Shown: piece by piece, positions 1-64,000 of the stretch
Layout of the letters: each line of letters begins with the position of its first letter
How positions within the stretch are numbered: the stretch's first letter is position 1
Assembly: GCA_021831035.1 (NCBI GenBank)
Contig: JAKBNL010000008.1
Span: forward strand, 1 to 64,000
Reading direction: 5' to 3'
DNA: 64,000 bases
Origin: Actinomycetes bacterium
GTDB lineage: Bacteria; Actinomycetota; Acidimicrobiia; Acidimicrobiales; RAAP-2
Notes under the pieces: model-generated
Told to the model about the DNA's origin: nothing
Database searches by the model: none
Seen by the model: the letters and a program-made list of their open reading frames with translations, nothing else
Program-made: the position numbers and the translations under genes

Positions 1-2
1 GC

Positions 3-110
3 CTGCACGGCGAGATCGGCATGGTCACGCCGGCGATGTTCGAGGCCGCCTACTACGATCACCAAGAGTTGGTGGAAGAGACCGGTGTGGAAACGATCGA
101 GTCTCTATGA
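3..110 (+). CDS. IS3-family transposase, C-terminal fragment (5' end outside window)
   Basis: Only the last 35 residues are in the window; the frame enters from the left edge and stops at TGA 108-110. The peptide has the usual tail of an IS3-family DDE integrase-core transposase: a HGEIGMVTPAMFEAAYY-like block, the conserved segment after the catalytic Glu where aromatic residues precede the C-terminus. The stop overlaps the terminal inverted repeat of the element (109-126), as is normal for IS3 elements whose orfB runs almost to the right end. The transposase catalytic triad cannot be checked because it lies to the left. Identification rests on this tail and the inverted repeat. Confidence 0.75.
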   Translation: MHGEIGMVTPAMFEAAYYDHQELVEETGVETIESL

Positions 111-126
111 AACCCGGGGCGGTTCA
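109..126. repeat. Right terminal inverted repeat of the IS3-family element
   Basis: The sequence GAAACCCGGGGCGGTTCA read in reverse complement begins TGAACCGCCCCGGG, the form of end seen in many IS3-family elements. It starts inside the transposase stop codon. The left end and the target duplication lie outside the window, so the exact outer base is inferred. Confidence 0.65.
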
Positions 127-240
127 GGCACGTATTGCGGAACGGGTAACTATTACAGCTACGGCGAGTCCAAGGCATACACAGGGAGTGGATATGTCGC
201 CTACCACACCTATACGAGCCCTGAACTTGGATTCCCTTGA
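127..240 (+). pseudogene. Open frame directly abutting the IS end, possible remnant of a disrupted gene
   Basis: Just outside the IS inverted repeat a frame stays open for 37 codons and stops at TGA 238-240. It has no start codon of its own. Its peptide is rich in Gly, Tyr, Ser and Thr (motifs YCGTGNYYSYGES and GYVAYHTYTSPELG), unlike the Arg/Ala-rich shadows elsewhere, and codon GC is lower than in the neighbouring genes. The composition suggests a secreted or small bacteriocin-like product whose 5' part was separated by the IS insertion, but I do not recognise a family. It could also be chance in a lower-GC patch. Confidence 0.3.
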
Positions 241-619
241 TCACCGGCATCGCAACGGGTGATGAGCTTGCGGTCTGTTTACCAGTCGAGGAAGCAGGGG
301 CAGACCTGGATGGTTTCGAAGAGAATGGGCGGCAGAAAGCCTCGAAGTCGAAGCGAATCGTCTTGATGATGTAGAGAAAGGTTCAAAGGATTCGCCCTTC
401 GGACGTGCTCGACAGCCAGGAACTCATCGCCCGGGGCCGGCCGGCGCGCCGCGCCGCGACGGCCCGACGGGCGGACCTAGGAATCATCAAAATCGTTGAA
501 AGGTAGCGGCTCGAAAAACAATTTTCGAGCGATGCCGAAAGTTCCTGTGCGATTCGGCCCCTTTTCGGTGGCTCTGTAAGTAGAGGGCGTATTTGCGCCC
601 CGACCTAAAGGAGCACGGA
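241..619. other. Intergenic, lower-GC stretch of the accessory patch
   Basis: About 380 bases without a convincing gene. From 237 to about 374 a frame of some 45 codons is open from a TTG (LITGIATGDELAV..., ending at TAG), but it has no ribosome site and I do not call it. Around 434-480 there is a sharply GC-rich block, and 481-560 is AT-rich with a 9-base hairpin (509-530). The segment is a mosaic, as expected in a region reworked by mobile DNA. Confidence 0.6.
509..530. repeat. Inverted repeat upstream of the excisionase gene
   Basis: Two 9-base arms, GCTCGAAAA (509-517) and TTTTCGAGC (522-530), separated by four bases, lie 90 bases before the excisionase start. No T-run follows on either strand, so it is not an intrinsic terminator. 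Its position suits an operator or recombination-protein binding site for the small integrative element. Confidence 0.5.
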
Positions 620-889
620 ATGAGCCGTTCCAGTGAGGATGTGTACGACTACGTATCGGCCATTGGCGACGCTAGACATGGCCCTGGACGAGAACAGGGA
701 GACGCAGATCGGGTTCCGAGGGTGCTGATGAGTGTCGCCGAAGCTGCTCGGGTCCTCGCGATATCCCGCTCCTACGCCTACGAGCTCGTCGCGTCAGGAT
801 TCCTGTCCTCGGTGCGGCTGGGCCGTCGCGTCCTCGTCCCGCTCTCTGCCGTCGACGACCGCCTGGCGCGGGGCCAGGACGAGTTCTGA
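620..889 (+). CDS. xis: Excisionase-family helix-turn-helix protein
   Basis: Predicted 89-residue DNA-binding protein. The C-terminal half (about residues 37-85) fits the MerR-like winged helix of excisionase/HTH_17 proteins: MSVAEAARVLAISRSYAYELV, a turn, then the wing VRLGRRVLVPLSAVD and a short terminal helix. Such proteins bend attachment-site DNA and steer the partner integrase toward excision. The ATG at 620 is chosen over a TTG at 593 because AAGGAG (608-613) stands six bases before it. It faces the integrase gene (898-2010) with the stops eight bases apart, a convergent int/xis layout typical of small integrative elements. The N-terminal 35 residues are acidic and unassigned. Confidence 0.8.
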   Translation: MSRSSEDVYDYVSAIGDARHGPGREQGDADRVPRVLMSVAEAARVLAISRSYAYELVASGFLSSVRLGRRVLVPLSAVDDRLARGQDEF

Positions 890-897
890 GAGGTCGC

Positions 898-2010
898 TCA
901 CGGCTCGTCGAGGATCCGCCCCAGTGTGACCGCGACCTGGACGTCGGGCGCTTCAACGGCGTGGGCGTAGGTGCGTAGCGTCATCGAGGGGTTGGCGTGG
1001 CCGAGCCGATTCGCGACGGTCCGGATGTCGTGACCACCCGCGATCGAGGTCGTCGCCGACCAGTGGCGCAGGTCGTGCAGACGCCAGCGAGGGTCAAGTC
1101 CCGCGCCCTGGCGAGCTCGGCGCCACCAGGCCGATACGCGCTCGGGGTTCACCGGAGAGGGTCCGACGGCGAGGACCCACGGCCCGTACTCGGCGTAGCG
1201 GGCCCGCGTGAGAGCCAGCGCCTCGAGCGTCGCCTCGTCGAGCGCGACGACGCGCCGGTTGGCCGTCTTGGTGGGATCGTCGCGCAGCACTGGCCGGCGC
1301 GAGCCGTCCCCGGGGCGGATCACCACGATCGAGGAGTCGATGACGAGACGGCTCCCCTCGAGGTCCTCCCAGCGAAGAGCCGCGAGCTCCGACCGTCGGG
1401 CCCCGGTGACGGCCGCCAGACGAAGAGCGAGGACCGCTTGGGGCTCGATCGCGCTGCCCTCGACGAGGGCGGCGGCGCTCGCGATGACGGCGCGCACCTG
1501 GTCGTCGCTCAGCGACCCCCTCGGCTGGGTCTTGCGCTTGCCCAATCGGGCCACCGCGACGACGTTCGTGGGGATCCACCCCCATCGCACCGCGAGCGCC
1601 ACGGCCGCGCGCAGCACCACGTGGCGGTTCTTGATGGCACCCACACCGAGACCCTGACGGACGAGGCGCGCGTGCCACCGATCGACCTCTACGGCGCTCA
1701 GGCGTGAGAGCGACATCGAGGCGATGCGGTCGGCCTTCACGCGACGGATCCGGCTCAGCTGGTCCCGCTCGGTCTGGGGTGCCCACGACCCCCTCATCGT
1801 CTCCGCCCAGAGGTCGAGCATCTCTGCCACGCTGACCCGCGACACCGCCGCGGTCGGGCGTCGCAGCGTCAGCTCCGCGGCCAGGCGCTGGGCGTCCTTC
1901 TTCGTCCCCCGGACGGTTCGACTGACCTGGACCGGTCGACCCTTCGAGTCCCGCCCGGCGAAGGAGCGCACCTCCCACACCCCCGGACGGCGTTCACGGA
2001 TCGAGCCCAC
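898..2010 (-). CDS. int: Tyrosine site-specific integrase
   Basis: 370 residues, normal length for actinobacterial phage/ICE integrases. An N-terminal arm-binding region (about 1-50, with the RGTKKDAQRLAAEL helix) precedes a SAM-like core-binding domain (about 58-150) and the catalytic domain (about 165-365). The catalytic set is complete: Arg205 (TGARRSEL), Lys248 (PTKTANRR), His312 and Arg315 (HDLRHWSA), His338 (LGHANPSM) and the nucleophile Tyr348 (LRTYAH). It should cut and rejoin attachment sites to insert or remove the element carrying it. The start is a GTG; the region just upstream (2011-2106) holds short repeats suitable for arm sites. The intact active site means the enzyme could still be functional although the element around it looks decayed. 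Confidence 0.95.
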   Translation of the reverse strand: MGSIRERRPGVWEVRSFAGRDSKGRPVQVSRTVRGTKKDAQRLAAELTLRRPTAAVSRVSVAEMLDLWAETMRGSWAPQTERDQLSRIRRVKADRIASMSLSRLSAVEVDRWHARLVRQGLGVGAIKNRHVVLRAAVALAVRWGWIPTNVVAVARLGKRKTQPRGSLSDDQVRAVIASAAALVEGSAIEPQAVLALRLAAVTGARRSELAALRWEDLEGSRLVIDSSIVVIRPGDGSRRPVLRDDPTKTANRRVVALDEATLEALALTRARYAEYGPWVLAVGPSPVNPERVSAWWRRARQGAGLDPRWRLHDLRHWSATTSIAGGHDIRTVANRLGHANPSMTLRTYAHAVEAPDVQVAVTLGRILDEP

Positions 2011-2039
2011 GGTCCCAACGGTCGCCCGAGGGCGAATAG

Positions 2040-2058
2040 TAGGGATGTTGTAGGGATG
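2040..2058. repeat. Direct repeat TAGGGATG x2 next to int
   Basis: TAGGGATG occurs at 2040-2047 and again at 2051-2058, one helical turn apart (11 bases), just upstream of the integrase start. Repeats with this spacing next to int are often arm-type integrase or Xis sites. This is an inference from position only. Confidence 0.4.
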
Positions 2059-2061
2059 ACG

Positions 2062-2096
2062 GCCATCTTCTCGCCCGATTGAGGCGAGAAGATGGC
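2062..2096. repeat. 14-base perfect inverted repeat between int and the acyl-CoA dehydrogenase gene
   Basis: GCCATCTTCTCGCC (2062-2075) and its exact complement (2083-2096) flank a 7-base loop. The T-run (2100-2105 on the minus strand) lies before the stem when read out of the dehydrogenase gene, so this is not a standard intrinsic terminator for it. It marks the junction of the integrative patch with the chromosomal genes and may be part of an attachment site, or serve as a bidirectional end structure. Confidence 0.55.
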
Positions 2097-2106
2097 TCTA
2101 AAAAAC

Positions 2107-3249
2107 CTATCCGAGCAGGTGTCTTGCGACGACGACGCGCTGGATCTGGTTCGTGCCCTCGTAGATCTGGGTGATCTTGGCGTCGCGCATGAACCGCTCG
2201 ACCGGGAACTCCTTGGTGTAGCCGTAGCCACCGAGGAGCTGCACCGCATCGGTGGTGACGCTCATGGCCACGTCGGACGCGTAGGCCTTCGCGGCGGCCC
2301 CAAGGTAGCTCAGGTCCCCGTCGGGGTCCCCGTCGTCGATCGTGGCGCAGGCTCGATAGACGAGGCCCCGGGCCGCCTCGGTGCGGATCGCCATGTCGGC
2401 GAGCATGAAGCGCAGCCCCTGCAGCTCGCTGATCGGTGAGCCGAAGGCCGTGCGACCCTTCATGTACTGCGCGGCGTAGTCGATCGCCCCCTGGGCGATC
2501 CCCACCGCCTGGGCGCCGATGGTAGGGCGGGAACGGTCGAGCGTGTGCATGGCGATTCTGAAGCCCTCGCCCTCGGCGCCGACGCGGTGGCTGGCCGGCA
2601 CGCGCACGCCGTCGAAGACGACCTCCCCGGTGGGCGAGCCACGCAGCCCGAGCTTGTCCTCGTGCTTGGGGAACTGCACCCCCCACCCCTTCTCGACGAG
2701 GAAGCAGGTGATCCCCCGACGGCCGGCGTCGGGGTCGGTCTTGGCGAAGACCGTGTAGGTCTCCGAGATCCCGGCGTTGGTGATCCAGTACTTGGCACCC
2801 GTCAGGACGTAGTCGTCGCCGTCGCGCACCGCGCGAGCGCGCATGGCCGCCACGTCACTGCCCGCGTCGGCCTCCGAGAGACAGTAGGAGGCCTGAATCT
2901 CGCCCGTGGCGATCCGCGGCAGGTAGGCGCGCTTTACCTCCTCGGAGGCGAAGTTCATCACCGGCAGCATGCCCAGCTTGGAGATGAGCATCGTCACCGA
3001 GGTCGACGCGCAGGCGCGCGCGATCTCCTCGGCCATGATCGCCTGGGTGACCATGTCCGCCCCAGCCCCGCCGTAGGCCTCGGGGACCCAGAGGCCCGGC
3101 AACTCCATCTCGCGGCACGCGTCGTAGCTCTCCTGGGGGAAGGTCTGCTCACGGTCGTAGCGCGCGGCGTTCGGCGCGATCCGCTCGTCCACGAAGGACC
3201 GCATCACGTCACGGAAGGCCCGCTGCTCGTCGGTCAGCGTGAAGCTCAC
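2107..3249 (-). CDS. Acyl-CoA dehydrogenase
   Basis: FAD flavoenzyme that introduces the 2,3 double bond into acyl-CoA esters. It has 380 residues, the standard length. N-terminal helical domain about 1-120, middle beta domain with the FAD/substrate signature CLSEADAGSDVAAM and the TGAKYWITNAG strand (about 120-235), C-terminal helices with QLLGGYGYTKEFPVERFMRDAK. The catalytic base is Glu364 in IYEGTNQ, the position used by short-chain and butyryl/isovaleryl-type enzymes. The GTG start overlaps the stop of the upstream gene (GTGA), so it is translated together with that gene and is probably in the ilvE-leuB transcript. A link to branched-chain acyl-CoA turnover is plausible from context, but the substrate cannot be read from sequence. 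Confidence 0.93.
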   Translation of the reverse strand: MSFTLTDEQRAFRDVMRSFVDERIAPNAARYDREQTFPQESYDACREMELPGLWVPEAYGGAGADMVTQAIMAEEIARACASTSVTMLISKLGMLPVMNFASEEVKRAYLPRIATGEIQASYCLSEADAGSDVAAMRARAVRDGDDYVLTGAKYWITNAGISETYTVFAKTDPDAGRRGITCFLVEKGWGVQFPKHEDKLGLRGSPTGEVVFDGVRVPASHRVGAEGEGFRIAMHTLDRSRPTIGAQAVGIAQGAIDYAAQYMKGRTAFGSPISELQGLRFMLADMAIRTEAARGLVYRACATIDDGDPDGDLSYLGAAAKAYASDVAMSVTTDAVQLLGGYGYTKEFPVERFMRDAKITQIYEGTNQIQRVVVARHLLG

Positions 3250-3707
3250 GTCGCACTCCCCTCACTCGGCGCGAGCAGGTCGGCGTCGTGGACCGTGTCG
3301 ACGAGGTCGCGTTGGGCCGCGTAGCTGTGGCTCAGTCCCCGGAAACGACGCGCCACCTCGGTGGTGACCGGTGCGCTCACCCCGAGCAGGTCCATCGCCC
3401 GGGCCACGTCGCCCGGGGTCGGGCCACGCCCGATGAGGCTCGCCCGCTTCGCCGCGACCAGGCCGACGGCGAGGGCGATCTCCTCGCGGTCGTGGGCGTG
3501 CTCCACCGGGATCTCGCCGAGCGCCCGGGCCGCCAGAGTCAGGGCGAAGCCCTCGTTGGGCGCCGGGTTGCCGTAGCGACCCGGGACGCGCGGCACGTGG
3601 CGTAGCAGTCCGGGGTTCTTCACGCGGCCGATCTCGGGGGGCTGGGTGGGCACGGTGGGCCGGACCGCGCCGGCCTCGGGGACGGGGGCGAAGGAGGGTT
3701 GGGCCAC
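3246..3707 (-). CDS. Uncharacterised protein between ilvE and acyl-CoA dehydrogenase
   Basis: 153 residues; I do not recognise a family. The N-terminus (about 1-40) is Pro/Val-rich and likely disordered, followed by a compact, mostly helical part with the pattern NPAPNEGFALTLAARALGEI, EHAHDREEIALAVGLVAAKRASL, GPTPGDVARAMDLLG and EVARRFRGLSHSYAAQRDLVD. There is no signal peptide or membrane segment. The GTG at 3707 is chosen because a TAACCT box (3715-3720) ends seven bases before it, the leaderless arrangement used by many genes here; it gives a 26-base gap to the ilvE stop. Its stop overlaps the acyl-CoA dehydrogenase start by four bases. The conserved-looking helical core suggests a small regulator or adaptor, but nothing identifies a function. 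Confidence 0.75.
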   Translation of the reverse strand: MAQPSFAPVPEAGAVRPTVPTQPPEIGRVKNPGLLRHVPRVPGRYGNPAPNEGFALTLAARALGEIPVEHAHDREEIALAVGLVAAKRASLIGRGPTPGDVARAMDLLGVSAPVTTEVARRFRGLSHSYAAQRDLVDTVHDADLLAPSEGSAT

Positions 3708-3733
3708 GGGGACGAGGTTACCCCTGGCGCGAC

Positions 3734-4660
3734 CTAGACCCGGTCGAGCCACTCCTCGTAGGCCGGCTCCTCGCCACGCACGACGCGATGGTAGAGAGCC
3801 TGGAGACGGCGCGTGAGGGGTCCGGGCGTGCCGTCGCCGACCACCCGGTCGTCGACCGAGCGGATCGGCACCACCTCGGCCGCCGTACCGGTGAGGAAGG
3901 CCTCCTCGCAGAGGTAGAGGTCGTCGCGGCGCAGGGTCTCGTAGGCGACCCCGTGGCCGAGGTCGGCCGCGAGGCGCGCCACGCTCGCTTGGGTGATCCC
4001 GCGCAGGGCCCCGGCCTCGCTCGGCGGAGGCGTGAGGAGCTGGCCGTCGCGCACGATGAAGAGGTTCTCGCCCGTGCACTCGCTGATGCGCCCGTCGTGG
4101 CCAAGCATGATCGCCTCGTCGTAGCCGGCCTTGATGGCCTCGGCCTTGGCGAGCGAGGAGTTGACGTAGCCGCCGATGGTCTTGGAGGCCGTGGGCATGG
4201 CGTTGGGGTGGTGGCGCACCCACGAGGAGATCTTCATCCGCACGCCCTGGGCCACCCCCTCGTCGCCCAGGTACGCCCCCCACGGCCAGGCGGCGATCGC
4301 GACGTTGACCGGCGCGGGGAGAGGGTTGACCCCCATCTCCCCGTAGCCGAGGTAGACGAGGGGGCGGATGTAGCAGCCCTCGGTGAGCTCGTTCACCCGC
4401 ACGACCTCCTTGGCGGCGTCGCAGAGCTCGTCGAGGGTGTAGGGCACGTCGATCATCAGGATCTTGCAGCTGGCCAGCAGGCGCGTCATGTGGTCACGCA
4501 GGCGGAAGACCGCCGGACCGTCCGGTGTCGGGTAGGCCCGGATGCCCTCGAAGGCGCCCGTGCCGTAGTGCAGGGTGTGGGTGAGCACGTGGGTCGTGGC
4601 GTCGCGCCAGTCGACGAGCTTGCCGTCCATCCAGATCTTCGAGGTCTCCGGTATCGCCAT
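3734..4660 (-). CDS. ilvE: Branched-chain amino acid aminotransferase
   Basis: Fold-type IV PLP enzyme that transfers amino groups between glutamate and the keto acids of Leu, Ile and Val, the last step of their synthesis. 308 residues. The N-terminal domain carries the substrate loop LHYGTGAFEGIRAY. PLP is bound by Lys160 (TASKTIGGYVNSSLAK), and the cofactor-phosphate motif follows as EAIMLGHDGRISECTGENLFIV and LTGTAAEVVPI. The ATG at 4660 is preferred over the GTG one codon earlier because it overlaps the leuB stop (TGATG) and follows a GAGAGG ribosome site. Translationally coupled to leuB. Confidence 0.96.
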   Translation of the reverse strand: MAIPETSKIWMDGKLVDWRDATTHVLTHTLHYGTGAFEGIRAYPTPDGPAVFRLRDHMTRLLASCKILMIDVPYTLDELCDAAKEVVRVNELTEGCYIRPLVYLGYGEMGVNPLPAPVNVAIAAWPWGAYLGDEGVAQGVRMKISSWVRHHPNAMPTASKTIGGYVNSSLAKAEAIKAGYDEAIMLGHDGRISECTGENLFIVRDGQLLTPPPSEAGALRGITQASVARLAADLGHGVAYETLRRDDLYLCEEAFLTGTAAEVVPIRSVDDRVVGDGTPGPLTRRLQALYHRVVRGEEPAYEEWLDRV

Positions 4661-5691
4661 CACACCCTCTCTAGGAGCCGCGCCGTGACCCCGGCCGTCC
4701 CGAGGGACGAGGGGTCGCCGTCAAAGTCTGCCACCGCCGCGGCGACCCGCCGCGCGGCCGCCTCCTCGCCCAGGTGTTCGAGCATCAAGGCGGCCGAGGA
4801 GACCGCCGCCAGCGGGTTGGCCCGCCCGGTTCCGGCGATGTCGTGAGCCGCCCCGTGCACCGGCTCGAAGAGCGACGGGCCGGTGCGCGCGGGGTTGAGG
4901 TTGGCGCTGGCGGCAAAGCCGATCCCGCCCGAGACGGCCCCGGCGAGATCCGAGAGGATGTCGCCGAACAGGTTGTCGGTGACGATCACGCCGTAGCGCG
5001 CCGGGTCCTCGACCAGGTAGATGCAGGCCGCGTCCACGTGGTGGTAGTCGACCGCGACCCCGGGGGTCTCGGCGGCGACCGCGTTCACGACCCGCTGCCA
5101 GAGGTCACCGGCGAAGGTGAGGACGTTGGTCTTGTGCACCAGGGTCACCCGGGGCGACGCGAGGCGCGCCGCCCGCTCGAAGGCGTAGCGGACGCAGCGC
5201 TCGACGCCGAAGCGGGTGTTGACCGAGCCCTGGGTCGCGACCTCGTGGGGCGTGCCCGCGCGCAGTCGTCCACCCTCGCCGGCGTAGGGTCCCTCGGTGT
5301 TCTCGCGCACGATGGCGAAGCGGCACCCCGCGGCGAGCGAGCCGGGCACCCCGACGAAGGGCCGGTAGTTGACGTAGAGGTCCAACTCGAAGCGCAGGCG
5401 CAGCAGGAGGCCGCGCTCCAGGACGCCCGGGGGCACGCGGACGTCACCGATCGCCGGCCCCACCGCACCGAGCAGGATGGCGTCGAACCCGCGCAGTTCG
5501 GCGAGCGTCGCGTCGTCGAGCACCGTCCCGTCGCGCAGGTACCGGGCGGCCCCCAGGTCGAACTCGGTCGTCTCGAGTGCCACCCCCGCGGCCCGCACGA
5601 CCTCGAGGGCGGCCGCCGTGACCTCCGGTCCGACGCCGTCGCCGCCGATGACGGCGACGCGATGGGGAGTCGGGCGGGGGACGTCGGCCAT
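4660..5691 (-). CDS. leuB: 3-isopropylmalate dehydrogenase
   Basis: NAD-dependent decarboxylating dehydrogenase of leucine synthesis, 343 residues, normal length. The protein opens with the dinucleotide-fold strand [19 protein letters not shown], followed by [16 protein letters not shown] (substrate Arg and Glu), LVHKTNVL (catalytic Lys) and the [18 protein letters not shown] metal-binding Asp cluster. [23 protein letters not shown] closes the active site. The ATG at 5691 stands six bases after CAGAAT on the minus strand, consistent with a leaderless message. A 93-base gap separates it from the divergent greA. First gene of the leuB-ilvE unit. Confidence 0.96.
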
Positions 5692-5784
5692 CGGTCCATT
5701 CTGGTCGAGCCCGCTGACCGGGGCAAACCCGGGTGCGTCGCGGGGCCCGCCGGTAGAATGGCCCATCCACCAGTCGAGGTAGCC
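5692..5784. promoter_or_regulatory. Divergent promoter region leuB / greA
   Basis: Minus strand: CAGAAT six bases before the leuB ATG. Plus strand: TAGAAT (5754-5759), 25 bases before the greA ATG, which is preceded by GAGGT. No clear -35 box is visible for either. The region is otherwise GC-rich without repeats of note. Confidence 0.5.
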
Positions 5785-6261
5785 ATGTCCGACTCCGTCC
5801 ACCGCATAACCCGAGAGACCCTCGAGAAGCTCAAGGCCGAGCACCATCACCTGACGACCGTCGGGCGCACCGAGATCGCCCGGGTCATCGAGACGGCCCG
5901 CGCCCTGGGCGACCTGTCGGAGAACGGCGACTACCACGCCGCCAAGGACGAGCAGGGCAAGATGGAATCCCGCATCCGCCAGATCGACCAGGTGATCCGC
6001 AACCACGAGATCGTCGAGCGCGACGAGAACGCCGCGGTCGTCCAGCACGCCTCGATCGTGTCGGTGGTCTACGAGGGAGACGGCGACGACGACGCCCAGG
6101 AGTTCTTCATCGGCTCGATCGAGGAGCGCACCGAGGGGGTGGCGGTGGCCTCGCCCTCCTCGCCGCTGGGCGAGGCGCTCCTGGGCCGCGGCGTCGGCGA
6201 CACCGTGGAGTACGAGGCCCCCTCGGGCACGCTGCGCGTGCGCATCGCCGGGATCCGCTAG
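5785..6261 (+). CDS. greA: Transcription elongation factor GreA
   Basis: 158 residues. The N-terminal coiled coil (about 1-78) ends in the catalytic tip with the acidic residues of [19 protein letters not shown], which enter the RNA polymerase secondary channel and stimulate cleavage of backtracked RNA. The C-terminal FKBP-like domain (about 85-158) carries VSVVYEGD and the terminal [18 protein letters not shown] motif. The ATG follows GAGGT closely. The stop TAG (6259-6261) is immediately followed by the leuC GTG at 6262 with no spacer, so the two are very likely co-transcribed; a GreA gene leading a leuCD operon is an uncommon pairing. Confidence 0.96.
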
Positions 6262-7664
6262 GTGGCCGGGCGCACCCTCTACGACAAGATTTTCGACGAG
6301 CACGTCGTGGCAGCCCCCGCGGGCGGGCCCACCCTGCTCTACGTCGACCTCCACCTGGTCCACGAGGTCACGAGCCCCCAGGCCTTCGACGGGCTGCGCC
6401 TCAACGGCCGACGGGTGCGCCGGCCCGAGCGGACCCTGGCCACGGCCGACCACAACGTCCCCACCGACCCCCCGTCGGTGCCGGTCGCCGATCCGGTCTC
6501 GCGCCGTCAGCTCGAGGTGCTCGAGGAGAACTGCGCCGAGTTCGGCGTCACCCTCTACCCGCGGGGTGACGCCAACCAGGGCATCGTCCACGTGATCGGC
6601 CCCGAGCTCGGCGTCTCGCAGCCCGGGATGACGATCGTCTGTGGCGACTCGCACACCTCCACCCACGGCGCCCTCGGGGCGCTGGCCTTCGGCATCGGCA
6701 CGAGCGAGGTCGAGCACGTCCTGGCCACCCAGACCCTCCCCCAACAGCGCGCCCGCACCATGGCCGTGACCGTCGAGGGGCGCCTCGCCCCCGGGGTGAG
6801 CGCGAAGGACCTGGTGCTCGCGATCATCGGGCGCCTCGGCACCGGCGGCGGGGCGGGCCACGTCATCGAGTACCGCGGCGAGGCGATCCGCGCCCTCTCG
6901 ATGGAGGGGCGTATGACGGTCTGCAACATGTCGATCGAGGCCGGCGCCCGCGCCGGACTCATCGCGGTCGACGAGACGACGATCGACTACTTGCGCGGTC
7001 GACCCGGCGTGCCCGAGGGGGCCGCCTTCGACGAGGCCGTCGAGCGGTGGCGGGGATTCGTCTCGGACCAGGACGCCGTGTTCGACGTCGAGGTCGTGAT
7101 CGACGCGAGCACGCTCTCGCCCCGGGTGACCTGGGGCACGAACCCCGCCCAGGTCGTCCCCCTCGACGGCGTGGTGCCCTCGCCCGAGGACGCCGGGTCG
7201 CCCGAGGAGCGCGACGCGATCGAGCGGGCCCTCGCCTACATGGGCCTCGCCCCGGGCACGCCCCTGCGCGAGGTGGGCGTGGACGTCGTGTTCATCGGCT
7301 CGTGCACCAACTCGCGCCTCGAGGACCTGCGCGCGGCCGCGGCGGTGGCCGCGGGACGGCGGGTCGCCCCGGGCGTGCGCGCCCTCGTCGTGCCCGGGTC
7401 GCACCGCGTGAAGGCGGCGGCCGAGGCCGAGGGCCTCGACCGGGTCTTCGTCGACGCCGGTTTCGAGTGGCGCGAACCCGGGTGCTCGATGTGCCTGGGC
7501 ATGAACCCCGACCAGCTGAAGCCGGGCCAGCGCTGCGCGTCAACCTCGAACCGCAACTTCGAGGGGCGTCAGGGCCGGGGGGGACGCACCCACCTGGTCT
7601 CGCCGGTCGTGGCGGCCGCCACCGCGATCGCCGGGCACTTCGCCGCCCCCGCCGAGGTGGCCCC

Positions 7665-7668
<4 letters not shown>
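6262..7668 (+). CDS. leuC: 3-isopropylmalate dehydratase large subunit
   Basis: 468 residues of aconitase fold; with LeuD it isomerises 2-isopropylmalate to 3-isopropylmalate. The 4Fe-4S cluster ligands are Cys348 ([12 protein letters not shown]), Cys408 and Cys411 ([13 protein letters not shown]). Other family marks are [55 protein letters not shown] and [20 protein letters not shown]. The GTG start abuts the greA stop. The last codons overlap the leuD start (GTGA), giving coupled synthesis of the two subunits in equal amounts. Confidence 0.97.
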
Positions 7669-11302
<3,634 letters not shown>

Positions 11303-11890
11303 TTAGCACCCGCCGTAACTCGCGCCCCTCACCCACGCGGCGACCAGGACGTGGCGGACGTCGGACGCTACGAACTGTCCGGTGGGCGCCGTCGCCAGGT
11401 ACACGCAGAAGCGCCCCTTCGGGTCCACCGCGCCAAGCCACGTGCCCAGGGTCGGACTAACCGCCGTGGCGACGGCCACGTCCTGACCCGGGGCGTAGGT
11501 CACCCCGAAGGTACCGAGCGAGGTCCTCGGGGGGGCCGCGGCGAGCACGAGACGGCGGACCGCCCCGACCGGTTCGCCTTGCGCCAGGCGCAGTTCGTAC
11601 TGGACGACCGCGCGACCGCGCACGAACCAGATCCCGTAGACCTGACGGCCACGTCCGAAAGGCCCCCCGTTGACGAGCGCCCCGGCGCAGGTGGTCGCCC
11701 CGCACCGATGAAGGGCCCACCCCTCGGCCCGTAGCTCGGTCGCGGTGCGCCCGAGCAGGCTGTGGTCCGCGAGCGCTCCGGATGGGCCCGCCCACACCAC
11801 CGGGGCGAGGAGTGCGAGGAGTGTCAGTGCTCCGAGGCCCCGGCGGCCGCGCCCCGCGCGGCGAGCGAGGGGGTGGGCGCCGCGACCCAT
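11303..11890 (-). CDS. Secreted or membrane-anchored protein of unknown function, serA operon
   Basis: 195 residues. A basic N-terminus (RRAGRGRRGLG) and a hydrophobic stretch (ALTLLALLAPVVWAG, about 20-34) ending near ALADH look like a Sec signal or anchor. The mature part has four cysteines (HRCGATTCAGAL, GRFCVYL and the very last residue) that could make disulfides, and beta-type segments such as GRQVYGIWFVRGRAVVQYELRL. The ATG overlaps the serA stop (ATGA), so it is the downstream gene of a two-gene operon. I see no known family. Association with serine synthesis is positional only. Confidence 0.72.
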   Translation of the reverse strand: MGRGAHPLARRAGRGRRGLGALTLLALLAPVVWAGPSGALADHSLLGRTATELRAEGWALHRCGATTCAGALVNGGPFGRGRQVYGIWFVRGRAVVQYELRLAQGEPVGAVRRLVLAAAPPRTSLGTFGVTYAPGQDVAVATAVSPTLGTWLGAVDPKGRFCVYLATAPTGQFVASDVRHVLVAAWVRGASYGGC

Positions 11891-13464
11891 CAGCGCAGGG
11901 CGATGAGGTGGATGTCCTGGATCCCGTTGGTCGCCCGCAGCGACTCGATAACCGCGGGCGGTGTGGGCACGACGGTCGAGAGCACCATGAGCGCGGAGTG
12001 GTCCCTCGGGTCGGGTCCCACGGCCATCGACTCAATCGAGATGCCCGCGGCGCCCAGGGCCGTACCGACGAGGCCGATCATCCCCGGACGATCGTCGTTG
12101 TGCACGACGAGCATCGAGGCCTTGGGCTCGATCTCGACGGCGTGGCCGTCCACGGCGACGATGCGCGTCTCGACACGGGTCCCGATCGTCATCAGGGTGC
12201 CCGACACGGTGTGGCCGTCGGAGCGCACCGTGATCAGGTTCACGTACTCGGGCGCCTCGCGGCTCGCGCGCTCGGTGTAGGCGAGGCCCCGGTCGGCGGC
12301 GAGCTGGGGCGCGTTCACGAACGAGACCCCCTCCTGGCCGGTCGCCGAGAGCAGGCCCTTCAGGGCGCACAGGGTGAGGATCTTGGTGCCGGCGCCGGCG
12401 AGCTCGCCGTGGTAGACGACCTCGAGGTCGGCCGGCTGGCCGTCGAGCAGCCCACCGATGAAGCGCCCGAGCAGCTCGGCCAGGCCCATGAAGGGCCGCA
12501 CGGAGTTCGAGACCTCGCCCGCCGACACGTTCACCGCGAAGGGCACGAAGTCGCCGGCCAGGGCCAGCTCGACCTGCTCGGCGATGGTGACCCCCGCCTT
12601 GTCCTGCGCCTCGGCGGTCGAGGCGCCCAGGTGCGGCACGACGACGACCGAGGGCAGCTCGAAGAGGGGCGACTCGGTGGTCGGCTCCTTGGCGAACACG
12701 TCGAGCGCCGCACCCTGCACGTGGCCCGCGCGGATCGCCTCGGCGAGGTCGGCCTCGTCGATGAGCCCACCCCGGGCGACGTTGATGATGCGCACCCCCG
12801 GTTTGGTCTTGGCGAGGCTCGCCGCGTTGAAGAGCCCGACGGTCTCTTTGTTCTTGGGCAGGTGGATGGTGATGAAGTCGCTCAGGGCGAGCAGGTCGTC
12901 GAAGTCCACGAGCTCGACGCCCATGTGGCGGGCCCGCTCCTCGGTGATGAAGGGGTCGTAGGCGACCAGGCGCATCCCGAAGGCCAGCGCCCGCTGGGCG
13001 ACGAGCGCCCCGATCTTGCCGAGCCCCACGATGCCGAGGGTCTTGCCGTGGAGCTCGACGCCCTCCCACTTCGATCGCTCCCATTTGCCCGCCGTGAGCG
13101 CGACGTGGGCCTGGGGGATGTTGCGGGCCTGGGCGAGCAGGAGGGCCATCGTCTGTTCGGCGGCCGAGAGGATGTTCGAGACCGGTGCGTTCACCACCAT
13201 GACCCCGAGCTCGGTGGCCCGGGTGACGTCGACGTTGTCGAGGCCGATGCCGGCTCGACCCACGACCACCAGGTCGGTCGCCGCCTCGAGGGTCGCGGCG
13301 TCGACCGTGGTGGCCGAGCGGATGATCAGCGCGTGGGCCCCCGCGACGGCGTCGAGGAGTTCGCCCGGGGTGAGGCCGAGGCGTACGTCGACCTCGTGGC
13401 CGGCCTCACGCAACTTCGCCAGGCCGGACTCGGCGATGGGTTCGGTCACTAGAACTCGGGCCAC
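11890..13464 (-). CDS. serA: D-3-phosphoglycerate dehydrogenase with ACT domain
   Basis: First enzyme of serine synthesis from 3-phosphoglycerate. 524 residues, the long form found in actinomycetes. Substrate domain (about 1-95 and 280-310) surrounds the NAD domain with GIVGLGKIGALVAQRA; catalytic Arg is in IINVARGGLIDE, Glu in VFAKEP, and His in VVPHLGASTAEAQ. An intervening domain (about 315-450) and a C-terminal ACT domain with VVHNDDRPGMIGLVGTALG allow serine feedback. The GTG at 13464 is chosen over the TTG at 13470 because AAAGG stands six bases before it. TAGTCT about 20 bases further upstream is a candidate -10 box. Confidence 0.95.
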   Translation of the reverse strand: MARVLVTEPIAESGLAKLREAGHEVDVRLGLTPGELLDAVAGAHALIIRSATTVDAATLEAATDLVVVGRAGIGLDNVDVTRATELGVMVVNAPVSNILSAAEQTMALLLAQARNIPQAHVALTAGKWERSKWEGVELHGKTLGIVGLGKIGALVAQRALAFGMRLVAYDPFITEERARHMGVELVDFDDLLALSDFITIHLPKNKETVGLFNAASLAKTKPGVRIINVARGGLIDEADLAEAIRAGHVQGAALDVFAKEPTTESPLFELPSVVVVPHLGASTAEAQDKAGVTIAEQVELALAGDFVPFAVNVSAGEVSNSVRPFMGLAELLGRFIGGLLDGQPADLEVVYHGELAGAGTKILTLCALKGLLSATGQEGVSFVNAPQLAADRGLAYTERASREAPEYVNLITVRSDGHTVSGTLMTIGTRVETRIVAVDGHAVEIEPKASMLVVHNDDRPGMIGLVGTALGAAGISIESMAVGPDPRDHSALMVLSTVVPTPPAVIESLRATNGIQDIHLIALR

Positions 13465-13509
13465 GTTCAACCTTTCCGTCGGAGCACCCAGACTAGGGCG
13501 CGGACCGAT

Positions 13510-14706
13510 TCAGCCCGCCGCCACCAGGTCGCTCACGCGACCCAGTCCCTCCTCGAGCTCGGCGTCGCCGAGCGCGTAGCTCAGTCGGAAGTACCCCGGG
13601 GCGCCGAAGGCCTCACCCGGCACGACCGCGACCTTGATCGTCTCGAGCAGGACCTCGGCGAGCTCGGCCGAGGTCGACGCGACGCGACCCTTGAGCGAGC
13701 GACCGAGCAGCCCGGTGACGTTCGGGAAGCAGTAGAAGGCACCCTCGGGCTCGGGGCAGGTGACCCCGTCGATGGCGTTGAGCATCGCGACCATCGTGCG
13801 CCGGCGGCGGTCGAAGGCCGCGCGCATCTCGGCCACCGCCGACAGGTCGCCCGACACCGCGGCCAGGGCCGCGCGCTGGGAGACGTTGGAGATGTTCGAG
13901 GTGGTCTGACTCTGGTAGGTGACGGCGGCGTCGGCCACGTCCGGCGGGGCGATCATCCAGCCCACCCGCCACCCGGTCATGGCGTAGGTCTTGGCGACCC
14001 CGTTCACCACGACACAGCGATCAGCGATCTCGGGGGCGACGACGGGCATCGAGACGTGATGAGCGTCGCCGTAGACGAGGTGCTCGTAGATCTCGTCGCA
14101 CATCACCCAGACGTCGTGCTCGGCCGCCCAGCGGCCGATGGCCGCCACGTCCTCAGGGGCCACCACGGCGCCGGTCGGGTTCGAGGGCGAGACGAAGACG
14201 AGGAGTTTGGTGCGTGGCGTGCGGTGGCGCTCGAGGTCCTCGACGCTGACGCGGTAGCCGCGCGCCTCGTCGGTCATCACCGGCACCGGCACGGCCCCGG
14301 TGAGGTAGACGGCCTCGGGGTAGGTCGTCCAGTACGGCGCGGGGATGAGGACCTCGTCGCCGGGGTTGAGCAGGCTCATGAAGGTCGTGGCCACCGCGTG
14401 CTTGCCCCCGTTGGTCACCAGCACCTGGGAGCTGGCGACCTCGTAGCCGCTGTCGCGCCGGGTCTTGTCGACGATCGCCTCGCGCAGCGCCGGTAGGCCG
14501 GCCGTCGGCGTGTACTTGTGCATGGCCGGGTCCGCGCAGGCCCGCGCGGCCGCCTCGACGATGGCCACGGGCGTCGCGAAGTCGGGCTCGCCCGCGCCGT
14601 AGCCGATGACCGGCTCGCCGGCCGCCCTGAGGGCCTTGGCCTTGGCGTCGACCGCCAGCGTCGCGCTCGGCGCGAGTCCCGCGAGGAGGTCACTCACTCT
14701 GGCCAC
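13510..14706 (-). CDS. Aspartate-type aminotransferase (class I PLP)
   Basis: 398 residues, fold-type I. PLP Lys239 ([17 protein letters not shown]), Asn176 (SPSNPTGAV), and Asp of MCDEIYEHL are in place, as are YGAGEPDF and [16 protein letters not shown] near the N-terminus. The pattern is that of the 1-gamma aspartate aminotransferases, which make aspartate from oxaloacetate and glutamate; related enzymes act on prephenate, so specificity is not certain. The GTG at 14706 is chosen because GGGAG stands seven bases upstream; a second GTG at 14697 is possible. It diverges from serC across 37 bases. Confidence 0.92.
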
Positions 14707-14743
14707 TGCGCTGCTCCCACGTCGTGCCGATAAGAATGAGTCT

Positions 14744-15865
14744 ATGAGTTCCCCCGACGCCCTCGTTATCCCGACCGACCTCCTGCCGCGTGACGGCCGC
14801 TTCGGGTCGGGTCCCTCCAAGGTCCGCGCCGCCCAGGTCGAGGCGCTGGCCCACGACGCGGCGACCTTCCTCGGCACCTCGCACCGCCAGAGCACGGTGC
14901 GCGCCAAGGTCGCCGAGGTGCGCGAGGGACTGGCGGCGCTCTTCGACCTGCCCGAGGGCTACGAGGTGCTGCTCGGCAACGGGGGCACGACGTGCTTCTG
15001 GGACGCGGCGACGTTCCAGCTCATCGAGCGCAAGAGCCAGCACCTCTCCTTCGGCGAGTTCTCCTCGAAGTTCGCCGCGGCCGCCGCGGCGGCGCCCCAC
15101 CTCGAGGCGCCCTCGGTGATCGCGAGCGAGGCGGGGACCCACCCTCGGGCCGTCACCGAGGACGGGGTCGACCTGTACGCACTGACCCACAACGAGACCT
15201 CGACCGGGGTGATGATGGAGATCCGTCGGCCGGCCGGCGCGGACGGCCTCGTCGCGGTCGACGCGACCTCGGCCGCGGGCGGGGTGATGGTCGACCCAAC
15301 CGAGTTCGACTGCTACTACTTCGCCCCCCAGAAGGCCTTCGCCGCCGACGGCGGGCTATGGCTGGCCCTGTGCTCGCCGGCGGCCGTGGCGCGCATCGAG
15401 GCCCTCGCCGGCTCGGGCCGCTGGACGCCGGCCTTCTTCGACCTCAAGGTGGCCCTGGACAACTCCCGGCTCAACCAGACCTACAACACCCCGGCCCTGG
15501 CCACGATCCACCTGCTGGCCAGCCAGGTGACCTGGATGAACGAGAACGGCGGGCTCGCCTTCGCGGCCGGCCGCTCGAGCCGCTCGGCCGAGATCCTCTA
15601 CTCCTGGGCGGAGGCCTCGGCCTTCGCCCGGCCCTTCGTCGCCGACCCGGCCCAGCGCTCGAGCGTCGTGGCGACGGTCGACTTCGTGGACGAGGTCGAC
15701 GCCGCGACGGTCGCCAAGGTCCTGCGCCGAAACGGCGTCCTCGACACCGAGCCCTACCGTAAGCTCGGTCGCAATCAGCTGCGCGTCGCGATGTTCCCCG
15801 CGATCGACCCCGAGGACGTCGCGGCCCTGTGCGCCAGCATCAACTGGGTGGTCGGCAACCTCTAG
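14744..15865 (+). CDS. serC: Phosphoserine aminotransferase
   Basis: Converts 3-phosphohydroxypyruvate to phosphoserine, directly following SerA in the pathway. 373 residues of the actinobacterial type, with [11 protein letters not shown] at the start, TSHRQSTVR, the PLP Lys197 in [13 protein letters not shown] and [19 protein letters not shown] (14731-14737) ends six bases before the ATG, suggesting a leaderless transcript and a very compact promoter shared with the divergent aminotransferase. It converges with the asparaginase-like gene through a shared CTAG at 15862-15865. Confidence 0.95.
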
Positions 15866-16806
15866 ACGAGCGCCCGCGCCACGACGGTGAGCTCCCCGTC
15901 ACCCTCGACGACGTTGTAGGTGGAGCCGGGCTGGCCGGCGGCGCCCCCGTGGCGGCCGTCGGGGGTGAGACAGAGGACGCGCAGCTCGGCGCGGAAGTCG
16001 TCGGCCAGGCGGGCCGCCTCCTCGAGCATCGCCCGGCAGGCCGCCTCGGGCGCCTCGCCCCGGGCGAGGCGCTCCACGACGAGGCGCGCTCCCCCGAGGC
16101 GCAGGGCGAGCTCGCCGCGTCCGGTGCAGGCGGCCGCTCCGACGCGCGCGTCGCAGTAGAAGCCGGCACCCGGGACCGCGGAGTCGCCGACGCGACCCGG
16201 GTACTTCCACGGGTAGCCGCTCGTCGAGACCCCCGAGACCAGCTCGCCGCTCTCGTCGAGGGCGAGCACGTTGATCGTGCCCCACGGGCCGTCGTGGGGT
16301 CGGAACCGGGCCACGAGGTCCATCGCCCGGGCCCGGTAGAGGGCGTCGCCCTCGAGCGCGGCGGTGTCCTCGCCCTCGACCGACGCGGGCGAGGGGGCGA
16401 GGGCCGCGACGAAGAGCCGCCGGGCCGCCTCGGTGAGCAGCTCGGCGGGCTCGAAGCCCTGCTCGTCGGCGAAGAGGGCGGCCCCCTCGCCCACCACGAG
16501 GCAGTGCTGGGGCAGCGCCTCGAGGACCCGCCGCGCTACCGAGATCGGGTGGGGGTAGCCGCGCAGCGCCGCGACGGCCCCCACGGCTCGGGTCGAGCCG
16601 ACCATGAGCGCCGCGTCGAGCTCGACTTCGCCGCGGGCGTTGTGCAGCCCGCCCGTACCGACGTAGTGGTCCTCGAGGTTGTCCTCGCAGCGCCGCAGCG
16701 CCTCCTCGACCGCGTCGAGGGCACCGGCGCCGGCCGCCAGCATCGCGGCCGCGGCCCCGAGGCCGACCTCGCTGCGCTCGGAACCGACGATGACCGGTCG
16801 GGTCAC
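15862..16806 (-). CDS. Asparaginase / isoaspartyl peptidase family Ntn hydrolase
   Basis: 314 residues related to glycosylasparaginase and type 2 asparaginases. These are made as a precursor that cuts itself in front of a Thr, which becomes the nucleophile. Here that Thr is in HDGPWGTINVLALDESG, where HDTIGM is more usual; the downstream SGYPWKYPGRVGDSAVPGAGFYCDARVGAAACTGRGE holds the substrate Arg, Asp and Gly-rich loop. The N-terminal half has DAVEEALRRCEDNLEDHYVGTGGLHNARGEVELDAALM. The GTG is one base downstream of the ilvC stop, so it is the last gene of the ilvBNC transcript. Catalysis on asparagine, glycoasparagine or isoaspartyl peptides cannot be told apart. Confidence 0.88.
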   Translation of the reverse strand: MTRPVIVGSERSEVGLGAAAAMLAAGAGALDAVEEALRRCEDNLEDHYVGTGGLHNARGEVELDAALMVGSTRAVGAVAALRGYPHPISVARRVLEALPQHCLVVGEGAALFADEQGFEPAELLTEAARRLFVAALAPSPASVEGEDTAALEGDALYRARAMDLVARFRPHDGPWGTINVLALDESGELVSGVSTSGYPWKYPGRVGDSAVPGAGFYCDARVGAAACTGRGELALRLGGARLVVERLARGEAPEAACRAMLEEAARLADDFRAELRVLCLTPDGRHGGAAGQPGSTYNVVEGDGELTVVARALV

Positions 16807-16807
16807 C

Positions 16808-17842
16808 TCAGTCGGTGTCGCCGCCCGAGACGTCGGCCACGCGCTGACGACCCGAGGCGACGAAGGGCATCATCGCGCGCAGCTCCTTGCCGATCGTCTC
16901 GATCGGGTGGCGCTTGCCGGCCTCGCGCAGCTCGCGGTACCGGGGTCGTCCCACCGCGTTCTCCTCGATCCACTCGGCGGCGAAGGTGCCGTCTTGGATC
17001 TCGGTGAGGATCTGACGCATCTCGGCCTTGACCTGGTCGGTGATGACCCGCGGGCCCCGCGTGAGGTCCCCGTACTCGGCGGTGTCCGACACCGAGAACC
17101 GCATGCCGGTGATCCCCTCCTCGTACATCAGGTCGACGATCAGCTTGAGCTCGTGCAGGCACTCGAAGTAGGCGCTCTCGGGCTGGTAGCCCGCCTCGAC
17201 CAGGGTCTCGTAGCCCGCGCGCACCAGGGCCGTCACCCCGCCGCAGAGCACCACCTGCTCACCGAAGAGGTCGGTCTCGGTCTCCTCGGCGAAGGTCGTC
17301 TCGAGCACCCCGGCCCGGGTCGCCCCGATGCCCCAGGCGTAGGCCAGCGCCAGTGCGTGGGCCTGGCCGGTGGCGTCCTGGTGCACGGCGATCAGCGCCG
17401 GCACGCCGGCGCCCTCGACGTAGGTGCGCCGCACCAGGTGGCCCGGGCCCTTGGGGGCGATCATCGCCACGTCGACGCCCGCGGGGGGATCGATCTGATT
17501 GAAGCGGATGTTGAAGCCGTGGGCGAAGAGCAGGAGTTTGCCGTCGGCGAGGTTCGGAGCGATCTCCTCGGCGTAGATCCGCGCCTGCTCGGTGTCGGGC
17601 ACGAGCACCATGATCACGTCGGCCTCGGCCGCGGCCTCGGCGATCGTGCGCACGCGCAGCCCGGCCTCCTCAGCCTTGTGGACCGACGACGAGTCTGCGC
17701 GCAGCCCCACCCGAACGTCGAAGCCGCTGTCGTGGAGGTTGAGCGCGTGGGCGTGGCCCTGGGAGCCGTAGCCCAGCACGGCGATCGACTTCGCCCTCAG
17801 GAGGTCGGGCTGGGCGTCCTTCTCGTAGTACAGGGTGGTCAT
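16808..17842 (-). CDS. ilvC: Ketol-acid reductoisomerase (class I)
   Basis: 344 residues, the short class I form. NADPH-binding motif [13 protein letters not shown] starts at residue 24; the knotted C-terminal domain carries the Mg ligands in [19 protein letters not shown] and the catalytic [18 protein letters not shown]. It isomerises and reduces acetolactate and acetohydroxybutyrate. The ATG overlaps the ilvN stop (ATGA). Confidence 0.97.
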
Positions 17843-18393
17843 CGGCTCCTCGCGGGCTCGTGGGTGGGAACCCCCAGTCTAGGGACGGCCACCCGGCCAG
17901 TCCGGTGGAGCTCGACCCCGGGGTGGGCCTCGAGGGCCCGCTCGAGGGCGTCACAGCCCTCCGGGGTGGCCGCGAGCATCACCGTCACGTGGTGGGCGTC
18001 GACGTCGATGATCGAGGCGTTGGCCGCACCGATCACGTCGAGCAGCGAGGTCCGGTTGTCGACGTCGGTCGCGATCGTGGCGAGCAGCAGCTCGCGCTCG
18101 ACGGCGTCGTCGGGCGCGATGTCGCTGATATCGACCACGTTGACGAGCTTGTGGAGCTGGCCGAAGACCTGCTCGAGCGGGGCCGTCTCGGCGTCGACGA
18201 CGATGGTTATCCGGCTGAATCGCTCGTGAGACTCGGCCGGGGCGACCGCCAGGGAGTAGATGTTGAACCCCCGGCGGGCGAAGAGCCCGGCGACGCGCGC
18301 GAGCACACCGGCCTTGTTCTCGACGAGCACCGAGAGGATGTGGTGGCGGACCGGCGAGTGCTCGACGTCACCGAGGAACGGCTCGGGGCTCAC
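17839..18393 (-). CDS. ilvN: Acetolactate synthase small (regulatory) subunit
   Basis: 184 residues. An ACT domain (about 15-90: [35 protein letters not shown]) that binds valine for feedback control is followed by the ALS small-subunit C-terminal domain (about 95-175: [26 protein letters not shown]). The GTG overlaps the ilvB stop (GTGA), coupling both subunits. Confidence 0.96.
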
Positions 18394-20102
18394 GCGCGCC
18401 CCCTCTGAGACGGGTGGACCATGATGTCGTCGTTGCTCGCCCCGGCGGCCACCATCGGGAAGACCTTCTCGGAGGTGTCGGTTCGGAAGTCCACCACGAC
18501 CGGCACGTCGTTGATGGCGTTGGCCTCCTCGATGGCGACGCGCATCTCGGCGGGCGTACGCGCCCGCAGGCCCACGCAGCCCATCGCCTCGGCCCACTTC
18601 ACGTAGTCGGGCAGGTCGGCGTCGAGGTAGACCTCGCTGTAGCGCTCCTCGTAGAACATCTCCTGCCACTGGCGGACCATGCCCAGGTAGGCGTTGTTGA
18701 GGATGGCCACCTTGATCGGGATGCCCTCGGCGCGCGCGGTGGTGAGCTCCTGGGCCGTCATCTGGAAGCAGCCGTCGCCGTCGATGCACCAGACGGTGCG
18801 CTCGGGACGCCCGACCTTGGCCCCGATCGCGGCCGGCACGCCGAAGCCCATGGTGCCCGCACCCCCGGAGTTGATCCAGGTGCCCGGCTCCTCGAAGCGC
18901 CAGAACTGGCTGGCCCACATCTGGTGCTGGCCCACGCCCGCGGCGACCACGGTGCCCTCGGGCGAGGCCGCGTGGATCGACTCGATGACGTGCTGAGGGC
19001 GCAGCGGACCGGCCTCGACCGGCGGGTCGTAGGTGAGCGGGTAGCTCTCCTGCCAGGTCCGGATCTCCTTCCACCAGACGTCGAGGTTCGCGGGCGCGGC
19101 ACCCATCTCCTCGAGCGCGCCGAGGGCGCCGGCCGCGTCGGCGCGCAGCGCCACCTCGACGCGTCGGATCTTGTTGATCTCGGCGGCGTCGATGTCGACG
19201 TGGATGACCTTCGCACCCGGCGCGAAGGCCGAGACCCGCCCGGTCACCCGGTCGTCGAAGCGCGTCCCCACCGCGAGCAGGAGGTCGGCACGCTGCAGGG
19301 CCGTCACCGCGGCGTAGGTGCCGTGCATGCCCGGCATGCCGAGGGCCAGTTCGTGGCTGTCGGGGAAGGCGCCCCGGGCCATCAGGGTCGTGACGACCGG
19401 GATGCGCGTGCGCTCGGCGAAGGCGCGCAGCTGCTCGTGGGCCCGGGCCTTCAGAACGCCGCCGCCGACGTAGAGCACCGGTCGCTCCGAGGTCGCGAGC
19501 AGGGCGGCGGCCCGCTCGAGCTCGGCCTCGTCCAGCCCGACGAGGGGCCGGTAGCCCGGCAGGTCGAGCTCCTCGAGGCCCTCGGGGTACCACCACTCCA
19601 TTCTCGACTGGGCGACGTCCTTGGGCAGGTCGACGAGTACCGGCCCGGGCCGGCCGGTCGTGGCGATGTGGAACGCCGCCGCCACCGCCCGGGGGATCTC
19701 GTGGGGCGAGCTCACGAGGAAGTTGTGCTTGGTGATCCCCATCGTTATCCCGGTGATGTCGCACTCTTGGAAGGCGTCGGTGCCGATGGCCGCGCGCGCC
19801 ACCTGGCCGGTCACCACGACGAGGGGGGTCGAGTCCATGTGGGCGTTGGCGATGGGGGTGACGATGTTGGTGGCGCCGGGTCCGCTCGTGACCATGGCGA
19901 CGCCCGGTCGACCGGTCGCGAGCGCGTAGCCCTCGGCCATGTGGCCGGCGCCCTGTTCGTGGCGCACGAGGATGTGGCGGATCGGCGAGTCGAGGATGGG
20001 GTCGTAGACCGGCAGGATCGCCCCACCGGGCAGGCCGAAGACGACCTCCACGCCCTCGCGCTCGAGGCTCTTGATGAGGGCTTGGGCTCCGGTGATCTCC
20101 AC
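18390..20102 (-). CDS. ilvB: Acetolactate synthase large (catalytic) subunit
   Basis: Thiamine-diphosphate and FAD enzyme, 570 residues, first common step of Val, Leu and Ile synthesis. Three domains in order: PYR (1-165, catalytic Glu in [16 protein letters not shown]), central FAD domain (about 190-330, [12 protein letters not shown]) and TPP domain (about 370-540) with the [12 protein letters not shown] and [13 protein letters not shown] metal motif. AAGGAG stands four bases before the GTG start. Expression is preceded by a Val-rich leader peptide and an intrinsic terminator, so it is probably controlled by attenuation. Confidence 0.97.
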
Positions 20103-20128
20103 GGGGCTCCTTCGGTGGTCGGGATAAG

Positions 20129-20156
20129 AAAAAAGGCCTCCCGCTACGGGAGGCCT
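20129..20156 (-). terminator. Attenuator terminator of ilvBNC
   Basis: On the minus strand AGGCCTCCC (20156-20148) pairs with GGGAGGCCT (20142-20134) over a 5-base loop and is followed by a run of T (A-run 20129-20134 on the plus strand). It lies 27 bases before the ilvB start and about 20 bases after the leader-peptide stop. Confidence 0.88.
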
Positions 20157-20178
20157 CTGGTACGACGTCGGGACGTGA

Positions 20179-20226
20179 CTAGAGGCGCCGGTCTCCTACT
20201 ACCACGGACAGTCGGCGGCTCGTCAC
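20179..20226 (-). CDS. ilvL: ilvB leader peptide
   Basis: Fifteen-residue peptide [15 protein letters not shown] from GTG 20226 to TAG 20179-20181, with three consecutive Val codons (GTG GTA GTA) and two Leu codons. It precedes the intrinsic terminator in front of ilvB. TAGACT (20234-20239) ends seven bases before the GTG, implying leaderless translation of the peptide. Leaders of this form (short, a Val-Val-Val run, basic tail) are described for ilvB in corynebacteria. Valine shortage would stall the ribosome and relieve termination. Confidence 0.86.
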
Positions 20227-20265
20227 GAGGCCGAGTCTAGGGGCTCGTGCGCACCGGCACAACCC

Positions 20266-21945
20266 CTAGCGGCTGGTCACCGCCCCGCGCTCGGCCCCCT
20301 GGGCCAGACGCGCGAACTTCTCGAGCACGCCCGTGGTGTAGCGAGGGGCGGGGGCGACGACGCGCGCGGCGCGCGCGGCGAGCTCGTTCGGCTCCACCTC
20401 GAGGTCGATCGCGAGGCGCTCGACGTCGATCACGATCCGGTCGCCGTCTTCGACGAGGGCGATCGGGCCGCGCTCCACCGCCTCGGGCGCGACGTGACCC
20501 ACGCAGAAGCCGTGGGTGCCCCCGCTGAAGCGACCGTCGGTCACCAGGGCGCAGTCGCCGCCGCGGCCCGCGCCCTTGAGCGCCCCGGTGACGGCCAGCA
20601 TCTCGCGCATGCCGGGCCCGCCCTTGGGCCCCTCGTAGCGGATCACCAGGACCGTGCCCGGCTCGATCGAGCCGGCGAGGATCGCCTCCATGGCCGCCAC
20701 CTCGCCGTCGAAGACCCGCGCCCGCCCACTAAAGCGCAGCTGGTCGATGCCGGCGACCTTCACGACCGCCCCCTTGGGCGCGAGCGAGCCCGAGAGCACG
20801 ACGATGCCGCCCTGGAGGTGGATCGGGTGGTCGAGGTCGTGGACCACCCGCCCGTCGGGGCGCGCGGCGTGGTAGGCGTCAAGCGCCTCGGCCATCGTCG
20901 TACCGGCGACGGTCATCGCCTCGCCGTGGAGCAGGCCGCGCTCGAGCAGGTGCGCGAGCACGACCGGCACCCCGCCGATCTCGTCGAGGTCGCTCATGTG
21001 GTAGCGGCCGTGGGGCTTGGTGTCGGCGATGTGGGGCACGCGAGCCGCGATCGTGTTGAAGTCGTCGAGGGCGAGGTCGACCCGGGCCTCGTGGGCGATG
21101 GCGAGCAGGTGCAAGACGGCGTTGGTCGAGCCGCCGAGGGCCATCACCACGGCGATGGCGTTCTCGAAGGCCTCACGGCTCAGGATCCGCCGGGCCGTGA
21201 TCCCGCCGTCGAGCAGGGTGAGGACGGCCCGACCCGAGGCGGCGGCGTAGGCGTCGCGTCGCGGGTCGACCGAGGGCACCGAGGCGCTTCCGAGCAGCGA
21301 CATCCCCAGCGCCTCGCCGACGCTCGCCATGGTGTTGGCCGTGAACATCCCCGCGCAGCTCCCCTCGCCGGGACAGGCGGCGCACTCGATCGCGCGCAGC
21401 TCCTCGTCGCTCATCTGGCCGACGGCGTGGGCCCCCACCGCCTCGAAGACCGAGGTGATGTCAAGGGCCCGCTCGCCGAGGTGGCCGGGCAGGATGGTGC
21501 CGCCGTAGAGGAAGACGGCCGGCACGTCGAGGCGCGCCGCCGCCATCAGCATGCCGGGCAGGCTCTTGTCGCACCCGGCCAGGGTGACCATCGCGTCGAA
21601 GCGCTCGGCGTGCATCACCGTCTCGACCGAGTCGGCGATCACCTCACGTGAGACGAGTGAGGCGTGCATCCCCTCGTGGCCCATCGAGATCCCGTCGGAG
21701 ACCGCGATGGTGACGAACTCGAAGGGTACCGCCCCGCCCTCGCGCACGGCCACCTTCACCCGGTCGGCCAGCCGGTCGAGCGGCAGGTTGCACGGGGTGA
21801 CCTCGTTCCAGCTCGAGGCGACGCCGATCTGGGCCCGGGACATGTCGTCGTCGGTGAGGCCCATGGCGCGCAGCATCGCGCGCGCGGGCGCCCTCTCCGG
21901 TCCGAGCGTGACGGCGGTGCTGCGCGGCGTGGGGTGGCGATCCAT
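20266..21945 (-). CDS. ilvD: Dihydroxy-acid dehydratase
   Basis: Fe-S dehydratase that yields the keto acids of Val and Ile, 559 residues. Cluster cysteines Cys52 ([11 protein letters not shown]), Cys126 ([11 protein letters not shown]) and Cys198 ([11 protein letters not shown]) are present, with the Mg/lysine motif CDKS and the C-terminal [27 protein letters not shown] (21952-21957) ends exactly six bases before the ATG, so it should have its own leaderless transcript, separate from gatB upstream and outside the attenuated ilvBNC unit. Stops 40 bases before the ilv leader promoter. Confidence 0.97.
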
Positions 21946-21997
21946 CGCCCGATACTAGAGAACCCCCGACGCCGTCCCCCGCGCCGGGTGCGGGCGG

Positions 21998-23428
21998 CTA
22001 GCCGCGCCGGGCGCGCAGGAGGTCGAGCACGACCTTGCCGTCGGCCTGGCCGCGGGTGGCGCGCATCACCCGGCCGGTGAAGAACTGGGCCAGCTTGTCG
22101 TCACCCTCGCAGAACCGGCCCCACTCGTCGGGGTGCTCGCCGATCAGCCCGTCGATGAGCCCCTCCAGCTCACCCGCCGCCATGCGCTCGAAGCCGAGCT
22201 CGCGTGCGACGCCGACCGGGTCCCCGCCGGCCAGGGCGAGGGTCGCGAGGACCGCCTTGGCCTGCGTCGCCGAGAGCTCCCCCGCCTGCTCGAGTCGCAG
22301 GGTCGCGGCGAAGGCCCCGGGCGTGAGCCCGGGACGCTCCCGGGCCTCCCCGGCGAGCTCGTTGGCGGCCCGGGCGATCGCCCGGTCGGCCTCGACGCCC
22401 TGGGCGACGGCGGCCTCGACGAAGTCGTCGACCCCGAGGTCGACGACCGTCCCCACGGCGTCGAGCTGGGCGGGGGTGGGCTCGTCGAGCAGCGCGGCGA
22501 GGTGGGCCCGCCGCGCGGCCGGCATCGGCCCGAGCCCGGCGCGCACCGCCTCGACCCAGGCCGGCTCGGGGACGAGCTCGACCAGGTCGGGCTCTTGGAA
22601 GTAGCGGTAGTCGTCGGCCTCCTCCTTGGAGCGCATCGTCGAGGTGACCCCGCGGTCCTCGTCCCAGTGGCGGGTCTCTTGGCGCACGACCCCACCCGAG
22701 GCGACGAGCGCGTACTGGCGTTCGGCCTCGTAGTCGATCGCCCGCTGCAGGCTGCGCAGCGAGTTGAGGTTCTTCATCTCGCAGCGCGTGCCGAAGGGCT
22801 CGCCGACCCGGTGGACCGAGACGTTGGCGTCGACGCGCATCGAGCCCTCCTCCATGCGCCCGTCGGAGGCGCCGGTGGCGATGAGGATTCCGCGCAGCTC
22901 GGCGGCGTAGGCACGGGCCTGGGCCGCCGAACGGATGTCGGGCGCCGAGACGATCTCCACGAGCGGCACGCCGGAGCGGTTGTAGTCGACGAGGGAGCGC
23001 TCGGCGCCGTGGATGCGCCCGCCGCCGCCGAGGTGAGTCGACTTGCCGGTGTCCTCTTCGAGGTGGGCCCGCTCGATGCCCACCCGCGAGCCGTCGGGCA
23101 GGTCGAGGTAGCCCCCGGCGTTGATCGGCCGGTCGTACTGGCTGATCTGGAAGTCCTTGGGCATGTCGGGGTAGAAGTAGTTCTTGCGGTGGAACGTCGA
23201 GGACGAGACGGTCGCGTGCAACGCCAGTCCGATCGCCATGGCGAGCTCGACGGCCCGACGGTTCAGCACCGGCAGGGAGCCCGGCAGCCCCAGGCAGACC
23301 GGGCAGGTCTGGGTGTTGGGCTCGGCCCCGAAGGCGTTGGCGCAGCCGCAGAAGAGCTTGGTGGCGGTGCGCAGCTCGGTGTGGACCTCGAGGCCCACGA
23401 CCACCTCCCAGCCTTCGGGCAGGCTCAT
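21998..23428 (-). CDS. gatB: Aspartyl/glutamyl-tRNA amidotransferase subunit B
   Basis: 476 residues. GatB binds misacylated Glu-tRNA(Gln) or Asp-tRNA(Asn) and phosphorylates the aminoacyl side chain. N-terminal cradle opens with [12 protein letters not shown]; four cysteines of the zinc site appear in [28 protein letters not shown]; the ATP/Mg residues lie in [19 protein letters not shown] helical tail and YqeY-like domain end the protein. ATG overlaps the gatA stop (ATGA). Last gene of the SDR-MFS-esterase-gatCAB operon. Confidence 0.97.
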
Positions 23429-24840
23429 CGCCCCACCTCCGCCTCGAGCACCCGGGCCGCGGCGAAGAGACGGGCCTCGCTGCGGGCCGGGCCGAGCAGC
23501 TGGACCCCGATCGGCAGGCCGCCCTCACCGGTGCCGAAGGGGACGCTCAGCGCGGCCTCGCCGGCCAGGTTGGTCGGGATGGTGAAGACGTCCGAGAGGT
23601 ACATCGCGAGGGGGTCCTGGGTCTTCGCGCCGAGGGCGAAGGCGACCGAGGGCGCGGTCGCCCCGAGCAGGGTGTCGACGCGCGCGTAGGCGCGCGCGAA
23701 GGCCTCGATCATCCGGGTGCGCACCTTGAGCGCCTGGCCGTAGTAGGCGTCGTAGTAGCCGGCCGAGAGCGCGTAGGTGCCGAGCATGATCCGGCGCTTC
23801 ACCTCGTCGCCGAAGCCCACGGTGCGCGTGGCGACGTTCATCGCTTCGACGTCGGGCCCGTCGACGCGCAGCCCGTAGCGCACCCCGTCGTAGCGCGCGA
23901 GGTTGCTCGAGGCCTCGGCCGGGGCGATCAGGTAGTAGGCCGAGAGACCCAGGCGCAGCTCGGGGATCGAGACCTCCTCGACCGAGGCTCCGGCGCGCGC
24001 GAGGGCCTCGGCCGCCCGCTGCACCGCCGCCACGACCTCGGGGTCGGCGCCCTCGACGAGCTCGCGACAGAGCCCCACCCGCCGTCCGGCCACCCCGTCG
24101 TCGAGGTGGCCCACGAGCGCCGGCGCCGGCTCGGGCAGCGAGGTCGTGTCGAGGGGGTCGTGGCCGGCGATCACCTCGAGGACGAGCGCCGCCTCGGCCA
24201 CGGTGGCGGCGAAGGGGCCGATCTGGTCGAGCGAGCTCGCGAAGGCGATCAACCCGTAGCGCGAGACGAGCCCGTAGGTCGGCTTCACCCCGACCAGGCC
24301 GCACAGCGCGGCCGGCTGGCGGATCGAGCCGCCGGTGTCCGAGCCGAGCGCCACCGGCACCATCCCGGCCGCCACGGCCGCCGCCGAGCCGCCCGACGAG
24401 CCCCCGGGCACCCGGGTGGGGTCGAGGGGGTTGCGCGTCGGGCCGTAGGCCGAGGTCTCGGTCGACGAGCCCATCGCGAACTCGTCCATGTTGGCCTTGC
24501 CCAGCGCGACGGCGCCGGCGGCGGCGAGTCGCTCGACCACCGTCGCGTCGTAGGGGGGACGCCAGCCCGCGAGGATGCGCGAGCCGGCCGTCGTGGGCTG
24601 ACCGCGCACGCAGAGGTTGTCCTTGAGCGCTACCGGCACGCCGGCCAGGGCCGGCGTCTCACCGGCCGCGACGCGCTCGTCGACACGCCGGGCCGCGGCG
24701 AGCGCCCCCTCGGCGTCGAGGTGGACGAAGACGTTGAGCTCCTCGTTGCGCGCGGCCACCCGCTCGAGGCTCTCGGCCACGACCTCGAGCGCGCTGGTCT
24801 CGCCGGCGCGCACCGACGCGGCGACCTCGAGCGCGTTCAC
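23425..24840 (-). CDS. gatA: Aspartyl/glutamyl-tRNA amidotransferase subunit A
   Basis: 471 residues of the amidase signature family; releases ammonia from glutamine for GatB. Catalytic triad Lys73 (VALKDNLCV), cis-Ser148 ([11 protein letters not shown]) and Ser172 ([15 protein letters not shown]). The end [27 protein letters not shown] is typical. GTG start overlaps the gatC stop. Confidence 0.97.
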
Positions 24841-25136
24841 GGCGCCTCGCCGATGATCCGCGGCACGCTGAAGCGGTCCTCGGCGACGTCGGGGGCCTGG
24901 GCGAGCACCTCGGTGCGTTCGAGACTCGCGCGCACCACGTCGTCGCGCACGACGTTGACGAGCCCGTGGGGGTGGGCCGTCGGGGCCACGCCCGCGAGGT
25001 CGAGCGCCTCGAGGTCGCGGGCGTGCTCGAGCACCTGGGCCAGCTGGTCGGTGAAGCGATCGAGCTCGACGTCGTCGAGGGCGATGCGCGCGAGTCGGGC
25101 GACCTTGGCCACGTCCTCGCGCGAGAGCCCCGCCAT
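24837..25136 (-). CDS. gatC: Aspartyl/glutamyl-tRNA amidotransferase subunit C
   Basis: 99 residues. GatC wraps around GatA and stabilises the GatAB complex. It shows [17 protein letters not shown], a helix [29 protein letters not shown] and the tail [13 protein letters not shown] expected of the family. The ATG at 25136 overlaps the esterase stop, and the stop overlaps gatA. Confidence 0.95.
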
Positions 25137-25882
25137 CAGGCGAGCACCCGGGCGAGGAAGGCCGTGACCGCCGCCTCGACGAGGTCGCGGTCGTTGTCGA
25201 GGGTCGCCACGTGGAAGGAGTTCTCGAGCCAGACCCGCTCGAGCGGACCGGTGACCCGCGCGGCGAGGAGGTCCCCGTTCTCGGGCGGGACGACGTGGTC
25301 CTCCCGGCTCGAGAGCAGCAGCACCGGACAGGTCACGCGCGCGAGGTCGGCCTCCACGTCGGCGAGGGCGCCGAAGAGGCTCTGGGCGCTGGCGAGGGGG
25401 GTCGCGTCGTAGCTGAGCTCGCGGGTCCCCTCGCGCTTGATGTCCGAACCGATCGCCTCGACGCTCACCAGGCCGGCCTCGAGGAGCTGGGCGATCCCCT
25501 CGAGAGTCTCGGGCGAGGTCTTCACGAGCGGGTTGATCAGGGCGGCCCCGGCGACGGCGCGGGTCTCGGCCAGGCGCACCGCGAGGGTGCCCCCCATGGA
25601 CAGCCCGACCACCGCGACGCGCCCGCCCCGGGCGGCGAGGCGCCCGTAGGCCGCGTCGGCCTCGCCGAGCCAGTCCTCGAAACGGGTCGCCACCATGTCC
25701 TCGACGGCCGTGCCGTGACCGGGCAGGCGGGGCAGCTCGACGCTGTAGCCGGCCGCGGCCGCCGCCTCGGCGAGGGGTCGCATCGAGGTCGGGTTCCCCG
25801 TGAAGCCGTGCAGCACGAGCACGCCGTGCGCCGAGCCGGCGTGGGAGAAGGGCTCGCAACCAGGGAGGACCTCGGCCGACAT
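25136..25882 (-). CDS. Alpha/beta hydrolase, carboxylesterase/monoacylglycerol-lipase type
   Basis: 248 residues. [25 protein letters not shown] gives the oxyanion loop, GLSMGG the nucleophile elbow, SREDHVVPP the acid and [10 protein letters not shown] the histidine; a short lid follows the Ser. This is the pattern of Est30-like carboxylesterases and bacterial monoglyceride lipases. ATG 25882 is used because TAGTGT, inside the end of the MFS gene, stands seven bases before it; a GTG nine bases earlier (25891) overlaps the MFS stop and is an alternative. The natural ester is unknown. Confidence 0.88.
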
Positions 25883-25887
25883 CGCCC

Positions 25888-27546
25888 TCACACTATCGGC
25901 TGGGCCCCCGACCACCCGAGGGGGTGGCGCTCGACGCTGCGCACCGCGATCGCCGCGCCGAGCCCGACGAGGGCGACGGCGCCGCCGACGAGGAAGGGGA
26001 GGTGGAAGGTCCCGAGCCACGCCGCGGTCCCCCCGTGGGAGCCGAGGTGGTGGGCGCGCACGAGGCCCTGCTGGAGCGTCGCGAGCACCTCGATCCCCGC
26101 GACCTCACCGACCTGCATGGCCAGCAGCTGGGCGGCCGACATCACCCCGAACTCGTGGACCTCGACCTCGCTCGCCATGACCGAGCTGGACGCGGGCATC
26201 GCGACGCCCATCGCGAGCCCCGACAGCGCCAGGGCGAGCCCGATGACCCAGGGGCTGGTGGTCGCGCCCAGTGTCGCGAAGAGCGCCATCGAGGCGACGA
26301 GCGACGTCGCTCCGACGACCGCGCTCGTGCGCTCGCCGATCCGGTAGGCCGCGTAGCCGGCGACGGGCGAGCTCAGCGCGAAGACCAGCGGTCGGGCGAT
26401 CGCGAGCCCCCCCGCCCCGGCCACGCTGTAGCGGTAGGCCTCTTCCATCAGGAGCGGGAAGAGGAAGAAGCCGCCGAAGTAGGCGAAGTTGGCCGCGGCG
26501 CGCAGCACCAGGGGCCCGACGAAGTTGCGGCGCGTGAAGTAGTGGGCCGGGATGAGCGGATGGGCCGCCGTGCGCAGGCGCACCACGTACACGGCGAGGC
26601 CGATCGCGCCCGCGACGAAGGCGCCCAGGGTGAGCGGGTCGCGCCACCCGACCGTGGGGCCGAGCGACAGGCCCAGCATCGCCAGGGTCACCGCGAGCGA
26701 CAGGGCGAGCGAGCCCACCCAGTCGAGGGCGCGCAGCTCGGCGCGCGCCGCCACCTTGCGCGCCGCCTCCGCGTCGGCGCCGAGCGCCGGGGCCGGCAAC
26801 AAGAGCGACACCACGACGAGGGCGACGGCGATGAGCGCGAGCTGGAACCAGAAGAGCGTGCGCCACCCGAAGGCCTGGATGATCGGCGAGCCGAGCGACA
26901 CCCCGATCACCGGTCCGCCCGCCCCGACGAGGCTCCACCAGCCGAGCGCCTTGACCCGCTCCTCGCGCGAGAACGCGGCGTTCACGAGCGCCCCCGAGGC
27001 GGTGCCGGTGGCGGCGCCCTGGACCCCGTCGAGGGTGCGGGCGGCGATCAGCGTCGCGACGTCGTGGCTGAGCGCGGTGAGGGCGGCCGCGACCAGCGCC
27101 CCCGCGAGCCCGAGGAGGTAGAGGCGCCGGTGTCCGACGACGTCGCCCACCTTGCCGAGCAGCGGGGCGGCGAGGCCGTAGGCGAGGAGGGGCCCGACCA
27201 TCGTCCAGGTGAGCGTCCCGACCGAGGTGCGCAGCTGGTGGGCCACCGTGGGCAGGGCGACGATGAAGACGGTGAAGGTGAAGTTGAGGGCGAAGAGCCC
27301 CGCGAGCAGGGCCCACAGGACCCACCAGGCGTGCCGCGTGGAGGCCCCGGCGCGCGCCTGGACCCGCCGGTGCACCAGGGCCCACCAGTTGAGGTCGCTC
27401 CCGGCCTCGGTGCCCAGGGCGCCGAGGGCCGCGGCACCGGGGTCCTCGGTCGGGTCGAGGAGGGCGTCGGGGTCGTCGCGGCGCGCCCGGCGCGTGCGGG
27501 CTAGCCGAGTTCGCCCAGCCGTGCGGCCAGTTCGGCCACCCCCCAT
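25888..27546 (-). CDS. MFS transporter, DHA2 (14-helix) drug-export type
   Basis: 552 residues by this start. About 14 membrane helices follow a long polar N-terminal tail (about 60-70 residues). Motif A is LLGKVGDVVGHRRLYLLGL; the helix 5 antiporter motif C is GAGGPVIGVSLGSPIIQ. EmrB/QacA relatives export drugs, dyes or metabolites by proton antiport. The ATG at 27546 follows a strong GGAGAAGGGGG and would overlap the SDR gene by 46 bases; a GTG at 27375 just before the first helix is a shorter alternative. Substrate unknown. Confidence 0.85.
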   Translation of the reverse strand: MGGGRTGRTAGRTRLARTRRARRDDPDALLDPTEDPGAAALGALGTEAGSDLNWWALVHRRVQARAGASTRHAWWVLWALLAGLFALNFTFTVFIVALPTVAHQLRTSVGTLTWTMVGPLLAYGLAAPLLGKVGDVVGHRRLYLLGLAGALVAAALTALSHDVATLIAARTLDGVQGAATGTASGALVNAAFSREERVKALGWWSLVGAGGPVIGVSLGSPIIQAFGWRTLFWFQLALIAVALVVVSLLLPAPALGADAEAARKVAARAELRALDWVGSLALSLAVTLAMLGLSLGPTVGWRDPLTLGAFVAGAIGLAVYVVRLRTAAHPLIPAHYFTRRNFVGPLVLRAAANFAYFGGFFLFPLLMEEAYRYSVAGAGGLAIARPLVFALSSPVAGYAAYRIGERTSAVVGATSLVASMALFATLGATTSPWVIGLALALSGLAMGVAMPASSSVMASEVEVHEFGVMSAAQLLAMQVGEVAGIEVLATLQQGLVRAHHLGSHGGTAAWLGTFHLPFLVGGAVALVGLGAAIAVRSVERHPLGWSGAQPIV

Positions 27547-28376
27547 CGGTCCCCCTTCTCCAGGGTCTCGGTCATCGTCCAGTTCTGGAAGAGCCGGACC
27601 GTGCCGCCCTGGACGAAGTAGACGTGACCGGTGATCGGACACGCGCGCGTCGACAGCGCCGCCACCAGCGGCGAGACGTTGGCCGGGTCCCAGACGTCGA
27701 AGGCGGCCGGGTCGGCGGGCTTCACCACGTAGTCCGACAGTCCCGGGGTCGACTCGGTCATCCGGGTGCGCGCGGCCGGGGCGATGGCGTTGACCCGCAC
27801 GCCGTAGCGTCCGAGCTCCTCGGCGGCGATCACCGTGAGCGCGGCGATCCCGGCCTTGGCCGCACCGTAGTTAGACTGGCCGACGTTGCCCAGGAGGCCC
27901 GAGGTGGACGAGGTGTTCACCACCGCGGCCGCGACCTCGTGGCCGGCCTTGGCCCGCTCACGCCAGTAGGCGGCCGCGAAGCGCAGCGGAACGAAGTGGC
28001 CCTTCAGGTGGACCCGCACCACCGAGTCCCAGTCCTCCTCCGAGAGGTTCACGAGGACCCGGTCGCGCAGGATGCCGGCGTTGTTCACGAGCACGTGGAG
28101 GTCGCCGAAGGCCTCGATCGCGGCGGCGACCAGGGACTCGCCCCCGCTCCAGGTGGCGACGTCGTCGTGGTTGGCGATCGCCTCGGCACCCATCGCGCGG
28201 ATCTCGGCGGCGACCTCCTCGGCGGCGCTCGGGGCACCCCCCGAGCCGTCGAGGCCCGCGCCGAGGTCGTTCACGACGACCTTCGCGCCCTCGGCGGCGA
28301 AGAGCAGGGCGTGCTCGCGCCCGATACCCCGACCGGCTCCGGTGATCACCGCGACGCGTCCCTCGAGCGCTCCCAT
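27501..28376 (-). CDS. Short-chain dehydrogenase/reductase, hydroxyacyl-CoA dehydrogenase-like
   Basis: 291 residues, Rossmann fold. TGAGRGIG (12-19) binds NAD(P), VNDLGAG follows beta-2, NNAG is at 98-101, and the catalytic Ser156/Tyr170/Lys174 set appears in VVNTSSTSGL and SNYGAAKAG. The VNDLGA and GHFVPLRFAAAYWRE features match the (3R)-hydroxyacyl-CoA dehydrogenase domain of peroxisomal-type multifunctional enzymes. AGGAGG at four bases supports the ATG, and TACACT lies about 25 bases upstream. First gene of the operon that runs through MFS, esterase and gatCAB. Confidence 0.88.
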   Translation of the reverse strand: MGALEGRVAVITGAGRGIGREHALLFAAEGAKVVVNDLGAGLDGSGGAPSAAEEVAAEIRAMGAEAIANHDDVATWSGGESLVAAAIEAFGDLHVLVNNAGILRDRVLVNLSEEDWDSVVRVHLKGHFVPLRFAAAYWRERAKAGHEVAAAVVNTSSTSGLLGNVGQSNYGAAKAGIAALTVIAAEELGRYGVRVNAIAPAARTRMTESTPGLSDYVVKPADPAAFDVWDPANVSPLVAALSTRACPITGHVYFVQGGTVRLFQNWTMTETLEKGDRWGVAELAARLGELG

Positions 28377-28415
28377 CCGTCCTCCTTGGCTCAGAGCCGA
28401 GTGTACCGAGGCCGG

Positions 28416-28700
28416 CTAGCGACGCCAGAACGAGGGCGGTCGGGCGTGGGCGTGGTAGTGGTCGGGGATGTTGCGCATGTGGTCGTCGATACGCCACGCC
28501 CCTCCCTTGAACTCGGCCTCGGCCACCCGGGCCAGGGCCTCGTGCAGGGCCCCGCGGACGTCCTCGGGCGGCTCGGGGTCGTGCTCGCGCCACACGACCA
28601 TCGGCACGAGGCAGATCTCGCAGTCGGCGATCCAGCACCGCTCGTCCTCGTAGTAGCGACGGGTCACCACCGCCGCCTCGCAGAGGTCGCAACGGCTCAC
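28416..28700 (-). CDS. Small Cys/His-rich protein, HIT-like
   Basis: 94 residues, GTG start overlapping the kinase-like gene stop (GTGA). An N-terminal CDLC, then YYEDERCWIADCEICLVPMVVWREH, then a helix (DVRGALHEALARVAE), and near the end IPDHYHAHARP. The order CxxC, two strands, VPxxVxxxH, helix, then an HxHAH segment mirrors HIT proteins, but the protein lacks room for the full fold. Four cysteines and several histidines could bind zinc. Possibly a trimmed HIT-type metal or nucleotide binder. I know of no assigned function; real gene status is supported by the overlap and by codon use. Confidence 0.7.
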   Translation of the reverse strand: MSRCDLCEAAVVTRRYYEDERCWIADCEICLVPMVVWREHDPEPPEDVRGALHEALARVAEAEFKGGAWRIDDHMRNIPDHYHAHARPPSFWRR

Positions 28701-30517
28701 TTCACGACGAGCGAGACGGTCGACTTGTCGGGCACCAGGGTGCCGGCGGTGGGCGTCTCGCTGACGACCTGGGTCCATTTCGTGGTGCCAGCCAGGTGGC
28801 CCGAGGTGGTGAAGTAGAGCCCCGCCCGCTTGAAGGCGGCGTAGGTCTGGGCGTAGTCGTCACCGACGACGTTGGGCACGGCCCGCTCTCGCGCCACGCT
28901 CGTCGTGGTCGTCGGCGCGCTCGTCGCCGTGGTGGTGCTGGCCGGGTTGGGTCCCTTCGAGAGGGCGAGGACGACCGCGGCCCCGGCGGGCACCGCGAGG
29001 GGGTTGCGCGTACCGCGGTAGATGACCGCGACGACGTCGCCCGCCGGCACGCTCGACGAGTAGAGCGCCGCGCCGGCCGGGCAGCGGGCGTGCAGGTGGA
29101 GGCTGGCGAGTTCGTTGGTCGCCCCCGCGCAGCCCCGCCCGACGACGTGGCGCGGGACCGAGACGAGGGCCGCGCCCTCCGAGAGCACCACCGCGATCGC
29201 CGAGCCCGACTTCATCGTCGTACCCGACGTGGGCGTCTGGGAGACGACGTGGCCACTCGCGACGGTCGCCGAGTGGGTCCGCCCGGTCACCTCGACGCTG
29301 AAGTGCAGGGGGGCCGTCCGGGCCGCCGCGGCGGCGAGCGAGGCGCCCACCAGATTCGGCACGCCGTAGGAGCGGGCGAAGAGCCCGGCCTTCCACGCCA
29401 CCCCGGCGCCCACGGCCACGACCACGAGCAGGATCGCCGCGGCGACGAGGCCCCAGCGGATCGGGCGCGACGGCGGGCGCGGCGGCTCGAAGCCCTGGCC
29501 GAAGTGGGGGGTGCGCCCGCTCACCACCCTGCCGGCGCTCCTCGCCGGGCCGAGGTCCTGTCGCGGCCGGAGCGTCGGTCCGCCCGTCACCGGCGTGGAG
29601 GCCACCTCGCTCGCCGAGGGGGCGTTGAAGCCGATCGAGCGCCGCGGGGCGCTCGGCTCGACCTGGGCGAGCAGGGGCAGGCGCGCCGCGGCCCGCGGCA
29701 CGGCGGCGGGCGCGGCGTCGCCGGCGACGGCCCCGAGGCGCTGGGCGAAGTGTCCGGCGTCGAGGCGCAGCAGGGGGTCGGGCACCGTGGCCTGGGCCAG
29801 GATCATGTCGAGGGTGCCGAGTTCGACGCGCACGGGGAGGGGCTGGGTGAGGCGAGCCTGGGCCACGGCGTCGGCCGCCACGCCCGGGAAGGCCGGCTCG
29901 CCGGTCACCGCCTCGAACAGCACGAGCGCCAGGGCGTACACGTCGCTCTTGTCGTCGGGCGCCTCGCCGAGCACCTGCTCGGGTGCGAGGTAGCGGGCCG
30001 TCTCGGTCCCCAGGCGCTCCCGGTAGGGGTCAGCCAGCCCCGCCAGGGTGACGTCGCCGACCCGCACGCGGTCCTCACCGTCAAAGACGAGCGAGCCCGG
30101 CGACAGGTCGCCCAGCACGAAGCCGTGCTCGGCCAGGTACGCGAGGGCCCCGGCGACGTCGCGACCCAGACGAGCGCCGTCTTCGATCGAGAGGCGCACC
30201 CCACGGGCCAGCCGGTCCTCGAGCGAGCCGCCCGAGAGGTACTCGCTGACCACGAAGATCGCCCCGTGCTCCTGGCCCCCGTCGTAGACCCGGGGCAGGT
30301 GGGGGTGGCTCAGGGTCGAGGCCCGCACGATGCGGTTGCGGAACTCCCGGCGCACGGCCTCGTGGCCGGCGAGACCGGGTGCGAGGGCCTTCACCACGAC
30401 GGTGCGGTGCAGGGAGAGGTCCTCGGCGCGGTAGGCCTCGGCGACCTCGCCCACCCCGAGCAGCTCGGCCACGCGGTAGCGGCCGGCGACCACGTGTCCG
30501 TTGGGGAACTGCGCCAT
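28697..30517 (-). CDS. PASTA-domain Ser/Thr kinase-like protein with degenerate kinase domain
   Basis: 606 residues: kinase-like domain (about 14-260), Pro-rich linker, one membrane helix (about 355-378), then three PASTA-like units outside (about 381-605), with a Thr/Ser-rich spacer before the last. This is the PknB layout for sensing peptidoglycan. The ATP lysine (Lys43, VVVKAL), the Glu of helix C and APE (178-180) remain, but the P-loop reads GVGEVAEAY, HRD reads LGD (135-137), the catalytic-loop Asn is Ser142 and DFG reads DVT (155-157). It may be a pseudokinase or a weak kinase. ATG 30517 sits seven bases after TAGGGT. Downstream of ligA, coupled to the HIT-like gene. Confidence 0.88.
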   Translation of the reverse strand: MAQFPNGHVVAGRYRVAELLGVGEVAEAYRAEDLSLHRTVVVKALAPGLAGHEAVRREFRNRIVRASTLSHPHLPRVYDGGQEHGAIFVVSEYLSGGSLEDRLARGVRLSIEDGARLGRDVAGALAYLAEHGFVLGDLSPGSLVFDGEDRVRVGDVTLAGLADPYRERLGTETARYLAPEQVLGEAPDDKSDVYALALVLFEAVTGEPAFPGVAADAVAQARLTQPLPVRVELGTLDMILAQATVPDPLLRLDAGHFAQRLGAVAGDAAPAAVPRAAARLPLLAQVEPSAPRRSIGFNAPSASEVASTPVTGGPTLRPRQDLGPARSAGRVVSGRTPHFGQGFEPPRPPSRPIRWGLVAAAILLVVVAVGAGVAWKAGLFARSYGVPNLVGASLAAAAARTAPLHFSVEVTGRTHSATVASGHVVSQTPTSGTTMKSGSAIAVVLSEGAALVSVPRHVVGRGCAGATNELASLHLHARCPAGAALYSSSVPAGDVVAVIYRGTRNPLAVPAGAAVVLALSKGPNPASTTTATSAPTTTTSVARERAVPNVVGDDYAQTYAAFKRAGLYFTTSGHLAGTTKWTQVVSETPTAGTLVPDKSTVSLVVK

Positions 30518-30538
30518 CGGCCCCACCCTACTGAGGGC

Positions 30539-33628
<3,090 letters not shown>

Positions 33629-34798
33629 TCAGTCTGCCAGGGCTCCGCTACCCCGCAGGCGCTCGATCGCGGCGGCGACGAGCGCGGTGACCGCGTCGAC
33701 CTCCTCGCCGGTCGTCTCGGCCCCCATCGACAGGCGCAGGGAGCCGCGCGCGCGGGTGGCGTCGAGCCCCATGGCCGCGAGCACGTGACTGGGCCCGCTG
33801 GCCCCGCTCGAACAGCTGGCCGCGGCCGACGCGCAGACCCCGGAGCGATCGAGCACGAAGAGGAGCTCGTCGCTCGCCACGCCCTCCACCGTGAGGTGGA
33901 GCGTGCCGGGCAGGCGGGTGGCGTCGGCCGCGGTGACGCGCACCCCGGGCAGGGCCCCGAGCGCGGCCCCGAGCCGGTCCCGGTAGCCGCCGACGCGCGC
34001 GGCCACCTCGGCGCGCTCACGCGCCACGCCCTCGAGCGCGGCCGCCAGCCCCACCGCCGCGGCCACGTCGACCGTGCCCCCGCGCCGGCCGCGCTCCTGG
34101 CCGCCCCCGGGCACCAGGGCGTCGATCCCGACCCCGTCGCGCGCGACGAGGGCCCCGGCGTTGACCGGCCCGCCGATCTTGTGGGCGCACACCGACACGA
34201 GGTCGTACCCGGCGGTGACGCGCGCGAGGTCCAGCCACGGCGCGGCGGCCACCGCGTCGGTGTGGGTGGCGCACCCGGGCACCCGGGCCGCGGCGTCGCG
34301 CACCGCCTCGAGCGGCTGGAGGACGCCGGTCTCGTTGTTGGCCGCCATGACCGAGACGAGGGCCGTGTCCCCGTCGAGCAGCCGGGCGAAGCCCTCCGGC
34401 GTGACCCGCCCGTCCGCGTCGACCGGTGCGCGCTCGACGCTCACCCCGCCCAGCGCCCGTGCGGCCCAGTCGGCCGCGTCGAGCACCGCGTGGTGCTCGA
34501 CGGCCGACACGACGAGGCGCGCGCGGCCCCGGGTGCGTCGCGCCCACAGCGCCCGCCCGGCGACGGCCAGCTGGCACGACTCGGTGCCCCCGGCGGTGAA
34601 GGTCACCTCGCCGGGCCTCGCCCCCAGGTGGGCCGCGACGGCCTCGCGCGCGTCCTCGAGGGCGCGCTGGGCCGCGCGCGCCGCGTGGTGGGCGCCCGAG
34701 GGGTTGGCGACCACGCCGTGGAGCCAGGGGGCCATCGCCGCCGTCACCGCCTCCCGCCGGGGGGCCGAGGCGGCGTGGTCGAAGTAGTAGGTGGTCAC
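33629..34798 (-). CDS. Cysteine desulfurase (NifS/IscS family)
   Basis: 389 residues, fold-type I PLP enzyme. YFDHAASAPRREAV start, TAGGTES, stacking His102 (VEHHAVL), MAANNETGVLQPL, PLP Lys207 (CAHKIGGP), GGGQERGRRGGT, and the sulfur-carrying Cys329 in CSSGA. The chain around the Cys has the compact form of class II/NifS-like enzymes, close to those paired with MnmA in Gram-positive bacteria. GTG overlaps the upstream aldehyde dehydrogenase stop (GTGA). Likely feeds sulfur to MnmA and perhaps to Fe-S assembly. Confidence 0.95.
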   Translation of the reverse strand: MTTYYFDHAASAPRREAVTAAMAPWLHGVVANPSGAHHAARAAQRALEDAREAVAAHLGARPGEVTFTAGGTESCQLAVAGRALWARRTRGRARLVVSAVEHHAVLDAADWAARALGGVSVERAPVDADGRVTPEGFARLLDGDTALVSVMAANNETGVLQPLEAVRDAAARVPGCATHTDAVAAAPWLDLARVTAGYDLVSVCAHKIGGPVNAGALVARDGVGIDALVPGGGQERGRRGGTVDVAAAVGLAAALEGVARERAEVAARVGGYRDRLGAALGALPGVRVTAADATRLPGTLHLTVEGVASDELLFVLDRSGVCASAAASCSSGASGPSHVLAAMGLDATRARGSLRLSMGAETTGEEVDAVTALVAAAIERLRGSGALAD

Positions 34799-36159
34799 GC
34801 CACGAAGAAGGACTTGGCGTTGGTGAACTCGCGCGCACCCAGGACCGAGAGCTCGCGCCCGAAGCCCGAGCGCTTGGTCCCGCCGAAGGGCAGCTCGGGC
34901 AGCGAGGCGACCACGGCGTTCGCGAAGACCATCCCCACCTCGAGGGTCTCGATGGCGCGGTCGATCTCGTCGGGGTCGGCGGTCCACACCGAGGCCCCGA
35001 GTCCCCAGGGCGACGCGTTGGCGACGGCGACGGCGTCCTCGAGGTCCGCCGCGACGCGCACCACCGCGACCGGGCCGAAGAGCTCCTCCGTGGCGGCCCG
35101 CGCGTCGGCCGGGACGTCGACGAGCACGGTCGCCGGGTAGAAGAAGCCTCGGCCGGCGGGCACCGCCCCGCCCACGAGGGCCCGGGCCCCGCGCTCGAGC
35201 GAGCCGGCGACCTGGGCCGCCAACAGGTCGCGCTGGGCGCGCGAGACGAGCGGGCCCAACGTGGTCGAGGCGTCCATCGGGTCGCCCAGGGTGACGGCGC
35301 CCATGGCCTCGACGAAGGCGTCGAGGAACTCCGCCGCCCGCTCGCGCACCACGATGAAGCGCTTCGCGGCGATGCAGGCCTGGCCGTTGTTCTGCACCCG
35401 TGCGCTCACCGCCGCGGCCACCGCGAGGTCGAGGTCGGCCGAGGCGGTGACGATGAAGGGGTCCGAGCCCCCGAGCTCGAGGACGCACTTCTTGAGGCTG
35501 GCCCCGGCGAGCTGGGCGACGGCCCGACCGGCCCGTTCGGACCCCGTGATCGTGACCGCGGCGACGCGGTCGTCGGCGATGACCGAGGGGACCTGATCGA
35601 GCTCGACGAAGAGGTTGGTCATCACCCCGCGGGGGGCGCCCGCGCGCTGGAAGAGGTCCTCGAGGTAGAGGGCGCACCCGGGGACGTTGGGCGCGTGCTT
35701 GACGGCGACGACGTTGCCGGCCATGAGGGTCCCGGCGGCCATCCGCACGACCTGCCACAGGGGGAAGTTCCACGGCATGATGGCGAAGACCACCCCGAGG
35801 GGCTCGTAGCGCACGCCGCTGCGTGACCCGGCGGTGGCGAGCGACTCCGCCAGGAGCATCGACTCCGCGTGCTCGGCCATGTAGCGGATGGTGAGGGCGC
35901 ACTTCATCGCCTCGCTCTTGGCCGCGGCGAAGGTCTTGCCCATCTCGCTCGTCATCAGCTCGGCGGCCGTGGGGTACTCGGCCTCGAGCAGCTCGGCGAC
36001 GCGGTTCATCACCTCGGCCCGCTCGGCGAAGGAGAGCGCGCGCCACGCGCGCGAGCCCTCCGCGGCCCCGGCCAGGGCCGCCTCGACGCGCGCGGCGTCG
36101 AACGCCTCGTGGCGGGCGATCTCCACCTCGGTGAATGGGTTGACGGCGACGAAGGGCAT
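34795..36159 (-). CDS. NAD(P)-dependent aldehyde dehydrogenase, succinate-semialdehyde type
   Basis: 454 residues. Catalytic Cys262 (NNGQACIAAKR) and general base Glu228 (LELGGSDPF), coenzyme motif FAIMPWNFP and VKHAPNVPGCAL. The short N-terminus and NPFTEVEI start are as in the GabD-type enzymes of actinomycetes that oxidise succinate semialdehyde. ATG lies six bases after CAGACT. First gene of the run to cysteine desulfurase, mnmA, ligA. The physiological tie to those genes is not obvious. Confidence 0.92.
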   Translation of the reverse strand: MPFVAVNPFTEVEIARHEAFDAARVEAALAGAAEGSRAWRALSFAERAEVMNRVAELLEAEYPTAAELMTSEMGKTFAAAKSEAMKCALTIRYMAEHAESMLLAESLATAGSRSGVRYEPLGVVFAIMPWNFPLWQVVRMAAGTLMAGNVVAVKHAPNVPGCALYLEDLFQRAGAPRGVMTNLFVELDQVPSVIADDRVAAVTITGSERAGRAVAQLAGASLKKCVLELGGSDPFIVTASADLDLAVAAAVSARVQNNGQACIAAKRFIVVRERAAEFLDAFVEAMGAVTLGDPMDASTTLGPLVSRAQRDLLAAQVAGSLERGARALVGGAVPAGRGFFYPATVLVDVPADARAATEELFGPVAVVRVAADLEDAVAVANASPWGLGASVWTADPDEIDRAIETLEVGMVFANAVVASLPELPFGGTKRSGFGRELSVLGAREFTNAKSFFVA

Positions 36160-36163
36160 GACC

Positions 36164-37408
36164 TCAGTCTGCCAGTGCCGCCACCGGCTCGGCCGGGCCC
36201 ATCGCCCGCCAGAACCCCGGGGCCCCGACCCGCACGAGCACGAGTCCCACCGCCACGACGGCCGCGCCGGCCAGGGTTACCGCGCGCACCCCGAGGTGGT
36301 GGGCGAGCGTCGCTTGGGCGAGCGAGCCGATCGGGAAGAAGACCGACAGTGAGAGGTTGTAGAGCGAGATGATCCGGCTGCGCTCGGCGGTGGGCGCGTG
36401 GATCTGGACCGACGCGTTGAGCCCGGTCAGGGTCCCCATGTAGCTCCCGCCGATCACGACCATCGCGACGGCGGCGAGCCCGAGCGAGGGCGCCAGAGCG
36501 TACAGGGTGAGCACGACCACGAGCACGCCCACCGAGCCCGCGAGAACCGCGACCCTCGAGGTGCGCGCCGCCACCGAGGGTAAGACGAAGGCGCCGACGA
36601 CGGCCCCGATCCCCTGGGCGCTCACGAGCAGGCTCGTGCCGCGCGCCCCCGCGTGCAGCACCAGGATCGCCATGGCCGGCACGAGGGTGATGAAGGGGCT
36701 CGCCGCCACGGCGAGCCCGGCGATCGCCACGATCGGGTTGCGACAGCCCGGCACCGACCAGGCCCGTCGCGCGCCCTGGAGCGTCTCGGCGACGATCCGG
36801 ACCCGACCCTCCGGGCGGGGGCGCGCCGGGGCGCGCACGAAAGCGAAGGCGATCAGTACCGCGAGGAACGACGCCGCGTTCGCGGCGAAGCACGCCTCGA
36901 CCGAGCCCGCGGCCAGCGCCACGGCCGCCGCGACCGGGCCGATGATCCGCCCTAGGTTGAACTGGGCCGAGGAGAGCGAGACGGCGGCGAGCACCTCATC
37001 GGGGCCGACCAGGTCGGGCAGCAGCGACTGCCAGGCCGCCCACGACGCCGACGCGCACAACCCGTCGAGGGTCGCGAGCCCGCACGCCCACAGCGGCGTG
37101 AGGTGGTGGGTGAGGGCGAGCAGCGCGAGGGCGCTCGCCACCACGGTCAGGGCGAGGTTGTTCGCCTGGATCCACCGGGGGCGGCTCCACCGGTCGGCGA
37201 GCACGCCGCCGACGGGCGCGCTCACCACCGCGGGCAGCCACGCCGCGGCCGTCAACACCCCCAGCCAGACCGGGTCGTGGGTCCGCTCGGTGAGGTAGAT
37301 ACCGAGGGCCACGCTCTGCATCCACGTGCCGACCGACGAGACGAGCGACGAGGAGAGCGCCAGGGCGAAACTGCGGTGTCGCAGCGGGCGAAGTGAGGTG
37401 GGCGCCAC
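36164..37408 (-). CDS. MFS transporter (MFS_3/EntS-like exporter)
   Basis: 414 residues with about 12 membrane helices. APVGGVLADRWSRPRWIQ is motif A between helices 2 and 3, and SSAQFNLGRIIGPVAAAVAL covers helices 4-5. The order and the MQSVALGIYLTERT beginning resemble exporters related to the enterobactin exporter EntS and macrolide pumps. GTG start ten bases downstream of a small membrane-protein gene, with which it forms a unit. Ends four bases before the next gene (aldehyde dehydrogenase). Confidence 0.86.
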   Translation of the reverse strand: MAPTSLRPLRHRSFALALSSSLVSSVGTWMQSVALGIYLTERTHDPVWLGVLTAAAWLPAVVSAPVGGVLADRWSRPRWIQANNLALTVVASALALLALTHHLTPLWACGLATLDGLCASASWAAWQSLLPDLVGPDEVLAAVSLSSAQFNLGRIIGPVAAAVALAAGSVEACFAANAASFLAVLIAFAFVRAPARPRPEGRVRIVAETLQGARRAWSVPGCRNPIVAIAGLAVAASPFITLVPAMAILVLHAGARGTSLLVSAQGIGAVVGAFVLPSVAARTSRVAVLAGSVGVLVVVLTLYALAPSLGLAAVAMVVIGGSYMGTLTGLNASVQIHAPTAERSRIISLYNLSLSVFFPIGSLAQATLAHHLGVRAVTLAGAAVVAVGLVLVRVGAPGFWRAMGPAEPVAALAD

Positions 37409-37418
37409 GACGGCGCGG

Positions 37419-37583
37419 TCAGTCGGTCGGGGGGCCGGTGTCCTCGTCGGAGGCGTGGCGGCGGGGTCGCAGGGCGAACCACCACACCGAGAAGACCGTG
37501 GCCAGCGCCCCGAGCGCCCCGAGGCTCGAGCGTACGGGATGACCGTGGCCGGGCTCGGTCGGGTTCGTCTCGGGGTCGCTCAC
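37419..37583 (-). CDS. Small membrane protein upstream of MFS exporter
   Basis: 54 residues from GTG 37583 (57 from ATG 37592). N-terminal polar part rich in Pro, Glu, Thr and His (PTEPGHGHPV), one hydrophobic segment LGALGALATVFSVWWFAL, then RPRRH and an acidic end. TACGAT ends seven bases before the GTG, and includes the ATG in its last bases, so the GTG is favoured if the message is leaderless. Ten bases separate it from the MFS start. A small partner of the exporter is possible; no family recognised. Confidence 0.6.
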   Translation of the reverse strand: MSDPETNPTEPGHGHPVRSSLGALGALATVFSVWWFALRPRRHASDEDTGPPTD

Positions 37584-37643
37584 GGCGTCCATCGTAACGA
37601 CGCCGGGCCGGGGAGTGCCCCGGCCCGGCGTTCGCCGATCGGC

Positions 37644-38204
37644 TCAGGCCTTGGAGGCCTCGACGGCGAGCTCGATCGTGACCTTGTTGCTCACGACGAC
37701 CGTGCCGTTCTCGAGGGCGCCCTCGAAGTTGACGCCGAAGTCGCGCCGGTCGATCTCGGTGCGGGCCTCGAAGCCGACGACGGTCGAGCCGGGCGCCATC
37801 CCGGTGCCCGAGCCGAGGTACTCGAGGTCGAAGGTGACCGTCTTGGTCACACCCTTGATCGTGAGCTCGCCGGTCAGCTCGAAACGGTCGGTGCCCTTCG
37901 CGCGCAGCGCGGTCGAGGTGAACGAGAGGGTGGGGTACGTCTCGATCTCGAGGAAGTCCCCGCTCTTGAGGTGGTTGTCGCGCATCTCGTTGTTGGTCGT
38001 GATCGAGGCGGCCTGGACGGTGGCTTCGGCCTTGGAGGCCTCGAGGGTCTCGCCGACGGTGATCGTGCCGTTGAACTCGTTGAACTGGCCGCGGACCTTG
38101 GCGGCGACCAGGTGGCGCACGACGAAGCCGACGGTGCTGTGCACCGGGTCGATCGTGTAGACGCCGGCGGGCGGCAGCTGGGTGGTGGTGGGGGCGGTGG
38201 TCAT
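37644..38204 (-). CDS. YceI-family lipocalin-like protein
   Basis: 186 residues without a signal peptide. GVYTIDPVHSTVGFVVRHLVAAKVRGQFNEFNGTI and the strands that follow are the YceI antiparallel barrel that binds isoprenoid chains or amphiphiles; relatives appear in acid and osmotic stress responses. RDNHLKSGDFLE, LTIKGVTKTVTFDLEYLG and DRRDFGV are strongly family-typical. AAGGAG stands before the ATG. It is divergent from marR, with a near-consensus promoter whose spacer contains an inverted repeat. Confidence 0.94.
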   Translation of the reverse strand: MTTAPTTTQLPPAGVYTIDPVHSTVGFVVRHLVAAKVRGQFNEFNGTITVGETLEASKAEATVQAASITTNNEMRDNHLKSGDFLEIETYPTLSFTSTALRAKGTDRFELTGELTIKGVTKTVTFDLEYLGSGTGMAPGSTVVGFEARTEIDRRDFGVNFEGALENGTVVVSNKVTIELAVEASKA

Positions 38205-38237
38205 GGGGTCTCCTTGGGTGGTATTGCGGTTTCCGTC

Positions 38238-38301
38238 ATTATATCTGCTCACGCAGATACTTGTCAAGCAGAATCAGATTTCTCAGATATTCTGCTATGC
38301 T
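38238..38301. promoter_or_regulatory. yceI promoter with MarR operators, divergent marR promoter
   Basis: Minus strand: TTGACA (complement of 38262-38267), an 18-base spacer, TATAAT (complement of 38238-38243), the best sigma-70 type promoter in the window. The spacer is filled by a palindrome TATCTGC-TCAC-GCAGATA (38242-38259). A second dyad AGCAGAAT (38267-38274) / ATTCTGCT (38289-38296) overlaps the yceI -35 and the marR -10 (TATGCT 38296-38301, as part of TGCTATGCT). TCAGAT occurs twice inside it. A MarR dimer bound here would block both genes. Confidence 0.85.
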
Positions 38302-38308
38302 CTCCCCC

Positions 38309-38773
38309 GTGACCATCGACACGGCGGCCTGCCCCTCGGGCGACGAGCGGGTCCTGTTGTTCGGCCTGCTGGCCGAGACCAACGCCCGACTCTCGCGCGA
38401 CCTCGCCACGGCCCTCGAGGCCGAGTGCGGGCTCCCCCTCGCGTGGTTCGACGTCCTCTTGCGCCTGCGCCGGGCCGAGGACGGGCGCCTCAAGATGAGC
38501 CAGATGGCCGACGCCATCGTGCACTCGACCGGGGGCACGACGCGCCTCGTGGACCGGCTCGAGGAGGCCGGGCTCGTGACGCGCCAGAGCTGCCCCAACG
38601 ACCGGCGGGCCGTCTACGTGGCCATCACCCCCGCCGGCAACGCCCGGCTCGACGGGGCGTTGGCCGTGCACCTGGAGTTCCTCGACCGTCAGCTGGCGAC
38701 GCGACTCAGCGAGGACGAGCGCGCGGCGCTTCGCGGGCTGCTCACCAAACTGGGCGAGCCCCTCGCTCCCTAG
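38309..38773 (+). CDS. MarR-family transcriptional regulator
   Basis: 154 residues. Winged helix with LPLAWFDVLLRLRRAEDGRLKMSQMADAIVHSTGGTTRLVDRLEEAGLVTRQSCPNDRRAVYVAITPAG shape: helix-turn-helix about residues 55-80, wing with the DRR motif about 88-98, and N- and C-terminal dimerisation helices. Probably a ligand-responsive repressor of yceI and itself. GTG 38309 is preferred over ATG 38297: TATGCT ends seven bases before the GTG and covers the ATG. It shares a CTAG stop overlap with ileS. Confidence 0.9.
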   Translation: MTIDTAACPSGDERVLLFGLLAETNARLSRDLATALEAECGLPLAWFDVLLRLRRAEDGRLKMSQMADAIVHSTGGTTRLVDRLEEAGLVTRQSCPNDRRAVYVAITPAGNARLDGALAVHLEFLDRQLATRLSEDERAALRGLLTKLGEPLAP

Positions 38774-41700
38774 ACCCGGACGATCCAGGCCCGCGCGTCG
38801 CGGCCGTCGTCGAGGTCGAGGCGGCTCCCCTCCCCCTCGCCGGCGAGCGCCAGCACCTCGACCGCCAGCACCTCACGGGCGATCGAGGCGAACTCCTCGC
38901 CCAGGTCGTCAAGCCCGGTGACCCGCAGCACGATGCGGTCGGCGACCTCGAGGCCCGATACCTTGCGCAGGTCCTGCACCTGACGCACGACGTCGCGCGC
39001 CAGGCCCCGTCGCACGAGGCCCTCGTCGAGGGCGAGGTCGAGGGCCACGACCTCGCCCCGATCTCGCGACACGGCGAAGCCGCCGTGGCCGCTCACGCGC
39101 AGCTCCACGTCCTCGCTGGTGAGTTCGACGGGCTCGCCCTCCAGGGTGACCGTGACCGGTCGACCCGACTCGAGCGCCTCGGCGGCGGCGACCGGGTCGA
39201 GGGCCGCGAGCGCGCCGCGCAACTCCTTCACCGCCTCGCCCAGGCGCGGGCCGACCCGACGGAAGTTGGGCACGAGCGCGAAGTCGAGCACCTCGGCCAG
39301 CTCGCCACCGAAGTCGAGGCGGTCGACGTTGAGCTCGTCCTCGACGATCCCCACCGGCGGGCGGGGCGTGCCCGGCGCCAGGAAGACGAGGGCCCGCGAG
39401 AGGGGCTGGCGCACCCGCACGCCGGCCTCGGCCCGCGCGGCGCGCCCGAGCGACGTGAGCCGACGCGCGACGGCCATCGAGGCCTCCAGGGCCTCGTCGC
39501 GGCGCGACGAGTCGCCCGAGGGCCAGTCGACAAGGTGGACCGAGTCCTCGTCGGCCACGGCGAAGAGCTCGTGGTAGAGCCGGTCGGCGAGGAACGGGCA
39601 CAGGGGGGCGAGCAGCAGGGTCACCCGGCGCAACACCTCGAGCAGGGTCGCCTGAGCGGCCAGGGTGTCCGAGCGCGGCGCGGTGGGGTCGGTGCGCCAG
39701 AATCGGCGCCGGCTCCGTCGCACGTACCAGTTGGAGACGTCGTCGACGAGTTCGCGCAGGGCGTCGGCCGCGGCGAGGGGCTCGTAGCCGTCGAGGGCGG
39801 CCGTCACGGCCTGGGTGGCCGCCTCGGTGCGCGAGAGGACCCACCGATCGATGGCCGTGCGCTCGCCCACCGCCACGACGGCCGGGTCCTCGGGGTCGAA
39901 GCCGTTGAGCGACGCGTAGGTGGTGAAGAAGCTCACCGTATTCCACAGCGTGACCAGCGTCTCTCTCAGGGCACCGTCGATCGCCCCGAGGCTCGTGCGC
40001 GTGGAGGTCCACGGCGAGCCCTGGGAGAACATCCACCAGCGCAGCGCGTCGGCGCCTCGGGACGACAGGACTTCCCAGGGGTCGATCACGTTGCCCAGGG
40101 ATTTGCTCATCTTGCGGCCGGTCTCGTCGACGATGTGGCCTAGGCAGAGCACGTGCTCGAAGGGACTGCGCCCGAAGACGAGGGTGTTGACCGCGAGCAG
40201 CGAGTAGAACCAGCCGCGCGTCTGGTCGATGGCCTCGGCGATGAGCTGGGCGGGAAAACTGAACGCCTCGGTGCTGCCCGGGGCGTGGGGGTAGCCCACC
40301 TGGGCGGCCGGCATCGAGCCCGAGTCGAACCACGCGTCGATCACCGGTTCGACGCGACGCGCGGGCGACCCGCACACCGGGCAGTCGAAGACGACCTCGT
40401 CGATCTCGGGCCGGTGGGGCTCCACGTGGTTGAGGTCGCGACCCGCCAGGGCGCTGAGCTCGGCGCGCGAACCCACGCAGTGCAGGTGACCGGCGGCGCA
40501 GCGCCAGATGGGCAGGGGCGTGCCCCAGTAGCGGTCGCGCGAGAGGGCCCAGTCGACGTTGTTCTCCAGCCACTCGCCCATCCGCCCGTCGCGGATGTAG
40601 CCCGGGTGCCAGTCGATCGCCGCGTTCTCGGCGATGAGCCGGCCCTTCAGGCGGCTCGTCGCGACGTACCAGCTCGGCTTGCCCCAGTAGATGAGGACGG
40701 TGTCGCAGCGCCAGCAGTGCGGCAGGGCGTGGACGTAGTCCATCCGCCGGATGAGAAGGCCCCGACGCTCGAGTTCGTCGTTGATCGCCGGGTTGGCCTC
40801 GCGCACGCCCACCCCCTCGAGCCACGCGACGGCGCTGGTGAAGGCGCCCGTCGGGCCGACCGGGTTCAGCGTGGGCAGGCCGTTCTCGCGCGCGACCTGG
40901 CGGTCGACCTCGCCGAAGGCCGGCGACTGGTGCACGAGGCCCGTGCCGTCCTCGGTGGTGACGTAGTCGGCCGCGACTACCACACAGCACTCGGCGCCCT
41001 CGGGGATCGCCACGTCGGCGAAGGGCCGCTCGTAGTGCAGCCCGAGCAGCGCCCTGCCCGTGAACGTGGCGCCGATCGTCGCCCCCTCGCCGAAGACCGC
41101 CTCGGCCAGGTCGCGCGCGACGACGGTGCCCTCCACGACGGCGTAGTCGATGTCGGGGTTCACGGCCACCGCGACGTTCGAGAGCAGCGTCCAGGGCGTC
41201 GTCGTCCACACCGCGAGGTGGGTCGCCCCACCGAGGTCGCTCCGGTCCCGCGCGTCGGTGAGGGGCAGTCGCACGTAGCAGCTCTGGTCGACCTCGTCGT
41301 AGTACACGCCGGGCTGGCCGAGCTCGTGGGAGGAGAGGGCCGTCTCGCACCGGGGGCAGTAGGGCACGACCTTGAGGTCCTCGTAGAGCAGCTCGGCGTC
41401 GAAGAGGTGCTTCAGGTGCCACCAGACCGACTCCACGTAGGCGGGGTGGAAGGTGTAGTAGGCGTGCTCGAGGTCGGTCCAGTAGCCGATGCGCTCGGTG
41501 AGGCGCTCGAACTCGCCCACGAAGACGAGCACCGACTCGCGGCACAGCCGGGTGAACTCGGCGACCCCGACCTCCTCCTCGATCGCCTTCTTGCCCGAGA
41601 TGCCCAGCTGTTTCTCCACCTGGACCTCGACGGGCAGGCCGTGGGTGTCCCAGCCGGCCCGGCGGGCCACGTAGTAGCCCCGCATCGTGCGGTAACGGCA

Positions 41701-41904
41701 GAAGAGGTCCTTGTAGACCCGGGCCCACACGTGGTGGAGCCCCGGCTTGCCGTTGGCCGTAGGCGGACCCTCGTAGAAGACCCACGACGGACGTCCCTCG
41801 CGCAGTCGCATCGAGCGCTCGAAGACCTGGTTGGCCCTCCAGCGGGCGAGCTCGGCCTCTTCGAGGGCGACGAAGTCGAACTCGGGACTGAGCGGACGGA
41901 ACAT
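38770..41904 (-). CDS. ileS: Isoleucyl-tRNA synthetase, eukaryote-like (type 2)
   Basis: 1044 residues, longer than type 1 bacterial enzymes. HIGH equivalent in GKPGLHHV (about residue 55), editing domain with WTTTPWTL, KMSKS motif GRKMSKSLGN, anticodon-binding domain and a long C-terminal extension. Residue pattern FDFVALEEAELARWRANQVFERSM is that of type 2 IleRS, the mupirocin-tolerant lineage shared with eukaryotes. AAGGAG precedes ATG 41904 by five bases. No T-box leader fits into the short upstream gap. Confidence 0.95.
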   Translation of the reverse strand: MFRPLSPEFDFVALEEAELARWRANQVFERSMRLREGRPSWVFYEGPPTANGKPGLHHVWARVYKDLFCRYRTMRGYYVARRAGWDTHGLPVEVQVEKQLGISGKKAIEEEVGVAEFTRLCRESVLVFVGEFERLTERIGYWTDLEHAYYTFHPAYVESVWWHLKHLFDAELLYEDLKVVPYCPRCETALSSHELGQPGVYYDEVDQSCYVRLPLTDARDRSDLGGATHLAVWTTTPWTLLSNVAVAVNPDIDYAVVEGTVVARDLAEAVFGEGATIGATFTGRALLGLHYERPFADVAIPEGAECCVVVAADYVTTEDGTGLVHQSPAFGEVDRQVARENGLPTLNPVGPTGAFTSAVAWLEGVGVREANPAINDELERRGLLIRRMDYVHALPHCWRCDTVLIYWGKPSWYVATSRLKGRLIAENAAIDWHPGYIRDGRMGEWLENNVDWALSRDRYWGTPLPIWRCAAGHLHCVGSRAELSALAGRDLNHVEPHRPEIDEVVFDCPVCGSPARRVEPVIDAWFDSGSMPAAQVGYPHAPGSTEAFSFPAQLIAEAIDQTRGWFYSLLAVNTLVFGRSPFEHVLCLGHIVDETGRKMSKSLGNVIDPWEVLSSRGADALRWWMFSQGSPWTSTRTSLGAIDGALRETLVTLWNTVSFFTTYASLNGFDPEDPAVVAVGERTAIDRWVLSRTEAATQAVTAALDGYEPLAAADALRELVDDVSNWYVRRSRRRFWRTDPTAPRSDTLAAQATLLEVLRRVTLLLAPLCPFLADRLYHELFAVADEDSVHLVDWPSGDSSRRDEALEASMAVARRLTSLGRAARAEAGVRVRQPLSRALVFLAPGTPRPPVGIVEDELNVDRLDFGGELAEVLDFALVPNFRRVGPRLGEAVKELRGALAALDPVAAAEALESGRPVTVTLEGEPVELTSEDVELRVSGHGGFAVSRDRGEVVALDLALDEGLVRRGLARDVVRQVQDLRKVSGLEVADRIVLRVTGLDDLGEEFASIAREVLAVEVLALAGEGEGSRLDLDDGRDARAWIVRV

Positions 41905-41971
41905 GGGACTCCTTCGGGGTTCACCCATGGTACTGAAGGGCACTCGGGGCCCCGCCGCCTAGGGTGGCGCG

Positions 41972-42436
41972 GTGCCCCTCACGGTGGAGACCGAGCCGGT
42001 CACCGGCTACGGCGCGCGCAGCCTCTACCTCGCGGCCCTCGACGAGCTCGCGCGCCGCTACGAGCGCACGACGCTGCGCGAGGCCCTCGAGGAGTACGAG
42101 CCGCCGCGCGGACTCTTCGTCGTCGCCCGCGAGGGCGGCGCGCTCGCGGGCGGGGCGGGGGTGCGCTCGATCGGCCCCCCCGCCGAGGCGCTCGGTGAGG
42201 TCAAGCGACTCTGGGTGCGCCCCGACCTGCGCCGGCGCGGGGTGGCGACGCGACTCATGAGCGCCCTCGAGGGCTACGCGCGCGCGGCCGGGTTCGCCCG
42301 TCTCTACCTCGAGACGGGTCCGCGCCAGCCCGAGGCCATCGCCCTGTACCGCCGCGAAGGGTGGGACGAGGTCACGGCGTACCCCGTGGGCGCCACGCGC
42401 CACCCGAACTCCCTGCTCTTCTCGAAGCCTCTCTAG
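41972..42436 (+). CDS. GNAT-family N-acetyltransferase
   Basis: 154 residues, one GNAT domain: strand VKRLWVRPDLRRRGVATRLMSALEGYARAAG contains the acetyl-CoA pyrophosphate motif RRRGVA, and LYLETGPRQPEAIALYRREGW the C-terminal half. TAGGGT (41960-41965) ends exactly six bases before the GTG, indicating a leaderless message. Substrate unknown. Convergent with the HAD gene through a shared CTAG. Confidence 0.9.
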   Translation: MPLTVETEPVTGYGARSLYLAALDELARRYERTTLREALEEYEPPRGLFVVAREGGALAGGAGVRSIGPPAEALGEVKRLWVRPDLRRRGVATRLMSALEGYARAAGFARLYLETGPRQPEAIALYRREGWDEVTAYPVGATRHPNSLLFSKPL

Positions 42437-43089
42437 GTGAAGCGGTCGTCGAGCCACGCCGCCTCCAGCTCCTCGAGGGACGCGAGGACGAGGTCGGCGA
42501 GGGCGTAGGCCGGAGCTCCGCGGTCCTCGACCGCCGGTACCGCGACGACCGTCATGCGCCCGGCCTTGCCCGCGAGGACCCCGGCCGCCGAATCCTCGAC
42601 GACCAGGCAGGCCGTCGGCTCGACGTGAAGGGCCGCGGCGGCACTCAAGAAGACGCCCGGGTGGGGCTTGCCGTAGGGCTCGTCCTCGGCGGAGTGGATC
42701 GCCGCGAAGCGCCCCCGCAGGCCGAAGTGGTCGAGACAGCGCTCGATGAGCGCGGTCGGGGTCGAGCTCGCGAGCGCGAGGGGACCCCGCGCCTCGGCCA
42801 GCTCGAGGGCCCGCAGGGCCCCCGGCAGCAGACGGCCCTCGGCCTCGACGAGGTCGCCCACGCGCGCGAGGAGCTCGGCCACCACCGTCGCGTCGCTCGG
42901 TCCGCTCCAGGGCTGGCGGGCGCGCCAGAACGCCACCACCTCCTCGACGAACATACCCTTGGTCGCGCGCAGGTCGGCGGGGAGGACGACCCCGAGTCGC
43001 CCGAAGACCTCGTGCTCGGCGCGGTGCCAGAGCACCTCGGAGTCGATGAGGAGCCCGTCCATGTCGAACAGCGTCGCGCGCAGGGTCAC
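42433..43089 (-). CDS. HAD-superfamily phosphatase, beta-phosphoglucomutase-like
   Basis: 218 residues. Motif I LFDMDGLLIDSE (nucleophile Asp and acid Asp), motif II LASSTPTAL (Ser/Thr), motif III Lys in GKPHPGVF, motif IV VVEDSAAGVLAG. A helical C1 cap (about 20-85) marks subfamily IA, with sugar phosphatases and phosphomutases. GTG 43089 is six bases after a TAATGGT box. Its promoter is back to back with the acetyltransferase at 43126. Confidence 0.88.
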   Translation of the reverse strand: MTLRATLFDMDGLLIDSEVLWHRAEHEVFGRLGVVLPADLRATKGMFVEEVVAFWRARQPWSGPSDATVVAELLARVGDLVEAEGRLLPGALRALELAEARGPLALASSTPTALIERCLDHFGLRGRFAAIHSAEDEPYGKPHPGVFLSAAAALHVEPTACLVVEDSAAGVLAGKAGRMTVVAVPAVEDRGAPAYALADLVLASLEELEAAWLDDRFT

Positions 43090-43125
43090 CCCCCGACCAT
43101 TACACACCCGCTATAGCGTGAGCCC

Positions 43126-44022
43126 GTGAGGGTGCGCCCGCTCGGTCCGCGCGACGTGGACGCGGTGTGCGAACGGGTCGTCGCGCGCGTGGCGGCCGCG
43201 GCCGAGCGCAGCGCCCTCCTCCAGGGAACACTCGATCGGGAGGCGCTACGCCGCGCGGTCGCGAGCGTCGCGCCGGCGTGGGTGGCACGCTCCCGGGGGC
43301 GTATCCTCGGGCACCTCGCGACCGCGCTGGTCGACGCGTCGCGGGGTCGCGCCTGGGTCCCCCCGGACGGGGCGAGCTTTGACGGCCCGGCCGTGCTCGG
43401 CGCGTTGGTCGCCGCCGCGGCGCCCGCGTGGCGCGACGCGGGCGCGGACGGCTTCTCGGCCTGGGTCTACGACGAGCCGAGCGAGGTCGGTGCGTGGACG
43501 GCGTGCGGAGCCACCCTGCGCGCTCGCCGGCGCGTGCGGGTGCTCCCGTCGACGCCCGGCCCCCACGCGGGGACGGGGCTCGGGCTGCGCCGGGCCGGGA
43601 TCGGCGACCTCGAGGTCGCCCTCACGCTCGATCGGTGGGGGGATCCGCCGGCCGGCCCGGTGCCCGGGGAGAGCGAGCGCCGCCGCGAGGTCGCCGACCT
43701 GCTCGGGGACCCCGACGTCGACTACCTGGTGGCCGAACTCGAGGGGCGCGCGATCGCCCAGGCGGTGGTGATGCCTCTGGCGTCGCGCCGGGGCAGCCGT
43801 GGTGACGCCGTCCACCTGAGCGCCGTCGCGGTCGACCCGGGCCGGCGCGGGCGTGGCCTCGGCAGCGCCCTCGTCGAGTCGGTCCTCGAGCGGGCCCGGT
43901 CGGCCGGCTACGCCGTCGCCGAGGTCAACTGGCGCACCGCCGACCCCCGGGTCGAGCGGTTCTGGCGCGGGCGCGGCTTCACGCCCACCCACGCGCTGCT
44001 CGAGGGGCCGCTCCCGGCCTAG
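43126..44022 (+). CDS. Two-domain GNAT acetyltransferase
   Basis: 298 residues. The C-terminal half (about 150-298) is a clear GNAT domain: VHLSAVAVDPGRRGRGLGSALVESVLERARSAG binds acetyl-CoA, followed by VNWRTADPRVERFWRGRGF. The N-terminal half (1-145) has the layout of a second, degenerate GNAT domain (VARSRGRILGHLATALVD, AWVYDEP) lacking the CoA motif, as in mycothiol synthase-like proteins. TAGCGT (43114-43119) ends six bases before GTG 43126. Stop TAG belongs to the CTAG flanking the MITE-like insert. Confidence 0.85.
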   Translation: MRVRPLGPRDVDAVCERVVARVAAAAERSALLQGTLDREALRRAVASVAPAWVARSRGRILGHLATALVDASRGRAWVPPDGASFDGPAVLGALVAAAAPAWRDAGADGFSAWVYDEPSEVGAWTACGATLRARRRVRVLPSTPGPHAGTGLGLRRAGIGDLEVALTLDRWGDPPAGPVPGESERRREVADLLGDPDVDYLVAELEGRAIAQAVVMPLASRRGSRGDAVHLSAVAVDPGRRGRGLGSALVESVLERARSAGYAVAEVNWRTADPRVERFWRGRGFTPTHALLEGPLPA

Positions 44023-44181
44023 GAGACTTTTGAACAATCCACATCGAGAAGTGGGTGCGCGATTCTTGTTGGACTGATTTGATCTCGAGGACGATTGGAA
44101 GCCGTCTTAGAGCGCTACAGCGCGTTGGTCCACTCCGTCGCTTTGGGTGAGTAATCCCAAAGCGACTAATTCATCAGTCTC

Positions 44182-44185
<4 letters not shown>
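44019..44185. mobile_element. MITE-like insert (44023-44181) with CTAG target duplication
   Basis: A 159-base stretch of lower GC content begins GAGACTTTTGAAC and ends with the reverse complement of GAGACTGATGAAT, i.e. imperfect terminal inverted repeats (GAGACTnnTGAAnnA). It is flanked on both sides by CTAG (44019-44022, 44182-44185). The left CTAG contains the acetyltransferase stop, the right one the peroxidase stop. Internally an 11-base dyad GTCGCTTTGGG (44137-44147) / CCCAAAGCGAC (44156-44166) forms a hairpin. It codes for nothing obvious. Size, ends and CTAG duplication suit a miniature relative of an IS5-type element. Confidence 0.6.
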
Positions 44186-44664
<479 letters not shown>

Positions 44665-44713
44665 GGTCGGACCCTAGCGGTCCCCATGGGGGGCCGACCC
44701 CTACGCTGGTCGC

Positions 44714-46988
<2,275 letters not shown>

Positions 46989-47037
46989 CGTCGATCACCT
47001 CTCACTCTCCGGGTGCCCCGCACCCACTCAGGGCCGA

Positions 47038-48465
47038 TCAGAACTCGATGTTGTGCATCACGTGCTTGATGCGCGTGTAGTCCTCGAAGCCGTACACCGA
47101 CAGGTCCTTGCCGTAGCCCGAGCGCTTGTAGCCGCCGTGGGGCATCTCAGCCACGAGGGGGATGTGGGTGTTGACCCACACGCAACCGAAGTCGAGGTCA
47201 CGGGTCATGCGCATCGCGCGCGAGTGGTCCCGGGTCCACACCGAGGACGCGAGGCCGTAGTCCACGCCGTTGGCCCACTCGACCGCCTGGGCCTCGTCGG
47301 TGAACTTCTGGACCGTGATCACCGGGCCGAAGATCTCGTTCTGGATCATCTCGTCGTCCTGGCGGAGGTCGGCGACGACGGTCGGGGCGAGGAAGTACCC
47401 GGCGTCGCGCACGCGCTCGCCGCCGGTGACGACCGTGGCGTGGGGCGGGCGCCGGTTCAAGAAGCCGGTGACCCGCTCGAACTGGTTGGCGTTGTTGACC
47501 GGTCCGACGAAGGCGTCCTCGTCCTCGGGCGCGCCGACGACCGTCTGGCGGGCCTCGGCGGCGAGGGCGTCGACGAAGTCGCCGTAGACCCCCGCCGCAG
47601 CCAGGACACGCGTGGCGGCCGTGCAGTCCTGGCCCGCGTTGAAGTAGCCGGCGATGGCGATCGCCTCGACCGCGGCCTCGACGTCGACGTCGTCGAAGAC
47701 GACGACCGGGGCCTTGCCCCCGAGCTCGAGGTGGACGCGCTTGAGCCCCTTGGCGGCCGAGCCGGCGACCTCGCTGCCCGCGCGCACCGACCCCGTGATG
47801 GACACCATCGCGGGCGTGGGGTGCTCGACGAGGGCCCGGCCCGTGTCGCGGTCGCCGCAGATCACGTTGAAGACCCCGGCCGGCAGTACCTCGGCCATGA
47901 GCTGGGCCATGAAGAGCGTCGAGGCGGGGGTGGTGTCGCTCGGCTTGAGCACCATGGTGTTGCCGGCCGCGAGAGCGGGCGCCCACTTCCAGGTCGCCAT
48001 CATCATCGGGTAGTTCCACGGGGTCACCGCCCCGCACACCCCGACCGGCTCGCGCCGCACGTAGCTCGTCATCCCCTCCATGTACTCGGTCGCGCCGCGG
48101 CCCTCGAGGAGTCGCGCGGCGCCCGCGAAGAAGCGGATCTGGTCGACCATCGGCGGGATCTCCTCGGCCAGCGTTACGGCCACGATCTTGCCGGTGTTCT
48201 CCGCCTCGATCGCCACGAGTTCGTCCTTGCGCGCCTCGATGAGGTCGGCGATCTGCAGGAGCAAGAGCGAGCGCTGCGACGGCGTCGTGCGCCGCCACGC
48301 GCCGAACGCGCCGGCCGCGGCCCGGAAGGCCCGGTCCACGTCCTTCTCGTCGGACACGGGCGTCTCGGCGAAGGGCTGGCCGGTGACCGGACTGATCAAC
48401 TCCGCGTATCGCCCACTGGAGGGTGCGACCGACTCGCCACCGATGAAGTTCTCCAGACGACGCAT
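47038..48465 (-). CDS. Aldehyde dehydrogenase, gamma-aminobutyraldehyde type
   Basis: 475 residues. Base Glu247 (HLELGGKAPVV), nucleophile Cys281 (FNAGQDCTAATR), coenzyme loops VTPWNYPMMMATWKWAPALAAGNT and LKPSDTTP. NAGQDC and MTSYVRREPVGV are typical of the gamma-aminobutyraldehyde/betaine aldehyde subgroup (PatD/PuuC-like). AAGGAG at five bases from ATG. Divergent from the Lrp-type gene; product of an amine aminotransferase would be its likely substrate. Confidence 0.92.
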   Translation of the reverse strand: MRRLENFIGGESVAPSSGRYAELISPVTGQPFAETPVSDEKDVDRAFRAAAGAFGAWRRTTPSQRSLLLLQIADLIEARKDELVAIEAENTGKIVAVTLAEEIPPMVDQIRFFAGAARLLEGRGATEYMEGMTSYVRREPVGVCGAVTPWNYPMMMATWKWAPALAAGNTMVLKPSDTTPASTLFMAQLMAEVLPAGVFNVICGDRDTGRALVEHPTPAMVSITGSVRAGSEVAGSAAKGLKRVHLELGGKAPVVVFDDVDVEAAVEAIAIAGYFNAGQDCTAATRVLAAAGVYGDFVDALAAEARQTVVGAPEDEDAFVGPVNNANQFERVTGFLNRRPPHATVVTGGERVRDAGYFLAPTVVADLRQDDEMIQNEIFGPVITVQKFTDEAQAVEWANGVDYGLASSVWTRDHSRAMRMTRDLDFGCVWVNTHIPLVAEMPHGGYKRSGYGKDLSVYGFEDYTRIKHVMHNIEF

Positions 48466-48562
48466 GCTGTCTCCTTGGTTCGCGCCGCCCCCTCGCGGCG
48501 TCCCTCGTCACTCTGCCAGATGGCCCGGGACCGGTGCAAACCGGGGTTGTGAAAACAGTCGC

Positions 48563-48618
48563 AATATCGAAATATCACGCCGGTATTCGTCGCTAGAGCC
48601 TGCTATGCTTCCAATATC
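48563..48618 (+). promoter_or_regulatory. Promoter of the Lrp-type gene with AATATC repeats
   Basis: In a locally AT-rich gap, AATATC occurs at 48563-48568, 48571-48576 and 48613-48618. An extended -10 box TGCTATGCT lies at 48601-48609, the same nonamer as in the marR promoter, and the start codon is 50 bases further with GGGGGT ahead of it. The repeats bracket the promoter, a suitable pattern for Lrp-type octamer binding and autoregulation of the divergent pair. Confidence 0.55.
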
Positions 48619-48658
48619 CGTTGTGCGGTGGCCTCGTCACCGCGCGGGGGTAAGTCCA

Positions 48659-49183
48659 ATGCCAGCAGCCAAAGCTCCGCGAAAGGGCCGATCGGGCGTC
48701 GAACGCCTGGCCCCAGACCTCACCAGCGCGGGCCCGGCGGCGCTCGACGACCTCGACCGCAGGATCATCACGCTCCTGCAAGAGGACGGTCGTCGCGCCT
48801 ACGGCGCCATCGCCGCCGAGGTCGGCCTCTCCGAGGCCGCGGTGCGTCGACGCGTGCAGCGGCTCCGAGACACCGGGGTCATGCAGATCGTCGCGATTAC
48901 CGACCCGCTCCAGCTCGGCTACGGCCGGGAGGCGCTGGTGGGCATTCGCGTCCACGGGGACGTGCGACTGGTGGCGGACAAGGTGGCGGCAATCGAGGAG
49001 GCCAACTACGTCGTGATGACGGCCGGCAGCTTCGACATCATCGCCGAGGTGATCGCCGGGGACGACAACGCCCTGGTCCACCTCCTCAACGACTCGATCC
49101 GCTCGATCCCGGGCGTGACCGAGGTCGAGACCTTCGTGTACCTGAAACTAGCCAAGCAGACCTACGCCTGGGGGACCAAGTGA
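48659..49183 (+). CDS. Lrp/AsnC-family transcriptional regulator
   Basis: 174 residues, with a basic N-terminal tail of about 28 residues beyond the usual start. HTH with LDDLDRRIITLLQEDGRRAYGAIAAEVGLSEAAVRRRVQRLRDTGVM (about 30-75), then the RAM/ACT domain (about 85-165) with VVMTAGSFDIIAEVIAGDDNAL. Probably senses an amino acid. Overlaps the aminotransferase start by four bases (GTGA), so regulator and enzyme are made together; the divergent aldehyde dehydrogenase and ald are also candidate targets. Confidence 0.92.
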   Translation: MPAAKAPRKGRSGVERLAPDLTSAGPAALDDLDRRIITLLQEDGRRAYGAIAAEVGLSEAAVRRRVQRLRDTGVMQIVAITDPLQLGYGREALVGIRVHGDVRLVADKVAAIEEANYVVMTAGSFDIIAEVIAGDDNALVHLLNDSIRSIPGVTEVETFVYLKLAKQTYAWGTK

Positions 49184-50601
49184 CATTGAACGACACCATC
49201 ACCGACGGGATCACCGTCGCCGACGAGAGGCATCCGAGCCACGGCTACTCCGAACGGGCTCGGCGTCACCTCTGGCTGCAGATGTCGAGGATGGGCGCCT
49301 ACGACGAGCTCAACGAGATCCCCATCATGGTCCGGGGCAAGGGCACGCGGGTCTACGACGCCAACGGGACCGAGTACATCGACGGCCTCTCGGGTCTGTT
49401 CACCAACACACTCGGCTACGGCCGGCCCGAGATCGCCGAGGCCGCGGCCCGCCAGATGAACGAGCTGCACTTCTTCCCGCTGTGGACCTACGCCCACCCC
49501 CGGGCCATCGAGCTCGCCGAGCGACTCGCGGCCCTCGCCCCGGGCGACCTCAATCGCGTGTTCTTCACGACCGGCGGCGGCGAGGCCAACGAGAGCGCGT
49601 GGAAGCTCGCCCGCCAGTACCACCGGATCCGCGGCGACGTCGACCGCTACAAGGTGATCAGCCGCGACGTCGCCTACCACGGCACCACGATGGGGGCGCT
49701 CACCATCACCTCGCTCGACCCCTACCGCGACCCCTTCCAGCCCCTCGTGCCCGGGGCGATCAAGGTCCCCGCCACCAACTTCTACCGGGCGCCGGTGCAC
49801 GGCGACGACCCCGAGGCGTTCGGCCTGTGGTCGGCCCAGCAGATCGAAGAGGCGATCCTGCGCGAGGGCCCCGAGACCGTGGCCGCGGTCTTCCTCGAGC
49901 CGGTGCAGAACGCCGGTGGCTGCTTCACCCCACCCCCGGGCTACTGGCGGGCGGTGCGCGAGATCTGCGATCGCTACGGGGTCCTGCTCGTCTCGGACGA
50001 GGTGATCTGCGCCTTCGGGCGGATCGGCACGTGGTTCGGCGGCCAGAAGTACGACTACGTCCCCGACATCATCACCGCGGCCAAGGCCATGACCGCCGGC
50101 TACGCGCCCCTGGGCGCGATGATCGTCTCGGACCGGGTCGCCGAGCCGTTCCAGCACGACGAGACCGCCTTCTTCCACGGCTTCACCTGGTCGGGTCACC
50201 CGGTCTCGTGCGCCGTGGCGCTCGAGACCCTGCGGATCGTCGAGGAGGAGAAGCTCCTCGACAACGTGCTCGCGAACCAGGACTACTTCCGCGACCGCCT
50301 CGAGGCCCTGAAGGAGATCCCCATCGTCGGCGACGTCCGCGGCACGGGCTACTTCTGGGGCGTCGAGCTGGTGAAGGACCAGTCGACCAAGGAGACCTGG
50401 AGCGGCGCGGCGGCCGAGCGACTGCTGCGCGGCTACGTCTCGAAGGAGATGTTCCGCCGGGGGCTGATCTGTCGCAGCGACGATCGGGGCGACCCCGTCG
50501 TCCAGCTCGCCCCGCCCATCGTCTGCACCCGCGAGGACATCGACGAGATGGTCGGCATCCTGCGCGAGGTCTTCACCGGCGCCGCCCAGCTGACCTTCTA
50601 G
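49180..50601 (+). CDS. Class III omega-aminotransferase (putrescine/beta-alanine-pyruvate type)
   Basis: 473 residues, fold-type I PLP. Lys302 (ITAAKAMTAGYAPLGAM) binds PLP; Asp273 (LVSDEVICAFGRIG) is its partner; GGGEANESAWKLARQYH and RDVAYHGTTMGALTITSLD complete the site. The DGLSGLFTNTLGYGRPEIAEA start fits enzymes that move amino groups from putrescine, taurine or beta-alanine to pyruvate. GTG 49180 overlaps the regulator stop. With ald and the aldehyde dehydrogenase it could feed alanine and aldehyde onward. Confidence 0.93.
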   Translation: MTLNDTITDGITVADERHPSHGYSERARRHLWLQMSRMGAYDELNEIPIMVRGKGTRVYDANGTEYIDGLSGLFTNTLGYGRPEIAEAAARQMNELHFFPLWTYAHPRAIELAERLAALAPGDLNRVFFTTGGGEANESAWKLARQYHRIRGDVDRYKVISRDVAYHGTTMGALTITSLDPYRDPFQPLVPGAIKVPATNFYRAPVHGDDPEAFGLWSAQQIEEAILREGPETVAAVFLEPVQNAGGCFTPPPGYWRAVREICDRYGVLLVSDEVICAFGRIGTWFGGQKYDYVPDIITAAKAMTAGYAPLGAMIVSDRVAEPFQHDETAFFHGFTWSGHPVSCAVALETLRIVEEEKLLDNVLANQDYFRDRLEALKEIPIVGDVRGTGYFWGVELVKDQSTKETWSGAAAERLLRGYVSKEMFRRGLICRSDDRGDPVVQLAPPIVCTREDIDEMVGILREVFTGAAQLTF

Positions 50602-50603
50602 CC

Positions 50604-52001
50604 GTGCGCCCGCCGCGGTCCCTCTGGTGGGACGGCCTCGAGGCTCCGGTCGACGCCCGGCCGGCCCTGACCGGCCACCTCGACGTCGACGTCGTGGTCG
50701 TCGGGGGGGGCTTCACCGGGCTGTGGTGCGCGCGCGAGCTGGTGCGCCGCGATCCCGGGCTGTCGGTCGCCGTCGTGGAGCAGGCCGTCTGCGGCTTCGG
50801 CGCCTCGGGGCGCAACGGGGGGTGGGCCACGGCCCTCTACCCACTGAGCGACGAGGCCGTCATCGAGCGCGACGGACGCGAGGCCCTCGAGGAGCTGCGC
50901 GCGGTGCTGCGCCGAGCGGTCGACGAGCTCGGCGCCGCACTCGTCGAGGACGGCGTCGACGCCCACTACGTCAAGGGGGGCTCGCTGACCTTCGCGCGCA
51001 GCGAGATCCAAGAGTCGCGCCTGCGGGCCCAGCTGGGCGCGGCGCGCGACCTCGGGGACACCGAGGCGGACCTCGCCTGGCTCGAGGGCGACGACCTCGC
51101 CGCGCGCGCGCGGGTGCACCGGGCGCGCGGCGCTCTCTACACCCCCCACAGCGCCCGCGTCCAGCCGGCCCGCCTCGTCCGGGGCCTCGCCGAGGCCGCC
51201 GAACGCCACGGGGTGCGGATCTTCGAGAACACGAGGGTCACCCGGGTGCTCGGTCGTCGCGGACGGCACCGGGCGATGGCGGTGACCGCGGGCGGGACCG
51301 TCCACGCCGACGTCGTGGTGCGCGCCACCGAGGCGTTCACCCCGAACCTGCCCGGTGAGCGGCGCACCGTCGCCCCGCTCTACTCGCTCATGGTCGCGAC
51401 CGAGCCGCTCAGCCCCGCGTTCTGGACGAGCGTCGGCTTCGCGCAGCGCGAGACCTTCGCCGACGACCGCCACATGATCATCTACGGCCAGCGCACGGCC
51501 GACGACCGGATCGCCTTCGGCGGCCGGGGCGCCCCCTACCACTTCGCCTCGGCGGTCGAGGAGCGCTTCGACGAGGTCCCGCGGGTCTTCGCGCTGCTCG
51601 AACAGACCCTCCACGACCTCTTCCCCGACCTCGAGGCCGCGTTGACCCACCGCTGGGGCGGGCCGCTCGCCATGCCCCGGGACCTCTCGCCCTCGGTGCG
51701 CTTCGACCCCGCGACGGGCCTCGCCAGTGCCGGCGGCTACACCGGCGACGGCGTGGTGATGAGCTTCGTCGCCGCTCGCGCGCTGGCCGACCTCATCGCG
51801 ACCCCCGACGTCGAGACCGACCTCACCCGGCTCCCGTTCGTCCACCATCGCTCGCGCCCGTGGGAGGTCGAGCCCCTGCGCTGGATCGGCATCAACGTGG
51901 GGCTCTCCCTCGGGGCGTGGGCCGACCGGGTCGAAGAGACCGGGGGCCGCCCGAGCCGCGCCGGGACGCTCCTCGGCCGCCTCCTGCCGAAGTCGCCCTA
52001 G
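50604..52001 (+). CDS. FAD-dependent amino acid/amine oxidase (DAO/OrdL-like)
   Basis: 465 residues. DVDVVVVGGGFTGLWCARELVRRDP is the FAD fold; GFGASGRNGGWATALYPLS matches the gamma-glutamylputrescine oxidase (PuuB/OrdL) signature; LTHRWGGPLAMPRDLSP and SAGGYTGDGVVMSFVAARALADLI close the active site. Two bases separate it from the aminotransferase stop. Probable role in oxidising an amine or its glutamyl derivative. Converges on the DUF1345-like gene by a shared CTAG. Confidence 0.9.
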   Translation: MRPPRSLWWDGLEAPVDARPALTGHLDVDVVVVGGGFTGLWCARELVRRDPGLSVAVVEQAVCGFGASGRNGGWATALYPLSDEAVIERDGREALEELRAVLRRAVDELGAALVEDGVDAHYVKGGSLTFARSEIQESRLRAQLGAARDLGDTEADLAWLEGDDLAARARVHRARGALYTPHSARVQPARLVRGLAEAAERHGVRIFENTRVTRVLGRRGRHRAMAVTAGGTVHADVVVRATEAFTPNLPGERRTVAPLYSLMVATEPLSPAFWTSVGFAQRETFADDRHMIIYGQRTADDRIAFGGRGAPYHFASAVEERFDEVPRVFALLEQTLHDLFPDLEAALTHRWGGPLAMPRDLSPSVRFDPATGLASAGGYTGDGVVMSFVAARALADLIATPDVETDLTRLPFVHHRSRPWEVEPLRWIGINVGLSLGAWADRVEETGGRPSRAGTLLGRLLPKSP

Positions 52002-52639
52002 CGCAGGATGTTGACGGCGCGCGCGGCGACGACCGCGATCGTGGTGAGCGACACCAACGACTCCCCGAGGAAGAGCAGCTTGGCCACCGGCGTCAGGGGC
52101 ATCGCGTCGGCCGGAGCGAAGCTGGTCCCGTTGGCGAAGGACGTGTAGAGGTAGTCGACGAACCGGGGACGCCACCCCGGGGGCGCGAGGTCGGGGTTCT
52201 CCATCTGGGGAAACTGGATGTCGGGGTAGGGCCGGCCCCCGCCCGCGCGCCGTCCCGGCCCGCCGCGGTCGACCTCCCAGAGCCAGAGGGCGTAGACGAT
52301 CACGTTGGTGAGCCAGATCGCCACCGCCGAGTAGATGAGTGCCCGACCCTGGGAGACGGCGCGGTCGAGGAGGCGCTGGACCAGGAGCACGACGGTGGCG
52401 ACGTTGGCCACCGTGATGAGCCCGAGCAGGCCGATCGCCGTCGCGCGCACCCAGGGGGCCTCGTCGGGGTGGCGGTGACGCCGGGACGACAGCGGGATCA
52501 GGGGCAGGGCGATGAGGACGGGCAGGAGCCACCGGGGGCCCACGACCAGCCGGGCGGGCAGCGCGAGGTAGAGCACGAGGCAGGCGACCAGCGCGAGGGA
52601 CGCGGGCCAGTGCGGCTCGGGTCGCGACGCGGGTGCCAC
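51998..52639 (-). CDS. Membrane protein, DUF1345-like
   Basis: 213 residues with several hydrophobic helices: about 12-30, 35-52, 68-90, 103-123 and 185-210. The C-terminal stretch FVDYLYTSFANGTSFAPADAMPL followed by a long helix and AARAVNIL is the form of DUF1345 proteins, whose conserved DFLYFSFTxGMTF segment resembles a re-entrant pore. The match is recognised by eye only. GTG start one base downstream of the secreted-protein gene stop. No proven function; an ion-conducting or stress-related role has been suggested for relatives, but I infer nothing firm. Confidence 0.7.
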   Translation of the reverse strand: MAPASRPEPHWPASLALVACLVLYLALPARLVVGPRWLLPVLIALPLIPLSSRRHRHPDEAPWVRATAIGLLGLITVANVATVVLLVQRLLDRAVSQGRALIYSAVAIWLTNVIVYALWLWEVDRGGPGRRAGGGRPYPDIQFPQMENPDLAPPGWRPRFVDYLYTSFANGTSFAPADAMPLTPVAKLLFLGESLVSLTTIAVVAARAVNILR

Positions 52640-52640
52640 G

Positions 52641-53432
52641 TCAGTTGACGGTGGTCGGCGCCCCCGAGAGCAGGCCCCGGGGCAGGAGGATCGCGCCGAG
52701 GCCGGCCGAGTGCAGGAGCTTGGCCACCTCGCGCGGCGCGACGGGTGCCAGCGGCCCGACCGAGGGGATCACGACGAACCGGGGAGCGTTGTAGGCCTGC
52801 ACCGTGGCGCTCAGCGTCGAGGTCTGCCCGCCGGCGCTCACCCGAAGGGTGCTGGCCGTGACCTCGCCCTCGCTGCCCACGGTGATCGACCAGTCCACGG
52901 TGCCCAGGCGCGAGGTGGTCGAGCGGCCCGCGAACAGGGGCGTCAGCGCCGCGTGGGCGAAGTCGTAGGTGTAGGTCGTGAGGTAGCCGTCGTGGGTCAC
53001 CGTGCGCGAGTGGTAGCCCGAGATGAGGGCGAGGTCGGGCTTGGTGAGCTCCAGGGAGAGCCCGAAGAACGGGAGCGCCGGCGTCGCCACCTGGTACCAC
53101 GGTCCGCTGCTCTCGGCCGCCGAGCGCAAGTAGAGGTGCCGTCCGGAGAGCACGACGTCGAAGGCCTCGCCGGCCGCCGTCAGACCCACGGTCGCCACGC
53201 CCGTCGCGCCGCCGTTGCGAAAGTCGATGGTGAGGTCGGCCGTCGCCTGCAGGGTCGAGGTCGAGGCCGCGATGACCAGGTGCGCGGTCCTCGGCGGGAA
53301 GCCGTGGAGGGCCAGCGGGTCGCCCGTCACTCCCCCGGGGTTCGGGTCGGTCGCGGCCAGCACCACCCCGAGCACCGTGAGGGCGAGGGCCACGACGGCC
53401 ACCGCGGTGGCGAACAGACGACGGTTCCTCAT
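52641..53432 (-). CDS. Exported or membrane-anchored protein of unknown function
   Basis: 263 residues. One N-terminal hydrophobic helix (LFATAVAVVALALTVLGVVLAA) after MRNRR, no lipobox Cys. The rest alternates short strands (TADLTIDFRNGG, FDVVLSGRHLYLRS, VDWSITVGSEGEVTASTLRVS), a pattern like LppX/LolA-type half barrels that carry lipids. TAGGGT ends six bases before the ATG. Forms a pair with the DUF1345-like protein downstream. The carrier idea is inference. Confidence 0.75.
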   Translation of the reverse strand: MRNRRLFATAVAVVALALTVLGVVLAATDPNPGGVTGDPLALHGFPPRTAHLVIAASTSTLQATADLTIDFRNGGATGVATVGLTAAGEAFDVVLSGRHLYLRSAAESSGPWYQVATPALPFFGLSLELTKPDLALISGYHSRTVTHDGYLTTYTYDFAHAALTPLFAGRSTTSRLGTVDWSITVGSEGEVTASTLRVSAGGQTSTLSATVQAYNAPRFVVIPSVGPLAPVAPREVAKLLHSAGLGAILLPRGLLSGAPTTVN

Positions 53433-53463
53433 GGCGCCACCCTAGGGTCCGCTCGGGCCGAGG

Positions 53464-54435
53464 CTACGAGCGCTCGTTGAGCAACGCGACCAGAAGCTCG
53501 GTCGCCACGTTGCGCCCCGTCGCGAGGAACCCGATACGTCCCGTGGCGTCGCCGCACAGGTCGAGCGCGATGGCCGCGTAGGCGATCGCCGAGGAACCCT
53601 CCATGACCAGTCCGTGGCGCACGACGACCTCGCCCACCGCCCGGCGGATCTCGCCCTCGGGCACCAGCACGAGGGGCACGCCGGACTTGGCCACGATCTC
53701 GTTGGTGATCGCCCCGTCGTCGCCGCCCCCGGCGAGGCCGTCGGCGATCGTCGGCCGGTGCGCCACCTCGGCCATGGACAGACCGCGCAGGACGTGGTAG
53801 AGGGCGGCGCTCTCCTCGGGCTGGACCCCCGTGAGGCGCACGTCACCGCGACCCCTCGACTCGAGAGTGAGGATCGAGCCCGAGAGGAGCCCGCCCCCGC
53901 CCACGGGCACGACGACGTGCTCGAGGTCGGGGGCCTGCACCAACATCTCATCGAGGACCGTGGCCTGTCCCGCGATGACGTCGGGGTCGTTGAAGGGCGA
54001 CACGAAGCGGATCCCGCGCGCCCCGGCCAGCTCCTTCGCGTGGGCCTGCGCCTCGTCGTAGGACGAGCCGTGTTGGATCAGCTCGACGTCGTAGGTGCGC
54101 AACTTGTCGACCTTGGCGGCCGAGGCGTTCGCGGGCACCACCACCGTGGCACGCACCCCGAGCAGGGTGGAGGCGTGGGCCACTCCCAGCCCGTGGTTGC
54201 CGGCCGAGGCGGTGATCACCGCTCCGCTCGGGTCGTCGCGGTGGGCGGCGTCGATCGCCACGAGCGCCCCGCGGATCTTGAACGAGCCGGTGACCTGGAG
54301 TCCCTCGAGCTTGGCCCGCACCGGCCGCTGCCCGACCCACAGCGTCGCGATGGGCGTCGGCTCGAGGTGCTGGGCGACGAGTTCGCGGGCCCGCTCGAGC
54401 TGATCGTTCGTCGGGGCCGACACGTCACTCGTCAT
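53464..54435 (-). CDS. Threonine dehydratase / serine racemase-like PLP enzyme
   Basis: 323 residues, fold-type II, without the C-terminal ACT domains of biosynthetic IlvA. PLP Lys53 (GSFKIRGAL), ASAGNHGLGVAHA, phosphate loop VGGGGLLSGS, and Ser of LVMEGSSA. This length fits catabolic threonine dehydratase, serine racemase or threo-hydroxyaspartate dehydratase. ATG 54435 is seven bases after TAGTGT; a GTG at 54444 overlaps that box. As a source of 2-ketobutyrate it could supply isoleucine synthesis. Confidence 0.88.
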   Translation of the reverse strand: MTSDVSAPTNDQLERARELVAQHLEPTPIATLWVGQRPVRAKLEGLQVTGSFKIRGALVAIDAAHRDDPSGAVITASAGNHGLGVAHASTLLGVRATVVVPANASAAKVDKLRTYDVELIQHGSSYDEAQAHAKELAGARGIRFVSPFNDPDVIAGQATVLDEMLVQAPDLEHVVVPVGGGGLLSGSILTLESRGRGDVRLTGVQPEESAALYHVLRGLSMAEVAHRPTIADGLAGGGDDGAITNEIVAKSGVPLVLVPEGEIRRAVGEVVVRHGLVMEGSSAIAYAAIALDLCGDATGRIGFLATGRNVATELLVALLNERS

Positions 54436-54494
54436 CGTGGCCACACTAGCGAGGCCCCAGCGGCGCATTTTCTACCCTCAGGTAAGGTCGGCGC

Positions 54495-55058
54495 GTGCCG
54501 TCGGTCGCCGCCGCGCTCATCGCGGGGTCCCTCGCTTTCGTCGGCGCCACCGTCGACGACCTGGCCGGCCTCGGCGCCCAGCTCGCCCTGACCGAGCCGC
54601 GTCACCGACCCCGGGTGCGCCGGGCCCAGGCGTCGGGTGTCGCGGTGCTCGCCGCGGTGGCCGTCGTCCTCGGCGAGTCGCTGCGGTCGGTGCCCCTCGC
54701 GTGGTTCGGTGCGCTCGCCGTCTTCCCCCTGGCCTTCGCGGTCCGGGCGTGGTCGACCCGTCACCGCGGGGCGACCGCGCGACGGCGGGGCGCGCTCGCG
54801 ACGGCGTTCGTGACCGTGTCCACGGGGGGCGACGCCGTGGCCGTGTGGACCCCCCTCGTGCGCGGGAGCGACGGCTCGCGCCTCGTCACGGTCCTGGCGG
54901 CGTTCGTCGTCTGGGAGCTCATCGTGCTCGCCACGGCCGACGTGCTCTCGCGGCACGAGCGCCCTCGCCGGTGGGCCGGCGTCGCGACCGCGCGGGGCCG
55001 TCCGGGCCTCTACGTCGCCCTGGCCGCCCTCGTCCTCGTGGAGTGCCACGTGCTCTGA
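54495..55058 (+). CDS. CadD-like cadmium resistance/transport protein
   Basis: 187 residues, about five membrane helices. GSLAFVGATVDDLAGLGAQL near the start and FVTVSTGGDAVAVWTPLV in the middle carry the acidic residues inside helices that mark CadD/LysE-type exporters (family form: TNIDDL and NGADNIGVYVPLF). TAAGGT ends six bases before the GTG. Likely exports a cation; cadmium is only the family name. Confidence 0.72.
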   Translation: MPSVAAALIAGSLAFVGATVDDLAGLGAQLALTEPRHRPRVRRAQASGVAVLAAVAVVLGESLRSVPLAWFGALAVFPLAFAVRAWSTRHRGATARRRGALATAFVTVSTGGDAVAVWTPLVRGSDGSRLVTVLAAFVVWELIVLATADVLSRHERPRRWAGVATARGRPGLYVALAALVLVECHVL

Positions 55059-55081
55059 CGACCCGCCGGTAGCGTGGCGTG

Positions 55082-56290
55082 ATGGCCCGGCGCGACGCGG
55101 AGGTGACCCTCCGTCGTCTCACCCTCATCGTCGGCCTGCAGTGGATGGGCGCGACCTTCGGCCTGCCCCTGCTCCCCCTGTTCCTCGAGCACCGCGACGG
55201 GACCCCGGCGGTGATCGGTCTGATCATGGCCGCCTTCTTCGCGGCCGGGGTCGTGACCCAGTTCGCCTTCGGGCACCTCGCGGACCGTTTCGGGCGTCGC
55301 CGCATCCTGGTGGGCAGCCTCGTGGTCTACGCGCTGGCCTCCATGACCTACCTGCTCCCGGTGTCGGCCCCGTGGCTGGCGCTCACCCGGGCCGTCCAGG
55401 GGGCCACCGCCGGCTCGATCGAGGTCGCCGCGCTGGCTTCCGTCGCCGCGCTCGTGCCGGAGGCGCGCCGGGGACGCGCCGTCTCGCGTATCCTCGCGGC
55501 CCAACTCTTCGGCATCGCCATCGGACCGGTCGCCGGGGTCGTCGCGACGGTCCACGACCTCGGGTGGGCCTTCTTCGCGACCGGGTTGGTGAGCCTCGGG
55601 GTGGCCGTCGTCGCGGCGCGCACCGACCTCGGCGACGAGCACGCCCCCCGCGACGAGCCACTCCCGCCCCTGCAGTGGAACGCCCGGCTCGTGGGCTCGC
55701 TCGTCGCGGCGAGCGCCTCGGGCTTGACCATCGGCGTCTACGAGGCCTGCTGGACCCTCCTCATGCACGCGCACCACGCGACCAGCCTGCAGATTCGCTT
55801 GAGTTGGACGTTCTTCGGCCTGCCGTGGATCGTCCTCGCGCGCATCGGCGGATGGCTGGCCGACCACGCCGACCGGCGATTCGTGGCCCTCGCGGGGATG
55901 GTGAACGGAGCGTTCTTCCTCGCTCTCTACCCTCACATCCACAACAACGACGTGATGCTGGCCCTCGGCTCGCTCGAGTCGATCGGTGCCGCCCTGTCGG
56001 TCCCCTCGGTCTCGTCGATGCTCAGTCAGGGGGCGGCCTCGCGCGAACTCGGCCGTCGTCAGGGACTGTACGCGACCTCCAACACCGCGGCGCTGTCGCT
56101 GGCCGCGGCGACCTCGGGCGTCATGTTCACGTTCAACGAGGCGCTGCCCTTCAGCGTGGTGGCGGTCGTCTCCACCGCCCTGGCCACCGCGGCGCTCTAC
56201 CGGTGGCGCGCCGTGCCCGGCCGGGTGACCGACCTCGTCGCTACGACAGCCAGATCTGGTCCCAGCGCGACGCGTCCGCGTCGGGACTGA
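55082..56290 (+). CDS. MFS transporter
   Basis: 402 residues, about 12 helices. Motif A GHLADRFGRRRILVGS between helices 2-3, repeated as GGWLADHADRRFVAL in the second half. SVSSMLSQGAASRELGRRQGLYATSNTAALSLAAATSG matches multidrug-type carriers. TAGCGT ends exactly six bases before the ATG at 55082 (a GTG precedes it). The last 50 bases overlap the 3' end of the convergent solute-binding-protein gene. Confidence 0.88.
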   Translation: MARRDAEVTLRRLTLIVGLQWMGATFGLPLLPLFLEHRDGTPAVIGLIMAAFFAAGVVTQFAFGHLADRFGRRRILVGSLVVYALASMTYLLPVSAPWLALTRAVQGATAGSIEVAALASVAALVPEARRGRAVSRILAAQLFGIAIGPVAGVVATVHDLGWAFFATGLVSLGVAVVAARTDLGDEHAPRDEPLPPLQWNARLVGSLVAASASGLTIGVYEACWTLLMHAHHATSLQIRLSWTFFGLPWIVLARIGGWLADHADRRFVALAGMVNGAFFLALYPHIHNNDVMLALGSLESIGAALSVPSVSSMLSQGAASRELGRRQGLYATSNTAALSLAAATSGVMFTFNEALPFSVVAVVSTALATAALYRWRAVPGRVTDLVATTARSGPSATRPRRD

Positions 56291-58133
56291 GCGCCCGCGT
56301 CTTACCGTCGGCGGCCGTGGCGAAGGCCCAGTTCTGGACGTTCGAGCGCGCGGCCCAGGCGTTGACGGTCGTGTCGAGCCAGAGGTACGGGATGTCCGAG
56401 GCGAAGCGGGTGTTCACGTTCTTCCACGCGGCGCGCTCCGCGGCCGACCCTTGGGGAGAGGCGAGGGCCTTGAGCATGTTCGCCATCACCACGCCGTCGG
56501 CCTGGTGGGAGAAGTTGACCGCACCGGGGAACCTCGTGCCCGCGGGGAGTGAGGTCAGCCCCAACCCGCCCTGGGTGGGCGAGGCCGTCGCGCTGAGCGA
56601 GAGGAACCACACGTAGTTGAGCCCGGGGTCCACGCCACCGAACTGGGTCCACACCGCGCAGTCGTACTGGCCGTAGATGACGTTGTTGATGAGCTGGCTC
56701 GTGACCAACGGGCGCGAGGTCACCTGGATCCCCACGGCCGCCAGCTGCTGTTGGAAGAAGGCGAAGGCCTGTTGGCTCGCGGCGTCGCCCGAGACGATGT
56801 CGATGACGAAGCTGACCTTGGAGACCTTGTGCTTCTTCTTGTAGGCGGTGACGAGCTCCTTGGCCCTCTTGGGGTTGTACGACGGGTAGTGGGGGTTGGC
56901 GTAGTAGGGCGAGCTCTTGCGATAGAGCCCGTCGGCCACCGCCCCGACGCCCCCGTCGATGACCTTGAAGTAGGCGTTGCGGTTGAGGGCCATGGCGCAG
57001 GCCTGGCGGATCGTCAGGTCGTTCAACACGGGCTTGAGCGTCGTGTCCCACTGCAGGCTCGAGGGGTTCACCGCGCCCAGGGTCCCCTGCCAGTCGGCGT
57101 CCTGGACGGCCGTGGGGACGGCCTGGCCCTGCTTGATGTAGCTGAGCGCCCCCGGCACCGTCGGCGCGAACTCGCCGGCCCAGGCGAAGTACTGGTTCAT
57201 CGTGCCCGACGTGTTCAAGATGAGCATGTTCAGGGCCGGGTCGCGGGGTGCGTGGATGTCGGTGAGAACGCTGATCCCCGAGGTCTTCTCCAACTGGGCG
57301 ATCTGGGAGCCGACGTTCTGCAGGACAACGTCGACCGAGCCGGACTGCAGGGCCTGATTGCGCGAGGCGGCGTCGGGGATGGTCTTGAAGGTCACGGCGT
57401 CGAGGTAGGGGAGCTGACGACCGTGGGCGTCCTTGCGCCAGTAGTGGGGGTTCTTCTTCCACACCGACTGGACGTTGAGGGTCCACGACTCGACCATGAA
57501 CGGACCGGTCCCGATGGGGTTACCGGTGTAGGTCGAAGAGAAGGACGAGGGGTGGGCCATGTAGGCGATCTGCTGCTCGGCCAGCTGAATCGGGAAGGTC
57601 GAGAAGGGCACGACCAGCGTGTACTTCACGGTGTAGGCATCCAGGGCGCTGACCGAGGCGATGATCGGCTGGATCGCGAGGCCCACGGTCGGGTCGGCCG
57701 CCGCCGCCTGGTAGTTGGCGACCACGACGCTCGCGTTGAAGGGATCCCCGTTGGTGAAGGTCACGCCCTGGCGCAGCTTGATCGTCCACACCGTGTAGTT
57801 CGCGCTGGGCGTCGCCGAGATCGCCAGCATCGGCAGGACGGACTTGCCGTCGGCGGCCATCACGAAGAGGGGGTCGTAGAGGGCGTTAGCGAGGCAGAAG
57901 CCCGAGCCGTCCATCTTGCCCTGGGCACCGTTGAAGGTGTGGTAGTTGGGCACGTCGGACAAGAGCGCGACCCGGAGCGAACCCCCCAGCTTGGGCGGCT
58001 TGGGGCTGACGCCCGTCGCGGCCGAGGCCACCTCGGCCATCAGTCCGTCGACGACGGTGCCGGCGAGGGCGATGCCGCCCGCGGTCGCGGCCGAGTGGCT
58101 CAAGAACGAACGACGATCGAACGTAGCCGTCAC
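56241..58133 (-). CDS. ABC transporter substrate-binding protein, family 5 (peptide/nickel), Tat-exported
   Basis: 630 residues. Twin-arginine signal: FDRRSFLSHSAATAGGIALAGTVV near the N-terminus, no lipobox. The body is a family 5 (DppA/OppA) binding protein: LGGSLRVALLSDVPNYHTFN, WTIKLRQGVTFTNGDPFNASVVVANYQ, NPIGTGPFMVESW, RQACAMALNRNAYFKVIDGG. GGGGGAGG stands six bases before GTG 58133. No permease or ATPase gene is adjacent, so it works with components coded elsewhere. The ligand (peptide, opine, metal chelate) is unknown. Confidence 0.92.
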   Translation of the reverse strand: MTATFDRRSFLSHSAATAGGIALAGTVVDGLMAEVASAATGVSPKPPKLGGSLRVALLSDVPNYHTFNGAQGKMDGSGFCLANALYDPLFVMAADGKSVLPMLAISATPSANYTVWTIKLRQGVTFTNGDPFNASVVVANYQAAAADPTVGLAIQPIIASVSALDAYTVKYTLVVPFSTFPIQLAEQQIAYMAHPSSFSSTYTGNPIGTGPFMVESWTLNVQSVWKKNPHYWRKDAHGRQLPYLDAVTFKTIPDAASRNQALQSGSVDVVLQNVGSQIAQLEKTSGISVLTDIHAPRDPALNMLILNTSGTMNQYFAWAGEFAPTVPGALSYIKQGQAVPTAVQDADWQGTLGAVNPSSLQWDTTLKPVLNDLTIRQACAMALNRNAYFKVIDGGVGAVADGLYRKSSPYYANPHYPSYNPKRAKELVTAYKKKHKVSKVSFVIDIVSGDAASQQAFAFFQQQLAAVGIQVTSRPLVTSQLINNVIYGQYDCAVWTQFGGVDPGLNYVWFLSLSATASPTQGGLGLTSLPAGTRFPGAVNFSHQADGVVMANMLKALASPQGSAAERAAWKNVNTRFASDIPYLWLDTTVNAWAARSNVQNWAFATAADGKTRALSPDADASRWDQIWLS

Positions 58134-58570
58134 GGCTCGCCTCCCCCGGCGCGGCCCCCCCGGCGCGCGCCTGGGCCGCAACTTATCAAGAACGGTGGCC
58201 CGCAACGGGGCAGCCCGTGCGCGAGACCCCGGTGGGGGGAGGCGTCCACCGGGGTCCTGCGCTCGGGCCGGCGGCGTGCCGCACGGTCGCGACGTCGGGT
58301 CCGGACTCGTGGGATCTCGGCAGACCCCGCCCGGTCAACGCCCTCGGCCTGCGGCCTCAGCGCTGTCCGTCGATCGCCCGGACACTCTCGCGCACGGACA
58401 TCGGAGGGCTGTAGGGAGGGGCTAAGAACCCGCTAAATCACCGTCGTGTTAACAGACTGAGAAATCCCGCAGGATAGCCACGTCGCCCCGAGGGGGCTCG
58501 GCCATACTTGGCGCGGGCGTTCCGGCCGGACCCGGCGCGCGGGAACAGGCCAACCACGGGAGGAGCGCCA
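58134..58570. other. Intergenic region between solute-binding protein and NCS1 permease genes
   Basis: 437 bases with no gene I can support. It holds a dyad GACCCCGGTGG (58225-58235) / CCACCGGGGTC (58246-58256) without a T-run, a small AT-richer stretch (about 58420-58470, GGCTAAGAACCCGCTAAATCACCGTCGTGTTAACAG-like, cut here) and CATACT about 65 bases before the permease start. Likely carries promoters for both divergent genes. Confidence 0.6.
58225..58256. repeat. 11-base inverted repeat upstream of the solute-binding protein gene
   Basis: Arms at 58225-58235 and 58246-58256 with a 10-base loop, about 90 bases before the GTG of the binding-protein gene. No T-run follows on either strand. Could be an operator or an RNA hairpin in the leader. 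Confidence 0.45.
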
Positions 58571-60124
58571 GTGGCGCAGACAATCGACCACGAGGGGTCG
58601 ACGGGCGACCCGACGTTCCGCGTCGAGACGCACGGCATCGACTACATCTCCGAGTCCGAGCGGTGGGCGACCCCGCGCAACATCGGCGCGATGTGGGCCG
58701 GCTCCGCCCTCAACGTCGAGTACTTCATCTACGGGGCCCTCCTCATGGGCTTTGGCTTTAGCTTCACCACGGCCCTCACGATCATCGTGATCGGCAACCT
58801 CTCCTTCTTCCTGTTGGGCCTCGCGTCCCTGCAGGGCCCGGAGGCGGGCACGACGGCCTTCACGATCTCGCGCGCCGCCTTCGGCACCAAGGGCGGGCGG
58901 ATCGTGGCCTTCTTCAACTGGATCACCCAGTTGGGCTTCGAGACCGAGGGGCTGATCCTGATCGTGGGGGCGGCCATCGTCCTGTGCCAGATGGGGGGCC
59001 TGAGCGTCTCGTCGCCGATGAAGGTCGTGTTCATCATCCTTGCGGCGGCTATCCAGGCGGTCCTGCCCTACTTCGGTCACGCCACCCTGGTGAAGGTCCT
59101 GCGCGCCCTCATCGTCCCCTTCGGGGCGATCTACGTGCTGCTCGCCGTCTACGACCTCAAGCACGGCTCGGCGTCGTTCAAGGGCCTCTTCCCGACCAAC
59201 TGGGAGACCTACACCGCGGGACTCGCCTTCACGATCGCCCTCTCGGGACTCGGCTGGACCGAGTGCGGGAACGACTACACCCGGTACCTGCCCCGCGACG
59301 CGAAGAGGGGCGCCGTGATCGGCTGGGTCTTCGCCGCCACGGCGATCCCCGAGATCGTGATGATGATCCTGGGCGCGGCCACCTTCACCTTCCTCTCGTC
59401 GAACGCCCAGAACACGGCCTGGAACAGCGCCAACCCCTTCGAGGCTTTGCGCGGTCAGGGTCTGATCCCGAGCTGGGTGGTCGCCCTCTTCCTCGTCTTC
59501 GCCGTCGTCCAGCTCTTCGGCATCAACTCGCTCGACCTCTACTCCTCGGGGGTGTCCCTCCAGGCCCTCGGCGTGCGACTCAAGCGTTACCAGGCGGTCA
59601 TCCTCGACTCGATCATCGCGTGCGGGCTCACCCTGTGGGCCGAGTTCCAGTCGACCTTCTCGCTCTTCATGAAGGAGTTCGTCGGGGTGATCATCGTGTG
59701 GATCGCCCCGTGGTTCGCGATCATGATGGTCGACTGGCTCATGCGCCGGTTCCGCTACAACGCGGCCGAGCTGCAGCGTCAGGACCGCGGCAGCATCTAC
59801 CACGTCGGTCGACTCGGGGTGAACTGGAACGGTATCGTCGCCTTCGTCGTGGGGATGGTCTGCGCGACCCTGGCCTATTCGAAGGCGCCGCCCCCGGTGA
59901 ACTTCCCCTTCCACTGGATGACCCCGATCTCGAACCACTACGGAGCGGTGTGCGTCGGCAAGATCGTCCACGGAGCCTGCGACGCCGGGTGGATCGGTGG
60001 CGCCGACTTCTCGATCTACATCGGCATCGTCGTGGCCGGACTCCTCTACTTCCTCCTCGAGCAGGCGACCGGCCACGTGCGGCGCCAGGTCGCCACCCAG
60101 CGCGAGCTCGAGTCGGTCGGCTAG
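58571..60124 (+). CDS. NCS1-family purine/cytosine permease
   Basis: 517 residues, 12 membrane helices. Typical marks: ERWATPRNIGAMWAGSALNVEYFIYGALLMG, the helix 1 and 3 Gly/Asn pattern NLSFFLLGLASLQGPEAGTTAFTISRAAFG, and TECGNDYTRYLP after helix 6. NCS1 carriers import nucleobases, allantoin or hydantoins with H+ or Na+. GGGAGGAG stands six bases before GTG 58571. A cytosine deaminase, a PRTase and upp follow, so a nucleobase such as cytosine is the likely load. Confidence 0.92.
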   Translation: MAQTIDHEGSTGDPTFRVETHGIDYISESERWATPRNIGAMWAGSALNVEYFIYGALLMGFGFSFTTALTIIVIGNLSFFLLGLASLQGPEAGTTAFTISRAAFGTKGGRIVAFFNWITQLGFETEGLILIVGAAIVLCQMGGLSVSSPMKVVFIILAAAIQAVLPYFGHATLVKVLRALIVPFGAIYVLLAVYDLKHGSASFKGLFPTNWETYTAGLAFTIALSGLGWTECGNDYTRYLPRDAKRGAVIGWVFAATAIPEIVMMILGAATFTFLSSNAQNTAWNSANPFEALRGQGLIPSWVVALFLVFAVVQLFGINSLDLYSSGVSLQALGVRLKRYQAVILDSIIACGLTLWAEFQSTFSLFMKEFVGVIIVWIAPWFAIMMVDWLMRRFRYNAAELQRQDRGSIYHVGRLGVNWNGIVAFVVGMVCATLAYSKAPPPVNFPFHWMTPISNHYGAVCVGKIVHGACDAGWIGGADFSIYIGIVVAGLLYFLLEQATGHVRRQVATQRELESVG

Positions 60125-60128
60125 GGGC

Positions 60129-60737
60129 TCAGCCCACCCAGTCCTCGACCAGACCGCCGGCCCCGTCGGGCCGGAACACCGGGATCGAGCCCAGCGCGCG
60201 CACCATGCGGGCGTCCTCGCCCAGCGCGTCGCGCCAGAGCGAGGCCTCGGTGACGAGCGTGCCGATGGCGACGACCTCGGCACCCACGCGACGCAGGAGC
60301 CGCAACGCCGCCCCCGTCGAGGCACCCGTCGAGATGACGTCGTCGACGATGGCGACCCGACGACCCTCGACCGCGGGGACGCGGGCGCGGTCGAAGAGCA
60401 GACGCTGGTCGGCGTCGGTGGTGATCGAGCGGACCGTCTCGGTCACCGCGTCGGCGAGGTGGATCTTGGGCGTCTTGTGCAACACCACGTACTGGTCGAG
60501 TCCCAGGTGGCGGGTGACCTCGACCGCGAGGGGGATCCCCATCGTCGCGACGGTCGCCACGACCTCCACCCGCGCGTCGCTGAGCGCGGCCGCCAGTTCC
60601 TCGCCGGCGCGACCCATGAAGCCCACGCCCATGTCGACCGTGATCAGCAGGGCCAGTGCCAGGCGGTCGTTCAGCCGCACCACCGGCAGCTCGACGTGCT
60701 GGGTCCCGATCTCGACCGGGTAGACGCCCTGGCTCAC
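60129..60737 (-). CDS. Purine/pyrimidine-type phosphoribosyltransferase
   Basis: 202 residues, type I PRTase fold. PRPP loop VAIVDDVISTGAS (about 128-140), plus MGIPLAVEVTRHLG and LHKTPKIHLADAVTETVRSITT hood strands that resemble adenine/xanthine PRTases. It diverges from the cytosine deaminase gene by 23 bases in which both -10 boxes overlap (TAAGTAT on this strand). Stops four bases after the permease stop, convergent. Exact base unknown. Confidence 0.86.
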   Translation of the reverse strand: MSQGVYPVEIGTQHVELPVVRLNDRLALALLITVDMGVGFMGRAGEELAAALSDARVEVVATVATMGIPLAVEVTRHLGLDQYVVLHKTPKIHLADAVTETVRSITTDADQRLLFDRARVPAVEGRRVAIVDDVISTGASTGAALRLLRRVGAEVVAIGTLVTEASLWRDALGEDARMVRALGSIPVFRPDGAGGLVEDWVG

Positions 60738-60760
60738 GCCGAGGGAGCATACTTATCGCC
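60738..60760. promoter_or_regulatory. Overlapping divergent promoters PRTase / cytosine deaminase
   Basis: CATACT (60748-60753) is seven bases before GTG 60761 on the plus strand. On the minus strand the same bases read TAAGTAT, eleven bases before GTG 60737. The whole gap is 23 bases, so the two promoters cannot be used at once. Confidence 0.55.
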
Positions 60761-61231
60761 GTGAGCACCTCCGGCGAGCCCCTCGACCTCGACCTCGCGC
60801 GCACGATGTTGCGCGCGGCCTACGACGAGGCGGTGCGCGGGCGCGACGAGGGCGGCATCCCCATCGGGGCCGCCCTCTTCACCCGCGACGGGGTCCTGCT
60901 CGGCGCGGGCCACAACCGTCGGGTCCAAGAGGACGACGCGTCGGTCCACGCCGAGACCGACGCGTTCCGCCGCGCCGGGCGCCGACGGGGCTACCGCGAC
61001 ACCGTCATGGTCACCACCCTCTCGCCGTGCTGGTACTGCTCGGGGCTCGTGCGTCAGTTCAACATCGGCGCCGTCGTGGTCGGCGAAGCCGACACCTTCA
61101 GCGGCGGGCACGGGTGGCTGACCGAGAACGGCGTCGAGGTGGTCGTGCTCGACGACCCGGCGTGCCGGGCGATCCTGCGCGCCTTCATCGCCGATCGACC
61201 CGAGGTCTGGGACGAGGACATCGGGCGGTGA
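60761..61231 (+). CDS. Cytosine deaminase, yeast (Fcy1) type
   Basis: 156 residues of the CDA fold. Zinc ligands His63 with catalytic Glu65 (SVHAETDAF), Cys90 and Cys93 (TLSPCWYCSG). The tail VEVVVLDDPACRAILRAFIADRPEVWDEDIG follows the C-terminus of yeast cytosine deaminase closely, unlike the TIM-barrel CodA of enterobacteria. Makes uracil and ammonia from cytosine, feeding Upp encoded nearby. Leaderless start likely. Note the eukaryote-type family member in a bacterium. Confidence 0.9.
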   Translation: MSTSGEPLDLDLARTMLRAAYDEAVRGRDEGGIPIGAALFTRDGVLLGAGHNRRVQEDDASVHAETDAFRRAGRRRGYRDTVMVTTLSPCWYCSGLVRQFNIGAVVVGEADTFSGGHGWLTENGVEVVVLDDPACRAILRAFIADRPEVWDEDIGR

Positions 61232-61262
61232 CCTCGAGGTCCGCTCGACCCGGGAGCTGACG

Positions 61263-61700
61263 GTGAGCGCGGCGGCGCCCTGCCCGCTGTGCGAGAAGCA
61301 CCGCGACGCCGGACCACTCGCGGCCACCCCGCTCTACGAGGACGACCTGGTCCTCGCCTTCCACGCCCCGCCCGAGGCGCACCACGGGTACCTCGGCTAC
61401 GTCTTCGTCGAGACCCGTCGCCACGTCGAAGGACTCGCGGCGCGCACCGACGACGAGGTCGTCGCCGAGGCCCGGCTCATCACGCGGGTCGCCGCCGCCC
61501 TCGAGACCCTCGGGGCCGAACACGTGTACACCTTCGTCTTCGACCACGTGGCCCACCACCACGCCCACGTCGTCGCCCGACACCCCGGGGCGCCCCGCGA
61601 GTACTGGGGGTGGCGCGTCGACGAGTGGCCCGACGCGCCCCGGGCCGACGCGAGCGCACTCGAGGAGTACCGCAGCCGCCTAGCGGCCCTCCTCGGCTGA
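61263..61700 (+). CDS. HIT-family protein
   Basis: 145 residues. An N-terminal CPLC pair, GYLGYVFVETRRHV, a helix (DDEVVAEARLITRVAAALE) and the histidine triad HHHAHVV in FVFDHVAHHHAHVVARHPG. HIT proteins cleave or transfer nucleotides. GTG start 31 bases after the cytosine deaminase, same strand. The gene end overlaps upp by 21 bases in the opposite direction. Confidence 0.88.
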   Translation: MSAAAPCPLCEKHRDAGPLAATPLYEDDLVLAFHAPPEAHHGYLGYVFVETRRHVEGLAARTDDEVVAEARLITRVAAALETLGAEHVYTFVFDHVAHHHAHVVARHPGAPREYWGWRVDEWPDAPRADASALEEYRSRLAALLG

Positions 61701-62333
61701 TCGACGCACCGGGGGTCCGAAGAGCCGGTCACCGGCGTCGCCCAGGCCGGGGGTGATGTAGCCCACGGCGTTCAGCTCCTCGTCGAGGGCCGCCGCGACG
61801 ATCACCGCCTCGTGACGGGAGTGGACGAGCTCGACCCCCGGTCGCGCGGCGATGAGGCACAGCACGGTGACCGTCCCGGCGCCGCGCTCCTCGAGCATCG
61901 TCAGGACGCGGTGGAGCGAGCCCCCGGTCGCGAGCATGGGATCGCAGACCACCACGTGGACTCCCTCGAGCCGGTCCGGCAGCCCGTCGAGGTAGACCTC
62001 GGGCTCGAGGGTGGTCTCGTCGCGGCGCAGTCCCACCAGGCAGAGACGATTGTGCGGCAGGACCTCTTGCACCGCGGGGCTCATGCCCAGACCGGCGCGC
62101 AGGATCGGGACGATCACGTACTCGGTGTCGATGCGCACGGCCGGCGCACCCGCCGTGACCGGCGTGTCCACGGTCGTCGCGGTGACCGGCGCGTGGCGGA
62201 AGGCCTCGTAGGCGACGAAACGCGAGATCTCCCCCGCGAGACGCAAGAAGTCGGCGTTGCTCGTGCGCGCGTCGCGCAGCTGGCGGACCTTGTCCGCGAC
62301 CACGGGGTGATCGACGACGAGCAGGGCGGGCAC
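61680..62333 (-). CDS. upp: Uracil phosphoribosyltransferase
   Basis: 217 residues. VIVPILRAGLGMSPAVQEVLP, the PRPP loop VVVCDPMLATGGSLHRVLTMLEE and uracil loop ALDEELNAVGYITPGLGDAGDRLFG. Makes UMP from uracil and PRPP. GTG 62333 is used because TAGTGT on the minus strand ends seven bases before it; the earlier GTG at 62342 lies within that box. The shorter N-terminus (VPALLVVDHPVVADKVRQLRD) also aligns with usual Upp starts. Confidence 0.95.
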   Translation of the reverse strand: MPALLVVDHPVVADKVRQLRDARTSNADFLRLAGEISRFVAYEAFRHAPVTATTVDTPVTAGAPAVRIDTEYVIVPILRAGLGMSPAVQEVLPHNRLCLVGLRRDETTLEPEVYLDGLPDRLEGVHVVVCDPMLATGGSLHRVLTMLEERGAGTVTVLCLIAARPGVELVHSRHEAVIVAAALDEELNAVGYITPGLGDAGDRLFGPPVRRSAEEGR

Positions 62334-62391
62334 GGCTGCCACACTACGTCGGGCGTGGGGCTCGTCGGGGGGTCTCGTTACACTCGAACCC

Positions 62392-64000
62392 GTGCCGTTT
62401 GCCCCCGCCTCGCCGCCCGCGTCGGCGAGCGAGGAGGGCGCGAACCCCCTGGGCGGCGTGCGCTCGCGTTACCCCGGCCCCCGGGCCCGGATCGCCCCCG
62501 ACCCGAGCCTGCCCTGGTGGCGACGGGTCCTGCCCGTGATCACCTCGCACCGCGGGCCCTTCATCGCCTCGATCTCCCTGGCGTTCGTCTCGTCGGTCCT
62601 CCAGGTGCTCGTGCCCAACATGCTCAACGGCGACGTCGACAACATCCTGTTGCGCCACGTGGGGTCCCTGCGCGACGCGGTGGTCGCGATCGTGGTGGTC
62701 GGCGTCCTCGCGGGACTCACCGGGCTCGCCTCGCGCCAGTACCTCTACCGGACGGCCTACGACGTCGAGGCCGACCTGCGCTCGCTCATCTACGAGCACC
62801 TCGCCTGGCTCTCGTTCGGCTTCTACGACCGGGTCCAGTCGGGCCAACTCATCAGTCGGGCCAACAGCGACATCCGCAGCGTGCAGATGTACTCGACCTT
62901 CGCGCCGCTCATCCTCGTCCAGTCGGGGATCGGCGTCATCGCCTTCGCCTTCATGCTGAGTATCTCGTGGCCGCTGGCCCTGCTCGCGCTGGTGATCATG
63001 CCCTTCCTCTACGTGATCGGCGTGAAGATGCGTCGGGTGATGTTCCCCATCTCGTGGGTGACCCAGGCCCGGCTCGCCGACGTCGCGACGATCGTCGACG
63101 AGAACGTCAACGGGGTCCGAGTCGTCAAGGCCTTCGCCCAAGAGGGCGCCGAGGTCAACCGGCTGGCCGACGCCGCCGAACGGGTCGCCTGGGCCTACAT
63201 CAAAGACGCCAACCTCCGCGCCACCTGGGCGCCCTGGGTGCAGAACCTGCCCCAGCTGGGACTCGCGCTGGTCCTGTTCTTCGGTGGGTGGATGGTCATC
63301 CAGGGCCGGCTCGGGATCGGCGCGATCCTCGCCTTCAACGCCTACCTCTTGATGCTCCAGGCCCCCTTCATGATGCTCGGTCAGCTGGTCATGATGGGCC
63401 AGCGCGCCAAGGCCAGCGCCGAGCGCATCTTCGAGATCCTCGACGAGCGGCCCGACGTCGTCGAGCGGCCGGGGGCCTACGACCTGGTCGACACGCGCGG
63501 GGAGGTCGCCTTCGTCGGCGTCGGCTTCGCGTACGCCAACGGCGTGCGGGTACTCGAGGACGTGAACCTGGTGGTCTCACCCGGCGAGACGGTGGCCATC
63601 GTCGGGCGCACGGGGTCGGGCAAGTCCACGATCGCCCGGCTGCTGACGCGCTTCTACGACGTGAGCGAGGGCGCCGTCACGATCGACGGCCACGACGTGC
63701 GCGACCTCACGCTCGAGTCCCTACGGCGCGAGGTCGGGGTGGTCCTCGACGAGCCGTTCCTCTTCTCGGTATCGATCCGCGACAACATCGCCTACGGGTG
63801 GCCGGACGCGCCGCTCGACGAGGTGGTCGCGGCGGCGCGCGCGGCCAACGCCCACGAGTTCATCGTCCGGCTCCCCGACGGCTACGACACCGTCGTCGGC
63901 GAGCGCGGCTACACCCTCTCGGGCGGGCAGCGCCAGCGCATCGCGATCGCCCGGACCCTGCTCACGAACCCGCCCGTGCTCGTCCTCGACGACGCCACGA
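62392..64000 (+). CDS. ABC exporter, fused membrane and ATPase domains (3' end outside window)
   Basis: At least 536 residues, open at the right edge. After a polar tail (1-45) come six membrane helices (about 50-340) with the coupling helices typical of MsbA/LmrA-type exporters ([36 protein letters not shown]...). The ATPase domain starts at about 365: Walker [10 protein letters not shown], signature LSGGQRQR and the beginning of Walker B LVLDDAT; the Q-loop Gln is replaced by Asp ([10 protein letters not shown]). TACACT ends seven bases before the GTG. Drug, lipid or peptide export is possible; many such genes occur in pairs, so a second subunit may follow. Confidence 0.93.

Follow-up and report, generated by a model that had tools for sequence, protein, structure and literature searches.

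A probable MITE with IS1182-type ends in the CTAG stop shared by two convergent genes

Introduction

How did a piece of low-GC DNA come to lie between two facing genes without costing either of them its stop codon? The question is raised by positions 44019-44185 of a 64,000-nucleotide stretch (the window, by which the whole stretch of DNA analysed is meant) from genome G000, an assembly of 1.9 Mb in 20 contigs that is 94% complete. Genes for a GNAT-family acetyltransferase and a glutathione peroxidase converge here, and each ends in its own CTAG, with 159 bp in between. An earlier note, made from the sequence alone, had read this arrangement as the insertion of a MITE accompanied by duplication of a 4-base CTAG target. 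Comparison with related genomes makes it very probable that the insert is indeed such an element: a short, gene-less piece of mobile DNA inside a CTAG stop common to the two genes.

The insert and its flanking genes

The features of the locus are as follows, those of the insert being named according to this reading.

43126..44022, + strand: GNAT-family acetyltransferase gene, 298 aa, frame intact (Pfam PF00583, E 2.3e-13)
44019..44022, no strand: left CTAG, putatively one of two copies of a duplicated 4-bp target; supplies the TAG with which the + strand GNAT gene ends; a single CTAG in 5 close relatives
44019..44034, + strand: left terminal repeat, including the target bases
44023..44181, + strand (the orientation of the 13-copy alignment A1): probable MITE core, 159 bp, delimited by its copies and by alignment A1
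44137..44166, no strand: internal hairpin with an 11-bp perfect stem (44137-44147 with 44156-44166)
44170..44185, - strand: right terminal repeat, including the target bases
44182..44185, no strand: right CTAG, putatively the other copy of the duplicated target; supplies, on the - strand, the TAG with which the glutathione peroxidase gene ends
44182..44664, - strand: glutathione peroxidase gene, 160 aa, frame intact (Pfam PF00255, E 6.3e-42)

The sequence and coordinates given in the earlier note (CTAG, 159-bp core, CTAG, with inverted ends and an internal hairpin) were borne out. The inverted repeat at the ends is 18 nt long and 89% complementary, a length in which the CTAG and the two bases outside it are counted at each end. 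The core is also as GC-poor as had been claimed, at 0.503 compared with 0.722 for the window, and a GC content as low as this was met in one of 6,385 sampled 159-bp windows (0.016%). The note had further described the insert as lacking a coding frame, and the one ORF of at least 20 aa that lies wholly within it has 31 aa (44055-44150, + strand), while five others enter from outside. Nor does the core look like what is left of a gene. Over the 13 aligned copies described below, no stop-free run exceeds 55 codons, and column variability by codon phase in alignment A1 is 0.184, 0.237 and 0.275, a mild period; a coding remnant was rejected because the longest stop-free runs vary by copy and lie in different frames.

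CTAG is scarce in the window, with 37 occurrences against a mean of 82 in shuffles. Six other convergent gene pairs of the window that have one CTAG in common, had been counted in the earlier note, and exactly six were recovered, at 8267, 15862, 38770, 42433, 45870 and 51998. At the insert, each gene does retain its own stop, the GNAT gene in the left CTAG and the peroxidase gene in the right one. Both genes are still stopped after insertion because the target is copied and because CTAG holds a TAG on both strands.

Copies in G000 and in the genus

A search for the 159 bases elsewhere, as the earlier note had proposed, uncovered dispersed copies both in G000 and in other genomes of the genus. 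G000 itself contains three: that of the window (100%), one on C14 (98%) and one on C8 (84%). The second G000 copy aligns end to end with an E value of 6.4e-79, and the insert pattern is therefore not due to chance. In a DNA search of 61 genomes (E<=0.01), seven gave matches, those in G001, G017, G032 and G035 extending over 19-29 bases only. A sequence-only model, built from 13 copies of 161-170 bp with 50-98% pairwise identity (alignment A1), gave 30 matches in 13 of the 99 genus genomes (E<=0.01), and 21 of these span at least 160 of the 167 model positions. Two of the genomes are doubtful (G080, with a partial and weak match of 18.5 bits, and G026, where the match overlaps the genome's own IS); setting these aside leaves 11 that are firm. 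Five identical copies are present in G028. The flanks of most copies are unrelated to one another, and one CTAG is altered in two copies, to CTGG in G104 and to CCAG in G074.

Some copies lie in unusual surroundings. At G104:C23:43483-45680 (L087), two MITEs that are 98% identical lie about 2 kb apart in the same orientation, possibly forming a composite unit, and it is in one of these that CTGG replaces CTAG on one side. G028:C18 (L219) and G005:C16 (L220) share the same degenerate copy within a stretch that is identical over 1,099 of 1,099 bases; the two genomes are listed as different species, and the identity reflects either recent transfer or mixed assemblies. Finally, the right flank of L003 (G000), L115 (G101) and the right flank of the second MITE of L087 (G104) contain homologous sequence (73% over 143-167 bp) at nearly equal distance from the CTAG, which suggests that insertions may have struck the same gene end more than once.

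Empty sites and probable target duplication

What do these loci look like where the element is missing? For the window site, a search with the peroxidase gave a match in 95 of the 99 genus genomes, and 30 loci, that of the window included, were examined. Twenty-eight of the 29 orthologues were parsed, L073 being left out. (G092 was also left out at this site, its peroxidase being split over two contigs, at 94-97% identity.) The two stops are 159 bp apart in G000, and a gap of this length occurs in none of the 28 parsed orthologues (from the 29 loci L058-L086). In 19 of them the stops overlap by 4 bp, the overlap being CTAG in 12 and CTAA, TTAG or TTAA in the rest, and such overlapping convergent stops are the usual arrangement for the GNAT/peroxidase pair in the genus. 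The five close relatives whose peroxidase gave a whole match (92-97% identity) each have a single CTAG, common to the same two convergent genes.

The other two G000 sites tell much the same story. Among nine loci for the C8 site, exactly 4 bp are found in G001 (CTAA), G086 (CTAG) and G032 (CTAG), that is, in three of the five readable close relatives. The others are G004 with 10 bp (CTAGGCCTAG), G101 with an IS end, three distant genomes with 3 bp, and G092, which is too short. (The 10 bp of G004:C132, L153, may have arisen by tandem duplication of 6 bp, or else they are the footprint that an element left on excision.) For the C14 site, ten loci from nine genomes were compared, and exactly 4 bp occur in five of six readable close relatives: G001, G004, G086 and G101 (CTAG) and G092 (CTAA). 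Here the remainder are three distant genomes with 8 bp, G032 with 890 bp, and one G092 locus that is too short. At the 4-bp sites the flanks lose nothing. A target extending beyond CTAG was considered and rejected, the only trend being a mild one towards C before it (12/22) and G after it (9/22).

Orthologous loci with a single CTAG and no insert, for which the earlier note had suggested looking, thus exist, and at each of the three G000 sites the comparison supports an insertion that duplicated a 4-bp CTAG. The proposal of a MITE with a 4-base duplication is accordingly upheld from three sides, namely by the dispersed copies, by these single-CTAG sites and by the CTAG-flanked full-length ISs described below.

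Could the segment instead be a fixed regulatory or RNA element between convergent genes, such as a bidirectional terminator or a small RNA? The fold predicted from the single sequence is strong (z -4.96), an 11-bp perfect hairpin is present, and the terminal repeat and hairpin together are paired in 79.8% of cells over the 13 copies, a value reached by 0 of 500 shuffles. Four hairpin pairs are changed on both sides, in eight such cells, compared with 1 to 4 pairs and up to 11 cells in slid controls. On the other hand, pairing over the 13 copies reaches 91.0% of cells in the terminal repeat and 65.7% in the hairpin, which, judged by eye, has survived well in the G000, G004 and G092 copies only. 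The consensus fold of the 13 copies amounts to -0.78 kcal/mol and contains, besides the terminal repeat, two helices only (of 3 and 2 pairs); no Rfam family was found in the window at gathering scores; and the unrelated flanks of most copies are not what a fixed element would have. The five close relatives compared at the window site also lack the element there. The earlier note had held that such a fixed element would be indicated if there were no other copies and the segment were always present at orthologous loci; copies were found elsewhere, and orthologous loci lack the segment. These empty sites contradict a fixed RNA element, and there is next to no chance that this explanation is right.

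The partner element

Which element could have moved the MITE? The end pattern CTAGGAGACTGTTGAA, with one mismatch allowed, is found in 23 of the 99 genus genomes, against one match in the backward control. Full-length elements were obtained in nine cases; they measure 1735-1765 bp, counting both CTAGs, and all nine have CTAG on both sides. A full-length IS with GAGACTGTTGAA ends, for which the earlier note had suggested a search, therefore exists. The transposases of the nine are 68-100% identical to that of G032, the one on which the family scan was run. It has the Pfam domains DUF772, DDE_Tnp_1 and DDE_Tnp_1_6, and it scores 336.2 bits with the IS1182 family model (NCBIfam NF033551), for which the cut-off is 270. 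Matches to this family (E<=0.001) occur in 26 of the 99 genus genomes and exceed the cut-off in 12. None was found in G028 or G104, which hold five and two MITE copies, respectively; the mobiliser in these genomes is either unseen or lost.

Elements of the IS5 group duplicate a 4-bp YTAR target, and the earlier note had looked to this group for the parent while marking the assignment as an inference. The expectation of a CTAG-flanked IS partner was correct, and the target is similarly CTAG-like. The partner transposase, however, falls below the cut-off in all four IS5 models that it matched, with a best score of 85 bits against a cut-off of 140; the IS5 family proper was rejected on this ground, and the partner belongs to the IS1182 family.

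The full-length IS1182-family elements share the terminal repeats of the MITE, over 16-24 terminal bp in the nine. Positions 44019-44040 are identical in 21 of 22 bases to the IS1182 ends of G000 C9, G001 and G032. (The C9 sequence is a fourth match in G000, covering the first 22 bases only, 21 of 22 identical, and followed by the start of a transposase and then by the end of the contig. This IS copy is cut off after 52 aa of transposase, and an intact transposase was not seen in G000.) The MITE differs from these elements in that it is without a transposase gene, and its interior has no match in the nine full-length ISs when 13 copies are compared by BLASTN; in five further IS1182-type loci, the matches are limited to the termini and a few isolated short stretches. 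Since the interior is absent from these ISs, the MITE is not a simple internal deletion of any IS seen here. When one genome per GTDB species is scanned, the exact end pattern occurs in 39 stretches, labelled Acidimicrobiia, Acidimicrobiales, Acidimicrobiaceae, Actinomycetes or Actinobacteria, with one exception labelled Acidobacteria; by this exact-match scan, the end sequence looks confined to one lineage. The relatives of these uncultured bacteria are mostly labelled Acidimicrobiia or Actinomycetes.

At the C8 site, MITE and IS are found in the same place. The MITE of G000 and the IS ends of G101 abut the same base, and the flanks are 92% identical over 804 bp, CTAG included on both sides, while G001, G086 and G032 are empty at this shared site. 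One contig of G101 breaks off within the left IS end, where 22 residues of the transposase start are still present, and another within the right IS end, so that the whole IS is unassembled at this site, which is the single one that makes up the empty-site test of an IS. More generally, G101 (L107-L121) has 15 IS1182-type ends, each about 130 bases or less from a contig end, and seven of them then run into the start of a transposase; this is a high-copy IS that broke the assembly.

A proposed mechanism

The insert is, in all likelihood, a non-autonomous MITE that depends on IS1182-family elements of its genus for mobilisation in trans. We infer transposition from the comparison, since the loci compared contain a unit with IS-matching inverted ends at different places in different genomes. 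The IS1182 transposase would bind the ends of about 16 bp and join the MITE to a CTAG opened by a cut staggered by 4 nt, and repair of the resulting gaps would duplicate the CTAG. Insertion into a convergent double-stop CTAG would give each gene its own TAG and leave both proteins unchanged. Elements in double-stop CTAGs would be expected to persist, because little harm is done there.

A different route to the same product is that the element brings its own CTAGs, which take the place of a target CTAG, by inverted-repeat replacement as proposed for IS1272. This IS1182-family element is described in the excerpts available from PMC5678879 and PMC4923244 as replacing hairpin targets and as inserting without duplication, and since CTAG is palindromic, replacement and staggered-cut duplication give an identical sequence. 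Against this, the target here is constant, 4 bp that read CTAG or, in some relatives, CTAA, and the flanks are intact at the 4-bp sites; ISPsy36, another IS1182-family member, is reported to have GGCC repeats in the excerpt from PMC8027508. Replacement is unlikely, and duplication of the target is the reading preferred here.

Placement at stop codons

Do these elements seek out stop codons? It could be argued that the choice of CTAG is an evolved safe-site strategy of a mobile element that exploits the overlapping stops of the genus. Fifty insertions were classified. Of the 23 with both sides readable, 9 occupy a convergent double stop, 9 a single stop and 5 neither; of the 27 readable on one side, 18 lie at a stop; and a coding-like frame is interrupted by none of 22. 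(The IS of G092 was counted as two-sided, with a right flank of 11 bp, and left out of the frame-interruption count; without it, the two-sided figures are 9, 9 and 4 of 22. The count takes in G104_a and G074_C37, each of which has one altered CTAG. Among those left out of the classification were G033, which has an N run, and G074:C25, which has no right CTAG; G097, G094:C61, G021:C7, G030:C6, G003:C39, the copies G028:C18, G005:C16, G009 and G032:C12, and other partial model matches were likewise unclassified.) Not all insertions are independent, the G032 IS and one G101 end having a common site.

The 35 other CTAGs of the window, however, already include 6 double stops of convergent coding-like frames, 12 single stops and 17 that are neither, a background drawn from one window of one genome, with coding status judged by open frame and G+C by codon position, not by annotation, a rule that works poorly at the lower GC of G028. 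The excess over this background gives a Fisher p of 0.074 for double stops and 0.054 for any stop, which is not convincing, and targeting of stop codons beyond the CTAG background was rejected as a finding. Similarly, in-gene insertions (0/22, against 3/35 in the background) give p 0.28. Some excess at stops is in any case expected from the loss of harmful insertions. The placement at stop codons is thus largely explained by where CTAG occurs; the distribution of CTAG together with the loss of harmful insertions is enough to account for the bias, site seeking is doubtful, and an evolved safe-site strategy is unlikely.

A broader proposal would be that a CTAG-targeting transposon family enters between genes at the 4-bp overlapping stops of this Acidimicrobiales-type genus, leaving each gene with a stop of its own, and that the MITE interior may itself serve some function, such as binding the transposase or a host factor. 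Across 11 genomes the interior has kept its length and two blocks of its sequence, and no autonomous carrier of it was found. Taken as a whole, this proposal is improbable.

Discussion

MITEs linked to the IS1182 family are already known, and this one adds another. According to the excerpt from PMC3852290, ISMac2, an IS1182-family element of Methanosarcina acetivorans, has MITEs of 160 bp (14 copies, IR 26, DR 4) and of 169 bp (7 copies, IR 25, DR 0), and the MITEs and partner ISs described there generally share end segments of less than 20 nt only. The present MITE is like them in its size (159 compared with 160 bp), in its 4-bp repeats and in an end-only likeness to the IS; the ISMac2 MITEs differ in having an archaeal host, and the likeness is one of description, not of sequence.

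A palindromic target is also not new in this family. Palindrome-targeting IS1182 members are mentioned in the excerpts from PMC5678879 and PMC4923244, which cite Siguier et al. 2015. The ISPsy36 of Pseudomonas syringae pv. actinidiae, as it appears in the excerpt from PMC8027508, is an autonomous element of 1,666 bp inside a gene; like the partner IS and the MITE it has a 4-bp palindromic target repeat, and unlike them it has GGCC, not CTAG, as that repeat. (In the excerpt, CTAG is the target of ISPsy32, whose family is not named there.) In a large survey, the IS1182 family is among ten that are over-represented between convergent genes (PMC9208149, in excerpt). Among the matches listed from the open-licence PMC literature, as far as their excerpts go, no paper was found on the insertion of an IS1182 element or a MITE into shared CTAG stops.

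What, then, does the locus mean? The general lesson is a modest one, because the bias towards stop codons is mostly explained by the occurrence of CTAG. The locus does provide a clean natural case of an IS1182-linked MITE with a 4-bp CTAG target, with occupied and empty sites, in uncultured bacteria. It illustrates how a 4-bp palindrome that holds a TAG on both strands would let an element settle at the point where two convergent genes meet, with neither protein altered.
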